Origin: Cordylochernes scorpioides
Lineage: Eukaryota; Arthropoda; Arachnida; Pseudoscorpiones; Chernetidae
Length of the DNA: 64,000 bases
Direction: 5' to 3'
Assembly (NCBI GenBank): GCA_030710605.1
Contig: CP092884.1
Coordinates: forward strand, 16,597,483-16,661,482
Under the pieces are notes generated by a model. The model made no database searches. It saw only the letters and a list, made by a program, of their open reading frames with translations, and had not been told where the DNA came from. The translations under genes were made by a program, and so were the position numbers. Position 1 is the stretch's first letter, and each line of letters begins with the position of its first letter. Of the stretch, positions 1 through 64,000 are shown in pieces.

Positions 1-300
1 CAACAACTACAACAATAAAGGTAAATAATTGTACACTGATATTTCATTATCGTAAACTATGATTGATTGATTAATTGTTAGATTGACACAAAAGTTGAGA
101 AACTGAGTTTATAGGTTATGTCATACTATTGATAAATGTTGATAGTGTTAAGTAAATTATTAGTTTAAAATTAATTAATTAATTAATTATTATTTTACAA
201 ATTTTAAATAGTTTCAAATTTATTTAGCAAAAATTTGAACCTTCGATCTGAATAAATGTTTTGATTTTCGAATTGATTATTTAAATTTGTATTTATTGTA
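1..300. other. AT-rich flank, no gene
   Basis: AT-rich DNA before the helicase frame. The helicase reading frame is closed by a TGA at 274-276, so upstream helicase exons or sequence are missing here. I see no splice acceptor that would clearly join an upstream exon. Confidence 0.6.
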
Positions 301-2259
301 TATATTGTTTTCATTGATGAAATCAGCATGTTGAGTGCAGCTATACTTGGAAAAATCAATTATCAACTACAGCAGATTACCGGTATTTACGATCAACCAT
401 TCGGAGGCATTCACATGATCTTATGCGGCGATTTCAGACAGCTGCCACCTGTGCGCGCTAGACCGTGTTACACAGTACCACACAACCAACTCGGAGGACC
501 TGTACTCTGGCAAAGCATCAACTACTTCCCATTAGTCCATGTTGTCCGACAAACTGACGAGCTGTTTTCGACGATTCTCACCAAAATTGGAGATGGACTC
601 AAACTAAGTGTCAATAATATCGCACTTATTGAGTCCAGGCACAAATCTGAAGTCTGGTGCAAAGAGAACGTACCCAACGCTGTCAGATTGTATTACAGCA
701 ACCATGAAGTAGATTCATACAATCGAAACGCAATTCAAAACGCACACAACTGTATCGCCACTGATATTATGCTTGGGTATTCCAGCAATTCTGAAAAGAG
801 CCGGGAGCAAGGGAAACTTCACAAGATGTCGGTTGCAGAAACCGACGGATTGCCATACATGTTGCCAATAGCAGTAGGATATCCGTACATGATTACATCT
901 AACATAGACGTCGCCGATGGATTGGTAAATGGGGCTATTGGAGTTTTGCTATACATCGAACGTCAGCCAGCCAATGCAGATGACCGTTCTGCTCCAGGAG
1001 GACCATCGACCAGCACAAGTTTGCCGCCAGCTGAAGATGAAATCGCCACTCTATGGTTCCAGTTTGAAGACAAAAATACGGGTACCAAAGTAAAAATCAA
1101 ATGTCGACCACATGTGCACAGCAAACCAAACACCTTATCCGTCGATTGGGTGCCAGTGCACAAGAAAGTGGTAAACATTTCGTTGACAAAAACAGTGAAG
1201 TGTAAGCGAAAACAATTTCCTTGCGTGCCTGCTTGTGCAATTACGATCCACAAGGCCCAGGGTGGGACGTTTACTACAATTGTTTACAAGTACTCCTCAA
1301 ACCAACCACAGCAATTGGTATATGTAGCCATGAGCCGCGTCACAAGTATCGACGGATTGTACATCATAACAGAAAAGGACTCTCCATTGGTTTTCAAACA
1401 TGGCCGAGATGGAAACGACTCACAGACTACTCGAGATATTCGCAATGAATACTTACGACTTCGTGGACACACTCTAGACACAATTACCAAACAAGCCGTA
1501 AAATTCTGTGACGACGCAACCGACGCTGGACAACTTATTGTAACGAACATCAACTGTCAAAGTTTAAGTGCCCATGCCGCGGACATTGAAACAGATACAG
1601 TGATACCACGATCAGACTATTTAGTATTGACTGAAACGTGGATGCGCGACACTTGTGAACCAACTCCAATCAAGGGTTATGAGTGCGTATCCAGGGAAAA
1701 TAATCGACCTAACTCAGATACCAACGCGGCTGGTGGAGTGGCGATCTATCGTAAATTATCATCGACATCTACGGCGGAAGTGTTCCAAGTTGCGATTACA
1801 GACGTAACTCGTGTCATTAAAACCAAGGGTGACATGTGCATGACTGAAGTTACTTGCTTCGCCGCTAATACTAGCTTCAAGTTTATACTCGGTGCTGTAT
1901 ATATTCATCCAGGAGCTAGTATGCAGGATATTGGAATGTTACTATGGCAAGGACTCGGTCCGTACATTCACAACAGCCAGTACGTGCCACCGTTCGTGCA
2001 AATTGATTCTAGTATACCGATTCTTCTGTGTGGTGATTTTAACAAAAACGTAAAGCCTGACAACTCGTTTCTTAATTTCATGAAAAATACGTATAATCTT
2101 GATTGCGTATCAAACGTTTCTAAGTCAACTACGTTAAAAGGAACAACTATCGACTTGACTTTCGCAAGACACATTACAGCAGAAACACTTCCTTTCATTT
2201 CATATTTCTCCTATCATCGTCCTATCCTCAACAAAATCACTCAAATAGGAATTAGTTAA
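301..2259 (+). CDS. Helentron PIF1-like helicase fused to endonuclease, 5'-truncated
   Basis: The frame is open from about 277 and continues 643 codons beyond the ATG at 328. It encodes the C-terminal part of a Helentron (Helitron2-type) protein that moves rolling-circle transposons. A Walker B motif IDEISM sits exactly at the start; then come GDFRQLPPV (residues ~34-42), the late helicase motif AITIHKAQGGT (~303) and YVAMSRV (~331). After residue ~404 an endonuclease/exonuclease/phosphatase domain follows: NINCQS, TETWM, GGVAIYRK, CGDFNKNV (~568) and SYHRP (~628). The order helicase then endonuclease is typical of Helentrons. The Rep nuclease and the Walker A ATP-binding loop are absent, so this copy cannot be autonomous. 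It is otherwise free of stops, which suggests recent insertion. Host PIF1 is unlikely because host PIF1 has no such endonuclease. Confidence 0.88.
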   Translation, partial: YIVFIDEISMLSAAILGKINYQLQQITGIYDQPFGGIHMILCGDFRQLPPVRARPCYTVPHNQLGGPVLWQSINYFPLVHVVRQTDELFSTILTKIGDGLKLSVNNIALIESRHKSEVWCKENVPNAVRLYYSNHEVDSYNRNAIQNAHNCIATDIMLGYSSNSEKSREQGKLHKMSVAETDGLPYMLPIAVGYPYMITSNIDVADGLVNGAIGVLLYIERQPANADDRSAPGGPSTSTSLPPAEDEIATLWFQFEDKNTGTKVKIKCRPHVHSKPNTLSVDWVPVHKKVVNISLTKTVKCKRKQFPCVPACAITIHKAQGGTFTTIVYKYSSNQPQQLVYVAMSRVTSIDGLYIITEKDSPLVFKHGRDGNDSQTTRDIRNEYLRLRGHTLDTITKQAVKFCDDATDAGQLIVTNINCQSLSAHAADIETDTVIPRSDYLVLTETWMRDTCEPTPIKGYECVSRENNRPNSDTNAAGGVAIYRKLSSTSTAEVFQVAITDVTRVIKTKGDMCMTEVTCFAANTSFKFILGAVYIHPGASMQDIGMLLWQGLGPYIHNSQYVPPFVQIDSSIPILLCGDFNKNVKPDNSFLNFMKNTYNLDCVSNVSKSTTLKGTTIDLTFARHITAETLPFISYFSYHRPILNKITQIGIS

Positions 2260-2265
2260 GTTTAA

Positions 2266-2292
2266 GTTTACATGTACAATGTTTTAGTAAAC
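2266..2292 (+). other. Small hairpin just after the Helentron stop
   Basis: GTTTAC and its complement GTAAAC form a 6-bp stem with a 15-nt loop, 6 bases after the stop codon. Rolling-circle transposons end near a short hairpin, so this could be part of the 3' terminus. The stem is short and AT-rich, so chance is quite possible. Confidence 0.25.
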
Positions 2293-3098
2293 AAAATATA
2301 TTTCTATAGTTAAAATTTGTGCAATTCTTATTTTCATTCGATTCCTTGTTCCTATTGTGCAATTTAATTATATTCATATCAATAAATATTCTACCGTTGT
2401 CACGTAAAATCTTCGCCCGTAAAACCGACTTTACAGGCAACCATTGTTTTTTTTAATAAAATATTCATTTAAAGTATATTAATATACTAATGTATAATAA
2501 TAATTTCAATGACAAAGTTTTTCATGTGATATACAAGAATTTGTAAATTAAGATTACTATGCAAAAAAAATGATAAGAGAGGAATTTTTAATTTCTTTAC
2601 GGATCCAGTTACGACCATTTTTATGTAAATATAACTTAATAAAACTTTATATTACATAAATTAATATTGATAAAATGAGGAAGAATTAAAATGATCTTAA
2701 AATGTTGAATATAAAATATAACCCTATAACAACACTATTTGTGTGCTGAAAAATTAAGGTAAAGAAATCTTGGCCTATCTTCTGTCTTTTGTTTGTCTTT
2801 GAAAGGAAATATACAAATTGTTTTATATCGGATAAATTTTAATATATTTTGATCTCGATAATATCTAATGCCAGTGACTTCATCTAGAACTATTTTTATT
2901 TTATGTTAATTTTTTCCTGATAGTTTTGGCATTTAAATGGATGTAGAGCAAAACACATACAACGCCACAAACAAACATTTTTCCTATTTATTTTTATATT
3001 TAGGAACTTTTATGGAGCTCTAGAAATGTGAACCGAGCCATGTTAATTCACAAATATTTTAACTATAAATAATATTTATTAATATTTCAAAAATAAAA
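2293..3098. other. No gene recognised
   Basis: AT-rich sequence with short homopolymers; no open frame with recognisable motifs on either strand. Confidence 0.5.
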
Positions 3099-3190
3099 GT
3101 AAGGGCAGTAGAATTTTTTTTTTTTAAGAAATCTACGCGTCACAAAAATAGTTTGAATTTCTTGTAACAGATGGCACGCTATTGCATCAT
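3099..3190 (+). repeat. Foldback family, single arm
   Basis: Matches the outer arm of a foldback repeat found about eleven times in this window. It has the AAGGGCAGTAGAA box, an ACGCGTC box, AATAGTTTGAA and the terminal block ACAGATGGCACGCTATTGCAT. Only one arm is present here; the opposite arm is not seen nearby. Confidence 0.6.
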
Positions 3191-4336
3191 ATTTCAATAA
3201 TATAAATTTATAATTTTGATAATTCAAATTTTATTTATAATGAAATGCACACGATGAAAATTACTCGTTAAAAAGTGAAAATATATATCTGATCCACTAG
3301 AATAAATCATTTCGAAAAATTAACATAATAATTCGAGAGAAGGTAAGAAGTTGATGCTTATTTGCATACTATAAAAAATGCTACACAAGGTTTAGAAATA
3401 TTTTGAAAAACATTATTTTGTAAATATAATCTATGTATGTGGGCATGATATTGCACTAAAATGGTCATTTAGAGCTTTTTAAATGCTTACCATATTGAGA
3501 ATATTTGATAGAATTGGGTAAGATCAAAATAATTTGTTCAGAAAGCTCAGGAATAATATCTCTTCAATAAGCGTGAAGTGAATATTTAGCTTAGTGTGGT
3601 TGTCTAAAGCAATCTATGTGAAATAAAAGATCGTGATTTCGATTCTAGCGAGTTTTAGCTTTTCATTTATAATATATATCTAATTTCATTCTATTTGTAT
3701 ACATTTATACAGGAATATATTTATCAATCATTTTGATATTTGGATTTTGGATATCTTCTGATTCTATTCATCAAAGATTCATTTTAGCGACGTTGTTTGA
3801 ACATCATGACACAGCATCAGGTTCAACTATTCTTCAATTGTTTCGCCGCATGTTTAACAGGCTATTGTGCTGATGATAATATATATCGACCAAATATTAA
3901 AGATAAATTCAGGAAGTTCTGGTTTCAGAATCGAACAGTAGCACACATCAATGAAATATAAATTATCACAGCTTAATATGATAGTGTAAGAAGCCAATTA
4001 ATTCAGCAATGTGGTAAATATCCATATCAAAATTCTTTTTGAAATACAATATTTATACCAAAAATGACCTAAATATATAAAACCTGTTTGGAAAAATTAA
4101 AGTTAAAGGAAGTTTGAGAACATCAGAAATTGACACCGTGACCCATATCACTTTACATACCTCGAATTTCAAAGGGTTTACTGCGCAGGATAAAATCAGA
4201 ATTAAAAAAAGAGCTTTGGGGCTTGTTGAAGACAGTTGAAATTAGGTGTCAAACAAAACGCCGTCACGCTGAGGACAATCTCACTGCTTGTGAGTCAGGC
4301 CAGCACGCCTTCCTTTTTGAGCTGTAGTTTTCCTAG
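3191..4336. other. No gene recognised
   Basis: AT-rich and stop-dense in all frames. I see no repeat shared with the rest of the window except generic AT runs. Confidence 0.5.
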
Positions 4337-4545
4337 TCACATATACCCTCTGGAGAGTCTATTCAAACTGCATATATTACAGCGTGTATATAAAAAAGAA
4401 TAAACCGTAGCAATGCGTTTCTTTATTCGTGCAAGTGCAAGCTTTCGAGTCTTTATAATCCTTCCACAGGCATAGCTATAAGTTGCAAGAATAAGTATAT
4501 ATAAATATACAATATTATTTAAATATATATTTAAAGACAACACAC
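4337..4545 (-). mobile_element. Penelope-type terminal relic with hammerhead-like hairpin
   Basis: On the minus strand, 4472-4437 reads CTGTGGAAGG, a spacer, then CTCGAAAGCTTGCA. The same block, CTGnnGAAGG then CCGAAAGCTTG, ends the well-preserved Penelope-like element at 19284-19318. In Penelope-like elements this part of the terminal repeat is known to carry hammerhead ribozyme motifs. Here the catalytic core is not intact, so I call it a relic. The copy is a lone end with no coding sequence beside it. Confidence 0.45.
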
Positions 4546-5399
4546 GTTCTAACTTTCAGATAATTTTCCCTGTTTTTTTCTCTCCTTTCTAACGGCGCGT
4601 ATAGGTAGTTGGAAGTCATACTTCTAGTTCTACTGTCGAAGGGCATGTTGGCGTGAAATCGTGAAAACAGTTATTAAATTTGACCCTGGATTGCTTGTTG
4701 ATTTTAATGATTTGTAAACGCAAGGAAATGAAAATGTATTATTTATTTGAGGATCGCCTATTTCTGTCGTCCATAGATAGAAAATAGTAAAGAAACTTGG
4801 CCTAGCTTGCTTGTCTATTTTATTGTATTGTAAAGGCAAGGATGAATATCTATTATCTATTCAAGAATCGCATATTCCATTCGTCCATAGATAGAAAATA
4901 AGCAGCACTATCGTTCTAGCGGTATTAAGTCCTTAAATATTTAAATATACCAGGCGATTGAGGTTATGGAAAGAAAAGGTAGTTGCGGACATCAATATTG
5001 GCGATATGATTGCGAACACAGAGGTCCTCTAATTGCTGTTGACTAGAGTTGCAAGTCAAATATTGGCCATTCCGGGATGAATTAGCCTTCAACCCGAGGG
5101 ATTCACATAGCGCCAAGTAACGCTAGAGCATTCTCTTCTACATGATCAGAGTAATTCAAAATTGCGATATATTATTATTTCATAATATGTGAGAAAAATT
5201 GCACTTCATTTATTATATTTCAATTATAATGATGTTGGAATAAATAATATTTATGTTATTGTCATTCATTGGGGTTGAATAAATTTGCAGAAAAATCGTT
5301 TTCTATTTGCCAAATATTTACACATTTCATTATAAATATATGTAGTTTTCCTATATTTTATTTACATACAATCTTTTTTTTTTGAGAATTACAAAAAGG
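4546..5399. repeat. Unclassified repeat with a ~110-bp internal duplication
   Basis: A block at 4611-4645 (GGAAGTCATACTTCTAGTT) recurs at 51220-51245, inside the loop of the large palindrome there. Within this stretch a segment ending in CGTCCATAGATAGAAAATA occurs twice, about 110 bp apart (near 4790 and 4900). On the minus strand 5115-4963 is an open frame of about 50 codons with normal-looking amino-acid composition, but it has no motif I recognise. No gene is called. Confidence 0.4.
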
Positions 5400-5544
5400 T
5401 ATAAGACGTCGCAACTTTCTTTTATTATTTGTATAAAGTAGCTTTCGGTTAAGCTTTTCCTCAGTAAAGGTTTTAGTTTACTGAGGAAGGGTTTAATTAA
5501 AAGCTACTTTATAAAATTAATGAAAAAGAGTTGCGACGTCTTAT
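5400..5544. repeat. Inverted pair of Penelope-type ends
   Basis: Arms 5400-5467 and 5477-5544 are inverted copies that begin and end with AAGACGTCGCAACT, with only about 10 bp between them. Each arm has a hammerhead-like block: CTGAGGA fits the hammerhead consensus CUGANGA, and the minus-strand arm keeps CCGAAAGCTAC. Neither arm has all parts. The head-to-head layout is the same as in the larger Penelope-like insertion at 16-19 kb. Confidence 0.5.
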
Positions 5545-5555
5545 ATATAGATATA

Positions 5556-5745
5556 CTAGAAGAATGACCCGGCTTCGCCCGAGAAATCCCCCGAGTGAAG
5601 TATCCTTCATACTGAAAGTACATCAATAACAAATAGTAGAAGTGCCATAGAATAACAATACAGAAGAAAACACATAAACTACAGGAAAAAGTGTGTAATG
5701 GCAAAAATTGTATTATATTAGTGTTTAGGTATTTGATTTAATTTT
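5556..5745 (+). repeat. CTAG/GC-hairpin dispersed repeat
   Basis: Starts ACTAGAAGAATGACCCGGC then TTCGCCCGAG, a GC-rich hairpin in AT-rich DNA. The same start motif is at 12181, 25458, 26808 and 27801. The second half (5670-5745) is nearly identical to 20473-20550, which lies inside a foldback element, so the piece has been moved or captured at least twice. No coding capacity. I do not know the family. Confidence 0.55.
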
Positions 5746-5824
5746 TTTTTTTGCAATCCATTTAGTTGTTTCAAAATTAATATAGTTTAAATAAATGAGT
5801 TTTAAAAATTGTAAAAAAAAAAAA

Positions 5825-5896
5825 TGCATCGGCCGGGAATCGAACCCGGGCCGCCCTCGTGGCAGGCGAGCATTCTCGCCATTGAAATACCGATGC
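5825..5896 (-). tRNA. tRNA-Gly (GCC)
   Basis: On the minus strand the sequence starts GCATCGG and ends CCGATGC plus discriminator A, a perfect 7-bp acceptor stem. The T arm is CCGGG-TTCGATT-CCCGG and the anticodon loop is CTGCCAC with GCC at positions 34-36, which reads GGC/GGU glycine codons. Compared with the usual animal tRNA-Gly(GCC), there is one G-A mismatch in the anticodon stem and a weak D stem (TTTC/GAGA). It may be a working gene or a slightly degraded copy. A poly-T stretch lies just downstream on the minus strand and would serve as Pol III terminator. Confidence 0.88.
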
Positions 5897-6060
5897 TTAT
5901 AAGAAATGGCCATATTTGGGTATTTATTCCATTCACAAAAGCAAACGGTGACAGAATTAAGAATTGATTGATGACTCTGATACTTGTATTTTTTAATTGT
6001 AATTTGTCGAAATCCGCATAACTGTGATGATTACCCTTAAAGAAATAAAAAATCTTCTTC

Positions 6061-6365
6061 TTCTTTCTTATCTCCACACTGGGTGAAGTAGAATGCATCA
6101 GCCTTTGTCATTAAGACTGGGAGCACTACTCAGTGGCAGGCCGACTTAGCTCCAAAAGAAATAGCCGCCTCTGACATGAGGAACAGACACTATGTGCAGC
6201 CGCTCCTAACATGGAGTACAAACGCTGCTCATCCTGTATCCCTGGATTAGGAGCCCTAACAGGGTACTACTATCAGCCGGGCCAGCTGAGCCCAGGTTTT
6301 TTAGTGAGCTTGTTACTGCTCCCCCTCCTCCTTTTTCATCCGGGCTTGGGACCGGCAAGGGCGGA
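6061..6365 (+). repeat. Dispersed repeat C, copy 1
   Basis: About 300 bp nearly identical to 40388-40742 in the same orientation. Both copies follow a TTCTTCTTCTT tract and hold the blocks GGGAGCACTACTCAGTGGCA and CTGCTCATCCTGTATCCC. Copy 1 lacks about 70 bp present near the start of copy 2. It is GC-richer than its surroundings. I cannot assign it to a transposon family and see no convincing protein. Confidence 0.65.
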
Positions 6366-7635
6366 GTTCGAAATAAAAAATGATGTTCACTAATAATTAC
6401 AACACTGATCACTATTGATCACTATTGACAACAAAACTTTCTAAAGGGATATTGTCATATATAGATAGATTTATTCAGGAATTCAGAGGAGAAAATTGAA
6501 CAACAGTTGAAAAAATTAGGTAAAACATGTGCGGCGATTCTCATTACGTAAATAAATATCTTTTATAGAGATGCTTAAATTCTGTTATTTCTTCATAACG
6601 ATAACGATGATATTTCAAAGAATAACTGTAATCTATAATCTTGACAAAGAGAGAGAGAGAGAGAGACAAATATGAAGTAGATCTTACGAAAGTTAATCTT
6701 TTTCCGGTTTTGAGAAAAAAAAAAAGAGCAAATCGCATGTACTTTACAATACAATGCTTAGATTATCACAAAGTAAACAGGTAATCAGTTATACACAATC
6801 TTTGTGGGGCCTCATGATATCAGAAGATCTGGTACTAGCCGGTTCCTGGATATTAGTTAAGAGGAGATGACGAAATATTATGGAATCAAAATTATCATAT
6901 AATGGAGGAGAATGACAGATTGCCTTGTATTCTATAACCAGAAGAAATTCCATATCAATTTGTCCCGAAAATATCTACCAGAATTTTATGCCTTCTGATC
7001 GGACGCGATATCGTTGCGCCACAACAATAGAAAATAATCCCAAAACATATATAATTATGTGAAACATTTTGTCGTGTGTGACATCGTTTTTTCAAATACA
7101 AATTTGTGTTCATTTCAATATAAACGAGATCGGGTTAAATAGACCATAATTTAAAATACAAATGACTTTCTTTAACCTAAGGTTTATTCACATGTACCGA
7201 CTGAAAAGGTATGTTCTAAATAAACATAAAATAGGCAATAAATAGCTATGAAAGGGACAAGAAGCCTTTTCAGAAGTAGCCATGCAATCATGATGAATCA
7301 AAACAATAAAGTGTATTGTTGTTTTTGTTGTGGTGTCCAATCAAGAGCCTCAGATGTCCAGGTGCATCTCTATCACAGCATTCGCAATGCCTACTATCTT
7401 GGATAGAGTGTATTGTATTTTTACGTATAAATATCGAAGGTAAATAAAATTTATTTAGAGGGTCCAGGGAAGATTCGCTGCCCTTTAAGGTGTGGATGGC
7501 TTGTAAGACATGAAGTAAGGTTATCCTCACATTCCCCTTTCATTTATTAACTAATATTTAAGATAAATTAATTTTAAATATTTAATATATTCTTTTCCAA
7601 ACTTATCTAGTTTGAGAGTTTCTTTTTTGTAATAT
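6366..7635. other. No gene recognised
   Basis: AT-rich, with a short GA microsatellite near 6650-6667. Small open frames on the minus strand around 7288-7530 show no recognisable motif. Confidence 0.5.
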
Positions 7636-7932
7636 CCCTAGTATACGTGGTACAGGGCATGATAATCATGGTGGGTAGATTTTGGGGATTTCTTTTACTG
7701 TAAGTACACCACAATCTACACATGTGAAAAAAGGTTTGACCATTGCACTTAAAAATGTGCCAGTGCCTCGTTTGATTAATTGCACTCACTGGTGGATTTG
7801 GAGTTTTGGAAGAATCGGAGGCCATTAGAGCATTTTTTCAATTAGAAAAAAAAGTATCCAATGCGCGGAATTCGTTCCCGGGTCATGGCAGTCGAAAACC
7901 AACAGTTCAGACTACCCTCTCACTGACCCTCT
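7636..7932 (-). mobile_element. tRNA-derived SINE, copy 1
   Basis: Member of a ~300-bp SINE family present six times. Read on the minus strand it begins with a tRNA-like head with box B near TTCG and ends with the conserved tail CATGATTATCATG then a short GTACCACGTGTAC-like block and CTAGGG. This copy is diverged, with several base changes in the head. It has no protein and would depend on a LINE for movement. Confidence 0.75.
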
Positions 7933-7934
7933 TA

Positions 7935-8860
7935 GTGTGAAGAATAAATCATATTAGAGGTTTAAATAAGAAGCTATATCATTCAAGAAGGTATCTATTT
8001 CAGCTCTTACTTAGATATATTTTATGTGGGTGGAAATCTTTATAGAAAGAATTATTGATTATTCCTGATGAATTAATAATAATTGGCGTATTAATGACCT
8101 CTATTGAGGAAATAAATTGTGTCGAAGGGGAAAAAAGGAGAAAATGGAATGGAATTTCGAAATGTAAAATTTCAAATTGAAAGGTTGTCCTTGTAAACCA
8201 GCAAAATAACATCGACAGACGGATAGTTTCCTAGCGATTCTAATTAGAGGAAAATGTCAAAATTATTATTATTGGCATTTCTTTTCTAAAACTGAATTAT
8301 GATAGCTACAAGAAATTCTTTAGAAATTGAAAATTACAAGGAATTTTATTGAACTAAATTTGTGTTCAATTCATCGGCAATTTAAAATGTCAAAATATAT
8401 ATCAATTTATTCTGTCACCTTTATTTTTTTGAATAAGATCCAATTGTCGATTCAACTTTAAAACCTGTCAATTGGCGCTTGTTTCGAGAAAATCGGAAAT
8501 CTATACCTCAACGACGCTGCCCTTGGAAACAAAGTTTGAACCGAAGAGATGGATATAAAATAAATGGGATTTTAATTACTTCTCTAATCGATTAGTCAAA
8601 TTTTAGTTGGCATTTATAGAGAAAGTATTAATTATTAATAGGTACACCCCAAACTTTTAGAGAGTCACTTTGTTCAACGGTTGATAGCTATTGATTTACT
8701 TTCAAATGTCATTTTTATAATTAAGTGCCGTTTAATGTAACATCAATGTCGTGATGATGAAAACTGTCAATAGCACCGTTTCATAAACTCATTTAATTCA
8801 CTCCTGATTTTAGCCTATTTTTATAATGCTGATAGCTTATCAAAATCACTTTTTTTTTCA
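7935..8860. other. No gene recognised
   Basis: AT-rich sequence without shared repeats or coherent open frames. Confidence 0.5.
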
Positions 8861-9150
8861 GAGGTCAATGTGGTCTAAATTGTTGGTTTTTGACCACTAC
8901 AACCCGGTATCGAAACCCACAATGAGAACATTTTTAAATTTGAAATATATGCTCTATTTACTCCCGATTCTTGCAAATGCCCATCCCACCAGCAAGTGTA
9001 AATGATACCAAAACGGGGCTATTACACATTTGTAAGTGCAAATGTCGAACTCCTTTTCACATGTGTAGACATGTGGTAAACTAACAGTAAAATCAGTCGC
9101 CAACTTCTATCTATCATGATTATCATGGCCTGTATCACGCGTACTAGGAA
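8861..9150 (+). mobile_element. tRNA-derived SINE, copy 2
   Basis: Same family as 7636-7932, opposite strand. The head keeps TGGTCTAAATTGTTGG and the tail keeps CATGATTATCATGGCC. Box B is mutated (GGTATCGAAACC), so it is unlikely to be transcribed. The 5' end is slightly truncated. Confidence 0.75.
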
Positions 9151-10340
9151 TAAAAAAAGCGGTAGAAGAGATGCATTAATATGCATTAGAAAATATGAAA
9201 TAATAAACAATATTTTCCGAAAAAGTTTTTTTTGAGAATTTATCAAAATTCGTGATCATAGTGTTAATTCACAGTATTTTAATTTAAGGTTTCTCTCTAT
9301 TTATAACCATCTGAAAAATGCGAGTAATAGAAACCTAGTAATTCTAAAAATACAAACAATTAATTGTTGCGTAAAGCGTATATATATTTTTTTTCGAAGT
9401 GCCAATTCTACGGGCTATAGTAACAAATATGAGCAGAAGAAATTAAACTACTTACAGAAGATGGGAAATAAAATATTGTCGTATGCACGCGCTGGCGTAT
9501 ATATTACTATTTTTAAAATCAGTATTCAAATTTAACGATAATTCAATGTAAAATATATTCAATTACATTGATATTTAAACACCTTTTATTAAACATAAAT
9601 GATTTTGAACGAAAGAATGATGGCATAACTATATTGCCACGTGGAAAATTAAGAAAGACAAACTTCAGGATGATACAGCAATTTATTTGAGGCAAGAACA
9701 AACTATGAATGATAAAAACAGATAACCAATGAGAGAAGTTCATAGAGTATCAAAAATATAAACATCAAATTTATACTCTGTTAATAAAATAATAAATACT
9801 TTTCTACCATATTATATGACCTATAATGAAAATAAAAATCATGCTGCTGAGAAATATAGAATAGAGTTTGGAACATTGTCACATTCATTAGGGGAAGGTC
9901 GACTTTTCAATTGTGATACTCTTTAGTTTTAAATATGTGTTTTGAGTAATATATACTCGTTTTTGATCGCTTTTAATATTTATTCAATGGTTCTATCGCA
10001 TATACTTTTAATAATTAACTTTAATAATGTCCAATACACGCCCACGCGCGCCCACACTAATATATTTCATTATATTTCCTTTGTAAATAATTTAATTTTC
10101 TCGTCATATTTGTTATTGGCTCAAAGAAATATACATATATCACGAAAACTTGTATCTATATATATATTCTTTAAAATAATAACTTTACCCACTAACCGAC
10201 TATTTTTAAATATCTAAATACATTTTGTATGTATGGCCGCTCGGTATGTGCAGAATGCACCAGTTCATACTGACTGGGAAGCTAGATAGCAAAGATGAGG
10301 ATGTGGCTGCAGGCTTTCAAGCTTCACAGCTTAGATAGCC
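9151..10340. other. No gene recognised
   Basis: AT-rich; the open frame at 9942-10217 is low-complexity and hydrophobic by base composition, with no motif. A GC-richer 100-bp patch at 10220-10330 has no match that I can see. Confidence 0.5.
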
Positions 10341-10349
10341 AAACCATTG

Positions 10350-10560
10350 ATCGATGTTCTTCAAATCGTGCAAAATGGCGACAGAAGTTGACTCAAGAAA
10401 AGCCAACCACGTAGGCGTTTCGGGTTTTTGGCCCTTGTCAGCGACCTTTCTTGATCAATCAAGAAATTGTTTTGGCCAAATATCACGGAACACGTTGAAT
10501 ACACGTTTTGAATATTGTTGTTTCATTAGATGGCGCTTTGCCATCTAAAATGATTATGTG
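10350..10560 (-). mobile_element. Hammerhead-bearing repeat, decayed copy
   Basis: The minus strand at 10446-10407 reads G-CTGACAA-GGGCC..CCC-GAAA-CGCCTA-CGTGG. This is the hammerhead layout of the repeat family seen best at 28220-28261, but the core has G8 changed to A, so catalysis is not expected. The ribozyme block is flanked by the palindrome TTTCTTGAT..ATCAAGAAA, followed by the body with AGATGGCGCTTTGCCATCT. Confidence 0.6.
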
Positions 10561-10659
10561 AGCGATCAGGATATGCTTTTTTTATTTCAATATCAACGAC
10601 TGACCTTTTCTATTTTTTTTTTTATTTGCCGCAAACACACATATATTTAACACAAAGCA

Positions 10660-10990
10660 ATAACGCGCCATCTATACATATAAAATAAAAGAATTTAAAA
10701 GCGCGAATGTTTCTTTTATACATAAAACAAACTTCTACTGTCCTTACTTTACTTGAAAACTATTTCTGGGATTCCATCCTTCAGTGTAGCATATGAGGGC
10801 GGAATGATCCAATACAGTATTAGAGCTCTGAGAAGCGGTCTGGTGGATTAAATTGGCGAAACCGCTGGGAGGGTTCACCACTGATGAGCCAAGCCCTCCC
10901 AATATATTTTTCATCGCAGTAAGGACAGTAGAAGTTTGTTTTATGTATAAAAGAAACATTCGCGCTTTTAAATCCTTTTATTTTATACAC
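10660..10990. mobile_element. Foldback element, near-complete copy
   Basis: Two inverted arms with AAAGCGCGAATGTTTCTTTTA and TACTGTCC/GGACAGTA boxes face each other around a core with GGCGAAACCGCTGGGAGGG and TGATGAGCCAAGCCCTCCC. The core itself folds into GGGAGGG/CCCTCCC. No transposase. Nearly the same core occurs at 13500-13570, 20390-20420, 29820-29860 and 59580-59625. Confidence 0.75.
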
Positions 10991-11169
10991 ATATATTTAA
11001 TAGATGTTTTAGCACTTCTACTTTCAAAATTGCGTTAAAACAATGCATTTTGTTTATTCTCCCTATGAAGAACGCATAGGTGGTGATTAAAAAATATACG
11101 CGACTAACAACGATAAAAATTCCCTCATAAGAACTTGGAGGAAGGATTTCTCACATCATTGGTACTGTG

Positions 11170-11420
11170 GTTCCATTCCTGAAGAGACACCAACCTAGAT
11201 AGACATGACAATCAATTCCCGCCTAAAAAGGGCCACACAAGGAAAATATTCTTTGAAGGCAAAACCAAACAATTCTGAAACTGCACACAATGTCTGGCTT
11301 ATGAGGCACCTCCGGAGCACATCCTGTAGTGCTGTGGCCTAAAACAAGCAAGATATCTACAAAATCTCCCAGCAATTCTTCAATATACTAGGAAAGCATG
11401 GTCTGTGCGAGTGGCTTAAG
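11170..11420 (+). pseudogene. LINE ORF2 C-terminal fragment
   Basis: Translated on the plus strand, the stretch gives NCTQCLAYEAPPEHIL followed by a stop and CCGL. That is a C-x2-C...H-x4-C arrangement like the terminal zinc knuckle of non-LTR retrotransposon reverse transcriptases. At least two in-frame stops are present. No endonuclease or reverse-transcriptase core remains. A similar but different LINE end lies at 28618. Confidence 0.5.
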
Positions 11421-12180
11421 CAATCAACTGATTGATTAGAAAAATAATTACATATATGTCATAATTTGTATAGTTAATGCATTGAGATATAATTTATTTT
11501 CGTCAAAATAAGTATGTAAATATATTACACTTGTGTTAAAATGTAAATATGTAAATTCATCCATCTACAAAAAAAGCGGTACAAAAAATAAAGGTGGCAG
11601 ACATCGCGGGTGCGCTGTTCGCTTGGCAGGAGCTAATTCTTGGTTGCGTCCTTCCATTTGACCACGACAGTTACGACATCTATATTAATAAAATGCAAAT
11701 TTTATAAGAGGACATCACTAAAAACTTTCGTTACAATGCATCAATTTCAACCAAATTTTCAACATTTATGTAAAACGAGATGGAGCAGGTTTTGCTTAAC
11801 ATCAAAATATATTTCCTAACATTAACATGCGTAACTTCGCTGTTATCGATTAAATACAAAAAAAATCAACAGAGTTTATTTTATTTATATATAAATACAA
11901 AATTATATTTCAACAGAGTTAATTTTTTTACATACTAGCTAATAATCTCAATCTAAAAAATATTCAATACAAGCAATTTTAAGATAATTATCATGTTTCT
12001 AATTTCGCCTAACAAATATACAAATTTATAGTGACCAACATATGCAAATTTTATCTTTGTTTTTATTTAACTTGATATCGTAAACATATACATCCATTGT
12101 AAGCATTTTCCTGTTCACCTTCCGTGGTTTCTCTTTTCTCTGATAGTTTTTAGGTGTAGTATATTTTCTTATTACTAGAC
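11421..12180. other. No gene recognised
   Basis: AT-rich. A GC-richer patch near 11590-11670 has no recognisable motif. Confidence 0.5.
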
Positions 12181-12236
12181 TACAAACATTCCCTCGAGAA
12201 AAACCTGGGCGAAGCCGGGTACATCCGCTAGTATAT
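12181..12236 (-). repeat. CTAG/GC-hairpin motif
   Basis: On the minus strand it starts ACTAGCGGATGTACCCGGCT then TCGCCCAGGTTTTTCTCGAG. It is the same terminal motif as at 5556 and 25458. It abuts a TA microsatellite at the CTAG side, as the other copies do. Confidence 0.55.
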
Positions 12237-13080
12237 ATATATACCACACAACCTCAATGATCAATAATACAGTCCTCGCATTTTTACATCTTATTTTATA
12301 ATATCTCTGATGATTAAATAAATATAAATTTAAATTATAAAAGGCCTTGAATTATAAGGTTGTCCCAAAAATTCATGTTTTTCTTATTACTTGGCGGAAA
12401 TAATTATTACGGCGAATACATAATAATACATAATACAATTACTTTATACATAATACAAAGACATTATACATAACGCGGCGAATGATATTATGACGAATAA
12501 TATTGGTATTTCAAATTTTTGCAAATGTTTACGAACTTTTGAGATGGCCTTTTATTATAGATTTTCAAATAAAATAGATCAATTATACTCGTACAAATAT
12601 AAAAAAGAGGAAATTAACGTATAATTATGAGGCAAAAGTATAAATCAATATTTGAAAAAAAAATTGTTATTAATCGCGCGTATGATATTTTAAAAAACAA
12701 TTTTATTGGTTTTCATTTAGAAATATAGGAAGAGGTATAAAAAGTTTTTACACCTGGTTTGATTAAAATTAAATACCTATTATAGCGTTTTTTCCCGTCT
12801 CTCATCTCTGAGATTTATTTTTTTCTTCTGATTTATATTAAAATGTATACAGGAAATTAATATTGTGGAGAATTTCCGTAATAAAAAATATTCTAAATTT
12901 AATTTGTTTTTTTTTCCCCAAAAAAAAAAAAAAAGAAAAAAATCTTCTGATTGAATTTTTTTTATTCCCCGGTATATATTAATAATTCTTATATTATTTT
13001 TGAAGATATGTATATATAGATATCTTTGCGAAATTTCGGGTAATGAATAAAATATTAAAAATAATGCAAGACTGGAATTG
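12237..13080. other. No gene recognised
   Basis: AT-rich with long A and T runs (12907-12950). A short near-repeat of 'cataatacaa' units lies at 12415-12470. Confidence 0.5.
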
Positions 13081-13119
13081 TGCTGTAAACAGATGGATAC
13101 ATTCTTAAAAAGTGTTTTC

Positions 13120-13300
13120 CTGATATGGCAACGAAAAGTTGCTGATGGCTTGCGTCATCTGTCGGAATAAATCTCAACTATTCGTTATTTTCCAATTAAT
13201 TCTGATTTGTCCAAATACCCTTTCTTGATTAATCATGCAAAACTAACCAAGTACGCATTTCGGGCTATTGGCTCTCATCAACGTGGTGCAAGTTTACTCC
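13120..13300 (-). mobile_element. Hammerhead-bearing repeat, near-intact copy
   Basis: Minus strand 13286-13247 reads CCACG-TTGATGA, stem II around a CAATA loop, GAAA, TGCGTA, CTTGG. Compared with the hammerhead consensus, C3 is T and stem II has one mismatch; A15.1-U16.1 and three stem I pairs are kept. Upstream in the repeat lies the body with GATGGCTTGCGTCATCT. Confidence 0.6.
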
Positions 13301-13435
13301 AGCATCATAAAAAATCATGAAAACGATATTAAGTGTGAAAGGGTATTTAGCCAATTCTGAAATATGGCTCTGTGGTATATGACTCATCTGTATTGGGCAG
13401 TTTCGCTAGATTAATCTACATACAAAATAAAATGA

Positions 13436-13860
13436 TTTAAAAGCGCGAATGTTTCATGTACATAATACAAACTTCTACTGTCCTTACTGCGATGAAAAAA
13501 ATATATTGGGAGGGCTTGGCTCATCAGTGGTGAACCCTCCCAGCGGTTTCGCCAATTTAATCCACCAGACCGCTTCTCGGAGCTTTAATACTATATTGGA
13601 TCATTCTGCTTTTATATGCTACACTGAAGGATGGAATCTTAGAAATGGTTTTCAAGTAAACTATGGACATAAGCTTATAGGACAGTAGCATTACATTCAA
13701 ATATTTGCTTCGAGCAATGCTCTTCAGCAAACTATAAAGACAAGGCCAGTTAGGCATAAATTAACATATAGCAATAACGCGCCATCTATACATACAAAAT
13801 AAGAGGATTTAAAAGCGCGAATGTTTCTTTTATACATAATACAAACTTCTACATTCTACA
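13436..13860. mobile_element. Foldback element plus an extra arm
   Basis: Left arm 13436-13495 has AAAGCGCGAATGTTTC and ACTTCTACTGTCCTTACTGC. The core is GGGAGGGCTTGGCTCATCAG..AACCCTCCCAGCGG, and the inner part runs to about 13690. A second left-type arm follows at 13765-13855 in direct orientation, so this looks like two nested or tandem copies. It is closely related to the copy at 10660. Confidence 0.65.
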
Positions 13861-13905
13861 TTAATCTAGATTCCGTTCTACTATTGCACATATGTTTTTT
13901 CAATA

Positions 13906-14388
13906 TGTTGTGTATGTAAATAGATTTGCATTCTTTAAAGCGTCCATTATGTAAATTTTTATGTGTATATAAATCAGACATTAATTGTTGTCAGGGAGTC
14001 GAAAGAATAAGAGCGATATAAAAGGTCATGCTCAAGTGCTAGTTGCTGTACTTCTAATTTCGACACAACAAAAGTGGCGACGAGGATTCGGGATCTACAG
14101 AGCCAGTAAAAAAGCTGAGAAAAACGGCGTCTATGCAAATATAGCTAATACATTTTTGTAACTCTCTGGATCAAGAAAATAGTAGAAAAGGTCAGCATGA
14201 CAAGCTCAACGCTAATAGTACCTTTTAGATGCTATAGCCCAGTGGAGGATACCTTCGATCTATTTGTACAAAAATTTGATGCAGCCTTTTTAGCAAATAA
14301 TCTGAAGGAGGAGAGAAAAGTGCCGATTTTTACCTCGTTACTAGATTCAGAAACTTTAAAGCTGGGAATTAATTCTATTCAATGAAAG
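13906..14388 (+). mobile_element. Gypsy-type LTR retrotransposon 5' end, truncated
   Basis: A 165-bp LTR runs from TGTTGTG (13906) to CACAACA (14070), with a TATA-like box GATATAAAAGG near 14012. After AAAG comes TGGCGACGAGGAT (14074-14086), a block commonly seen at the primer-binding site of Gypsy/Mag-type elements. The ATG at 14197 opens 62 codons with an N-terminal gag look (FDLFVQKFDAAFLANNLKEE, then VPIFTSLL). The element stops at about 14388; no protease, pol or 3' LTR follows. Clade assignment is tentative. Confidence 0.65.
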
Positions 14389-14481
14389 AAATGTGTATCA
14401 TAAAAATAATTTACAAAAATAAAATGATAGTTTATTAGCCAAATAATTGTATATATCGACTAAAAGCCTTCGATAATTATT

Positions 14482-14745
14482 TGAAAAAAAATTACCAAGA
14501 GGATGAGTATCTTATATTCAATGTTCACGTTTCACGTCAAGCTTTCGGGTATTAACGACTCTTCTACAGGGATCTAATGAATGAATCTAGATGGATCAAT
14601 TGATTATATACATACATTTATAATATTTACATACCTAGTTTCATTCCTTAGTTCTTATCCCTGTAGAAGGGTCTTTTATACCCGAAAGCTTTAAACGTAA
14701 ACATTAAATATAAGATACTCATCTTTTGGTGATTTTATTTTTCTT
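14482..14745. repeat. Inverted pair of Penelope-type ends
   Basis: Arms 14482-14574 and 14657-14745 are inverted copies sharing GATGAGTATCTTATATT and the block CTGTAGAAGGG..ACCCGAAAGCTTT. The plus-strand arm keeps a good stem II (GGGTCTTTTATACCC). Position 6 of the hammerhead core is U instead of A, so cleavage is not expected. There is no coding sequence between the arms. Confidence 0.55.
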
Positions 14746-16023
14746 TTTCTATTGTATATGATTCTAACAAAAGATATCTGAGTAATTTTGCATATTATAA
14801 TAAATATTTTAATATTAATGATATTTTAATAGATTAATTAATAATAATAAAATCAATATAGATATAGGGCACATATGTGCCAATATGTACCTTAATCATT
14901 TCAACAAACAGACGACCCAAACTACAAAAGGATAACTCGGTGGAGCGGGGGGTAAAAAAAGTTCCAAAATTGTATAAAACATCTTCCGACAACGTGTGTT
15001 AAAGCGGCACTTAGGATAGCAGACGCTCAATAAGCCTTCAGCCACGTGGTTGCATTATCAAATTCGCGTCTGCACAAAATGCTGACAGGTTGAATAGAAA
15101 GCCTCTTTGGCAGCATTGGCTTAACATAATAAAGAGGCGGATCGAAGGAAGCCTGGCCACACTGAAATATAGCCGTGGACTAAATTCTTTTTGAATGTAT
15201 CTCCCCCCGATATCCATCTACGTCCATTGTTTCCTGGCTTCTCCCATTTCTTGACTTCCACCGACTCTAAATCAAGATAATGTTAATTCTTCTTCTTTTT
15301 GAACCTTCTTTAAATATTTCCCAGGTTTCTTCTTAGCTTTTTTTGTCTTTTTTCTTATTCAGTACTTTATGCGCATTGCGTTTTTTTCATTCTAAATAGT
15401 TAAATTCATGTTTTATTTTTAGAAATCTATTTACATTTTAAACATTTTCTTTATTTTTGAAAATATTACAATCTAAATTTTATTGTTGATTAAGATACAT
15501 CTAAGTTCTCTAGAAAACGATACTGTTGGAACAAAGTTGTTGACTTGAATCATGATTATTCTATTTTTAGCCCTTTTGTGTATATTTTCTAAGTTTACTT
15601 TGGGTCATTTAAGGGCTTTTTAGGCGTTTTTATGCATATTACCTTTTCTTCTATACGATAAACTTCATGTTTGATCTAAGAAACATCTTCATTTACATTT
15701 TCTGTGTGTATATTAATATATATAAATTCAAATATTAAGCATCATTTATTTAATCAAGATGATCTGAAGTTAAGATGATATCTTTAATTTTATTATTATT
15801 ACCCTCTTATTATAGATAATACAATAATTCCGTTAATAGATTCAGACTGAAATAGGTTCTATCATGATCATTTGTATTGACATAAATCCAGGTTGAAATA
15901 TTTTGTATATATACTAATATTAAATATATATATTAGGCATATCCTAACCATTGATATTGCTGCACAAATTTCCTCTGATCTTCACCAGATGTAAAGACTA
16001 TAGACATTACAAGAGAGATAAAG
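14746..16023. other. Mostly no gene; one possible LINE scrap
   Basis: At 15090-15180 one frame gives KPLWQHWLNIIKRRIEGS, reminiscent of the linker of LINE polyproteins, but too short to assign. The rest is AT-rich. Confidence 0.35.
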
Positions 16024-16336
16024 AATAAATACAGTATATTCTAATCTATAAAATAAAAGAAGACAAGTTTCTTAAATAATTTTTAAACGCAAGCTTTCGG
16101 GTGGAAACCCTTCGACGGGCAGTATACAATGATCGCGACGATACAAACATGGTACATATGGCAGACAAGAATATATACACCTATGATATTTACATAACTA
16201 TTGCAAATGAGAAATTTACATCATAATGAAACAATATAGAGATTTTAATTTTTACTAAAGATGCTCATTACATAATTGGAAACAAGAATTTCTTTGAAAT
16301 ATGATACTTAACTGATATAGGTAACCATAGGGAGAA

Positions 16337-16795
16337 CTACATGAAGGCCAAGAGAGCGTGATAGGCTTCGGGGAGGTCGATTTTTCTATTGATGCTGCCT
16401 TGCTTATAGGATTCTATGGATTCAAGTATGAGTCTCTGATGTTGGTTACGGATGGATCTGTAATGTATTGTAGGGTGTGTGATGTTGAAAGTATGGCCTG
16501 TGTCCTGTATGTGTTGATATATGAGAGATTTGGAGTCACGGTTAGATATGTTACGAGAGTGCTCAGACATCCTGATGGCAACGGTTCTACCCGTCTCGCC
16601 TACGTAAGTAGCGGAGCATTGCTCACATGAGACGGAATAGACCGCGTCATCAGAACGTAGGGGATCCATGGGGACAAGGGGCTTAGTGTAGGGGTGTCGG
16701 AGGGATGTGAGGAGGTTAGGAGAGTTTTTATAATAGGTACGGATGCCATATGATTTGAGGTGTCTAGCTATATCAACTGCGGGGGGGGGGGGGGG
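16337..16795 (-). pseudogene. Penelope-like GIY-YIG endonuclease, left copy
   Basis: Continues after the C tract with AVDIARHLKSYGIRTYY. The GIY-YIG fold is visible: VYSVSC, then CEQC, TYVGETGRTVAIRMSEH, and LILESIES near the end. The two cysteines between the GIY and YIG halves are typical for Penelope-like elements. The enzyme nicks target DNA to prime reverse transcription. The coding part is intact and ends at 16337, but it is one base out of frame with the reverse transcriptase. The frame upstream of the tract in this register is not the native one. Confidence 0.85.
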
Positions 16796-18266
16796 AATAA
16801 GGAAGGAAACATATAGATCTATAAATTGTGGATGAAACAGGGGCGCCCGGTGTGTATGTGTGTCTATTGATAAAAGCAAGGGGGGAAAAAAGCTTTGGAG
16901 AGGTGAGATATGATATTGTTTTTTCTATAGTTTTAAAAATGTCTAGGGAACAGTGGGTATGGATTCTTTTAGTAAGGGTCTTAATTATGTTAACTTTATG
17001 GGAGGTGGGGCAATGTGAATTAAAGTGTGTGTAACTAGGGGGGCATTGCTTCTTATAGTAAACTGTGGTGTGGTATGATGAAAGGGTACGGATAATGAGG
17101 ATATCTAAGAAAGGAATAACACTATTGGATTCTATTTCTAAAGTAAAGGAAATACTAAGATTGTAGCTATTAAGATATGACAATATGGAGCTCTCCTGGC
17201 CTTTCTTGCAGATGCAAAACACATCATCTATATATCTACGCCACAATTGAATATCAGAAGGGAGAGTGCGGGTGATCCATTGGTCTATTTGTAATAAAAT
17301 AATTTCGGCTACTATGGAGGATAGGGGGCTGCCCGGGGAGCCCTTAATCTGTCTGTAGTGATTCTGTGAGAATGTGAAAGTATTCATGTTTAAACATATA
17401 TCAGTGAGTTGTACTATAGATGAGGAGGTTTGGGAATCAATGTTCTGTGTGTTGAGAAATTGTGATAAACTGCTAGTGATAAGTTCATGTGGCAGGCTAA
17501 GGTAAAGGGAGGTGACATCAAATGAGCACATAATGGTAGAAGGGTCGGGGGTCATAGCGGACATTTCACTGATAAAACGGGGGGTACTATTGATGGAGTA
17601 AGTGTTGTTACAGCTGCTTAATATTGGGGATAGGTGATTGGATAGATACTTGGCTAAAGGAAATGCAGGAGATAAATTATACGCTATGATAGGACTAAGA
17701 GGTATCTCTGGTTTGTGTATCTTAGGGAGGCCGTATATGTAAGCTGAGCTGTGTAGGTTAGAAGTAAAGAGGTTATAATCATCTGGAGTAATGTGTTTGT
17801 TCTTTTTTAAGCGGAGGAGGGAAGTTCTATATGCCTTAGTGATGGAGAGACTGACCTGATTTGATATGAGTGAGAAGGTAGAGCTGTCACTGAGGAGGTC
17901 ATGCATTTTTGAAAGGTAACTATTTTGATTTAAGATGACAGTATTAGATCCCTTATCAGAACGAGTGATTAATATGGATTTGTTGTGTTTTAGTCTCTGG
18001 AGTGTGGTGAGATCTGCACGGTTATTGGGGGGGGGGGGGGGGCAGTAGGGTTTAGATAAAGATTTAGTCACCATATTCCTGATGGAGAATTTATCCTGGA
18101 GGCTGAAAGATTTGACAGATGATTCAATAGCGCTGATGGTTTCTGGGAGGTTGGGCTTTGTAGAGATACGGAACTTAAGGCCCCTCTCCAATAGGGTGAC
18201 TTCCGATGGTGACAGTTTATGGTTCGAAAGGTTGACGACGGTTGAAGACCTTTGTTCAAGGTCCTG
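16773..18266 (-). pseudogene. Penelope-like reverse transcriptase, left copy
   Basis: Open frame from the internal junction (18266) to the poly-C tract; 472 codons follow the first ATG at 18191. Motif A is CSFDVTSLYLSLP, motif B is QIKGSPGSPLSS, motif C is RRYIDDVFC, and FLDILIIR follows. These are the marks of Penelope reverse transcriptases. The N-terminus is cut off at the head-to-head junction. Two C tracts lie in the frame: 16 C (18042-18027, in frame) and 15 C (16795-16781). With 14 or 17 C the second tract would join the frame to the endonuclease; with 15 it ends in PPPPRS-stop. So the protein is split in this copy. Confidence 0.85.
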
Positions 18267-19069
18267 GGTTCCTTTACTTTAGAAATAGAATCCAATAGTG
18301 TTATTCCTTTCTTAGATATCCTCATTATCCGTACCCCTTCTTCATACCACACCACAGTTTACTATAAGAAGCAATGCCCCCCTAGTTACACACACTTTAA
18401 TTCACATTGCCCCACCTCCCATAAAGTTAACATAGTTAAGACCCTTACTAAAAGAATCCATACCCACTGTTCCCTAGATATTTTTAAAACTATAGAAAAA
18501 ACAATATCATATCTCACCTCTCCAAAGCTTTTTTCCCCCTTGCTTTTATCAATGTTTCATCCACAATTTATAGATCTATATGTTTCCTTCCTTATTCCCC
18601 CCCCCCCCCCCCCCCCCCCCCCCCCGCAGTTGATATAGCTAGACACCTCAAATCATATGGCATCCGTACCTATTATAAAAACTCTCCTAACCTCCTCACA
18701 TCCCTCCGACACCCCTACACTAAGCCCCTTGTCCCCATGGATCCCCTACGTTCTGATGGCGCGGTCTATTCCGTCTCATGTGAGCAATGCTCCGCTACTT
18801 ACGTGGGTGAGACGGGTAGAACCGTTGCCATCAGGATGTCTGAGCACTCCCGTAACATATATAACCGTGACTCCAAATCTCTCATATATCAACACATACA
18901 GGACACAGGCCATACTTTCAACATCACACACCCTACAATACATTACAGATCCATCCGTAACCAACATCAGAGACTCATACTTGAATCCATAGAATCCTAT
19001 AAGCAAGGCAGCATCAATAGAAAAATCGACCTCCCCGAAGCCTATCACGCTCTCTTGGCCTTCATGTAG
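18267..19069 (+). pseudogene. Penelope-like RT C-terminus and endonuclease, right copy
   Basis: Begins mid-reverse-transcriptase (FTLEIESNSVIPFLDILIIR), directly at the junction with the left copy. It lacks 27 bp (nine codons) present in the left copy after FIN, an in-frame loss. One C is missing from a C6 run near 18535, which shifts the frame before the long tract. The tract itself is 29 C (18597-18625), a length that would keep the native frame. The endonuclease (VYSVSCEQC..YVGETGR) is intact from about 18627 to 19069. Confidence 0.85.
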
Positions 19070-19419
19070 TTCTCCCTATGGTTACCTATATCAGTTAAGT
19101 ATCATATTTCAAAGAAATTCTTGTTTCCAATTATGTAATCAGCATCTTTAGTAAAAATTAGAATCTCTATATTGTTTCATTATGATGTAAATTTCTCATT
19201 TGCAATAGTTATGTAAATATCATAGGTGTATATATTCTTGTCTGCCATATGTACCATGTTTGTATCGTCGCGATCATTGTATACTGCCCGTCGAAGGGTT
19301 TTCACCCGAAAGCTTGCGTTTAAAAATTATTTAAGAAACTTGTCTTCTTTTATTTTATAGATTAGAATATACCGTTCTAAGAAGAGAGTCTCTTATTTCT
19401 TATTAATAAATACAGTACA

Positions 19420-19764
19420 TATATTTTTCATATAAAAAGTATGCCGATACAAAACAATTACAATCGGTACATATATAGTGGAAGGTTAAGCTAAAAAATG
19501 CGTCAAATGAGATTTTCAAATTTATACAGTAAACAACTACATCTGTACAGACGGCTATGAACGGCAAGAAATCAGAATCATAACAAAAAGGTTTTCATAT
19601 ACTCTTGGTGACTCGATATTTCTATTGATACTGTGAAGTTCTAAGTATTTCAACACGAACCACCGTCATATTCATTAAAGCCTATAATACGCACATTTGG
19701 TCTCAAATACTTAGTTACTGATATGATAATAGGTAATATTTTGGTAAGTCGTTAACTTGAATCT
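19420..19764. other. No gene recognised
   Basis: AT-rich bridge between the Penelope insertion and the satellite. Confidence 0.5.
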
Positions 19765-20260
19765 ACTAGCCTGATCTACAGCGCAAGAATCGATGTTATC
19801 CGTGTAGGTGATCCTATATGCACGATCTTGTAGCAATAAATGATATTATCCGTGTCTGTCACTCCCTAGGTCAGATTTTCTCGATCTTCTAAGCAATAAA
19901 TAATATCCAGGTAGAGGTGGCTCTATAGGTTAGGCTAACACGATTTTGTAGCATTAAATAATACTCTATCTTGGTAGGTAACTCCATAGGTCAGCCTAGC
20001 ACGATTTTTTAGCAAATAATATATATATCATCCAGGTAGTTAGCTCTATAGGTCAGACTAGCACGAAAAATCCTCAATAAATGATACTATCCAGGTAAAA
20101 TAGCTTCATAGGTCAGAATTGCTCGATATTTCAGCAAGAAACGATAATATTCGGGTAGGTAGCTCCATAGGTCAGATTTTCTCGATTTTTCAGCAAGAAA
20201 TGATGCTAACCATGTAGGTATGTCAGACTAGCACGAATTTTGATGAATAAACTATACTAT
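19765..20260 (+). repeat. ~59-bp satellite, left block
   Basis: About eight diverged tandem units. A typical unit reads ATCCAGGTAGGTAGCTCC, ATAGGTCAGACTAGCACGAT, TTTCAGCAAGAAATGATACT. Units vary by small gaps and substitutions. The array is interrupted at 20261 by a foldback element and goes on after 20775. Confidence 0.85.
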
Positions 20261-20774
20261 TAGTAAATTAAATTTTATTGCCCTCTATCGTTAAAATTTT
20301 ACACAAATAAATTTACTGGCAATGCGTTTCTTTTTTTAAATCTCTACAGACCTTACTGCAATGATATGATTTAATGAATGAGAGGGCTTGGCTCATCAGT
20401 AGTGAACCCTCTCAGCGATTTCGCCAAATTAATCTCTATTATCGAGAGATTCAAATTTACGAGTGTCAAGTAACACATAAACTACAGGAAAAAAGTGTGT
20501 GTGATGGCAAAAAATTGTATTATATTAGTGTTTAGGTATTTGATTTAATTAATTATTAATATTAATATAGTTGATATAATTATATATATAATTATATTAT
20601 TATATCAACTATATTAATATTAATAATTATAGAGATTAATTTGGCGAAACCGCTGAGAGGGTTCACTACTGATGAGCCAAGCCCTCTCATTCATTAAATC
20701 ATATCATTGCAGTAAGGTCTGTAGAGATTTAAAAAAAAAACGCATTGCCAGTAAATTTATTTGTGTAAAATTTT
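20261..20774. mobile_element. Foldback element inserted in the satellite
   Basis: Arms share AAATTTACTGGCAATGCG, ATCTCTACAGACCTTACTGC and GAGAGGGCTTGGCTCATCAG. Between them sits a ~200-bp insert with a long AT palindrome (20545-20630) and the segment also found at 5670-5745. AAACTATACTAT occurs directly on both sides (20249-20260 and 20775-20786) and fits a 12-bp target duplication. Satellite units contain similar words, so this duplication is not proven. Confidence 0.75.
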
Positions 20775-21575
20775 AAACTATACTATCCAAGTAGGGAGCT
20801 CCATAGGTCACATAAGCTCGATATTTCAGCAAGAAATGAAACTATCCGGGTAGGTAACTCCATAGGTTAGCCTAGCACGATTTTTTAGCAAAAAATAATA
20901 TCATCCAGGTAGGTAGCTCTATAAGTCAGACTAGCACGAAATTACCCCAAGAAATGATACTATCCAGGTAAAATAGCTACATAGGTAAGAATTTATCGAT
21001 ATTTCATCAAGAAATAATACTATCCAGGTAGATAGCTCCATTGGTCAAACAAGCACGATATTTCAGCAAAAAACGATAATATTCGGGTAGGTACCTCCAT
21101 AGGTCAGATTTGCTCGATTTCTCAGCAAGAAATTATGCTAACCAGTTAGGTAGGTCAGACTAGCACGAATTTTGATCAATAAATTATACTATCCTAGTAG
21201 GGAGCTCCATAGGTCACACAACCTCGATTTTTCAGCAAGAAATGATATTATCCAGGTAGGTAGCTACATAGGTCAGACTTGCTCGATTTTTCAGCAAGAA
21301 ATGATGCTATCCAGGTAGGTAGCTCAATTGGTCAGTCAAGCACGAATTTGAAGCAATAAATAATTATACTCAGGAAGGTGTAACTCTAAATATCAGACTA
21401 GCACGAACTTTCAGAAAGAAATGATACTATCCGGATAGGTAGCTCCATAAGTCAGACTAGCACGATTTTGTAACAAGAAATTATACTATCCAAGAATCTA
21501 GATCCATAGGTCAAACTTGCTCGATCTGCTCATAGAAAAATAACGCTATATATGGAAGGTAACCCTATCCTAGCA
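20775..21575 (+). repeat. ~59-bp satellite, right block
   Basis: About thirteen further units of the same satellite, ending near 21575. The GCACGA and CATAGGTCA words are the best-kept parts of the unit. Confidence 0.85.
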
Positions 21576-22289
21576 CGGAGGTTCACCACCAACAAGTGAT
21601 GACACACTGGAAATTGATCTCCCAGTAATTATGATAATTTGGAGAGTTTTTAATAAGGAGGGAGATAGCTCCAGTAACAACCTGCTCTCTCTAACAAGCT
21701 CTCTCTCTCTCTAAATTACAGCAACAGAGTGAAGTTGTCATTAGTTGTTTCACCCCCTGATTAGCTGTCGGGATAATGAGTACCACACCTTCCTCACGTT
21801 TATCGACAGTACCTCCCGATCGCTTCTTTATATCTACCGTGAAACTTTGTTAGAACTCGCTCATAACACTAGCTTCAAAAACTTAAAGAAAAGAAAAAGT
21901 GAATTAAACTTGCTACAAAAATATATGTTCTAGCTATATATTATTTTTTATTGAATATATTCCACTTGCAAGACGTTAATATTCATTTCTTAAACGCAAG
22001 AGAGCTATGGGTTATTAACTCTACTTGTAACTATAACATGAAATTATCTTTAAAAAGGCAACTATTATTTATTTATTCCATTTAAAAGCATTATATCCCC
22101 CTAAGGACACTTGCGCTGTCATACATGCATGCCTTTACATTTCTCTATACATATTTACAATAATTTTAATCCATAAAAAATAGCCATATGATATTAACAA
22201 GGAGAAAGAGAGAAAAAAACAAGAAGAGAGAACTATGAACATATGTGTCTGGCAATATCTACAATCAACATAAAGAAACTTAAATTTCG
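21576..22289. other. No gene recognised
   Basis: Contains a CT microsatellite near 21690-21712. The small open frame at 21745-21933 has no motif. Confidence 0.5.
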
Positions 22290-22455
22290 ATGCACTAGCG
22301 CGCCATCTGTTATCAAATTATAAAACTATTTTAGACGCGTAATATTCTTTTTAAAATGAAACAATTTCAAGTTAATTTTTCCATTGCAGTAAGGGCAGTA
22401 GAAATTGTTTTATTTTAAAAAGAATATTACGCGTCTAAAATAGTTTTATAATTTG
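22290..22455. mobile_element. Foldback element, compact palindrome
   Basis: Two arms almost back to back: AAACTATTTTAGACGCGTAATATTC on the left matches its complement on the right, around TTCCATTGCAGTAAGGGCAG. The terminal block GCGCGCCATCTGT is at the left end only. The central core is missing, so it is a deletion derivative. Confidence 0.7.
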
Positions 22456-23284
22456 ATAAAGAAACTTATAATATGTTTAATAATATATATTTACGCGCAA
22501 AATTAGTATAAATATATAATTTATATTATAACTGAAAACATATACAATAACATTACAGCAGGCTGAAGAAGGTCAAAAGGCTGGAATTAGAACGTGGTTG
22601 GGCTTTTTTTTATTTATAAAAAGGTTATTTGGTCAATATTCTGGATTATTAGTTGATATTTTCATTTTGAAAGATGGCGAAAGATATCTGATATCAGGAG
22701 ATGTTTTTCTCTTGAAGTTGTTCCATTGAGAATAGAATTATTGGGAAGGTTATTAATTTCCTTTTTACTGCATATTGTAACTAATGTTATTTTTTAAACT
22801 CTTTAATGCAAAAATAAAGGTATTAATACATATTCACGTATATATATATATATTTATAAAGATGTGTGTGCTATTATCGAAGTATATTTTGTAATATTAT
22901 CGAGCTATATTTTCACGATCACATTTCCAAACGTTTTCATTTCATACCTATAAAGTTCCTTGTTTCAGTGCATTTGAGGCAAGGCACGACGAACAGAAAA
23001 GAATTTTCTAACATAATTTTCATTAATTTGTAAATAACGATGAAGTAATGAAGATTAATTTATCAAGCAATCAAAAATCTACTCACTTATCTTATTGAAT
23101 ATATATATTATGTAAATAAATAAATTACTATAGGAAACTTTAAAGATAGGTAACACAATGAAAGGTTATGTTATTAGTGTCAATAATATTGGAACATATA
23201 AAATATAAATCCTAATATATCTACACATTTCAATGCTTATCCTACACAATAGTAGGTATTTATTAATTTTAAGGCAAGTTTGCG
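22456..23284. other. No gene recognised
   Basis: AT-rich, with a TA microsatellite near 22843-22855. Confidence 0.5.
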
Positions 23285-23440
23285 TCGTCTGTATTTAAAA
23301 ATCCAAACTATTTAGTGCGTCCTATTTTTTCTTTCTCTTTTTTTTTTTTAAATAAAACAATATTCGAAACCGGCGAAACTGAAAGTTCCGTAATGATGAG
23401 CTAAGCCCTCCCAATATTTTCCTCGTTGCAGTAAGGGAAT
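23285..23440. mobile_element. Foldback element, decayed
   Basis: Keeps AAACTATTTAGTGCGTCC, the core word GGCGAAACTG, GATGAGCTAAGCCCTCCC and GTTGCAGTAAGG. It is shorter and more diverged than the copies at 10660 and 13436. Confidence 0.55.
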
Positions 23441-24990
23441 ATATGGAATTTTTATATATGGGAAAAGGAAATATATTTTGATAAATGGTGCTAAAAGGTA
23501 GGAATATAACAAGTAGATTCATTTGTAATTAATTCATGCTACATATGAAGAAATTAAACATAGCTATATTAAAAATTAAACTGGAGAATCTTCCAATAAG
23601 ACATCAGAGATAAGACATCCAATCACAGAGAACACCACTATATCAGAACCCGCCTCTCCATAAGCCACGCCGATCGACTAAACCTAAAGAGTAGAAGAAG
23701 CAGCCATTAAGGACCATTTAAGAATATAATTCGAAATTGTTAAATGGTTTCAACCCGATATCAATAAGGGAGTTGGTAATGAAGGCCTTGAGCACTTTGT
23801 GGGATCAAAAACTAATAATCTTTCAAAGTTGTTATCGGGGCGGAGGCAATAAAAGCGGCCCCCTCCACTATAAAACAAGCAGATAAAGGCCCATGACGAA
23901 CAACCCGAGGCCACGGGGAGATAAGACCGCCCGAGCCTGCTAATCCACCAGGCCCTATCAGTCATAACCCCAACAACAAAGCTGATTGCTTCATTTGGCC
24001 TCTCAAGGATTCATCTGGACGAGGATCTTTGCATGGCTTGAAACAATTTGGTTGCCTTTCTTCCAGGTTGGAATATATTCCACATAACCTTCCAGGAAGT
24101 TTACAAAATGCCGATATAATCAGTTTCTTATGGAGGTGGTTTCTCACTGGAGGTTGGGTTATACCAGGGTAAGTCAATTTCGTTTGTATAAATGTGTTCG
24201 TTTCGGATGCTGTTCATCAGATAGGATGTGGGGATAATTGATATATAGAGAGACTGATAATTTTTATCAAATCATAATTGCTGATTGGGACTACTATCCC
24301 ACTTTCTTTTAATTATTTTTTCTATTTAACTGATTTAACCGATTTTTAAGGATTTTATTTAAATTATAGGCTGTTCATCTTTTACTTAACTGAATTTATA
24401 AAAGGTTCACAGGTACGTATAAAACATGTATCTGAATGAAAAATCACTTTCAATCGATCTTCTCACGAAAGACGACCAAATAATGGATACTCTAGGATTC
24501 ACATGGAGATGGTCTTTCATTAAAGATTGGGTTAGCTCAGTAGTCATATTTGATTTCATAAAGATAGTCTTACAGAATGTAAGATGGGATTTTCGATGCA
24601 ACAAAGGATGATCAACCGTTTTACTTGTTTCATGGCAATTTACTTCTTTTCTAACAAAGCTAAAATATTAAGAATATTCAATTTTTCAGCAAACTTCTAC
24701 TAAAATAATAGGGTTTGGATATTACTGAAACGTTTATCTCCGAAAGTTTATTTATTTATTATCAATATTGTATTTCTTTAGATGACCCGCCCGTGATCGT
24801 TATTTGACGTGTTAGTAACAATTGTCGCATTATGGTAATATGATGATAGTTAGTGATAACAAGAATAATGGTCCTTCTATCAGGATTACTCTAAGTGTTA
24901 ATGATGAAATTATACCTCAGTTTATCGATGAGTGTGATTGTTCTATAATATACTATCTGTTACCATTTATGTAAGTAATTATTTATATAT
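23441..24990. other. GC-richer patch without an assigned gene
   Basis: The part from 23620 to 24180 is clearly GC-richer than its flanks and has open frames on the minus strand (23750-23965 and 23962-24177). Neither shows a domain that I recognise, and frames shift between them. It may be an old coding or transposon fragment. The rest to 24990 is AT-rich and empty. Confidence 0.35.
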
Positions 24991-25072
24991 TCAACGCGTA
25001 GACAGAGAAGATTAGCATGGCCTCTGCGTAAGGATGACACGCAAAATCGTGAAGCGTTCCATATTTTTTTTT
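24991..25072 (+). pseudogene. U6 snRNA copy, 5' part degraded
   Basis: ACAGAGAAGATTAGCATGG is the conserved U6 ACAGAGA box and catalytic AGC region. It is followed by AGGATGACACGCAAAATCGTG and GCGTTCCATATTTTTTTT, the 3' stem-loop and the Pol III stop. The first ~40 bases of U6 are not recognisable. It is likely a retropseudogene or a degraded gene. Confidence 0.85.
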
Positions 25073-25191
25073 TATAGAGACAAAGTTAGGATTTAAATAA
25101 TGTGAATGGTATAAATAAATCAAAAATTGAAAATAAAAACTGAATAATTCTATAATCAACGCGCGGCGCACGCGTAAAGAGATAGAGAGAG

Positions 25192-25292
25192 AAAAAGCGC
25201 TTAACGATTTTTCGTGTCATCCTTGCACAGGGGCCATGCTAATCTTCTATGTATGGTTCCAATCTTAGTATATGTACCGCAGAACAAGCGTG
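25192..25292 (-). pseudogene. U6 snRNA copy, full length but mutated
   Basis: The minus strand has the 5' part GCTTGTTCTGCGG, ACATATACTAAGATTGGAAC, then AGAAGATTAGCATGG and AGGATGACACG, ending in a T5 stop. The ACAGAGA box reads ACATAGA and the 3' end is altered (CGTTAAGCGC), so I judge it nonfunctional. It faces the other U6 copy across about 120 bp. Confidence 0.85.
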
Positions 25293-25457
25293 TAGAGATA
25301 GCCAGATTGAGATTGAAACTACTTTATTTCGATGATCTAATAAGATTATATAGAGGTTAAATTCAGAATAAATATTAATAAATAAGATTATATAATTGAT
25401 AAATATATGAATAAGTATATATAAAATAATTGATAAATATACATATATATATAAATA

Positions 25458-25510
25458 CTAGCGAATGTTCCCCGGGGTTTCTCCGGTTTATACCCGAGTA
25501 AAAGTTTGCC
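25458..25510 (+). repeat. CTAG/GC-hairpin motif
   Basis: ACTAGCGAATGTTCCCCGGG then TTTCTCCGGTTTATACCCGA; same terminal motif as 12181 and 26808. It directly follows a TA microsatellite. The repeat body beyond it is not recognisable. Confidence 0.5.
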
Positions 25511-26805
25511 TAACGAACATTTGTTAAAACTATTCTAGAAATCATCCAATCCACCTATACAAAGGATATAAAGGATATAAAATGTCGTTATTGGTGATGC
25601 CACCGCGGGACTGCGCCACCGATGGACTTTGAGAGTTATTTCTTACAGAGTGGGCAGGTCGAAGTGTTGGCTGGTATTACCCAACTCAAGACCAAGATGG
25701 TGCTTGTAGATGGTAGCCTTCGCCACACTTGCAGAGAGAGAGAGAGATAGTCTAAGAACTAATACGAAAATATTATTTTTATGTTATTATACAATTGGAA
25801 AACCTTTCAAACATTTATGTTCCTCTACAGATGTAACTCTATAACCTAGCTATTTGTATATCCTACTATAAGAGTCACATAAAGCGATTTTAGGGAAATT
25901 TTACCATAGTTTCCTATTCATATATTGACTTTAATATAATTCATGCTTTGTCAAGTTTCAATTTTCTATATACACAAAAATAAGACTAAATTTAGTAGGC
26001 TCTATACCAAAATATATATTTTAATCTGAAAAACACACAATATGTTCAAAGCAATGATTAGCATATTACCTAAATAAACATAATTCAACCATTATAATAT
26101 TATAAATTTTTCATAATGTATAATACAAGAAATTTATTCCATGGGGATAACAAGTGCTTTGTCAGCTCTTTGTAATCTATTATCGCCAGTATATGAGGAA
26201 TCCTTTAACCAGAATTGATTATGCTAACTATAATACTTATAATATCGTGCTATTTATTATTATATTATGTTAATTATTATTAATCTCTCTCTCTCTCTCT
26301 CACTTTTTATAATATATAATAACGTCAGATATTGATTTTCCTTTCAATTTTATGTTGGGGTTTGGTATAAATATATGTTTTTTTTTGCATCACTATGCAT
26401 ATAAGTAAAAATGTATGCTTAAAATCCGCATATAATTTTTTAATTCACTTTTTATCATATGAATTTGTGTATTATTTTTATAAATAGTTTTCCATAATCT
26501 AGATAAATTTAGTTTCATGGTTCAAAGTAAATCCGGTCAAAATAAATTTACAATTTATTAATGATGAGCAAATTATATTAAATTCCGTTTACATTGATGT
26601 GTTGCGAATATATGTTTTGAGTTAAATTTATAATCATATATATAAATATTAATTTGAAAAATAGAGTAATCCATAACGCGTCAAATCAGGTGCTTTTTTC
26701 TTTATTATGTCGATCATCACAAGTGGAGCAAATTGTGATTCAAAGTTTATTTAATTATTTTAACCACGACTACAATAGTTTTTGTACAATAATTAATTAT
26801 AATTA
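25511..26805. other. No gene recognised
   Basis: A GC-richer patch at 25590-25735 ends in a GA microsatellite and has no identified content. The remainder is AT-rich, with a CT microsatellite near 26283. Confidence 0.5.
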
Positions 26806-27802
26806 ACTAGACGAATGGCCCGGGCAACGCCCGGGTTTTACCCGAGTGCGTGTATATTTTAAAAACGTTTTAATTCAAATACTATTCGTTACAATTATAA
26901 ATTGGCGCCATGGATGTCACTCTTGTGAAACGTCCCGTTCCAAACTGTGTGTTTTTAAAATGTTTTAATTATATATAATATAACGGTATAATAACGGTAT
27001 AAAGAAATAGTGAGCCTATAGCCTAGTGGTCATGGCATCTGCCCGGTAAGCGGAAGGTCGTGGGTTCGATTCCCATCCCTTGACACTTTTTTTTTATTTT
27101 ATCCATTCTGACCAAAATCTATCCGTGAAATTCACACAGTGGACTTCACACAGACAGAATAAGACAATTATATAAGTAGATATCATAAAATACAACAATA
27201 TCACAAACATACTGATGTATCCTTAAAACACCTAAGCAATTTCTATACAAAACAAATTTATCTTTATAATCTATATATAGATGAATATTTTGCCGGGAGG
27301 ATATTGATCTACAAAGACAAAGGTTGCCTCTCCTGTCTAGATGGCAACGAGTTTTGACGCTTATTTTGACGGGAGTGAGGACCCCCACTTATTCTATATA
27401 CAGTTACGAGCGTCTTTCCTCATCTCCTAATCAGTCATCTCTCTCTGTCAGCGTTTGCTTTTTTTTTTTTTTGGAATTGCGCCCTCCTATTGGTTGGCTA
27501 CGGTCACGCCACCTTTGCCCCCCCCACTCGCTATTTATGTAACTATTGTGTTGGAGCGGGTCGCTCCCTAAATAAATGCATATATTAGATAATAACCAAA
27601 TGGAATCCTCTCTTTCTTTTTCCCAGTAAGAGACGCCTACGGAAGCCAACAGTACATAGACAGATAAAGCACATAGGCTATAGTTATTAACTAACATATG
27701 CAATTAATTAAGGCGCCAATTTATAATTGTAACAAATAGTATTTGAATCAAAACATTCAATCGGGTAAAACACGGGCGTTGCCCGGGTCATTCGGCTAGT
27801 TT
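26806..27802. mobile_element. ~1-kb TIR element carrying a tRNA-like gene
   Basis: Inverted ends of about 125 bp: the left begins CTAGACGAATGGCCCGGGCA and the right, read on the minus strand, begins CTAGCCGAATGACCCGGGCA; both run on through TTTTACCCGA and AAATTGGCGCC. Between them lie a tRNA-like sequence (27010-27085), a patch shared with 60437-60490, and a CT/T-rich region. No transposase. It behaves like a non-autonomous element; the family is unknown to me. Confidence 0.7.
27010..27085 (+). tRNA. tRNA-like sequence 1 (degraded acceptor)
   Basis: Box A is TAGCCTAGTGG and box B is GGTTCGATTCC. The anticodon arm TCTGC-CCGGTAA-GCGGA would give anticodon GGT with C instead of the universal U33. 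The 5' acceptor strand no longer pairs with CCTTGAC at the 3' side. TTTTTTTT follows at once. It is almost the same as 57818-57892, so it is a degraded member of a small tRNA-like family, not a normal tRNA gene. Confidence 0.55.
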
Positions 27803-28045
27803 TAATATATATATGAATACAATATATTCAAATTGGTCATTTTTCAAATTCGTGTCACGTTGTGAAAAATTATTTCTTAAATTTAAATATAAACATATGT
27901 GAAAAAAAAATTTGTCAGTTGTTGATATTAAAAACAAGATAATCCTTTCCCGACTTCTCAAATGAGCATTTTTAGATGGAAGAGCGCCATCTAGTGGAAC
28001 AGAATTCAACTAAACGTTGATTTAGCTTGTTCAAAAGATATCTGG
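27803..28045 (-). repeat. Body of the hammerhead-bearing repeat, second unit
   Basis: On the minus strand: GGGTTGGCCAGATATC, TTCCACTAGATGGCGCTC and CCATCTAAAAATG. It is a second, ribozyme-less copy of the body directly next to the unit at 28046-28200, giving a partial tandem dimer. Confidence 0.55.
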
Positions 28046-28262
28046 CCAACCCATATATATATAAATATTAAAAATAAATAAGGCATCTCCTGACCACGAG
28101 CACATGTGCTTTTTAGATGGCAGAGCGCCATCTAGTGGAGCAAGAATAAACTAAACGTTTATTTAGCTTGCTCCGTGATATTTGGCCAACCCAATTTCTT
28201 GACAAATCAAGAAAAGTCATCCACGAACGCGTTTCGCGCTGTTAGCGCTCGTCAGTGTGGAG
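28046..28262 (-). mobile_element. Hammerhead-bearing repeat, best-preserved copy
   Basis: The ribozyme (28261-28220) is followed on the minus strand by the palindromic TTTCTTGATTTGTCAAGAAA and then the body with GGGTTGGCCAAATATCACGG and CTAGATGGCGCTCTGCCATC. There is no protein. The size, the self-cleaving RNA and the dimer-like body resemble retrozymes, the small non-autonomous retroelements that spread through ribozyme-made circular RNAs. That identification is inference. Confidence 0.6.
28220..28261 (-). ncRNA. Minimal type I hammerhead ribozyme
   Basis: 5' to 3' on the minus strand: TCCACA (stem I), CTGACGA (core, matches CUGANGA), GCGC-TAACA-GCGC (perfect 4-bp stem II), GAAA, CGCGTT, CGTGGA (stem I). 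Stem I pairs TCCAC with GTGGA, with one C-A mismatch next to the core. Stem III is tiny: A15.1-U16.1 and C15.2-G16.2. The cleavage position 17 would be U, which is allowed. Such a short stem III usually needs a dimer to cleave well. Confidence 0.65.
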
Positions 28263-28617
28263 TAGACTGTAACCACTGCGACTGTTTTTTCATATATAAA
28301 TATATATATATCGTTTCGAAAATGTCCAGACAGCAACAAGGCTATTTTATTAAATTGCTACGCCTAAACAGTAAGTTTTTTAGAACCGAGCTCTTAATCG
28401 GAAAAATATGCCACAAAGTGTCATATCAATTGATTGTGTCATATCAATTTGAAGTGTCATGGGCATTTGCTGTAAGATCGTCTGCTACCTGGTGTTCAAC
28501 AGTTTAAGCTTCATGTGAAGCGATGTGAAATACAACCTTTTTTCTGTGCTTGTATTCAGGTGGTATTTTTACATCAACGAATATATCCCATTGATTGTAT
28601 AACAATGCGTTTTCCTA

Positions 28618-29040
28618 GTGATAATTCTCTTTTCACAATTTAAAAATAATCACGTTCTATTATTGAAATACAAGAACTTAAAGTGCACTCTGTGTAATAG
28701 TGAATTTAGCCAGGAATTTCAACACTACATGTTTAAATGTACGGCTTGGGAGGATGAGAGAGTGATTTTCTTACGGAAGATTGCTAATGAAAACAATTCT
28801 TCATAGGTTTTATTGGCGAAGCAGTGAAAAGCAGGACGAATTCATTGTATTTTTACAAATTCTGGATAACAACAGAGTCAAAAAAAAAAAAAAAAGAAGA
28901 AATACAGAACACCGACCCAGGGTGAGGAAAGATTGATGTAATTTTCCACTTTCTGTAAATAAATATTGCTTCTATTTATCCAACAATGAGAATCCAGTAT
29001 GGGACAAGTGTCCCTAATAAAGACTTTGTTGTTGTTGTAT
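28618..29040 (+). mobile_element. LINE 3' end
   Basis: 28670-28806 encodes KCTLCNSEFSQEFQHYMFKC and AWEDER, a C-x2-C..H-x4-C knuckle as at the end of LINE reverse transcriptases, followed by a stop. A further broken frame runs to about 28860. Then comes a 3' UTR with AATAAAG and a TTGTTGTTGTTG tail. The 3' UTR is also found at 62590-62755. The element is 5'-truncated, as most LINE copies are. Confidence 0.65.
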
Positions 29041-29740
29041 GTTTTGAACATTATGTTTTATAATGACATTCACCTGTGATTAGCTATTTTTATACATTTA
29101 AAAAACTTTTTTCGAATAAAATTAGGTAAATTCAATTATACGCCATTCTGAAACCTTCTATCAAAATTTTAATATAGTTTACCTTTTTCCAAAATAGTTT
29201 TTTCACGATGATAATCCAATTTTAGCCATGAAGAGCATGTCATTATAAACATTAGTTATATATAATTTTATATCCTAGTTAAAATCTAATATTTAGTAAA
29301 AGTTTATTATTTATGTATGCTTCTCAAATATGTTCGAGTAATTTAATATATAGCCATCCATTTTAAATTTTAAAAGAAATATAAAGATATATAATGTTTT
29401 TATAACTACACCTAAAATGTATTTATATAGCTAATTATATTTTCTGTTGATTATAGTCTGCTAGTTCGGCAATTATAATAAATTAGATCACAATATAGCT
29501 ATAATGATTGAATATTTTGAATTAATTTGCTTAATTATAAAATATATGTACATTTTTAATCAATATTCCAATATATATATATTTGGAATGATTCAGAAAA
29601 CTGTATAAAATGTAAAATATATAATTCTTTCCTTAAATATATTTTGTGTCGAATTTTCAAATTTTTGTAGCAAACATTTTTATTGGAATCTGTATCGTGT
29701 GCATTTATTTTATATTATATTAGGAACTGAATTCGAAAAT
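29041..29740. other. No gene recognised
   Basis: AT-rich without shared repeats. Confidence 0.5.
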
Positions 29741-30085
29741 ATTATGACGCGTATGATTATTTTAAAAATTAAACAAATTTCATTGCTCTTACTGCAATGT
29801 AATATTAATGGGAGGGCCTGGATTATCAGTGGTGAATCCTCCCAGCGGTTTCACCAGTTTAATCTACCATAGCGCTGTTATATTACATTTTTCGGTTTTC
29901 CTTTTATACTACTAATAATGTTAGACTCTTAGAAAGGGTATTTTAAATGAACTATGGACATGTGCTTTGAGGAGAGTATATAGAAATATATATAATTATA
30001 AATATAAAATTGTTTAATTTTTCAAAGAATCATACGCGCCTATAATAATTTCGAATTCTAATTACAGATAACGCGCTAAAGTATC
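29741..30085. mobile_element. Foldback element, near-complete copy
   Basis: Left arm with GACGCGTATGATTATTTT and CTTACTGCAATG; core GGGAGGGCCTGGATTATCAG..AATCCTCCCAGCGG; inner part with TTTTTCGGTTTTCCTT; right arm with AATCATACGCGCCTATAATA and ACAGATAACGCGCTAA. The inner TTTTTCGGTTTTCCTT is shared with the copy at 59473. Confidence 0.7.
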
Positions 30086-30202
30086 CTATTAGGAACTATA
30101 TATCACTTTATAAGATAAAGATTAATATTATATAACAATTAGTGAACATTTTGTTAATTAGTTTTCTATATTACAAGAGAAGGTATCGCCAGGCATCATT
30201 TT

Positions 30203-30948
30203 GAAGAAGGAATCAAAGTTTTCGGCGACGTGTTTATTTCATTTGAGCTGTATAATCGGCAAACTTTCGGAGTATGACGTCCTTCTGCAGGCTACTATCC
30301 AAACAACTAGAAGATAATTTATATGTATATATTATATAACCTAAAAACTAAAATATTTCTATATTTTAAAAATATATATATTTTATTTTTATTTATTGAT
30401 AATTCTACTTTTGTTATCATCGTTTTTAGAATAACTTTCAGTTTTGTTGTAAATATGCGTAATTAACATATATTTTTGAATCACTAATATAGGATTTACT
30501 TTATATATTATATATATTGTGAAAATAACTAATGTTAATATTTCCTCAAGTAATTGAATTAAAGCTACTTGATGGTAAATAATTATCTTTTTTTTTTTAT
30601 CACGACTGCACCTTCAACCTTTTATCTTATCGATCCTTTGTCTTATCAACCCTTTATCTTGCAATAAGCTAATTATTCATAACATATATACATGTAAATA
30701 TTTACATTTTTGGCAGTCATCCTTTTCTCATAACTGATTTGTATACATAGATAAAAAAAAGTTTTTTAATATAATAATCATTTATTTCATTAAGAAAAGT
30801 TCTAATTATGTAAATATTTACATATATATATACATTATCTTTTAGTTTCTTGGATAATTGCATGTAGAAGGACGTCATAGTGCGAAGGTTTGCCTATTAT
30901 ACAGCACAAATAAAAGAAACTCGTCGCCGAAAACTTTGATTTCTTCCT
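30203..30948. repeat. Inverted pair of Penelope-type ends, ~95-bp arms
   Basis: Arms 30203-30296 and 30852-30948 share AATCAAAGTTTTCGGCGACG, GCTGTATAAT and GAAGGACGTCATA. Each has the CTGnAGAAGG / CGAAAG-type block in decayed form. The ~555-bp loop is AT-rich with no protein motif. Confidence 0.5.
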
Positions 30949-31254
30949 TAAATTTCCTATATGTTGTTGAACTATGGAAATATGAGATCTCCTCTCTCAA
31001 TGAAATAGAAGAAAACTTAGGCGACAATTTATTGCCATCTCTGATTGTATTTGTTGACAAAGTCACTTTACCAACTTTAGAAAATTCAAAACGCCAACTT
31101 AGAACCCATTATTTTGGGGTAAAGGCCATTGTCAGTCCAGGATAGGCCTCGATTTCGCCAATTCCTCAAATTATCCTATAATTCGGTCATTATATTGGCC
31201 TAACTACTTTGTCAAATAAACACCTATTTGGAATAAATCGTAAGATTTCTCTGA
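30949..31254 (+). other. Possible coding scrap, unknown
   Basis: A plus-strand frame ending at 31145 gives LPSLIVFVDKVTLPTLENSK, and after a stop the next ~100 bp again look coding-like (KISLKFQDDVHRLRASLVEC at 31230-31290). I recognise no family. It could be a remnant of a Penelope-type or LINE protein, since relics of Penelope ends lie on both sides. Confidence 0.25.
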
Positions 31255-31618
31255 AATTTCAAGATGATGTTCACAGGCTAAGGGCCTCATTAGTCGAGTG
31301 CGAACTGGAATTTGATTTTTTCAGAATATTCCAAAAAGGTATTACAATAAAACGCAGTATCCGAGAATAAGTTATTTATTTTATTAATTATTCTCTTAAG
31401 ATTTCAGGTACTCTGTGTCCCCTTCTACAGGACAATACAAAACTGTAGAAGGGGTCAAAGTACCCGAAAGTTTAAGAGTTTATTAAAAATATAAGAAACA
31501 TATCCTTGGAGGCTGCATATAATTGTAATACCTTTTTGGAATATTCTGTAAAAATCATATATTCCAGATCGCATTCCACTGATGAGTACCATGGCCTGTA
31601 AACATCAAATCCAGGTAA
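31255..31618. repeat. ~360-bp palindrome centred on Penelope-type ends
   Basis: Outer arms 31255-31355 and 31524-31618 match inverted (GGAATATTCCAAAAAGG-type blocks). In the centre CCTGTAGAAGGGG and ACTGTAGAAGGGG face each other, followed outward by GTACCCGAAAG on the plus side. It is a tight head-to-head pair with only about 10 bp between the two ends. Confidence 0.55.
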
Positions 31619-34600
31619 ACCTTCTGAATTTTATAAATCTCTTTTTGTTGGTTTGTCACTGACTCGTCTGCTAGTTAACAAAGTCGGTAAATTGATGGCG
31701 CATTGTTTTTAGGCTTATTTAAAAGGAATGAATGACTTTTTATCTTCTAGATCAATAATCGTCCGACAAAATAACAATCTGAAAATGTACGAAGGTACAA
31801 ATATAATTACCGTGAGTTACATATCAATCAAAATATAAATATTATCTATTTATTCAAAGATGAAGGCAGAGTCGTATATATATATATATATATAGGGGTT
31901 GACACAACGAGGTGATGTTGGAGACAAAGGAGATGAAGAAAATTGAAAAACAGCCCTAGAGCAACTACAGAGACGCATTGTTGATTCTGAATAAAGGAAC
32001 CTAAGTTTGCATTTCATTAATTAACTTGTTTCCTCGTAGTTGGATAAAATAATCCTGGAAATGTGACTTTAAATAAAATGGTGGAAAAAATACTTTTCTT
32101 AGTAGATCTTTTTAGATAAATTCTCTGATCCCGGGAGAAGTAGATTGGCTGTTGGAGTCGCCCACGATAGGTCGGCCTTTTGTTACCAGGCGCACTTAGT
32201 TTTCTATTCTCGTTCCTTGAAAGTATTGTTGGATTCTGTTGTTAATAGTCTCACCCGGTATTTGATCCTAGTTAATACATTTTTTTAAATATAAGAAATT
32301 TCGATATAAAATTATTGAGGGGTGATAAAATCTTTTGCAATTAGTATGTTACAAGGCAAAAAAATATATTTTTTCCGAGAGTTAAACGTGACTGAGATCT
32401 ATACATGTATTTTATAAAAGCTGTAAGGTATCATAGAAATATTCATTCTTAAAATAATTCATCCCGTTACAGAGCAAAGGCTTGCGATATTTGCTTAATA
32501 CATAAAATTATTGAGGGAAATTTTATTACAAGTTTTATTACATTACTTGTACTTTTATAAGTAATTTATTGTTTGTCTTTCCAAAACAATTGCCTTTTAA
32601 CTTGAATATGTTTATGAAAATATTCCATGATAGATTAATTCCTGATTTGAAGGAGTTGTCACACACACACACAGTTAATGAAAAATAATTATTAATGATT
32701 TAAATTTAAAAAATAAAAATTTAATTTATATTAATAAAAATACGAATAAACATATCCGAGTTGACTACACATTTAAATAATTGTTTGAAATAGATTTGAG
32801 AACGGATAAGTTAGTTCATCACCTTCTGTAGATCTCTCAATTGCATTAATCATCTACATATTAGGAGCTTATATTCCTGAGAAGAATCTACTATATTTTA
32901 ATATATATATTTATTTTATATGTGTATTTGTGTGTGTGCCTTCATTTTTATTATGTAGTTTTATATATTCATTTTATTCTTACTCCGATCGGCTGTTCAG
33001 TATCACGTGATCTGAGTCACCCAATCAGTGTTAATGCTTCTTTAGCTCATGGATTACATTAAATAAATAAATATAATATATTATAAATACGAAATTGTGA
33101 TTCGAAAAATCACCCCATAACTCCTGAATCTTATTTAACAGAAAACCGCGTACCAACATGTAATTTACAACAGTCCCTGTTTAAAATACAGATTTTTTTA
33201 ATAGTTTCATTGTGAATATCAATTATATGATTCAAGTGCCACTTTCTATAAATACATGAATGTATAGATGATAATTCGTGAGGTATTTAGCGTAGTAGTG
33301 ACAAGCATGCAAAACAATTCGAGAAGCAAGGGAAGTGATACCTTCAAAATAGGCGAAAGAAAAATGGCGTTCTGGCGATTTGAGGAGCAGAGGTCAGATA
33401 CTAACTGGTTGCCATCTTCATAATATTGCAAAGCATGACGAACTCGTATAAAATTTAATCTTATTGTAGAGACATTTAGGATTTTATACTCTTTGTCAGA
33501 ATTTTGTGGGTCAATTCTTTGGGCATATTGCTGGTACATTTCTGTAGGGACTACAGAACTTGCATCTAGTTGTAAATACTAATCTCAAGTCCTATCTCTC
33601 TTTTTTTCTAAACTAAACGGCGATTTAATAAATACATAAAGATAATACAGAAGTAAATAAGATAAGTGTATTGAATTTTATATATTCTATATTTGATGTG
33701 TTAAATTAAGATGAGAAAGTTCAACAGAAAATATAGGTTTTATTCTAACTTTATCTTTTTTCCAACTAAATATCTTTTGCGATGTTAGCTGAAGTTATTT
33801 CGACAATATCTTCGTCAATATCTAATGCATTCACCTTTTTAAAACGTATTTCTCTTTGAATTATTTTTTAAATTCTTGTTTTAGCTCAGCGCTCTTCAAA
33901 AATGTTTAACAATACTTTGTCATGATCGATAAACCTGTTATTATAAAGCTGATAATTTATTTAAAAGTAAATTATTACTAGGCTACCGATAGGAATTTCA
34001 CAAAATCAATTTTAGGAAAAACTAATCCAAACCTGCAACATGAAATGTTGAAGAAGTGTTGCAAGTTCGCATCCTTCCTACACGAAGGATGAATATGCAA
34101 AGAGCCCCTAGATTACATCCATTTAAAAATCCCACATCAACTCTTGCAGCAGCTGTTTAAGAGAGAAAAAAGTACGCGGTTTAAATTAAAGTTGGTCTAA
34201 GATGGGGAATTTGCATTTATGATTTAATTAAGTCACTTAGGTCGTCAAGCAGCTGCTAACTAAGTAGCTAGTTACCTGAGCGGCGTGAATATTTACTTCG
34301 AGCAAGAAAATGTTGCCAGAAGATACTTAAATCCCATTTAATTATGAGTAAAACAAGGAAAAAAGACAATGAGAATATTATTACCTAATTTTAAGTTAAT
34401 TAAGAGAGAAATAATGAGAAAGTAATCGAAATGAAATGGGAACCGCAAATAAACAAAGTTTAGTGTCTAATAAATTTGTCGAATCAAGTTGTAGACAGCC
34501 ATTGTTGTAATTTATTGTCATTGTTTTCTCGTTAAAGTTTCTCTTGGCTAGCACATTGTAAAACCTCCACAGCGCAAATGTATTTATGTTGTTGTTGAAC

Positions 34601-34640
34601 TTGTCCCTTATCGCTGTATTCCTGTAAATAAAGGGAAGAT
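31619..34640. other. 3 kb without a recognised gene
   Basis: AT-rich. It has a TA microsatellite at 31876-31894 and a short CA repeat at 32661-32672. The minus-strand frame 33539-33246 (97 codons) looks protein-like in its first two thirds (RLNFIRVRHALQYYEDGNQ), but I know no match and there is no supporting context. Confidence 0.4.
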
Positions 34641-34825
34641 ATAAATAGAAGACAATTCGCTGAGGGAAAGGTTTCTCTATATATATATATAACGGCAATA
34701 CAAGTTTTCGGGCTCAACCTTAGTAACGTAGTTATACCTGTCGAAGGACTGTTGAGCCCTGAAGCTTGTATTGCCGTTATATATAAAGAGAAAGTTTTCC
34801 CTCGGCGAATTATCTTTTATTTATA
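34641..34825. repeat. Tight inverted pair of Penelope-type ends
   Basis: Arms 34641-34718 and 34751-34825 share CAATTCGCTGAGGGAAA / TTTTCCCTCGGCGAATT and AACGGCAATACAAG. The centre holds CTGTCGAAGGACTGTTGAG then CCCTGAAGCTTGTATTGCCG, the usual end block with a decayed core. Confidence 0.55.
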
Positions 34826-35177
34826 ATTTCAAAGAAGGGATTATATTATTAACAAAGAGAAGATAGTTTCAATCGTTTTTTGATGCAACTTCTGAAAAAC
34901 TTAGGGCTTAGGATACATTGACTTTATATTCTCTTGAAAGCAGCTAAGAACATTGGAATAAGACATTTATCTAACTGGATTATTGAATTCAATCATGATC
35001 TTGAATAGATTTGGCAGGTTTTTATTTATCAATACAATATGAATTTTTGTCTAACTTCAATTGAAATATTGTTGGGTTGAAGACCTCTGCTAAAAATGTG
35101 CGCTACGTGGAAATTAGAGATATAGGATAACCTCCAATTCTCCCTCTGTCCCCGGCCTAATCGCCTCTCTTAATCGA
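34826..35177. other. No gene recognised
   Basis: AT-rich lead-in to the haspin-like fragment; no coding signal. Confidence 0.5.
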
Positions 35178-35426
35178 GTATTTCATTAATACAGATACAA
35201 CGAGACGAAAATATAGAGATGCAGGAATTCACGGCCGTTGCTTTAGTTATAATAGTGTTATCTTCAAAGTTTCACAACTCCGTACAAATAGCCAATCGGA
35301 ATATTCATTCGATCTAGTAAAGTTTCTCAACGAGATGACTATTTCTAAGAAGTTGAATTATCTGTATGGTGCAAGTAATAATCAATCGCAAGGGTTCTCT
35401 AGGCTATGGAATTCCTGGCTGGTATA
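35178..35426 (+). pseudogene. Haspin-like kinase fragment
   Basis: About 245 bp matching codons ~64-146 of the intact gene at 36091, same strand, in one open frame without stops. Preserved words include GRCFSYN, SQSEYSF, SKKLNYLYGA and GFSRLWNSWLV. The glycine loop is damaged: the first glycine of GKGIQG is lost (DAGIHG). Homology starts abruptly near TATTTCATTAAT and ends just before GTATATAT, so it could be an old exon with a splice donor or simply a broken duplicate. I favour a broken duplicate. Confidence 0.75.
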
Positions 35427-35544
35427 TATATGGCGCGTATATTTTTAATAAGGCTTATAAGAGATATCATTCTTTACCCCATCGTAAAACGGGATGATAT
35501 TCTAATTGATATAATAATAATATAAAAGTGTATATATGCAAATA

Positions 35545-35594
35545 CAGTAGAACCTCCCTTTAGTGGACACCCCGCTAGTGGACACTTCACCATA
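35545..35594 (+). repeat. Possible pogo-like terminal repeat
   Basis: CAGTAGAACCTCCCTTTAGT follows TA and resembles the terminal repeats of pogo-like MITEs. The partner end is not found, and a Copia relic starts right after it, so this is weak. Confidence 0.2.
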
Positions 35595-35815
35595 TATTTG
35601 GTATAACAGCAACCAGTCTGGCCTTTTTGATATATACCATCATTGAATGTTTTCTACATACTGTAGACCTATTTACTGTGGATAACTTTCACACGATTTT
35701 CTCTTGATGCTAGTGTCCATACTTTATGTTTCTTTATCTCACCGAGCTCTTCTTCCATTGCTTTGAGCCATTCATTTATTTCTCCACTATCCATCGCTTC
35801 TTAAAAATTCTCCGG
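35595..35815 (-). pseudogene. Copia-type reverse transcriptase fragment
   Basis: The minus strand reads EAMDSGEINEWLKAMEEELG, then KKHKVWTL, KVIHSK-stop-VYS and, after a frameshift, KARLVAV. This is the start of the Copia (Ty1-type) reverse transcriptase, where W..AM..E, TW.L and KW.Y..K....KARLVA are conserved. Two nonsense codons and one frameshift are present. No LTR is seen nearby. Confidence 0.65.
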
Positions 35816-36090
35816 AATATAATAGGGGGAAACCACAGTTCATAAATACTGGACATTCTTGGCCATTTTCTGGTGGGCCTTCTTACGGCGAGGTCTCTGT
35901 TTAAATATAATATTTTTAAATTAAAAAAATAAAATTTGAATTTGAATAAGAATAAAAATTGAGAAAACAGATTTATGCATCAATCTGTGATGAAGATTTC
36001 CTTATTAAATATTCATTATTAATTTTTACACGCGCTGTGTTTACTCTATACATTTTGAAATATAGTTTTAAAAATATATATTGAAGGAAA

Positions 36091-37092
36091 ATGTCATTCA
36101 ATATAGCGAGATGGTTGTTTCAAACCAGTTCACGAAGAACATTCAGCAGAATTGCTTCAAAAGTTAATAAAAGTGATGAATTCGAAAAACTACAAACACG
36201 TGTTAATTGTCGCTACAGGGATACTTTCAACAGAATCCTCGACCAATGTGGTCAACGCTACCATTCTGAGTTTGATGAGATTTTTATTAATACAGATCCC
36301 ACGAGACTAAAATATAGAGGAAAAGGAATACAAGGCCGTTGCTTTAGTTATAATAACAATAGCTTCAAAGTTTCACAACTCCGTTCAAATAGCCAATCGG
36401 AATATTCATTCACTTTAGTAAAGGCTCTCAATGAGGTGAATGTTTCTAAGAAGTTGAATTATCTGTATGGTGCAAATAATAATCAATCTCAAGGGTTCTC
36501 TAGGCTATGGAATTCCTGGCTGGTATGGGATTATCCTCAGAATTTTCCCGAACCCTTGAGCTTTTATCCAAAGAAAAAATACATTTACATGGTATTGGAG
36601 ATGGAAGACTGTGGATTACCCTTAAATAAAGTAGTAAAAGCTAAAGGACTAACTTCAGAGCAAGTATTGAGTATTGCGGCACAGGTTGGTCTTGCGCTAT
36701 CCGCAGCTGAGGGGTCATGCAAATTTGAACATCGGGATCTTCATCCAGGCAATATCCTGCTGTCCTCAACCGATAAGAACTTTGTAGAAACTGTAATCAA
36801 TGGTCAGATGTACAGAACAAAGTTACATGGCTACAAGGCCTCCATCATTGACTTTGGAAAGTCTCGTGTTGCGGATAACTTTTCTGACTTGTCAATTAGA
36901 AGCTCCTTATTATCTACTTCGAAATCTATCCAGAAAGGAAATCTGAAATATCTTTGTGAAATATTCAGGGAAATTAACTGGTATAATACAGTTTTCATGG
37001 AAGACTGGCAGAAAAAGTTGGATAATGCGCATACTACCCATAGTAACTGCTTAGATTTCGTAACAGACTTCCTCGAAGAATGGACCCTGTGA
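36091..37092 (+). CDS. Haspin-like serine/threonine kinase
   Basis: A single exon of 333 codons. Kinase motifs are complete: glycine loop GKGIQG (77-82), lysine in SFKVSQL (K93), helix C glutamate in NEVNVSKKL (E115), hinge YMVLEMEDCG, catalytic FEHRDLHPGN (HRD 214-216, N221) and IIDFGKSR (DFG 254-256). FEHRDLH-GN is close to haspin, the kinase that phosphorylates histone H3 Thr3 in mitosis. Classical haspins have a DYT-type motif where this has DFG, and most carry a long N-terminal region that is absent here. The start is chosen at an ATG in an AAAATGT context. No introns, so it could be a retrogene; the nearby fragment (35178) and UTR copy (40837) show local duplication. It is the best candidate for an expressed gene here. 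Confidence 0.85.
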   Translation: MSFNIARWLFQTSSRRTFSRIASKVNKSDEFEKLQTRVNCRYRDTFNRILDQCGQRYHSEFDEIFINTDPTRLKYRGKGIQGRCFSYNNNSFKVSQLRSNSQSEYSFTLVKALNEVNVSKKLNYLYGANNNQSQGFSRLWNSWLVWDYPQNFPEPLSFYPKKKYIYMVLEMEDCGLPLNKVVKAKGLTSEQVLSIAAQVGLALSAAEGSCKFEHRDLHPGNILLSSTDKNFVETVINGQMYRTKLHGYKASIIDFGKSRVADNFSDLSIRSSLLSTSKSIQKGNLKYLCEIFREINWYNTVFMEDWQKKLDNAHTTHSNCLDFVTDFLEEWTL

Positions 37093-37245
37093 GTGGAGCC
37101 CTGTGACACCTTTTCATCAACTCTGTTCTCTTATAAATCTGAGTTCCCCAAATTCCTGTAAATATGTAAAAATACATTATAATCACGACATTGTAAATAT
37201 TAGTATTAGCGAACATTTATATTGTTATAATTCATTTATATTTTT

Positions 37246-37327
37246 GATTGTAGATCTGTTTACTAAATGGGCCGTTCTTCTATAGTTTACAATTTATAAT
37301 TGTTCTGAAATAAAATTAGTTGTCATA
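37246..37327 (+). repeat. 3' UTR block duplicated at 40837
   Basis: GATTGTAGATCTGTT, GTTCTTCTATAG, ATAATTGTTCTGAAATAAAA and GTCATACCA are shared with 40837-40917 in the same orientation. Identity begins at GATTGTAG on both sides. Confidence 0.65.
37309..37314 (+). promoter_or_regulatory. Polyadenylation signal of the haspin-like gene
   Basis: AATAAA about 220 bp after the stop codon. The surrounding 80 bp, including this signal, is repeated at 40837-40917. Confidence 0.5.
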
Positions 37328-38239
37328 CCAGTTGTTAAATATTTTCTCACTTACATTGTATCTTCTGAGATTTATTGGAAGTGTTGTGTGGAATAAAAGC
37401 AGAGCGACCATTCCCTGACCTTAAAGCTGAATGTTAATAACTCACTGCTATCTTCCATCAAAAATAAAAATATACAAACTGAAGGCTGATTTTATTTTTC
37501 ATTTATAGAAGTTGACTAACAGCTATTTAAAATTTTCAAGAAAAGTCAAACACGTACGCATTTCTCTCCCTCATCATTGTGGTTCAAGCTGTACTTTAAC
37601 GTTTAAGTTCAAAATAACTTTATTAGATATCTCTCAAAAGTGCCACCATGATCATCCTTTATAATCTAAGGATTAGTCGAATTTTTAATTTGATTATTGG
37701 AGCAATTTTCCTCTTTTAATGTAAAGTCTTGAATTCTAGAATGTCCTTTTATTTATTTTGGAAAGGGTTTCTGGATGTGTAATATCAATAGTTATTTTTA
37801 TTCTGTTACCTTCTTCTAATTGAGAGAAAATAAGTTTTGGCTCTTTAAGTTCCCTTTATTGCAATTGTCCTGGCAGGTTCTTTTCATATTAGAATTTTCA
37901 GAGTATTAATAGATATTTTTATTATATACAGTGGTCACACAGCAAATATTTTGTTAATTGGGATATTAGATCTGTGTCTTTTTTTGTTTTTAAAATATTT
38001 TATTTAACTTGCTTTCATGTCTGTCCTCAAATATTGTAATCAATTTTTAGTATACTTATAGTATTAGTATATTAGTATATTTTGTACACTTGTTCGAACC
38101 TGATGACAATATAAGTTTACAAATTTTCAAACTTCTGGGTTGTGAGAATGGCCAGGAACGGACAAATTACCAAATTGTCTTTAACAATTTTATATTTAAT
38201 TTCAATATGCTTCCAGATGACATAAAAGTATGAAGCTTT
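37328..38239 (-). other. Mostly empty; decayed hammerhead motif at 37551-37582
   Basis: On the minus strand 37582-37551: CCACA-ATGATGA-GGGAGA-GAAA-TGCGTA-CGTG. C3 is A and stem II has collapsed, so it is inactive. The neighbouring CAAGAAAAGTC matches the flank of the other copies. The rest is AT-rich. Confidence 0.45.
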
Positions 38240-38506
38240 TAACACTCGTTCATTCCAATAAACAATGGAGGTGTGCAAATTTCAGATTTCGGAGTGACCG
38301 GGATTAAAAAAAATTCTTTGTGGCACGAATTCAAGTCGGAAAATGTTGGAAGTTGCGAATTAATTTTTCCAGATATTGTTCAAGACCCTAAACAAGTTAG
38401 AAATACGAATATTCAGTTTCCAATTAAAGACCTCCTTGGAATTACAAGCAAAAAGTTGTCAAAATTAAATAAATATATTAATATATCTATTGAAAAAGCC
38501 CTGTAA
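38240..38506 (+). CDS. Short open frame, unknown
   Basis: Open from 38243 to the stop at 38506 (about 88 codons): HSFIPINNGGVQISDFGVTG, then WHEFKSENVG and FPIKDLLGITSKKLSKLNK. Composition is protein-like, but I know no domain and there is no ATG near the beginning. It ends 70 bp before the mariner insertion. It could be a 3' exon or part of an older transposon. Confidence 0.25.
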
Positions 38507-38575
38507 GATTTATATATGAATTATATATGAAAAGAAACGCAGCCCTTGATGCTTTGTTTTATTCATATATTAATA

Positions 38576-39873
38576 CAGAGGGTGTTTCCTTTCAAATGAA
38601 ACGATTTCAAACGTCCGTTAGAACTTTATTTTTCGAACGTGAATTTTTTTCATGTGTTCTATGTGCTTCCCCTTCTTCTTGGCTATCTCCCTGCATCGGA
38701 CTTTCCAAGCTGCGAACACTTCCTTGACTTTGGAGAGCGAAACATTCGACCACTCCTCTTGTGCGGCTTTCCAAAGTCCGGCCTCAGTTTTGGGACGTCG
38801 GTTGAAGAGCCGTTGTTTCAACATACCGAACCCGTAAAAATCCAGTGGGCTGGCGTCGGGAGACTTCACTGGAATGTCCGAGTTCCTGATAAAATTTAGG
38901 CCTAGGGTGTCCTTCATTTCTTGTAGGAACTGTTGGGTTTTGTTGGAGGTATGGGAAGAGGCTTTGTCGTGATGAAGGAACACTTTGTCCATTTCCCCTG
39001 GGTAAAGGTCCTTCAGTTGTTCGATGACAGGTTTCAGAACGCATTCTATATAGAATTCTGAGTTCACCTTCACCTTCGATGGAACCTTTATGAGCGGAAG
39101 GACTCCACGGCCAGTCATTACCCCGACAACCATGAAACCTTTAAGGAAAGTTTCGGAGCATTGGTGAACCCAATTATCCGGGACCTGATTGCCTCTTTTG
39201 ATGTAACAGATCTTCCGGATTCCATTGCAATACGTCACATACATCCATGCTTCGTCCAATGTTGCAGTATATTCCGATCTGGAACCGGCCAGGTGTTCCT
39301 CGTAGAGCTTCCGGGCATTCGTTGCACGGTTTTTCATGTGGAAAGGGGTGAGCTTGTGAACCTTGCCTTTTCGTCGGGTATCCAGTTCCAAATCTTTGTG
39401 AATGATGTTATTTATCGTTTTTAGCGATGTTCCACACATTCTGGAAAGTTGGCGCTGAGATGGTGGATTTTCAGTAGTTGCTAGCCGCTTTACATTGGAA
39501 ACCGTGGCGGGGGTCCGCACCGGACGTGGTCGATCGACTTGAAATTTTTGCCCATTGGATTCAGCTTCCCTTTTCTTTCCGATGCCATTTACTACCCTAC
39601 ATATTGTAGCTTTGCCAACATCTAGTCCTTCTGCTTTTAGCTTTTTCACTATGACGCTATAACTGTTTCCTTCTTTGGAAAGCCGCACAAGAGGAGTGGT
39701 CGAATGTTTCGCTCTCCAAAGTCAAGGAAGTGTTCGCAGCTTGGAAAGTCCGATGCAGGGAGATAGCCAAGAAGAAGGGGAAGCACATAGAACACATGAA
39801 AAAAATTCACGTTCGAAAAATAAAGTTCTAACGGACGTTTGAAATCGTTTCATTTGAAAGGAAACACCCTCCG
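38576..39873 (-). mobile_element. Mariner-type transposon with duplicated inverted end
   Basis: Flanked by TA on both sides. The two ends, 38576-38772 and 39679-39873, are inverted copies of about 195 bp, beginning CAGAGGGTGTTTCCTTT at the left (one base differs on the right). Both copies correspond to the 3' end of the transposase gene. The normal 5' terminal repeat and promoter are thus missing, replaced by an inverted 3' end. Confidence 0.85.
38618..39688 (-). CDS. Mariner-family transposase
   Basis: 356 codons without a stop; the catalogued start is GTG, so the true N-terminus is uncertain and is probably lost at the inverted duplication. There are an N-terminal helix-turn-helix (RLSKEGNSYSVIVKKLKAEG, SQRQLSRMCGTSLKTI) and a DDE/D domain with LDEAWMYV, HHDKASSH and KSPDASPLDF. 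By my count 36 residues separate the second and third aspartates. KGFMVVGVMTGRG and the KSPDASP.DF ending fit a mariner/Tc1 branch common in arthropods. The catalytic residues are intact. A small amount of the start is shared with the duplicated end (GTGCGGCTTTCCAAA). Confidence 0.85.
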   Translation of the reverse strand: MRLSKEGNSYSVIVKKLKAEGLDVGKATICRVVNGIGKKREAESNGQKFQVDRPRPVRTPATVSNVKRLATTENPPSQRQLSRMCGTSLKTINNIIHKDLELDTRRKGKVHKLTPFHMKNRATNARKLYEEHLAGSRSEYTATLDEAWMYVTYCNGIRKICYIKRGNQVPDNWVHQCSETFLKGFMVVGVMTGRGVLPLIKVPSKVKVNSEFYIECVLKPVIEQLKDLYPGEMDKVFLHHDKASSHTSNKTQQFLQEMKDTLGLNFIRNSDIPVKSPDASPLDFYGFGMLKQRLFNRRPKTEAGLWKAAQEEWSNVSLSKVKEVFAAWKVRCREIAKKKGKHIEHMKKIHVRKIKF

Positions 39874-40387
39874 TATATCTGTTATAATTCGGTGAAATCT
39901 GGTAGCCAGGTATAAGACATGAAAAATATATTTTTTATATCCCTTTAAAATAAATAAAATAGGCGGAGCAGTTTCTGTGGCGTAATGGCCGACTGATATC
40001 ACACACACACATTGAGAAAGTGATAAAAGTTGCATACTTCTATGTGATACTCGAGGCATATTAAATTAAAAATTTAGAAATAAACATTGGAAATATTTTC
40101 GTACTAAGCCACCCTAACAACCCATAAGTCTGAAAATATGTCAACTTTCATTGTAATCAGGTTCTAACATTCCAGATTTCTACGTGCTCTAGAAGTATAC
40201 TAAATCCCAAATTTTTGCTAAATTGATATGAGCACTTTTACATAGATAATAAATATACTTTTAGGGTGAAGGATTGAGGTCTTATATATTGTGAGAAGAA
40301 AGACAGATAAAGAATTATTTGAAACAAAATGTCCTGATAATACTTTTTTGCACTATTCTTTTTAAATAATTGAGTAGAATTATCTCT
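39874..40387. other. No gene recognised
   Basis: AT-rich; short CA repeat near 40000-40010. Confidence 0.5.
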
Positions 40388-40742
40388 TCTTCTTCTTCCT
40401 TATCTCCACTCAATCATATTAGGGTATCAAGTTGTGACCCTTGATGGTGTCTGTTTGACAGCCATCATGACTGGGTGAAGTATAATGCGTCTGCCTTTGT
40501 CATTTAGACTGGGAGCACTACTCAGTGGCAGGCCGACTTAGCTCCAAAAGAAATGGCCGCCTCTGACATGAGGAACAGACGCCATGTCCTAACATGGAGT
40601 GCAAACGCTGCTCATCCTGTATCCCTGGATTAGGAGCCCTTACAGGGTACTATCAGCCGGGCCAGCTGAGCCCAGGTTTTTTAGTGAGCTTGTTACTGCT
40701 CCCCCTCCTCCTTTTTCATCCGAGCTTGGGACCGGCAAAGAA
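40388..40742 (+). repeat. Dispersed repeat C, copy 2
   Basis: Fuller copy of the repeat at 6061-6365, same orientation, with an extra ~70 bp (TATCAAGTTGTGACCCTTGA region) after the TTC tract. It ends at GGGACCGGCAA in both copies. Confidence 0.65.
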
Positions 40743-40836
40743 TTATCTAATTATTTTAAGAAAACATATAGTCGCTCTTGGTGGAACATGTTTATTATTT
40801 AGACATTTAAAAGTAAAACTTATGACTGGCTGTGAT

Positions 40837-40917
40837 TGTAGATCTGTTAACTGAATAGGCAGTTCTTCTATAGATTATAATTTATAATTGTTCTGAAATA
40901 AAATTAGTGGTCATACC
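40837..40917 (+). repeat. Copy of the haspin-like gene 3' UTR
   Basis: Matches 37246-37327, including AATAAA, with a few substitutions. No kinase coding sequence precedes it; repeat C lies there instead. Confidence 0.65.
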
Positions 40918-40961
40918 ATTCTGAGATTTATATTTTCTACAAGTCAATTCTATTTAAAATA

Positions 40962-41086
40962 CAGTAGAACTTGGAAAATTCTAACATCATTAACTTGAAT
41001 ATTTATCTTGGTCCTTTTTATTAAAAACCATTTTATTTCGAATTTTATATTGGTCTTTTGGGCATTGAATCATCCAAGTTAGACTG
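40962..41086. mobile_element. 125-bp MITE
   Basis: CAGTAGAACTTGGA at the left and its imperfect complement TCCAAGTTAGACTG at the right, with TA on both sides. TA target sites and a CAG start fit Tc1/mariner/pogo-type MITEs. No coding. Confidence 0.65.
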
Positions 41087-41727
41087 TATAATAAATATAA
41101 ATGAAAGAAAATCCACAGATATAATTGTGAAGAAATACTCAAAGATGTTAATGTGGGAATATGGAGCGAGCAAAAAATGTGAAAAAAAAATGAAATTCAA
41201 ATTGTCTCATTAAAAAGTTATGTCGAGAAAATGAAAGTAGAGGCATAGAAATGTGAAATATTGTAGCACATATGAGAATCACAAAGATTGAGATTTAATT
41301 TTGAGACCGAAGACATTCAGAAAATGTCAGAGTATTTATTAGAATGGTTTTATTAATAAACTTATTTTTAAAAGGATATGGCGCTTGATCTCCTGATTAT
41401 GTGATAAAAATGTTGATGGAGTTAGAGTAGTTATATTTTTTATGTTGATCAATTTGAAATTTCATTTTTTTTATAATTTTCCTTTGCATGTGCGATGTGT
41501 GTTACAGTTTTATACTTTTATTTATTTAGTTGAAGATAAAACTTTAATAAAGCTAAGAACTGGCTGCGTTCTAGACCCCGTTCTTAGAACTGGCTGCTAT
41601 TCTAGATCAAAATGATTACAAAATAAAAGCCGAAATTACATAGTGAATTTCATTGCTTAAAATAAAATAGAGAGCGTATAAGTCAGCGGTCATAAAAATT
41701 ATATGTGTGATTAAAAGGTAAAAAAAG
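41087..41727. other. No gene recognised
   Basis: AT-rich. A local duplication of 'gaactggctg' with 'ttctaga' words lies at 41560-41605. Confidence 0.5.
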
Positions 41728-42010
41728 GGGGTCGGTGGAAGGATAGTCTAAACCGTTGGTTTTCGACCGCTACGACCCGGGTTCGATTCTCGCATTAGGC
41801 ACTTTTTTTCTGATAAATGATCACTGATTCTTGTAAAAGTCCAACCCCACCAGCGAGTGCAAATTACCAAACAGGGCTCTGGCCCATTTATAAGTGCAAA
41901 GTCGAACTGCTTCTCATGTGTAGACATGTGGAGCACTTACAGTAAAAAGCAGTCGCCTTCTTCTACCCACCATGATTATCATTGCCTGTACCACGTGTAC
42001 TATGGATAAG
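41728..42010 (+). mobile_element. tRNA-derived SINE, copy 3 (well kept)
   Basis: The head begins GGTCGGTGGAAGGATAGTCT and has box B GGTTCGATTCT. The body carries CCAACCCCACCAGCGAGTGC and the tail CATGATTATCAT with CCACGTGTACTATGGATAAG, followed by an A-rich tail. This is the most complete plus-strand copy. Confidence 0.82.
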
Positions 42011-42650
42011 AAAAAAAGGTCAAAATTATTAATTGTGTAATTAATAATTAAGTCAGTTTCTGCGTGTTTAGTCATACATTAACATGTTTATTCATGTTAA
42101 TAAAATTTCATAATATAATTGGCTATTATTTTCTCATATACAATAGAGACTCCCATGAAAGACGGCCTCAAAAATTACGGCAAACATGGTCTCTCATCAA
42201 AGACTCTGTCATGATCAGTCAGGGATGATAGGTTATGGTAGATTCTTACAAGGCAAAAATAGGTGTTCACATTAATAATTATGTAACCTACATAGGTTTA
42301 TTAAGTAAACTTTGTGTGGAAAACGTCAATTTGCAGGTTGGCCTTTAGCCTGTACCCAGATATTTTTCCATTTTCTTGATATATCAAGAATAGCCATCCA
42401 CTTGATTTATCAAGAAATTGGGTCAAGATTTGGAATCAGGGAACAGTCTAAATCAATGTTTGATTGATTTCTGTTCCACTAGATGGCGCTCTACCATCTA
42501 AAAAGCATATGTTCTCCTCTCCTGGTATGGATATGCCTTCTTTATTTTTAATATTAACACCTGACCTTTTTATTTTTTCTATTATTTTATACATTAATCG
42601 TTATATATATATATTTTTTATGAAACAAAGTATATATATATATATATATA
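42011..42650 (+). repeat. Hammerhead-family repeat body without ribozyme
   Basis: 42370-42570 has two TTGATnTATCAAGAA palindromes, the body GTTCCACTAGATGGCGCTCT and TTTAATATTAACACCTGACC. Between the palindromes only CCATCCAC of the ribozyme flank remains, so the hammerhead was deleted. A long TA microsatellite follows at 42603-42652. Confidence 0.5.
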
Positions 42651-42652
42651 TA

Positions 42653-43693
42653 TTAAATTTTACAAATCTATAAAATAAGATAATTGCTCCAAATATAAAC
42701 ATTTGTTTACGTAAAAATAAATTTTGTTTATGTGTGGAAAATGCACGACTTCAAACTTTTTAAGATTTTGACCCCAAATCTACCAGCAATAATGCAAAGG
42801 TTTTACATATCTTTATTATGAAAATACATATGTTTCATTCAATTTAAAAGATCAGATTTCGGAATTCCTATAGGGACCTATGGGAAGCCTTAGAAAAAAT
42901 ATTTACATCTAAAATATGGCTTTTTAAAAAACGTATGGTGTTAATCTATTATATTTCTAACTTCCTCAAAACTCTCAACAATTATTTAATTCATAAAGTA
43001 TAACTTAAGAAAAAGGTATCTCCTGATTTGTGCAAGGTATCTTCTGATTGCTTGAGCCATTTGGAATAATTAAAATTCAACAATTATTTGAGATTTAATC
43101 GACAGATGGTACAAGCAATAAGCAACTTCTAGTTGTTTGATAATGAGATACTTTTATGTATTCACTAAATTTAGTAAAATTTCACCTTCATAATATATTT
43201 TTTCAAAGTATGATTTATTATTCACACAATTATCCCTAGACGAGATATCGCGTTTTGTGTGTTGAAATAAAATTTAAAAAACATAATTTATTAGTGTTAA
43301 AAATATTAATTTTATTTTACTCCAAATATACGCGGTTAAAGGAGCGGTAAAATAGCCACCGAGCTACATGTATAGAAAGCAGTTCCATTTTGCACTTTAA
43401 AAAATGCCAGAGCCCCTTTTGTTACCTGCATCTACTGTTGTGATCTAAATTTGCAAAATAGAGATGGCCATTGAAGTTATTACTTTATTAAAAATGCTTA
43501 AAGCGGGATTCGATGCAGGTCTTGGATGTAGAAATAGCCAGTTTATATCAATTCTACTCCCACTGTTGCATGTTGCAATAAAATTTTTACAGAAAGATAA
43601 TTTGCAAATAGTAAAAAATAAGCCGTTATTCGCTCAAACGATCGCTATTTTTTAATAATTAGTAAAAATACGATAATATCGGCTGTTGTTTCT
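42653..43693. other. No gene recognised
   Basis: AT-rich; a degenerate GTATCTCCTGAT pair near 43015-43045 resembles the outer part of the hammerhead-family body. The frame 43464-43655 has no motif. Confidence 0.45.
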
Positions 43694-43996
43694 GCTTATC
43701 CCTAGTACAAGTGGTACAGGCCATGATAATCATGGTGGGTAGAAGTATGAGACTGCTTTTACTGTGATTACACCACATGTCTACACATGGGAAAAGCAAG
43801 TCGACTTTGCACTTACAAATGTGCCAGAGGCCCGTTTGGTTATTTGCACTCGCTAGTGAGGTTGGACCTTTGCAAGAATCGGGGCCTATTTGAGCATTTG
43901 TTTTTTAAATCAGAAAAAAGTGCCAATTGCGGGAATCGAACCCGGGTCGTAGCGGTCAAAAACCAACGGTTTAGACCATCCTTCCACCGAACCTCG
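43694..43996 (-). mobile_element. tRNA-derived SINE, copy 4
   Basis: Minus-strand head with ATGGTCTAAACCGTTGG and box B GGTTCGATTCCC. The body and tail match copy 3 throughout. Both Pol III boxes look intact. Confidence 0.82.
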
Positions 43997-44584
43997 TCTA
44001 GGTTATTATATTATCGAATTACTTAGAAATATTTGAATGTTTTCTTTTCTATAAATAACATCTATTTGATTTTTAAGGTTTTCGAGTTTTAACCTTCATA
44101 GAAATACATCCTATACCACGATAACAAATATAAGATAGTCTGAAACACGTATGAGGTTGGTTTTCTTGGCATAATTCGTTAAAAAAATTAACGTTTCGTT
44201 GATGTACATTAAGATAGGTAGAGTTATAACTATTAATGTTTGGTTATATGGTATTTGTATGTAATTTTGTATAAATTTTGAACACATATGTAGCGCTGAT
44301 ACAATTATTACTAAGTGTCCATATATGCGAAACATATAATTGGTATATGTTATCCCAACATAGACTGATTAACAAGTGCTTTGATATTAAGTTTAACTCC
44401 TTCTTTGAGTATATTCTAAATTTATCTTGAAAGTAAAATGTGAGAATAAAACCATATAAAACATATATATATAATAAATATCAGAACGATGCATAATGTG
44501 TATTATTCCAGTAGAAACTTTAATAATAGCAGTGAGGAAGAATGAGCAACAAAACCAGTATTTGCAAACTCAAACAAGAGCCAA
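43997..44584. other. No gene recognised
   Basis: AT-rich; no repeats shared with the window. Confidence 0.5.
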
Positions 44585-44637
44585 CCTTTGTCCAATGGTT
44601 TCGGGTATGGCCCTCATCAGTAAAAGGGTTTAAAGTT
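44585..44637 (-). ncRNA. Hammerhead-like motif with intact core
   Basis: Minus strand: CCTTTTA, CTGATGA (perfect core), GGG-CCATA-CCC (stem II, 3 bp), GAAA, CCATTGGAC, AAAGG. Stem I can pair CCTTT with AAAGG. The linker between GAAA and stem I is about three bases longer than in the 28.2-kb copy, and no clear NUH cleavage triplet with an A15.1 partner is formed. It is probably a diverged copy. Confidence 0.45.
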
Positions 44638-44954
44638 TTTCCTATGGTAATGAACACAATGCATCGTTATGATACAAAATTGAAGATAGAATCATCTCTC
44701 TCTAGGTACATGAATATAATCCTCTCGCAACTTTAAGTTATATTTTAGCCGGAAAATCAGCCCTTGCCATCTGACCAGTTTAAATACCTGTTTGGTAAAT
44801 TCGACAGATTTAACCTCTCTCGTCGGATGTTTTGAAGTCGAAGCCACCCCTGTACTAAGGAAGGTAATAGCCAGAAACCATAGTATAAAGGTTTGGATTT
44901 GTCTGAGTGTCCCAAAACTGAAGTTGTGGCTCATTCTTTTTTTTTTTTTTTTTG
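44638..44954. other. No gene recognised
   Basis: Unassigned sequence; T-rich tract at its right end belongs to the next SINE. Confidence 0.45.
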
Positions 44955-45257
44955 CTTATACCTAGTACACGTAGTACAGGCCATGATAATCATGGTGGGT
45001 AGAAGAAGACGACTGCTTTTACTGTAAGTGCACCACATGTCTACACATGTGAAAAGCAGTTCGACTTTGCACTTACAAATAAATGTGCCAGAGCCCCGTT
45101 TGGTTACTTGCACTCATTGGTGGAGTTGGACTTTTACAAGAATAGGGGGACATTGGAGCATTTTTTTAAATAAGAAAAAGTGCCCAATGCGGGAATCGAA
45201 CCCGAGTCATAGCAGTTGTAAACCAACGCTTTATACCAGCCTTCCACCGACCCCCCC
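44955..45257 (-). mobile_element. tRNA-derived SINE, copy 5
   Basis: Same orientation as copy 4. The A-rich tail is visible as a 17-T run on the plus strand at 44937-44953. Box B GGTTCGATTCCC is intact; the head shows a few changes (GGTATAAAGCGTTGG). Confidence 0.82.
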
Positions 45258-45309
45258 GGCTCATTCTTTATTACCACTAACAGATATTTTTCTAGAGCGA
45301 TAAACATAA

Positions 45310-45425
45310 TACATTAAGAAAAAGGCATCTCCTTATCGTGCAACTGAAAGTTGCTGATGGCTGGCGCCATCTATCGGAATAAATATCAACTATTCTCGTT
45401 GATTTTTTATTATTCCAGAAATAAT
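45310..45425 (+). repeat. Diverged body of the hammerhead-family repeat
   Basis: AAAAAGGCATCTCCTTATCG, GTTGCTGATGGCTGGCGCC and ATCTATCGGAATAAATATCA match the body next to the ribozyme at 13.2 kb. Shorter scraps of the same lie at 50255 and 53260. No ribozyme here. Confidence 0.5.
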
Positions 45426-47479
45426 ATTATTATTGTTATTAATATTATTATTAATAATTGTTCTGATGCATATATAAAGGGAGATATGCCTATATAAGTA
45501 CATATATATGTACCATATTCCCGATCTAATATATTTTTAACGATTAATTTATATAAAGATATGCATTTCATCTTCTATATAGGACGTTGATATACCTAGC
45601 AGGAAATAGTTATTTGTAGTGTTGAAAAAAATTAATATTCTTTCCAATTTTATTTATATACTTCATAATCAAAATGCGTATAAATAAATATTAGAATTGC
45701 AAAATTATCTAATTGATTATCAAGCCAAATACGCTCTTCAAGAATCATTTTCAGTATGCATCTTAAAGTTCAATAATGTACATTTTTTTAAAACTAATTT
45801 TAATAACTATTCAAAATAAATCATAAAAGTATTATTACACTTATAAAAAGAAAGTTGAAAATATTCGATTGCAATAATACCCCTTTTTAACATTTAAGAT
45901 ATGAAAGAAATTCAATACAAAAAAAATAGAAGAAGAAATAACAAATGTACATCGAAATAAATTGATTTAACGTAAAAATATATATTAAACTCAATGATTT
46001 TATTTAAAATATTTGTTTTACATTTTAAATTAATTTTAAATAGAGAATAACACAGGATTTTCTCAAATTAAATTAAATATCATTAGAACTGTTACTTGTG
46101 AAAGAGCTTAGAATGATATTAATTTAATCTGGCCAGCAGCACAAATTAGAATTGTAATCAAGTGTCACTTCATTAATTATATCTTGTTTATATATATTTC
46201 AGTAACAGACTGACACGGCCAAAATAAAAATGGCGATGTTAATTAGAAATGTTGAGGCGTCTGCAATTTTTATTAAAACCTTATTATTATCAAACATTTC
46301 TATCTATTATTATATTAGCCTAACCTATTCCCTAAATATTTTGATAAATAATTAATTAAAAATAGTATTTTATTATCAATCTAACACTTTGTTACATAAA
46401 TTATTTATTAATTTCCTCTTTCTAAATATAATTATTATAATCAAAACAGAAAAAGAAAAATATATATATAATTTTCTTTCCTACTTTAAAATGTGCATAG
46501 TTTTGAAACATACCCTATTATTATATGTCATTTTTATAATTTATAGTTAAGAATAAATATATAAGTATAATTACAATAGAGTTATATAGAATAATTGGCT
46601 GTTAGCTTAATGTATGTATTATTATTTTAAATTACATTTGTATTGCGTGTCTTATTTCAAAATATTTTAATAATAAAACAAATGTTTAATGAATATTAAC
46701 AAAGCCCACAGTCCACAGGTCTTATGGTGACGAATTTATTTGCTGCCCGCTGAAATAAAATCAATGACATTGAAATATTGACAGATTGATCTGGCGACAT
46801 TGTTCAAGTCGAATATTGAACAATATTTGCATACTGGTTCAAAAACAAGTTTTTTTTTACAGGTTAATTTAGCTTATTATACAAGAATAACATCTCAAAA
46901 TAAATGTTTACTGATATCTTTGAGGTCAAATTCTATTATATTTGCGTTTTTCAAATGTTTTTTGATTGTTTGTTTATTTTTACTTTCGTCTGGTCAATGA
47001 TTTCTGAAAAATTAAAATAAATACAAAGTCGTTTATTCGCAAATATTTTCAGAACGAATCCTATTTAACTACACATTACTTCTACCCTTCACTAAATAAT
47101 TGTTTGATAGAAAAATGTAAATAATTTAAATGTAGAAAATAAAGAATTAAGATGATAAGATAGCAAAAAACGACTACCGTGGATAAGTGTTTTGATTCCT
47201 CGTATTCTCGGAAGCCGTTTTTAATCATTGTTTACATTTCAGAAGATTTTATTTCTCGAAAAGTTCAATATAAGAGTATGTACATTTAGCGCAAGTGTCC
47301 CTAGGGGGACATAGCGTTTTGAATTGAAATAAATAAATAAATTGATACAAGGGATTATTATATCAAATAATACTGAAATTTTAAGATTCAAAATGGGAGT
47401 GAAAGACTCTTTAGTAGCCAATCCTATAATCAGTTCCATTTAGACTGCTTTATTAAGGTATAAGGCTGATTTTCTTATA
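45426..47479. other. 2 kb without a recognised gene
   Basis: Very AT-rich, stop-dense and free of repeats that I can identify. A minor frame at 46800-47000 has no motif. Confidence 0.5.
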
Positions 47480-48010
47480 TAGTTGTTATGTCGGGGAGAC
47501 GGGTAGATCCGTCGCCATCAGAATGGTTGAGCATTCCAGAAACATCTCTAATAAAAACCTAAATTCCCCTATTTACAGTCATTCTATGCAAACCGGTCAT
47601 ACATTCAATCTAACAAATCCATCCATTCTATACAACAATATCAATAATAAGTACCAAAGACTTTTACTAGAGGCATTTGTGTCAATAAAAACAAACAGCA
47701 TCAACAGGCATATAGATATACCAGAACAATACCATATGTTATGTGAATAGCCATAGGTTGCATTTACCTGCCCTTGATTAACACCATTCATAGTGCATAT
47801 GTACTTAGTCCAGATTTATTAGCATTTAATCCCTATAATCTTTTTAGCATATTTGGTTCTTATTTTTATCTTTAAATACTTTTATCTTTTGCAGTTATGT
47901 AAATTTTCTTTTCAGCTTTGTGTATATATGGATCCTCAGCGCGTTTATTACTCTTACCTGATGAAGGACGATATGTCCGAAAGCTTGTATGCATGCTAAT
48001 AAAAAGAAGC
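47480..48010 (+). mobile_element. Penelope-like element 3' part, second family
   Basis: The frame ending at 47750 encodes YVGETGRSVAIRMVEHSRNI and RLLLEAFVSIKTNSINRHID, the second half of a GIY-YIG endonuclease. It is related to the element at 16 kb but clearly diverged. A ~200-bp tail follows and ends in the hammerhead-like block at 47950-48000. The reverse transcriptase and the GIY half are absent (5'-truncated). Confidence 0.8.
47952..48000 (+). ncRNA. Hammerhead-like motif at a Penelope end
   Basis: CTGATGA (47958-47964) is followed by A, GGAC-GATAT-GTCC (stem II) and GAAA. GC..GC with U97 and A98 can make a 3-bp stem III and a UA cleavage site (after A98). Stem I is weak: only about three A-U pairs next to a C-A mismatch. 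The core is the best among the Penelope-type ends in the window. Confidence 0.45.
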
Positions 48011-48420
48011 TCCTCTTCCCACTTTGTAAACTCGTTATTAACCTTCAGTGAAGAGCAGTTCTACTTAATAGTATCTGAGCGTTTAAGAAAACTATGTTCA
48101 TGATATCCTTATATGGATATAAAATTGTATTTATTCTCAAGTTAATTATCAAAATTCAGAACATACACAATTATTTGAATTTTGATCATTAAAAATAAAT
48201 AGCTCTTTATTAGGTACATACACATTCGGGTAAAGAATATACTGAGAAAAGGTCTTGAAATTCCCCGGGTCAATAACATAGTAAGCATCTAAATGAAGAC
48301 CAGCATTGTTGCATAAAGGATTAAATATATTTACTTGTAAATGCTGATGCTATGAGGCGCAAAGCTCATCTATATAAACTAAACACGTTGTAGAGATAAT
48401 TACCTAATATATATGTAATA
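48011..48420. other. No gene recognised
   Basis: No coding signal or shared repeat seen. Confidence 0.5.
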
Positions 48421-48960
48421 TTGTTGCAAATGTGATCCTGCCGACGTATGGATAAGCTGGTAGTCGTGTACGTGAGGCGAGTGTTGATGTTCTTCCCACA
48501 CGCGGACAACAAGAAGCAGAGGCAGGGCTAGATGTTAGCACCAAGAGTGATCGGGGACAGCCCACGGGACAGAGGTAGAGGCCATGACACAAACTTGGAT
48601 GCCTATCACCGAGACATGGAGTGCGAGAGTGTGAGAGAGACAAAAGCGGCCTGTCGATCGACAAACTCTAGAACATACTGCTGATGACCTCTTTGCTAAA
48701 ACCTGTCCTGTTTACATGGGTCGTCTATAAAATGACCCTGAGGGCCCCACATGGGCTGGGCGTTGCCTTTTTCCTCCCCTCTGGCCCTGGCACCAGCTGA
48801 CCGCTCTCTCTTTGGATCTTTATTTTGACGTCACCATTTTTTAGTTTGAATACAAATAGGGGGTTATAATACAAATAGTTTATATACAAAATATGGGGTG
48901 GTAGTAAATAGTAGGTGTACATTTTAATAGAAGGGTAGGATCTTATAAGGTATCGGCTCT
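48421..48960 (+). repeat. GC-richer block, possibly an LTR
   Basis: Starts TGTTGCAAATGTG, has a TATA-like CTATAAAATGACC near 48725 and is much GC-richer than its flanks. The start resembles LTRs beginning TGTnGC. I find no matching second copy or clear end, so this is only a suggestion. Confidence 0.25.
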
Positions 48961-49834
48961 AACTAATTGGAAGATATGTGACATATACTAAAAGTGTCAT
49001 TATTATACAGTTTAAAATATACTATATATATATATATAAGCTCACAAGAGCTCACAATAAATATATTGATCCAAAATATGCCCTTATTTTAATTATCAAA
49101 ATGGATTGCTCTATATTTAACCTACGCATATATATATGTTGTAATATATTTCAATATATACTTATATCCCCATATGTAATATAGATATTATGTAACAGCC
49201 AAAACTTTAGACACAATTCACAATTGCCGAAAATTAATTCTTACATATTTTATAGAGGTCAATTATATTTATAAATTCTTGCATATAAAATAAATTCTGA
49301 GAACCTAATATAAACTATGTTTACAAATAGTAATATATCAAAAGGTAAAAATAGATAGGCGCATCTATTAATAATAAATAATAAAAATAATCTCAAAGTT
49401 CGATCTTATATTCAATAGGTAAAAATAATAATAATACGTGTTATTTTATACGATATTTTCAATAGTGGATCTACAAGATTCCTACATTGTAGATATTTAA
49501 TGTAGTAAAGGATTCGCTATATTGACGTCGATTCCGCCAGTAATGGCTGTATAAAACTGATATGGTTTCACCAATAAAGGACCATTAGGGTTGATTTTTC
49601 CTTGGTCATTTATGGCCATATTCTTTCCAGATTTACACAGATGATCAGCATCCTTCAAATATCTTTTTATTATAATCTCTAACCTCCTCTTTGTTTTATA
49701 TTATTTAGAATATATCTATTGGAAATATTTTTATCGTCTGTTTTTAATATTTTAGAATCCCTTTTAGATCTTGTAGCATCAATATTTTATAGTGGATTAT
49801 TTATCGTTAAATATTTAATATATATATATCATTA
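48961..49834. other. No gene recognised
   Basis: AT-rich with a short TA microsatellite near 49024. Confidence 0.5.
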
Positions 49835-50185
49835 ACGCGCCATTTATATGAGATATTTGAAACTATTTATCGCGTTTTTATTTTTTATTTTGTGAATAAA
49901 ATAATTCTCTACTGTACATAATAATATAAAAAATATTTGAATGGCTTTGCTTATCAATGGTAAACCCTTCATGCAGTTTCGTCAGCTTAATTAGATATTC
50001 AGATCTTTAATCTTATATAAATTGCACTTAGATTAATTCTTGGCCGAGGAGTTTGATGATATATTTTCAATTGTTTTTCCATCGTTTAGGGGCAATGGAA
50101 TTTTATTTTATCTTAAAGAAAAGTAAATAGCCCTGGCTAGTTTAATTTTTTATCTATAGAGGGCGCGCTAATGCATTATGCTTAT
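49835..50185. mobile_element. Foldback element, diverged copy
   Basis: Left arm AACGCGCCATTTATAT and TTCTCTACTGTACATAATA; core words TGGCTTTGCTTATCAATGG and AACCCTTCATGCAGTTTCG; right end GAGGGCGCGCTAATGCAT. The core is clearly homologous but degraded. Confidence 0.55.
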
Positions 50186-50488
50186 AGACATATTTCGTTT
50201 TTTTTTTTCAAAAAATAGGTGAACGTTATTCCTTATGAAAGAAAAAAAGAGGCATCTTCTTATTGTGTAACTTAGATTACAAGAAAATAGACTCTAATGG
50301 AAAGAAGATAAGTCTTTGTTTACTATGTTATGTTTCTTTTATTTTGTTGCCTCTCTTTTAAATCAATAAAGACAATGTTTGAATATTCTACTTGGAATCA
50401 GTATCTCTCTCTCTTTAAAGCAAAGTCAACACTTGTAGTATTCTCTTTTAGGACTTAATTCTGAATAGATTTAACAATGATTGCCACG
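50186..50488. other. No gene recognised
   Basis: Short AT-rich stretch with the word GAGGCATCTTCTTATTGTG from the hammerhead-family body. Confidence 0.4.
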
Positions 50489-52030
50489 ACTAAAATTAAT
50501 TTACAAAGTCAAAAGGTGAAGCCTGAATAAAAAATAAGCGTTTTTCTCTTTTGTTCAGAACAAACTAAAAAGTAACTATCATACTAACATTTTTGGATGT
50601 TCATATTAACATCCTCAACATAATTATAACTCATTGCGTGCGCATCTGCGGTCTGTTTCTGAATGAAATCTTTCAATTCGATCTTCCCAAATCTTCCATA
50701 ACGAAAGGTTCTTTATTTATTTTTTACGTTCATTCTTTTGGAAATTGCTTCATAACAATTTAAGTACTATTATGATTTTAACCCTTTTCAAGTGTTTAAA
50801 AATTTATTACTAATGTAAGCTATAAATACTCCCACTATACGCATGTACATTTCTAGTTAAATAGACATCCTTTCAAAATAATCCTGCAGAAGAGCGATTC
50901 GTGCTAGAAAACTTGTATTTTTATATCTAATAGTAATTGTCAAGGTAGAACGTTCCAAGTACAACGTGATACAGACCATGAAATCCATGGTGGTTAGTTA
51001 GCGCCTGATTTTACTCTAAATGCACTACATATCAACACATGCCTGCCCTTTTACAACTTAACAAAATAAACAAGCAATCCAGGGTAAGGTTACTACAACT
51101 ATTTCTTTTATATCTCTAGCCTTAAGGTCATCATGCCCTTTAACAGGAGAACTAGAAGTTTGACTTCCAGTTAACTATACTCGCCGAAATATTTAGATTT
51201 TTTCCGGCGTGTAGAGTTAGCTGGAAGTCATACTTCTAGTTTTTCTGTTGAAAAGCCATATTAGCCACAAGGCTATAGAAATGAAAAATTGTTAAAGACA
51301 TTTGTCTTGTGGATTATGTTAAATTGAAAAACATGTGGAAAAACATTACCCTGGATTGCTTGTTTATTTTGTTAAGTTGTAAAAGGGCAGGCATGTGTTG
51401 ATATGTAGTGCATTTAGAGTAAAATCAGGCGCTAACTAACCACCATGGATTTCATGGTCTGTATTACGTTGTACTTGGAACGTTCTACCTTGAAAATTAC
51501 TATTAGATATAAAAATACAAGTTTTCTAGCACGAATCGCTCTTCTGCAGGATTATTTTGAAAGAATGTCGACTTAACTAGGAATGTACATGCGTATAGTT
51601 GGAGTATTTATAGCTTACATTAGTAATAAATTTTTAAACACTTGAAAAGGGTTAAAATCATAATCGTACTTAAATTGTTATGAAGAAATTTTCAAAAGAA
51701 TGAACGTAAAAAGAAAAATAAAGAACCTTTCGTTATGGAAGATTAGGGAAGATCGAATTGAAAGATTCCATTCAGAAACAGACCGCAGATGCGCACGCAA
51801 TGAGTTAAAATTATGTTGAGGATGTTAATATAAACATCCAAAAAGGTTAGTATGATAGTTACTTTTTAGTTTGTTCTGAACAACATAAGTTAAAATTATG
51901 TTGAGGATGTTAATATAAACATCCAAAAAGGTTAGTATGATAGTTACTTTTTAGTTTGTTTTGAACAAAAGAGAAAAACGCTTATTTTTGATTCAGGCTT
52001 CACCTTTTGACTTTGTAAATTAATTTTAGT
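50489..52030. repeat. 1.5-kb palindrome with ~600-bp arms
   Basis: Arms 50489-51091 and 51342-52030 are inverted copies of high identity. The right arm is longer because an 85-bp segment is duplicated in tandem (51804-51888 and 51889-51968). Each arm holds a Penelope-type end block (CTGCAGAAGAG..CTAGAAAACTTG; 50884-50918 and 51515-51549) and a very old SINE-tail-like segment (CATGAAATCCATGGTGG). The 250-bp loop contains a smaller inverted repeat around GGAAGTC/GACTTCC. No protein is encoded. Confidence 0.8.
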
Positions 52031-52294
52031 ATGCCAGAGATGTTTGGTTACTTGTAACAAAATATGGTTGACATCTGCATGGAACAGGGTTTATTGAAGC
52101 AATTCATCTTTAGAAAAAAAAATGCGGGATTCGATCCTGGGTTGACTGTCGAAAGTCGAATTTACATAAGTTTTTCTAGATGATGCATTTTTTTTGTAGT
52201 CAGTGTAGAAAAAATGCAGAAATATAACTGTATAGTATTGAAAATAGATATTGTTTCTCTCTTTTAAAAAAAGTCAATTCATAAAATTTTATTA
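52031..52294. other. No gene recognised
   Basis: Short AT-rich bridge; the GGGATTCGATCCTGGGT word near 52125 is reminiscent of a SINE head but is not enough to call. Confidence 0.4.
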
Positions 52295-52540
52295 TGAAGC
52301 ATTAGCGCGCCATCTGTAATGAAAATTCGAAACTATTTTAGACGTGTATGATTCTTTCAAAAATTAAACGATTTCTACTGCCCTTACTACAATGGAAAAA
52401 ATAATGGAGTGGCCTGCCTTATTAGTGGTGAACCCTCCCATTAATATTCCCATTGCAGTAAGGGCAGTATAAATTGTTTTATTTTCTCTCAAAAGAATAA
52501 TACGCGTCTATAATAGTTTCAAATTTTATAACAATCCTAA
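52295..52540. mobile_element. Foldback element, core-deleted copy
   Basis: Left arm AGCGCGCCATCTGTAATG, AACTATTTTAGACGTGTATG and CTACTGCCCTTACTACAATG; a short core with GTGGTGAACCCTCCCA; right arm CATTGCAGTAAGGGCAG and ATACGCGTCTATAATAGTTT. Confidence 0.7.
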
Positions 52541-53344
52541 CGCGAATCCATATTTTAGTGAAGCCATATGCTCATTTCTGAAAAAGAGCTCAGCCTCACA
52601 ATATCAATATATTCCATTAAAAAATCTAATATATTTTCTGTAGAATCCTAAATGTATTAAATTGAATAAAATTAATTATACCACACCAATTTATTCTAAT
52701 ACTTCACTTTGAATATGAAAATATTATTTTTTATATTTTAAATATATATATAAATTAGATTTTTTTTCAATATGATAAAATACCTGACACATTTTAAATA
52801 AATACTGTGTAAAAAATACCAAAACATGTTTAAACATACAAATGTTTAATTTAATATGAATATAATAAACAGAAAAATACATTTTAGGAGATGAGTGGAG
52901 CTATCAATTTTAAATTAAATTACATTTTGTGTTTTCGTCTGCATGCTATATTTCCTTACTATAAAGAATGCAAGCTTTTAAAAATGAGTAGGCGTGTTTT
53001 TATTATATTTTAATACACATATATGAAAAAGTCATTTTCAATTACTGTGATTTCTTTTGAAACATAATATAAAATATATATTTCGTTTTTTTTTTATTAA
53101 ATAATTATTATTTTTTGAATTTATATACTTTTACTTGAGTCTTGCATTTTGGAAACAACCTGATTACTACGACAATATCCGTTTTTTTAATATTTATGCT
53201 TTATATAGGTGTGTGTGTGTCTTGACAAAGAATCTAATCTCTATTATTAAGTCAGATGCATCTTCTTATCGTGAAAATATACGATGCTGATAGCTTGTAC
53301 CTCTATCGGAACTTTCTCAAACAAACTATACTGAAATTGAAATA
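52541..53344. other. No gene recognised
   Basis: AT-rich; a fragment of the hammerhead-family body (CATCTTCTTATCGTG) at 53260-53290. Confidence 0.45.
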
Positions 53345-54299
53345 CAAAGAGTAAACCATTTAAAAATTGTTTTAGTGCTTTATTTAAAATAATTTACAAA
53401 TGCTCGTATGTCTTTGTGATTCCTTTGTGCAAGCGTTGGACGTTTAGAAACAGCCCTGCATAGGAAGTTTCCAAGAAATAAGGATTCGTCTTTGAATATT
53501 TTTATCAAGACCAACCCAACAGTCCTTAACGACCTTCCAGAAACCATTTATCGTCTTCAGTTATCTAAATCTAAGAACAGATTTCAGCAAGTTAAAAAAA
53601 AAACACAAAAAATATAGGACCAAGTCTGGGGATTTGGCAGGGATGAGCTTGAAAGGAACGTACAAAATGCTAGTTTAATTCCAATTTCATATAGGTATTG
53701 ACATGTTGAAAGTGAAGTGACTCGAGGATTTATCTTAGTGTAGCCACACGGATCTTGAGTCATTTGAATACAAAAATGGGACCCCATTGTTGAATGACTT
53801 GAAGACAAGTTTTTGGTAGATATGCGAATATCTCTTGATATTTGGGTTCATCTTCTTCATAGGAAGCTTCCCATTGTAGCAGAAACCTGCAACGATCATG
53901 AAGCCCTTTTAGAAACATACCTTGCATTGCTTGACCCAGTTCTGAAAGTTACTTATTTGAAATCAGCGTAGTAAATGGCACGGATTTGGTTGCTATCATT
54001 GAGGTGAACACATGTTTCGTCCAGTGTAACAAGATTCTTTCATTTTTTAACTTGCCAGGTACTTTTCATAATTTCAATACTAAGGTAAACGAGTATTTCT
54101 CCTCATAAAGTCTGAAAACGTAACCTTTTACAAAATCACATAATATTTTAGGCGTTTTGAATATTCAAAAATATTTTTTGTCATGAATATGAATCAATGC
54201 TTGTTCTATAGAATAAATAAAATTCAACTGGAATCTCTCCCTTCTATTGCGAGATACGGGGTTGAGAAATCTATCTTTTAAATATTGGAGCACCCTCTG
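53345..54299 (-). pseudogene. Decayed mariner-type transposon
   Basis: Flanked by TA; the right end CAGAGGGTGCTCC (minus strand) resembles the ends of the mariner at 38576, and the left end is CAAAGAGTAAACCATTTAAA. The minus strand still shows TLDETCVHLNDSNQIRAIYY, WVKQC.., a KSPD-like block and NGFWKVVKDCW, interrupted by many stops and frameshifts. It is the same broad transposase branch as the 38.6-kb copy but an older, different member. Confidence 0.7.
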
Positions 54300-54301
54300 T
54301 A

Positions 54302-54480
54302 TTTTGACGCGAATCCGTTTTTCAATAAACAATTTCTACCGCCATGACTACAATGATAAAAATAATAGGAGGTTATCATTGCAGTAAGGGTGGTAGAAAA
54401 TTGTTTTATTCAAAAAGAATCATACGCGTAATAAATAGTTCAGATTTCCAATTACAGATGGCGCGATAATGCATCTTGTA
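54302..54480. mobile_element. Foldback element next to the mariner
   Basis: GACGCGAATCCG, TTTCTACCGCCATGACTAC and the inverted CATTGCAGTAAGGGTGGTAG, ending ACAGATGGCGCGATAATGCAT. The core is deleted to a few bases. It begins right after the mariner target TA. Confidence 0.65.
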
Positions 54481-54648
54481 ACTAAACTGATATTTGCCAT
54501 TCATTATATTGGATATAATCATTGAATATTTCATAAAAAATGTCTAATAAGAAATTAAAACAATTTTATTTCTTTTATATAACGAACAAGAAAATGTTCG
54601 ATAAATGCGTCTTTTCTGAAATTTCATAATAAATATATATGAAACTTC

Positions 54649-55215
54649 AAATGAGCAGCTAGAATTGATGCCAGCATCCATATAAAGGCAGGTAGCCTGC
54701 TAAAGCCGCGTAGGGAGTGCGGACTAAATGAGCAGCTAGAATTGATGCCAGCATCCATATAAAGGCAGATAATCTGCTAAAGCCGCGAAGGGAGTGCGGA
54801 CTAAATGAGCAGCTAGAATAGAAACCAACGTCATGTAAAGGCAGATAAGCTGCTATAGCCACAAAGGAAGGGCGGGCTAAATGATAAGCTATAATAGCAA
54901 GTCAACGTCTATGTATGAGGAAAAATAATCTGCTATAGCCGCGGTGAATACGGACAAAATGAGGCGCTAGAGTAGAAAACCAACGTCATGTAAAAGCAGA
55001 TAAACTGCCATAGCTGCGAAGGGAGTGAAGGCTAAATTATCAGCTAGAATAGTAAACCAACATCTATATAAAGGCAGATAACTTGCTATAGCCGCGAATG
55101 GAGTACGGACTAAATGAGCAGCTATAATAGAAAGCCAATGTCAATGTAAAGGCAAATAACCTGCTATAACCGCGGTGAGCTAAATGAACAGCTAGAAGAG
55201 AAAACCAACCGAGGA
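54649..55215 (+). repeat. 77-bp satellite
   Basis: Seven to eight tandem units spaced 76-78 bp (starts near 54649, 54726, 54803, 54879, 54957, 55034, 55112, 55182). A unit has AAATGAGCAGCTAGAAT, CCAACGTC, ATAAAGGCAGATAA, CTGCTATAGCCGCGAAGGGA. The first two or three are nearly identical, and later ones diverge. Confidence 0.88.
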
Positions 55216-56405
55216 AATGCATTATAAAAGACAATAATCCCAAGTCCTCCAGAACGGCTCAGAAAGGCGTTATAATCCAAGGAGTCCGATATCGAACATA
55301 TTGGCTATTGATTCCGCAGCCAATACAATAGCACGCATCGAAAGAAACAATGCCCAAATATTTATATACACTAGTGTTCAACAGTATTATTCCCATTATG
55401 TTCACAGCTAATATTATTTATATTTTAATGTATAGAGCTCTAGCTTCAATTTAGCATATGACTCTCTAAAAATGTTTTAAAAATTGTAAAAGATATAACA
55501 ATAGTAACAATGATTTTATTCGAATATTGACTTATGTTCGCATCCTTTATTTAGTACATATTCAATAATTAAATTTTTGAAAATAATTAGTGATGCATTT
55601 AATCTAATCGTTAGAACTCATTATCGTATGAAACAATATTTATTTATTTAATTTAAATGTTTTGATCATTATCTAAGGAATATTTAAATGCTTTAAACAG
55701 TCATATCTACTATAATGTGTATTTTGATATCAATATGGCGTCCATTTTATTCGACTTCATATTAATTTCTATTACAACAATAATAACAATAACCAAAAGC
55801 CTTATTAAGACCTTTTAGTCTTATATAGATTCTCCAAGCAGAAATATAGGATACATGAAGGAAAAACAGTAATCGAACTTAATATGATATTTATATACAG
55901 GAAAAATTATATAAAGATAATCAATCTAATAATTAGATTAATCCGGGCAAATTGGAGGTAAAGAAATTTACTATACATGGATTTACCATAGATTCTCTGC
56001 AAATGAAGATAAAAAGTAAAAGCTAATTACATTCAATATTTAGAAAATGAAATTTGATTATCTGCTATTACAGGACCCTTTTCATCCAATCATCTTGCAA
56101 TGTTTTATTATCAAATTTATTTGTTTCATTGAGCAACGAAAAATTATTTTAAATAAATAAACATCAATTCGAATGTATGAAATATTCTTTCTGTTACCAT
56201 TAAAATATTTTATATGTATCATTGTATGCATACATTATAAAAGTTAATGAAACAATCTAAAGGTGTCAATTATGTGTTATTTTAATATTATCTTAATTAT
56301 TTTATGATTTGAAGCTTGATCTACTTATTCTCTAATTGTGAATTTCAGTGCTGTATAAAAATACTATTTTATTTTACATTGAGAAACATTAGAAAATAAA
56401 AAGAG
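55216..56405. other. No gene recognised
   Basis: AT-rich after a short unassigned GC-richer piece at 55216-55350. Confidence 0.5.
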
Positions 56406-56696
56406 AGTCGGTGAAAAGTTGGTCTGAACCGTTGGTTTTCGACCGCTACTACCCGGGATCGAATTCCGCTTTGGTTACTTTTTTCTAATTAAAAAATGCT
56501 CAAATGGCCCCCGATTCTTGCAGGTCCAACCCCACCAGCGAGTGAAAGTAACCAAATGGGGCTCTGGCACATTTGTAAGTGTAAAGTCGAACTGCTTTCC
56601 ACATGTGTAGACATGTGGTCCACTTACAGTAAAAGCAGTCGCCAACTACTACCCACATGATTATCATGGCCTGTACCACGTGTACTAGGGATAAGT
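56406..56696 (+). mobile_element. tRNA-derived SINE, copy 6
   Basis: AGTCGGTGAAAAGTTGGTCT head, box B changed to GGGATCGAATTCC, body CCAACCCCACCAGCGAGTG, tail CATGATTATCATGGCCTG and GTACTAGGGATAAG, then an A-rich tail. Confidence 0.8.
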
Positions 56697-57224
56697 AAAA
56701 AAATATATAATAGAGAGGCATATTCATGGTAAATATGATTCCTTATTTCTAATAGAGAGGCATATATTGGAAGGAATAAATGCTTTATTTGCCATAAACA
56801 TTCATTCATTTTATTATATGCCTTTTTATTATCTAATGATTTAAATATGGATTGCTCTATTTTCATTGAGTGACATATAACCAGGTTTAAATCTTTATTA
56901 AAACTTTTCCTTGTTTTTTCAACGGACTAATGTGCTTATATATATAAATGAACATAAAGAGTTTGATGAACAAGTGAGAAACACATACTTTCCTAATATT
57001 CTCTGTAATTTTATACAATTTTATATAAACAATATATTCTACAATTATTGAATTTAGCATTTGAAAAAGATTTAGGAAACTTGTTTAATCTGTGATGAAA
57101 TTTCTTGTGATTATTCATTAATTTGAACCTGCAGATCGCTGCAAGCATTATCGATTGAATCTGCATATATAGTCTCCATTTGAATTTTATTCTTCATATA
57201 ATAGTGTTTATCGTCACTAAAGGT
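56697..57224. other. No gene recognised
   Basis: AT-rich; a ~20-bp word, AATAGAGAGGCATAT, is repeated at 56710 and 56752. Confidence 0.5.
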
Positions 57225-57765
57225 CCAGCCCAGAAGTCTTCCTCTACATGGCGGCCGAGTGGAGCAGCACAAGTAAAGGACTGCCCTGTAGGGCGAAGTA
57301 CAGTGTCGTGAGGCCTGAGCCGCTACGGTAACCGTGAAGGCCTACAGGGAACTCTGAGATGTGGTTGACTAACTGGGCAATAGCACTCCTCTTTTCACGG
57401 AGAGGGACAAAACACCACTAAAGAAAGCCAGATAAAATCAAAGTTATTGTAGCGGCGTTATGGAGCACAGCGAGTAATATCAGCCAATATCTTGGAGCGC
57501 TGTAAAAAGTGACAGATTTACAAAGATGAGGAAGATGATATCAAATCAGTCAATTGTTCCCAGAGGTACCGTTTTGTCACCCACCTTCAATACTCTCAAA
57601 TGGAACTCCTGGGACGATTGGATCTACGCATGCCATTGGTTTGGATTGTATTTTGTGAAACCGCTCGTTGGCGATCAGAATGTTACCGCAGCCATTCGAC
57701 CAGTAGCATTCGACTTTAATAAATCATCTAACTTTAATTTTCAATATTTTTGTAAGTGAATAAAT
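57225..57765 (+). other. GC-richer island with nested inverted repeats and a short ORF
   Basis: 57282-57347 folds as CCCTGTAGG..CCTACAGGG around ACGGTAACCGT. Downstream an open frame (57526-57759) gives MRKMISNQSIVPRGTVLSPT, KWNSWDDWIYACHWFGLYFV and VTAAIRPVAFDFN, then AATAAATCATC. The protein looks real in composition but I know no family. The structured part could be a transposon 5' UTR or an RNA gene. Confidence 0.3.
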
Positions 57766-57817
57766 CTCCTGATAAAATTGTGCTAATAATATATTATATT
57801 GAAAAATAAATTAATAC

Positions 57818-57892
57818 GTCCAGGGTAGCCTAGTGGATATGGCATCTGCCCGGTAAGCGGAACATTGTGGGTTCGATTCCCATCCCTGGACA
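57818..57892 (+). tRNA. tRNA-like gene 2, anticodon GGT, atypical
   Basis: GTCCAGGG pairs with CCCTGGAC as an 8-bp acceptor stem. The D arm is GCC/GGC, box A TAGCCTAGTGG, anticodon arm TCTGC-CCGGTAA-GCGGA, T arm GTGGG-TTCGATT-CCCAT, box B GGTTCGATTCC, and a T-rich terminator follows. The simplest fold gives GGT (threonine), but position 33 is C where nearly all tRNAs have U, and the acceptor has one base pair too many. Parts resemble arginine tRNAs. It may be a variant tRNA, or a SINE founder. Confidence 0.65.
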
Positions 57893-58232
57893 CTTTTATT
57901 TTTCCGTTCGTCATTACTCTTCATAATTCACCCTTTCATACCTCATCCAAAAAGGTTAGAAATAATCGATATTTTACTTTGAAATAAAAAATTTTGATAT
58001 TTCGTTGAAAAGAAACTCATGCGGTTTAAACTTCAAGTGTCGTTTTACAATCACAGGCCGCAGTGTATTATAAAAATAAATTAGTTCTTCAAACGATAAC
58101 ATATTGACAATTGACAATTAAAAAACAGTTTATTGATATCTAGTCAACGGTCAAAAGAGAGTTTACAAAGTTTAAAACAGTGTAGGAAATATGTACACCA
58201 GACGAGGCCTTCACTGAAGGGACGTCCGGATC
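57893..58232. other. No gene recognised
   Basis: AT-rich; a 43-codon minus-strand frame (58115-57985 area) has no motif. Confidence 0.45.
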
Positions 58233-59468
58233 TCAGGAGCCCAAATCCTTCAGTCCCAGGCCAGGTGCGCAGTTAATGTTGCCTGCATGCTCAACATGCT
58301 CGATGATAGGTTTGAGGAACTTGGCGAGAATAATCTTATTCTCTGAGGAGAGAGAGCAGAGGAGATACATCCTATCAAGGTCGGATTGGATCCCGTGTAA
58401 CACATCCGCCCTGACTATATTGCACTTATATAAAAGGCCCAGGAAAGTTACATCACTCAGGTGGTCGAACATCTAATGAAACCACCCCGAGGGACGCTCT
58501 TTCATATTGATAGAAGCGTCAAAAGGTGCAGGAGCGGGCTGGAGTTCATGGGTAGTCGGGGAAGGTATTGGGGCCACTACGGCTCGAGCTGACTCCTCCT
58601 CATGGGGACTTGGCGGCGCTGGTTCAGCAGGCTGAGGCGCAGTGAACCGATGGGGCATAGTGTGGGCCGTGGGACCATCACTTGGCTCCTCCAGAGATAG
58701 AGAAGGGGGCGCTGGTGGAGGAGGTAGCACCTCCACAGATGAAGCTGGGGGTGCTGGTGCAGGAGGCCGAGGCGCAACTGGTCGATGGGGCGCAGCCCGG
58801 TCCGCGGGACCAACACCGGATACCTTCATAGATGGAGCAGGGAGCGCTGGTGCAGGAGGCGGCACCTCCACAGATGAAGCTGTGGGGCCCCGGGCCGCGG
58901 GGTCAAAGTTGGAGATCTCCATAGATAGAGCAGGAGGCGCTGATGCAGGAGAAGCGGTTGGTAGCTGTCTGGGCAGCTGAGGCACGGTCGAAGTTGGGAC
59001 AACAGTAGGGGAGGGTGTTGAAGCTTTCCTTGGGCCGGTGGACTGCCTTGCAAGCATGGGGCAGTTAGCCCTGCAATGTCCTTGTTTGTGGCACTTGGAA
59101 CATCTGATCCCGAAGGTCAGGAATGCCGGCCAGGTATCGCTTTTGGTTTTTATGTCGAGGCGGGTTGGGAGCCTCTCGATTTTCATGCCATCTTGGAGGA
59201 GGATATAAGCCTCTCGGCGGCCGTCGGTGTAGCTGTATTCGCCAGCCTTGAGTTGTTTGGGGGCGATGGAGGTAACACGCCCATAGGGCGAAAGAGCGTC
59301 GATGACGACGGCGTCCTCCACGTAGAAGGGGAGATTTCCGATCTTTTCCGATCGTTTACGGAAGGGGAAGGTCGTGATAATAGTGCCTTCGATTTCGAAT
59401 CCTTCCTCAATAAGGCATTCCGCAAGGTTCTTGCTGGCCAGGCCTACCAAGACGTGGCCATTCCGCTC
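58233..59468 (-). pseudogene. Zinc-knuckle gag-like ORF1 of a LINE, broken
   Basis: The minus-strand frame starts ERNGHVLVGLASKNLAECLI at the repeat boundary (59468), with no ATG; the tracked start is a TTG at 59450. An RNA-binding-like part (TFPFRKRSEKIGNLPFYVED) is followed by the CCHC knuckle CSKCHKQGHCRANC, then about 170 residues very rich in Pro, Ala and Ser. A TAG at 58475-58473 interrupts the frame, which continues in register for 79 codons (FDHLSDVTFLG, SLSSENKIILAKFLKPIIEH). It resembles ORF1/gag-like proteins of LINEs such as the TX1 group. The N-terminus is missing and no reverse transcriptase follows. Confidence 0.65.
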
Positions 59469-59735
59469 TTATATTGCATTTTTCGGTTTTCCTTCTATAC
59501 TGACGCTGACCTCTTCGGTATCGGTATAAAAGAAAACTGAAAAATGAAATAAAAACAGCGGTATGTTAGATTAAACTGGCGAAACCGCTTGTGAGGGTTC
59601 ATCACTGATGAGCCAGGCTCTCCCATTAATTTTTTATTGCAGTATGGGCAGTAGAAAATTGTTTAATTTTTAAAAGAATCATATGCGTCTATAATAGTTT
59701 CGAATTTTTATAAAAATATATTATTATGGTATCAA
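59469..59735. mobile_element. Foldback element half, joined to the ORF1 pseudogene
   Basis: From CTCTTATATTGCATTTTTCG (inner part, shared with the copy at 29.9 kb) through GGCGAAACCGCTTGTGAGGG and GATGAGCCAGGCTCTCCC to GCAGTATGGGCAGTAGAAAA and ATATGCGTCTATAATAGTTT. Only this half is seen; the ORF1 sequence takes the place of the other half. Confidence 0.65.
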
Positions 59736-60436
59736 TATAAATTACAGACGATATGTGAAAAACATTTTATATTTAAAATACAAGTATTAATTACAAATAT
59801 GAATTACTTAATTAGTAAATAAATTTTAAAATAATAAATTGTCAAGAGAGAAAGAACTATTCAAAATTCTAATAATTGTATTAAATAGAAAATGGTTAAA
59901 CAATTGATTCTCTCCTAATAATAAATATTTATTTTTCATATTTCCCTCTGTACAGCAACACACAAAGCTTTCTTTCCATTGATATATTTTCAAAACAGTT
60001 TTGGAACAAAGCCAACCACACAAAATAAAATAGTTAAAGTTCATTTCCATATACTCAAAGGTAATTTCAAACTCGGTTAAAAAAACATATAATCATTGAT
60101 AGAAAATTAGGTAGAAAAGATAAAAATATTGTTTGGAAGATTTTAAATGTATTTGGTGGCTTTCCAATTCTATTTTCTCCCTTTCTTTGAAAAAAATATT
60201 ATATTTTCTTTCTCTTTTTCCCCATATATATTTTTATGAAGAGTTTTTATTTATTTTAGTAAGATTATTATTATTTTTGAAGAGGTGAAAGCTTTCTAAT
60301 ACGGTTTCAAACAATTAATATTCTGATAATATTCTCAGTTTGCAAAGCTGGCGTTATGACTTTGTTACCGACCCGAGGCCGCTAGTTGCTGTGAAGGTGG
60401 AAAATGGCGTCTATCTTTGAAATCTATTTTAATGGA
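59736..60436. other. No gene recognised
   Basis: AT-rich without repeats I can identify. Confidence 0.5.
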
Positions 60437-60490
60437 GAGCGTCCTTTATCTTCATAGATCAATATCCTCCCGGCAAAATCTCCATCTATA
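60437..60490 (-). repeat. Short repeat shared with 27281-27330
   Basis: On the minus strand TTTTGCCGGGAGGATATTGA then TCTATGAAGATAAAGGACG, nearly the same as inside the 26.8-27.8 kb TIR element. It ends just before the next TIR element begins. Confidence 0.5.
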
Positions 60491-60495
60491 AGATA

Positions 60496-61829
60496 ACACA
60501 TGTCTACAAAAAAAACTTTTTTTTTGCACAAGAGAACCTGATGGTGTTTCTAGTGTAACTTTTCATGCTGAACTCAAAAATCTAATCAGAAATTTCCCAT
60601 CACCCATGGTTTTTGCCTGACGATCTTTTTTTAGTATTGGGATAAATACATGCATCCAACATGAAAGAGACTTACGAAAACATGAAACTGCTTTTGAAAA
60701 AGATAGAATATGAAAGATACGGTTGGAAAATATGCAGCGATTTGAAAGTCGTTGCTCTCTTGCGTGGATTACAGCTTGGATATACAAAATTTTGTTGTTT
60801 TCTGTGTGAGTGGGATAGCAGAGATAGGGAAAGGCATTACATTAAAAAAATCTGGCCAAACCGTAAAATCTTTACTCCAGGATATAAAAATATTGCAAAT
60901 CCACCCCTGATCGATTCAGAAAATATTTACTTACCACCATTACATATTAAACTGGGATTAATGAAGAACTTTGTCAAGGCAATGGATCGAAATGCCAGTG
61001 GATTTGCCTACCTAAAACAAATATTTTCTAGTATAAGTGAAGCGAAGATTAAAGAAGGCATTTTCGTTGGACCTCAGATTAGAGAATTGCAGCAGGATGG
61101 AAATTTTCAAAATAGTTTGAATGAATTTGAAGCAGCAGAATGGAATTCCTTTTGAAACGTTTGCAAAAACTTCTTAGGAAGTGTCAAGGTTGAAAATTAC
61201 CGAGACATAGTTAATGATCTATTGCTTTCCTACAAGGCACTGGGATGTAACATGTCCCTCAAGATCCATTTCCTGCATTCACATCTAGATTTCTTTCCAG
61301 ACAATCTTGGCGCAGTTAGCGATGAGCATGGTGAGAGGTTTCATCAAGCTATATCAAGCATGGAGAAGCGGTACCAAGATAAATGGAGTCCCGCTATGCT
61401 TGCCGACGACTGCTGGGCACTCAAGAGGGATCTACCACAAGCAAAGTATAGAAGAAAATCCACTGTCACTGCTTTTCAATAATAAATATGTTTCGTTCAT
61501 ATATGCCTATATATTAACAATATTTCCAAATTCAAGTAGGTGTATCTCAGAAATATTGTGTAATAGAAAAAAACTAATGGTATATTTGGATTCAGGACAT
61601 GTAGATAAGATGCTATTTCTTTGTGGACAAAGAAAAATATTTTTTGATAAACCAGTTACGTGACATTGTTTGCAATTTTTAGTGTATTTATCCCAATACT
61701 AAAAAAAAGACCGTCACGCAAAAACCATAGGTGATGGGAAATTTCTGATTAGATTTTTGAGTTCAGCATGAAAAGTTACACTAGAAACATAATCAGGTTC
61801 TCTTGTGCAAAAATCTTGTTGACCAGTGT
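60496..61829. mobile_element. TIR element carrying an unnamed conserved protein
   Basis: Arms 60496-60650 and 61683-61829 are inverted copies of about 150 bp (TTGCACAAGAGAACCTGAT, GTTTCTAGTGTAACTTTTCA, CATCACCCATGGTTTTTGC, AGTATTGGGATAAATACA). The outer end on the right reads ACACTGGTCAACAAG on the minus strand. The inner DNA is mostly the pseudogene at 60643-61482. No known transposase motif. I do not recognise the superfamily. Confidence 0.75.
60643..61482 (+). pseudogene. Unnamed conserved protein, C-terminal two thirds, one stop
   Basis: One frame runs from the TIR edge (IHASNMKETYENMKLLLKKI) to 61482, interrupted only by TGA at 61153-61155 (WNSF-stop-NVCKNFLG). Conserved-looking parts are ICSDLKVVALLRGLQLGYTK, FCCFLCEWDS, LPPLHIKLGLMKNFVKAMD, GIFVGPQIREL, MSLKIHFLHSHLDFFPDNLG and SDEHGERFHQ. 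I associate this kind of protein with multicopy loci in arthropods and cnidarians, but I know no function or name. The CCFLC and H-rich parts hint at metal binding. Coding starts exactly where the TIR ends, so the N-terminus was lost on capture. Confidence 0.65.
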
Positions 61830-61884
61830 AATTAGAATTAATATATGACTTATTTCAATTTAATATTCAAAGGAATACATACTT

Positions 61885-62349
61885 TCGCCTATTTCCACCG
61901 TGAATCACCTACCCTGGCTCTGTTGCTTCACCTCTGCAGCCTTACCCCTCAGACAGCTCAAAGACCCTCTGAGAACCACTACTCAAGTGGATCTCCTTTC
62001 CCTCTGGCAGTATCTCTCGACTGGTGGGCGGACACGAGAGACTTACCAGAAGAGTAGCGACTGTGGTGTTGGAGAGAGAGTCAGAACAGCAACCAGCAAC
62101 AAGTCTGCTAACACTCCTATTTTATTGTAATCTTTAATCCACATCACACAAGACTCGATTATCCATTAACAAGTATTTACAGTTATATACATCCTAGAGC
62201 CAATATAAACAGGTATTTACAATTAATAACCCCAGTAAACAGGACCACAGCAATAGGCGATTCCCACACTAGACCCAGACTAGAAATAGGATAAAGTGCC
62301 ATCTATTGAAGGAGGTTGTAGGTACTTTTTCAGGCCAATATTCGCGACA
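61885..62349 (-). repeat. Possible solo LTR with flank
   Basis: Read on the minus strand it starts TGTCGCGAATATTGGCC (62349), has a poly(A) signal AATAAA near 62120, and contains CTCTCTCCAACACCACA, which could be the LTR end. GC-richer sequence follows to about 61885. The TGTnGCGAA start is common in Gypsy-type LTRs. There is no second LTR or coding part here. Confidence 0.35.
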
Positions 62350-62589
62350 ATACTCTACACAGCCAGAGTTACTTATGGACTACACCTTAGAATCAAAAAT
62401 ATTATAAATCTATAACAATATTTCACTAGCTACCAAATCTACAAATAATTTGGAAGCAAAAGACCACCGAAAAATATAGGGTCTTTTTAAGGTAAAACTC
62501 GGTAATATTATCTGTGTTGGAAGATTGATTATGAAAACAATCCGCCATGTGCTTTATCAGCAAAATGTAGGAACAATGCATTATAAATT
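62350..62589. other. No gene recognised
   Basis: Short AT-rich stretch. Confidence 0.45.
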
Positions 62590-62755
62590 CTAGAGAACAG
62601 CACAGTCAAAAGGTGCAACACAGAAGAGCGACCCAGCGGAAAGATTGATGTTATTTTCCACTTTCTTTAGATACATTGCTTCTGTTAAACCCAACAAGAA
62701 AATTCCTGTATGGAACGAAGTGTCCCTAATAAAGGCTTTGTTGAAGTTGTAACTC
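62590..62755 (+). repeat. LINE 3' UTR copy
   Basis: Matches the LINE end at 28880-29035: CAGCGGAAAGATTGATGTTA, TTTTCCACTTTCT, AAGTGTCCCTAATAAAGGCT, then a TTGTTGAAGTTGT tail. No coding sequence remains. Confidence 0.6.
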
Positions 62756-63426
62756 GGTATTATTTCAATCATATATTATTCTTCTGTTTTTTTCTTTGTA
62801 CAAAAGTAATTTTTAGCATCAGTTTTCATAAAATTTAGCATTTTGTTTTAGGTTCGTTGCTACTTTGACACCGAAATCTTGCTGATTGAATATAAATAAA
62901 GTATTCGCTTTATAATCCGCTATAATGATCAACAGATTCTCCAACTCAAGAGAGAGATAAAAAAACATGTGTGAAATTTGAAAACTATTATCGTTTATAG
63001 AGGAATAGGGTTGTTCACAGCGCCTCCATGCACACATAGAAAACCTAGAAAACATCATAACCATGTTTTAAACAGCCATTTTCTTCAAGCACATATTAAA
63101 AACAGAAGCGAAAAGATTAGCCTTCAGTTTATTTTTTACGTATAAAGCCATAAATAAAATAGATCATATCTCAGGTGTAGACATCTATTTAAATCCACAT
63201 GACGATAATATATTCGAATTTTACTAATCCATAAATACACACACATGTGTAAATTCGATGAAAAACATGAATTATTTATTCATAAACAATAATATACATA
63301 CTTGTTAAAAATTCCTAGAAAAATATATATCCTGTGTGATATATATGACTTCAAAAAGCACACAATTAAGGCAAAAATAGTAAGCTATACTATTACACTT
63401 ATATCCCTTATATATCCTCACATTTG
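62756..63426. other. No gene recognised
   Basis: AT-rich lead-in to the terminal satellite; scattered CACATG words appear from 63230 on. Confidence 0.5.
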
Positions 63427-64000
63427 TTTATAAAAATCAGTTATAATCCAGAAATTCATCCATGTGAAGCTAAAGAAGCTAAAAGAATAAACTACACTGA
63501 TACACATCAATCTCTGAAATCCATACTTGTGAATCTAAAAATCCGATATTTTACAGAAATCCACACATCTGAATCTGAAAAAGCAGTTATATTCCAGAAA
63601 ACCATCCATTTGAAGCTAAAGAAGCTAAAAGAATAAACAACACTATTACACTTCTATAAATGAATTCCACACATGTGAATCTAAAATTCAGCTCTAGAAA
63701 TCCACACATGTGAAGCTAAAAATCAGTTATATTCCAGAAATTCATCCATATGACGCTATTGAAACTAAAAGAATAAACTACACTGATACACTTCAATCCC
63801 TGAAATCCATACAATTGAATTTAAAAATCCGATATTTTCCAGATATCCACACATGTGAATCTAAAAAATCAGGTATATTCCTGAAACCCATCCATGTCGG
63901 GCTAAAGAAGCTAAAAGAATAAACTACACTGATACACTTCTATCAATGAAATCTACACATTTGAATCTAAAATTCATTCCAGAAATCCACATATGTGAAT
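63427..64000 (+). repeat. ~286-bp higher-order satellite, runs off the window
   Basis: The unit starting TAAAAATCAGTTATA at 63431 recurs at 63717, 286 bp later. Each large unit is built from related ~35-45-bp subunits with CCACACATGTGAATCTAAAA and TTCCAGAAATCCA. CACATGTG is palindromic and recurs. Few stops occur, so it makes spurious open frames of about 70 codons. The array continues beyond 64000. Confidence 0.85.

What the first reader, a model, noticed from the sequence alone, without database searches (positions are those of the whole stretch)
28220..28261. A complete minimal hammerhead ribozyme inside a dispersed repeat
The minus strand shows CTGACGA, a perfect 4-bp stem II (GCGC/GCGC), GAAA, and a stem I (TCCAC/GTGGA) in the right order for a type I hammerhead with a tiny stem III. 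Position 17 is U and A15.1-U16.1 can form. The repeat is short, non-coding and has a dimer-like body next to the ribozyme, which fits animal retrozymes (circular-RNA retroelements of Penelope type). One C-A mismatch next to the core and the 2-bp stem III are the weak points.
Basis: partly seen in the sequence, partly recalled or inferred. Interest (0 to 1): 0.82.

Follow-up and report, generated by a model that had tools for sequence, protein, structure and literature searches.

The report
Hammerhead retrozyme inserted by Penelope-type machinery
The ribozyme is real and belongs to an abundant, recently active family of tiny non-coding jumping elements, and the scars these elements leave in the genome look like those of Penelope retrotransposons, which points to the kind of enzyme that moves them.

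Summary
Minus strand 28204-28277 carries a type I hammerhead. The C-A mismatch is a minority variant (53 of 58 distinct copies pair G-C there). It is not minimal: stem I has a 6-bp inner helix, a 3/1-nt internal loop and a 4-bp outer helix, all supported by copies.

In the window's own 2.6-Gb genome the repeat is a 350-nt, 40% GC, non-coding unit, 97-99% identical among scored copies on 10 of 24 contigs, including a tandem array of about 29 units. A related 338-nt family also exists. The stems covary. This is a non-LTR animal retrozyme.

New is how it inserts. Of 125 mapped 3' ends, 111 fall at two sites about 47 nt apart. In head-to-head pairs, 31 of 33 classifiable ones use one site on each side; 17 of 33 have end duplications of 8 bp or more (10% when shuffled). 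A Penelope-like element in the window and its genomic copies show the same anatomy (10 of 12 pairs mixed; 12 of 12 with duplications). Reviews call such elements the likely but unproven helper. 75 of 110 cDNA arms cross the cleavage site, as a circular or multimeric template predicts. Cleavage, circles and helper were not tested experimentally.

The parts
28204..28277 (-). Type I hammerhead ribozyme of the window copy: outer stem I 28268-28265/28218-28215, inner stem I 28261-28256/28225-28220 (28256-28225 is A-C), core 28255-28249, stem II 28248-28245/28239-28236, GAAA 28235-28232, palindromic loop III ACGCGU 28232-28227, predicted cut 28226/28225
   Evidence: Sequence, family covariance model 89 bits (this copy is in the model), pair counts
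28065..28282 (-). S1 arm of the retrozyme copy: unit positions 294 to 350 and 1 to 161, 3' end at site S1 (..TTTTTAATAT)
   Evidence: 98.2% identical to the 350-nt unit
28283..28293 (+). Probable S2 arm, only 11 nt (TGTTTTTTCAT = unit 198-208), head to head with the S1 arm
   Evidence: Sequence against the unit; short, so an inference
28057..28068 (+). Left copy of the probable target duplication ATATATAAATAT (overlaps the S1 end)
   Evidence: the same 12-mer also occurs at two other places in the window (4497, 26638)
28292..28303 (+). Right copy of the probable target duplication ATATATAAATAT
27914..28053 (-). Older retrozyme copy without hammerhead (unit 33-172), beside whose AT-rich 5' edge the newer copy landed
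   Evidence: 78% identical to the unit
10390..10626 (.). Old head-to-head copy: hammerhead arm on minus, body arm on plus
   Evidence: 32.9 bits; similar junction at C15 (L122)
13050..13303 (-). Copy of the second retrozyme family (338-nt unit) with hammerhead at 13230-13303
   Evidence: 75.3 bits; in the model
37533..37599 (-). Decayed hammerhead copy with shortened stem II
   Evidence: 41.5 bits, E=1.4e-9
44099..44173 (+). Decayed hammerhead copy
   Evidence: 29.5 bits, E=6e-6
42368..42590 (.). Old head-to-head copy without complete hammerhead
16037..19404 (.). Penelope-like element, two head-to-head arms; left end at S1, right end 33-37 nt longer (tail)
   Evidence: Inverted arms 95% identical over 1135 bp; frames; ends. 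RT/GIY-YIG assignment is recalled; no Pfam hit
16024..16036 (+). Target duplication AATAAATACAGTA, left
19405..19417 (+). Target duplication AATAAATACAGTA, right

Best explanation
The window holds a slightly mutated, 5'-truncated copy of a young non-LTR retrozyme. Working model: multimeric transcripts of genomic copies are cut by the hammerhead into 350-nt units, probably by hammerheads paired through the palindromic loop III ACGCGU, and the units are closed into circles by a host ligase. A Penelope-type reverse transcriptase/endonuclease cuts both strands of AT-rich DNA and starts cDNA at two internal RNA sites about 47 nt apart (S1, in the loop of a conserved hairpin, and S2 downstream), as a rule one site per target strand. 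The cDNAs run 5'-ward, sometimes many times round the circle, and are joined 5' to 5'. This leaves a head-to-head twin with one S1 end, one S2 end and a short target duplication. Shown here: hammerhead fold by covariation, unit size and arrays, two end sites, mixed pairs, duplications, arms that cross the cleavage site, and the same anatomy in a Penelope-like element of the same genome. Inferred: self-cleavage, dimer action, circularisation, the identity of the helper.
For: Hammerhead. Unit and array. Ends: 111 of 125 at S1 or S2. Pairs: 31 of 33 classifiable mixed, p 6.5e-8 against one half. Duplications of 8 bp or more in 17 of 33 against 10% shuffled. Penelope-like element: 36 of 38 ends at S1 or S2, 12 of 12 pairs with 8-15 bp duplications, 9 of 11 binned pairs mixed, 10 of 12 with one pair a base outside its bin. 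S1 hairpin covariation: 38 both-side cells against 3-7 slid. Arms: 75 of 110 cross the cleavage site, 1 of 110 starts within 4 nt of it. Published in vitro PLE work shows both-strand cutting and extension and two adjacent internal start sites (PMC11167929).
Against: No RNA or biochemical data. Rfam is not significant for the window copy. 16 of 33 retrozyme pairs lack an overlap of 8 bp and 9 show none. Seven of 40 pairs have an end outside the bins; two retrozyme pairs and two PLE pairs use the same site twice. The published PLE assay saw no start-site difference between strands and no need for hammerhead cleavage. The S1 sites of retrozyme and PLE have no clear sequence match and the PLE hairpin is not supported. 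One template per insertion is not shown: own arm is the closest in 8 of 34, and arms of L009 and L010 differ by 6.0 and 4.9%. No shuffle control was run for the PLE duplications.
Confidence: 0.8

Rival explanations
1. A retrozyme moved by a LINE: the head-to-head form is ordinary LINE twin priming, and S1 and S2 are two T-rich priming sites.
For: Both sites follow T-rich stretches; twin priming of LINEs is established (recalled); no LINE of this genome was examined as a control.
Against: Twin priming does not predict two fixed sites used one on each side (31 of 33); the Penelope-like element of the same genome shows just this form; a tRNA-like SINE shows an adjoining inverted match in 1 of 40 scored copies (a coarse control).
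Confidence: 0.12
2. A satellite DNA with a fossil hammerhead, spread by unequal crossing-over and segmental duplication without an RNA stage.
For: Long array of near-identical units on C1.
Against: Scattered copies with variable 5' ends, fixed 3' ends, AT-rich targets and duplications are signs of target-primed reverse transcription.
Confidence: 0.04
3. The template is a linear multimeric transcript, not a circle; the hammerhead is incidental to insertion.
For: Arms longer than one unit and arms crossing the cleavage site need only an uncleaved multimer; the published PLE inserts RNA with an inactive hammerhead equally well in vitro.
Against: Stems are kept by compensatory change, so the ribozyme has mattered; units of the C1 array are nearly all identical in both arms (156 of 161 redundant readings), as one circle predicts, though homogenisation or a uniform source array would do the same.
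Confidence: 0.25
4. A chance hammerhead-like fold in a repeat.
For: Rfam E=0.45 for this copy; loose core patterns occur by chance (7 found, 2.6 expected).
Against: Covariation across two families and three independent model hits in the window.
Confidence: 0.01

Closest known systems
Metazoan non-LTR retrozymes (PMC7229834, parts 1-4 of 6 read)
   Same: Type I hammerhead, 170-400 nt non-coding low-GC unit, tandem copies from dimers to large arrays, strongly self-paired RNA; weak helix III with a palindromic tetraloop as in the axolotl HHR_Amex1
   Different: Sequence is species-specific; here the insertions show two fixed 3' ends and mixed head-to-head twins, which the parts read do not describe; circles and cleavage not tested here
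Penelope-like elements with pLTR, tail and minimal hammerhead (PMC3846280 passages; PMC11167929 main text)
   Same: Head-to-head arms, a 30-40 nt tail on one side, 8-15 bp duplications, AT-rich targets, tandem units
   Different: The retrozyme has no ORF, a canonical rather than minimal hammerhead, and a 47-nt rather than 31-37-nt spacing of the two ends
Plant LTR retrozymes (described in PMC7229834; PMC4918200 seen in listing only)
   Same: Non-coding retroelement with a hammerhead and a proposed circular RNA stage
   Different: Type III hammerhead, LTRs and 4-bp duplications there; type I and none of these here
Rfam Hammerhead_HH9 (RF02275)
   Same: Best Rfam match; same order of stems and core
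   Different: Below gathering score (25.5-26.5 against 52 bits); shorter stem III

Membership tests
Metazoan non-LTR retrozyme | Type I hammerhead with intact core and stems | tested here: met
   58 rows, 94.3% of cells paired, both-side changes in stems I and II; core CTGAYGA in 45 of 58, TTGAYGA in 11, G8A in 2
Metazoan non-LTR retrozyme | Short (about 170-400 bp) tandem units, dimer to multimer | tested here: met
   350-bp period on C1, about 29 units; 338-bp pair in L061
Metazoan non-LTR retrozyme | Low GC, no protein-coding frame, no LTR | tested here: met
   40.3 and 40.2% GC, longest ATG frame 48 and 44 aa; no LTR seen at scattered copies
Metazoan non-LTR retrozyme | Highly self-paired unit RNA | tested here: met
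   -123.5 kcal/mol, z -9.5 against 100 shuffles
Metazoan non-LTR retrozyme | Target duplications longer than 4 bp when present | tested here: met
   8 bp or more in 17 of 33 classifiable pairs, 10% when shuffled
Metazoan non-LTR retrozyme | Self-cleavage and circular RNA in tissue | not testable with these tools
   No RNA data; arms crossing the cleavage site (75 of 110) fit a circle or a multimer
Penelope-type insertion anatomy | Head-to-head arms with a tail on one side and a target duplication | tested here: met
   31 of 33 classifiable pairs mixed; the PLE of this genome 9 of 11 binned, 10 of 12 by eye
Penelope-like element | Encodes RT and GIY-YIG endonuclease | tested here: not met
   The retrozyme unit has no frame above 48 aa
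Minimal PLE hammerhead | Lacks the stem I internal loop and outer helix | tested here: not met
   Outer stem I pairs 92.1% of cells with both-side changes
Plant LTR retrozyme | Type III hammerhead within LTRs | tested here: not met
   Type I order of stems, no LTR

The most novel reading that the evidence does not exclude
Retrozyme insertion obeys a two-site rule: one Penelope-type RT dimer holds one circular RNA, nicks both strands, and must start one cDNA at S1 and the other at S2, so each new copy is a mixed head-to-head twin, often with one arm too short to notice. Running many times round the circle makes satellite-like arrays in a single event. If so, hammerhead satellites arise directly by rolling-circle reverse transcription, and the Penelope 'tail' is the mark of the second start site rather than an optional extension.
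Probability: 0.4. Interest if true: 0.8.

Novelty: new member of a known kind. Interest (0 to 1): 0.64.

Why it matters
Animal retrozymes make abundant circular RNAs, but which enzyme copies them back into DNA is open; a 2020 review says the repeats show no conserved motif from which to deduce the helper (PMC7761336, passages). Here the insertions carry a two-site, mixed-twin scar that a Penelope-like element of the same genome also leaves. That turns a guess into a test that can be run on any genome with both elements, and suggests how ribozyme satellites could form in one step.

Tried and rejected
Rfam alone: window copy not significant. Viral-contig scans for the hairpin and hammerhead patterns: 0 matches each. 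Loose core pattern: 7 window matches, 2.6 expected; apart from 28232 none is at a place the family model finds. A script for perfect hammerheads reported one weak place, at 44620 minus, and missed the window copy because of its mismatch. PLE S1 hairpin: no better than shuffles. One template per insertion: inconclusive. Pfam gave no family for the PLE frames; that assignment rests on recalled motifs, the tail anatomy and the literature. Organism not identified; an octopus/SINE paper search led nowhere. Papers PMC8557442 and PMC5785218 are not held. An earlier count said 58 loci; the script used 56 of the 80 loci held then (left out: duplicates L007 and L072, and 22 loci of the C1 array: L011-L030, L062, L063).

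The two-site rule for retrozymes was not seen in the papers listed (listings; a few of these read in part). Most subscription papers are not held, so this is not proof of absence.

Full report
Observation. The motif is present as described. Rfam does not certify the window copy: no hammerhead at gathering thresholds, Hammerhead_HH9 at E=0.45 locally. Two less mutated relatives from the same genome reach HH9 at E=1.5e-4 and 7.5e-5, below gathering too. The case had to be made from copies.

Copies in the window. BLAST of the region against the window found relatives. A covariance model from 58 genomic hammerheads gives five window hits at E below 1e-5: 28204-28277, 13230-13303, 37533-37599 and 10390-10460 on minus, 44099-44173 on plus. 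The first two are in the model; the other three are independent. Three weaker hits (E 0.008 to 0.8) were not used.

Copies in the genome. The window lies in a 2.62-Gb assembly of 24 contigs. Query 28100-28290 had 3755 first-look candidates, of which 40 were scored; those listed besides the window itself are 97-99% identical over nearly the whole query, on 10 contigs, apart from one short extra match; a run on C1 has an exact 350-bp period. A related family (query 13050-13310) had 4726 candidates, 40 scored, 78-86% identical to the old window copy. Candidates are not confirmed copies, and the two sets may overlap. The units are 350 nt (GC 40.3%, longest ATG frame 48 aa) and 338 nt (40.2%, 44 aa), about 69% identical to each other.

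The ribozyme. In the array unit stem I is TCCACG/CGTGGA. The window's A at the last pair is a G-to-A change at a CpG, seen also in L002 and L006; 53 of 58 distinct rows have G-C. The 58 rows are the 60 distinct regex hits less a chance match (L057:3070) and the copy at 10390; the window copies at 28204 and 13233 stand in for L001 and L031. 94.3% of 924 cells pair. Both-side changes occur in outer stem I (17 and 9 rows, plus a single one), at the outermost inner pair (16) and in stem II (15): 58 cells against 1-4 in six slid controls. The shuffle control was beaten for cells paired, both-side cells and the covariation score (0 of 500 each), not for the number of pairs (360 of 500) or types (458 of 500). 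Related rows count repeatedly, so the number of independent events is smaller. Loop III is the palindrome ACGCGU in 41 of 58; position 17 is A 23, C 19, U 16. By analogy with amphibian hammerheads (PMC7229834: one pair capped by a palindromic tetraloop, active as dimers) I infer dimer action. The unit RNA folds at -123.5 kcal/mol, z -9.5.

How it inserts. Copies were mapped on the unit, position 1 being the base after the cut. In family 1 most 3' ends are at 161 (..TTTTTAATAT) or 208 (..TTTTTTCAT), most followed by AT-rich sequence; 5' ends are scattered. Within 20 nt beyond the end ATATAT or TATATA occurs in 31 of 43 family-1 ends and 17 of 67 family-2 ends, against 5.2% of random window positions. 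Over 56 of 80 fetched loci, 125 ends were mapped: family 1 S1 25, S2 18, other 5; family 2 S1 35, S2 33, other 9. There were 40 head-to-head pairs: 31 S1+S2, one S1+S1 (L044, whose flanks are inverted copies of each other), one S2+S2 (L034), seven with an end outside the bins. 31 of 33 against one half gives p 6.5e-8. The C1 array, left out of this count, is mixed too: by its end coordinates about 24 units ending at S1 and 4.85 units ending at S2. Some copies are single (L002, L004, L005, L066, L070, L071). The bins were set after seeing the ends.

Duplications. The best end overlap is 8 bp or more in 17 of 33 classifiable pairs, 10% in shuffled pairings; 9 of 33 show none. In 19 pairs with less repetitive flanks it is 6 of 19 against 1.5%. 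Clear cases are ATATTTAAACCTCTG (L067) and TTGTATTATTTTATTA (L075). The window copy is best read as such a twin: S1 arm 28065-28282, an 11-nt S2 arm 28283-28293, and ATATATAAATAT on both sides; the 12-mer also occurs twice elsewhere in the window, so this reading is an inference. The old copies at 10390-10626 and 42368-42590, where hammerhead strand and body strand oppose each other, are head-to-head forms; L122 shows a similar junction elsewhere.

Penelope-like element. Window 16037-19404 holds frames that I recognise from memory as PLE reverse transcriptase and GIY-YIG endonuclease (no Pfam hit) in two inverted arms (95% identical over 1135 bp), with AATAAATACAGTA on both sides and one end 33-37 nt longer. 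A genome search with its 3' end scored 40 of 723 candidates. I fetched 39 end stretches. Adding the two window ends and dropping one duplicate (L104) and two internal read-throughs (L090, L112), 38 ends gave 23 S1, 13 S2 and 2 just beyond the S2 bin. Of 12 head-to-head pairs, 12 have overlaps of 8-15 bp at their ends; no shuffle control was run for these. 9 of 11 binned pairs are mixed, 10 of 12 counting L101/L102, one base outside its bin. Two are S1+S1.

Literature. PMC11167929 (abstract and main text): a purified PLE protein cuts and extends both strands of AT-rich DNA and starts at two adjacent internal sites, matching the genomic tail; no start-site difference between strands was seen, and hammerhead mutants inserted equally well. 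PMC3846280 (passages): tail at one of the inverted pLTRs, head-to-head arrangement, 8-10 bp duplications. PMC7229834 (parts 1-4 of 6): animal retrozymes, helper unknown, PLEs a strong candidate. PMC7761336 (passages): no motif to deduce the helper. PMC8969392 and PMC8490949 (passages) add nothing on the rule. So the twin-with-tail form is known for PLEs; in retrozymes, and as a near-strict mixed rule, I did not find it in the searches listed in Tried and rejected.

Template. Of 110 arms with an S1 or S2 end, 75 cross the cleavage site and 1 starts within 4 nt of it (2.9 expected if uniform). These arms were therefore not copied from the cleaved linear unit; circle or linear multimer remain. 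Identical units in the C1 array (156 of 161 readings; overlapping loci, so redundant; 3 distinct units) favour a circle but homogenisation would do the same. Arms of one pair are closer to each other than to the mean of other pairs' arms in 30 of 34, but closest in only 8 of 34, so a single template per insertion is not shown.

S1 hairpin. S1 lies in the loop of GGTCAGG/CCTGACC (family 1) or GATMAGG/CCTKATC (family 2). On 60 of 63 extracted sequences (left out: L057:2020, L063:2438, L077:1903), 89.6% of cells pair and 38 cells change on both sides against 3-7 in slid controls; the number of changed pairs (3) does not beat shuffles. The PLE counterpart did not fold better than shuffles.

Control. 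A tRNA-like SINE of the window (57800-57960) had 40 of 496 candidates scored, with an adjoining inverted match at one. This is coarse, since only best candidates are scored. No LINE control was run.

Verdict. A real hammerhead in a slightly mutated copy of a young retrozyme family: a new member of a known kind. The two-site twin scar shared with the Penelope-like element is the part of wider interest.

Noticed in passing
L010:1256 (+), L049:2085 (+), L071:697 (+), L039:284 (-): A third hammerhead-like repeat: CTGAYRAGGGYCATTAGCCCGAAACCATGGTCTC (L039 differs by a few bases) with an 8-nt palindrome ACCATGGT in place of ACGCGU; in L010 and L071 the flanks CCTAGA/TCTAGG can form stem I.
   Followed up: partly
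window 47481-47741 (+) and 47958-47982 (+): Fragment 62% identical to the PLE endonuclease frame, followed about 220 bp on by CTGATGAAGGACGATATGTCCGAAA, possibly the minimal hammerhead of a PLE pLTR.
   Followed up: partly
window 44599-44620 (-): CTGATGAGGGCCATACCCGAAA, a hammerhead core pattern that the family model does not report; it resembles the third repeat.
   Followed up: partly
L087 and L088 (C21:32556656 and C21:32558635): A PLE twin whose flanks are a family-2 retrozyme, so it seems to have inserted into one.
   Followed up: no
L044:867-1694: The one S1+S1 retrozyme pair: its two outer flanks are inverted copies of each other, so a larger palindrome.
   Followed up: no
window 24961-25068 (+) and 25186-25285 (-): Two U6-like sequences in opposite orientation within about 330 bp, both poor in the 5' stem.
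   Followed up: no
window 57819-57891 (+), 27019-27076 (+), 5825-5896 (-): tRNA-like matches; the first belongs to a repeat with 496 first-look candidates, 95-100% identical among those scored.
   Followed up: partly
window 277-2259 (+): 660-aa frame with a PIF1-like helicase match, perhaps part of a Helitron (recalled).
   Followed up: no
window 36085-37092 (+): 335-aa frame with a haspin-like kinase match, E=1.9e-14.
   Followed up: no
window 38618-39721 (-): 367-aa frame that looks like a Tc1/mariner-type transposase (recalled; no Pfam hit at 0.001).
   Followed up: no
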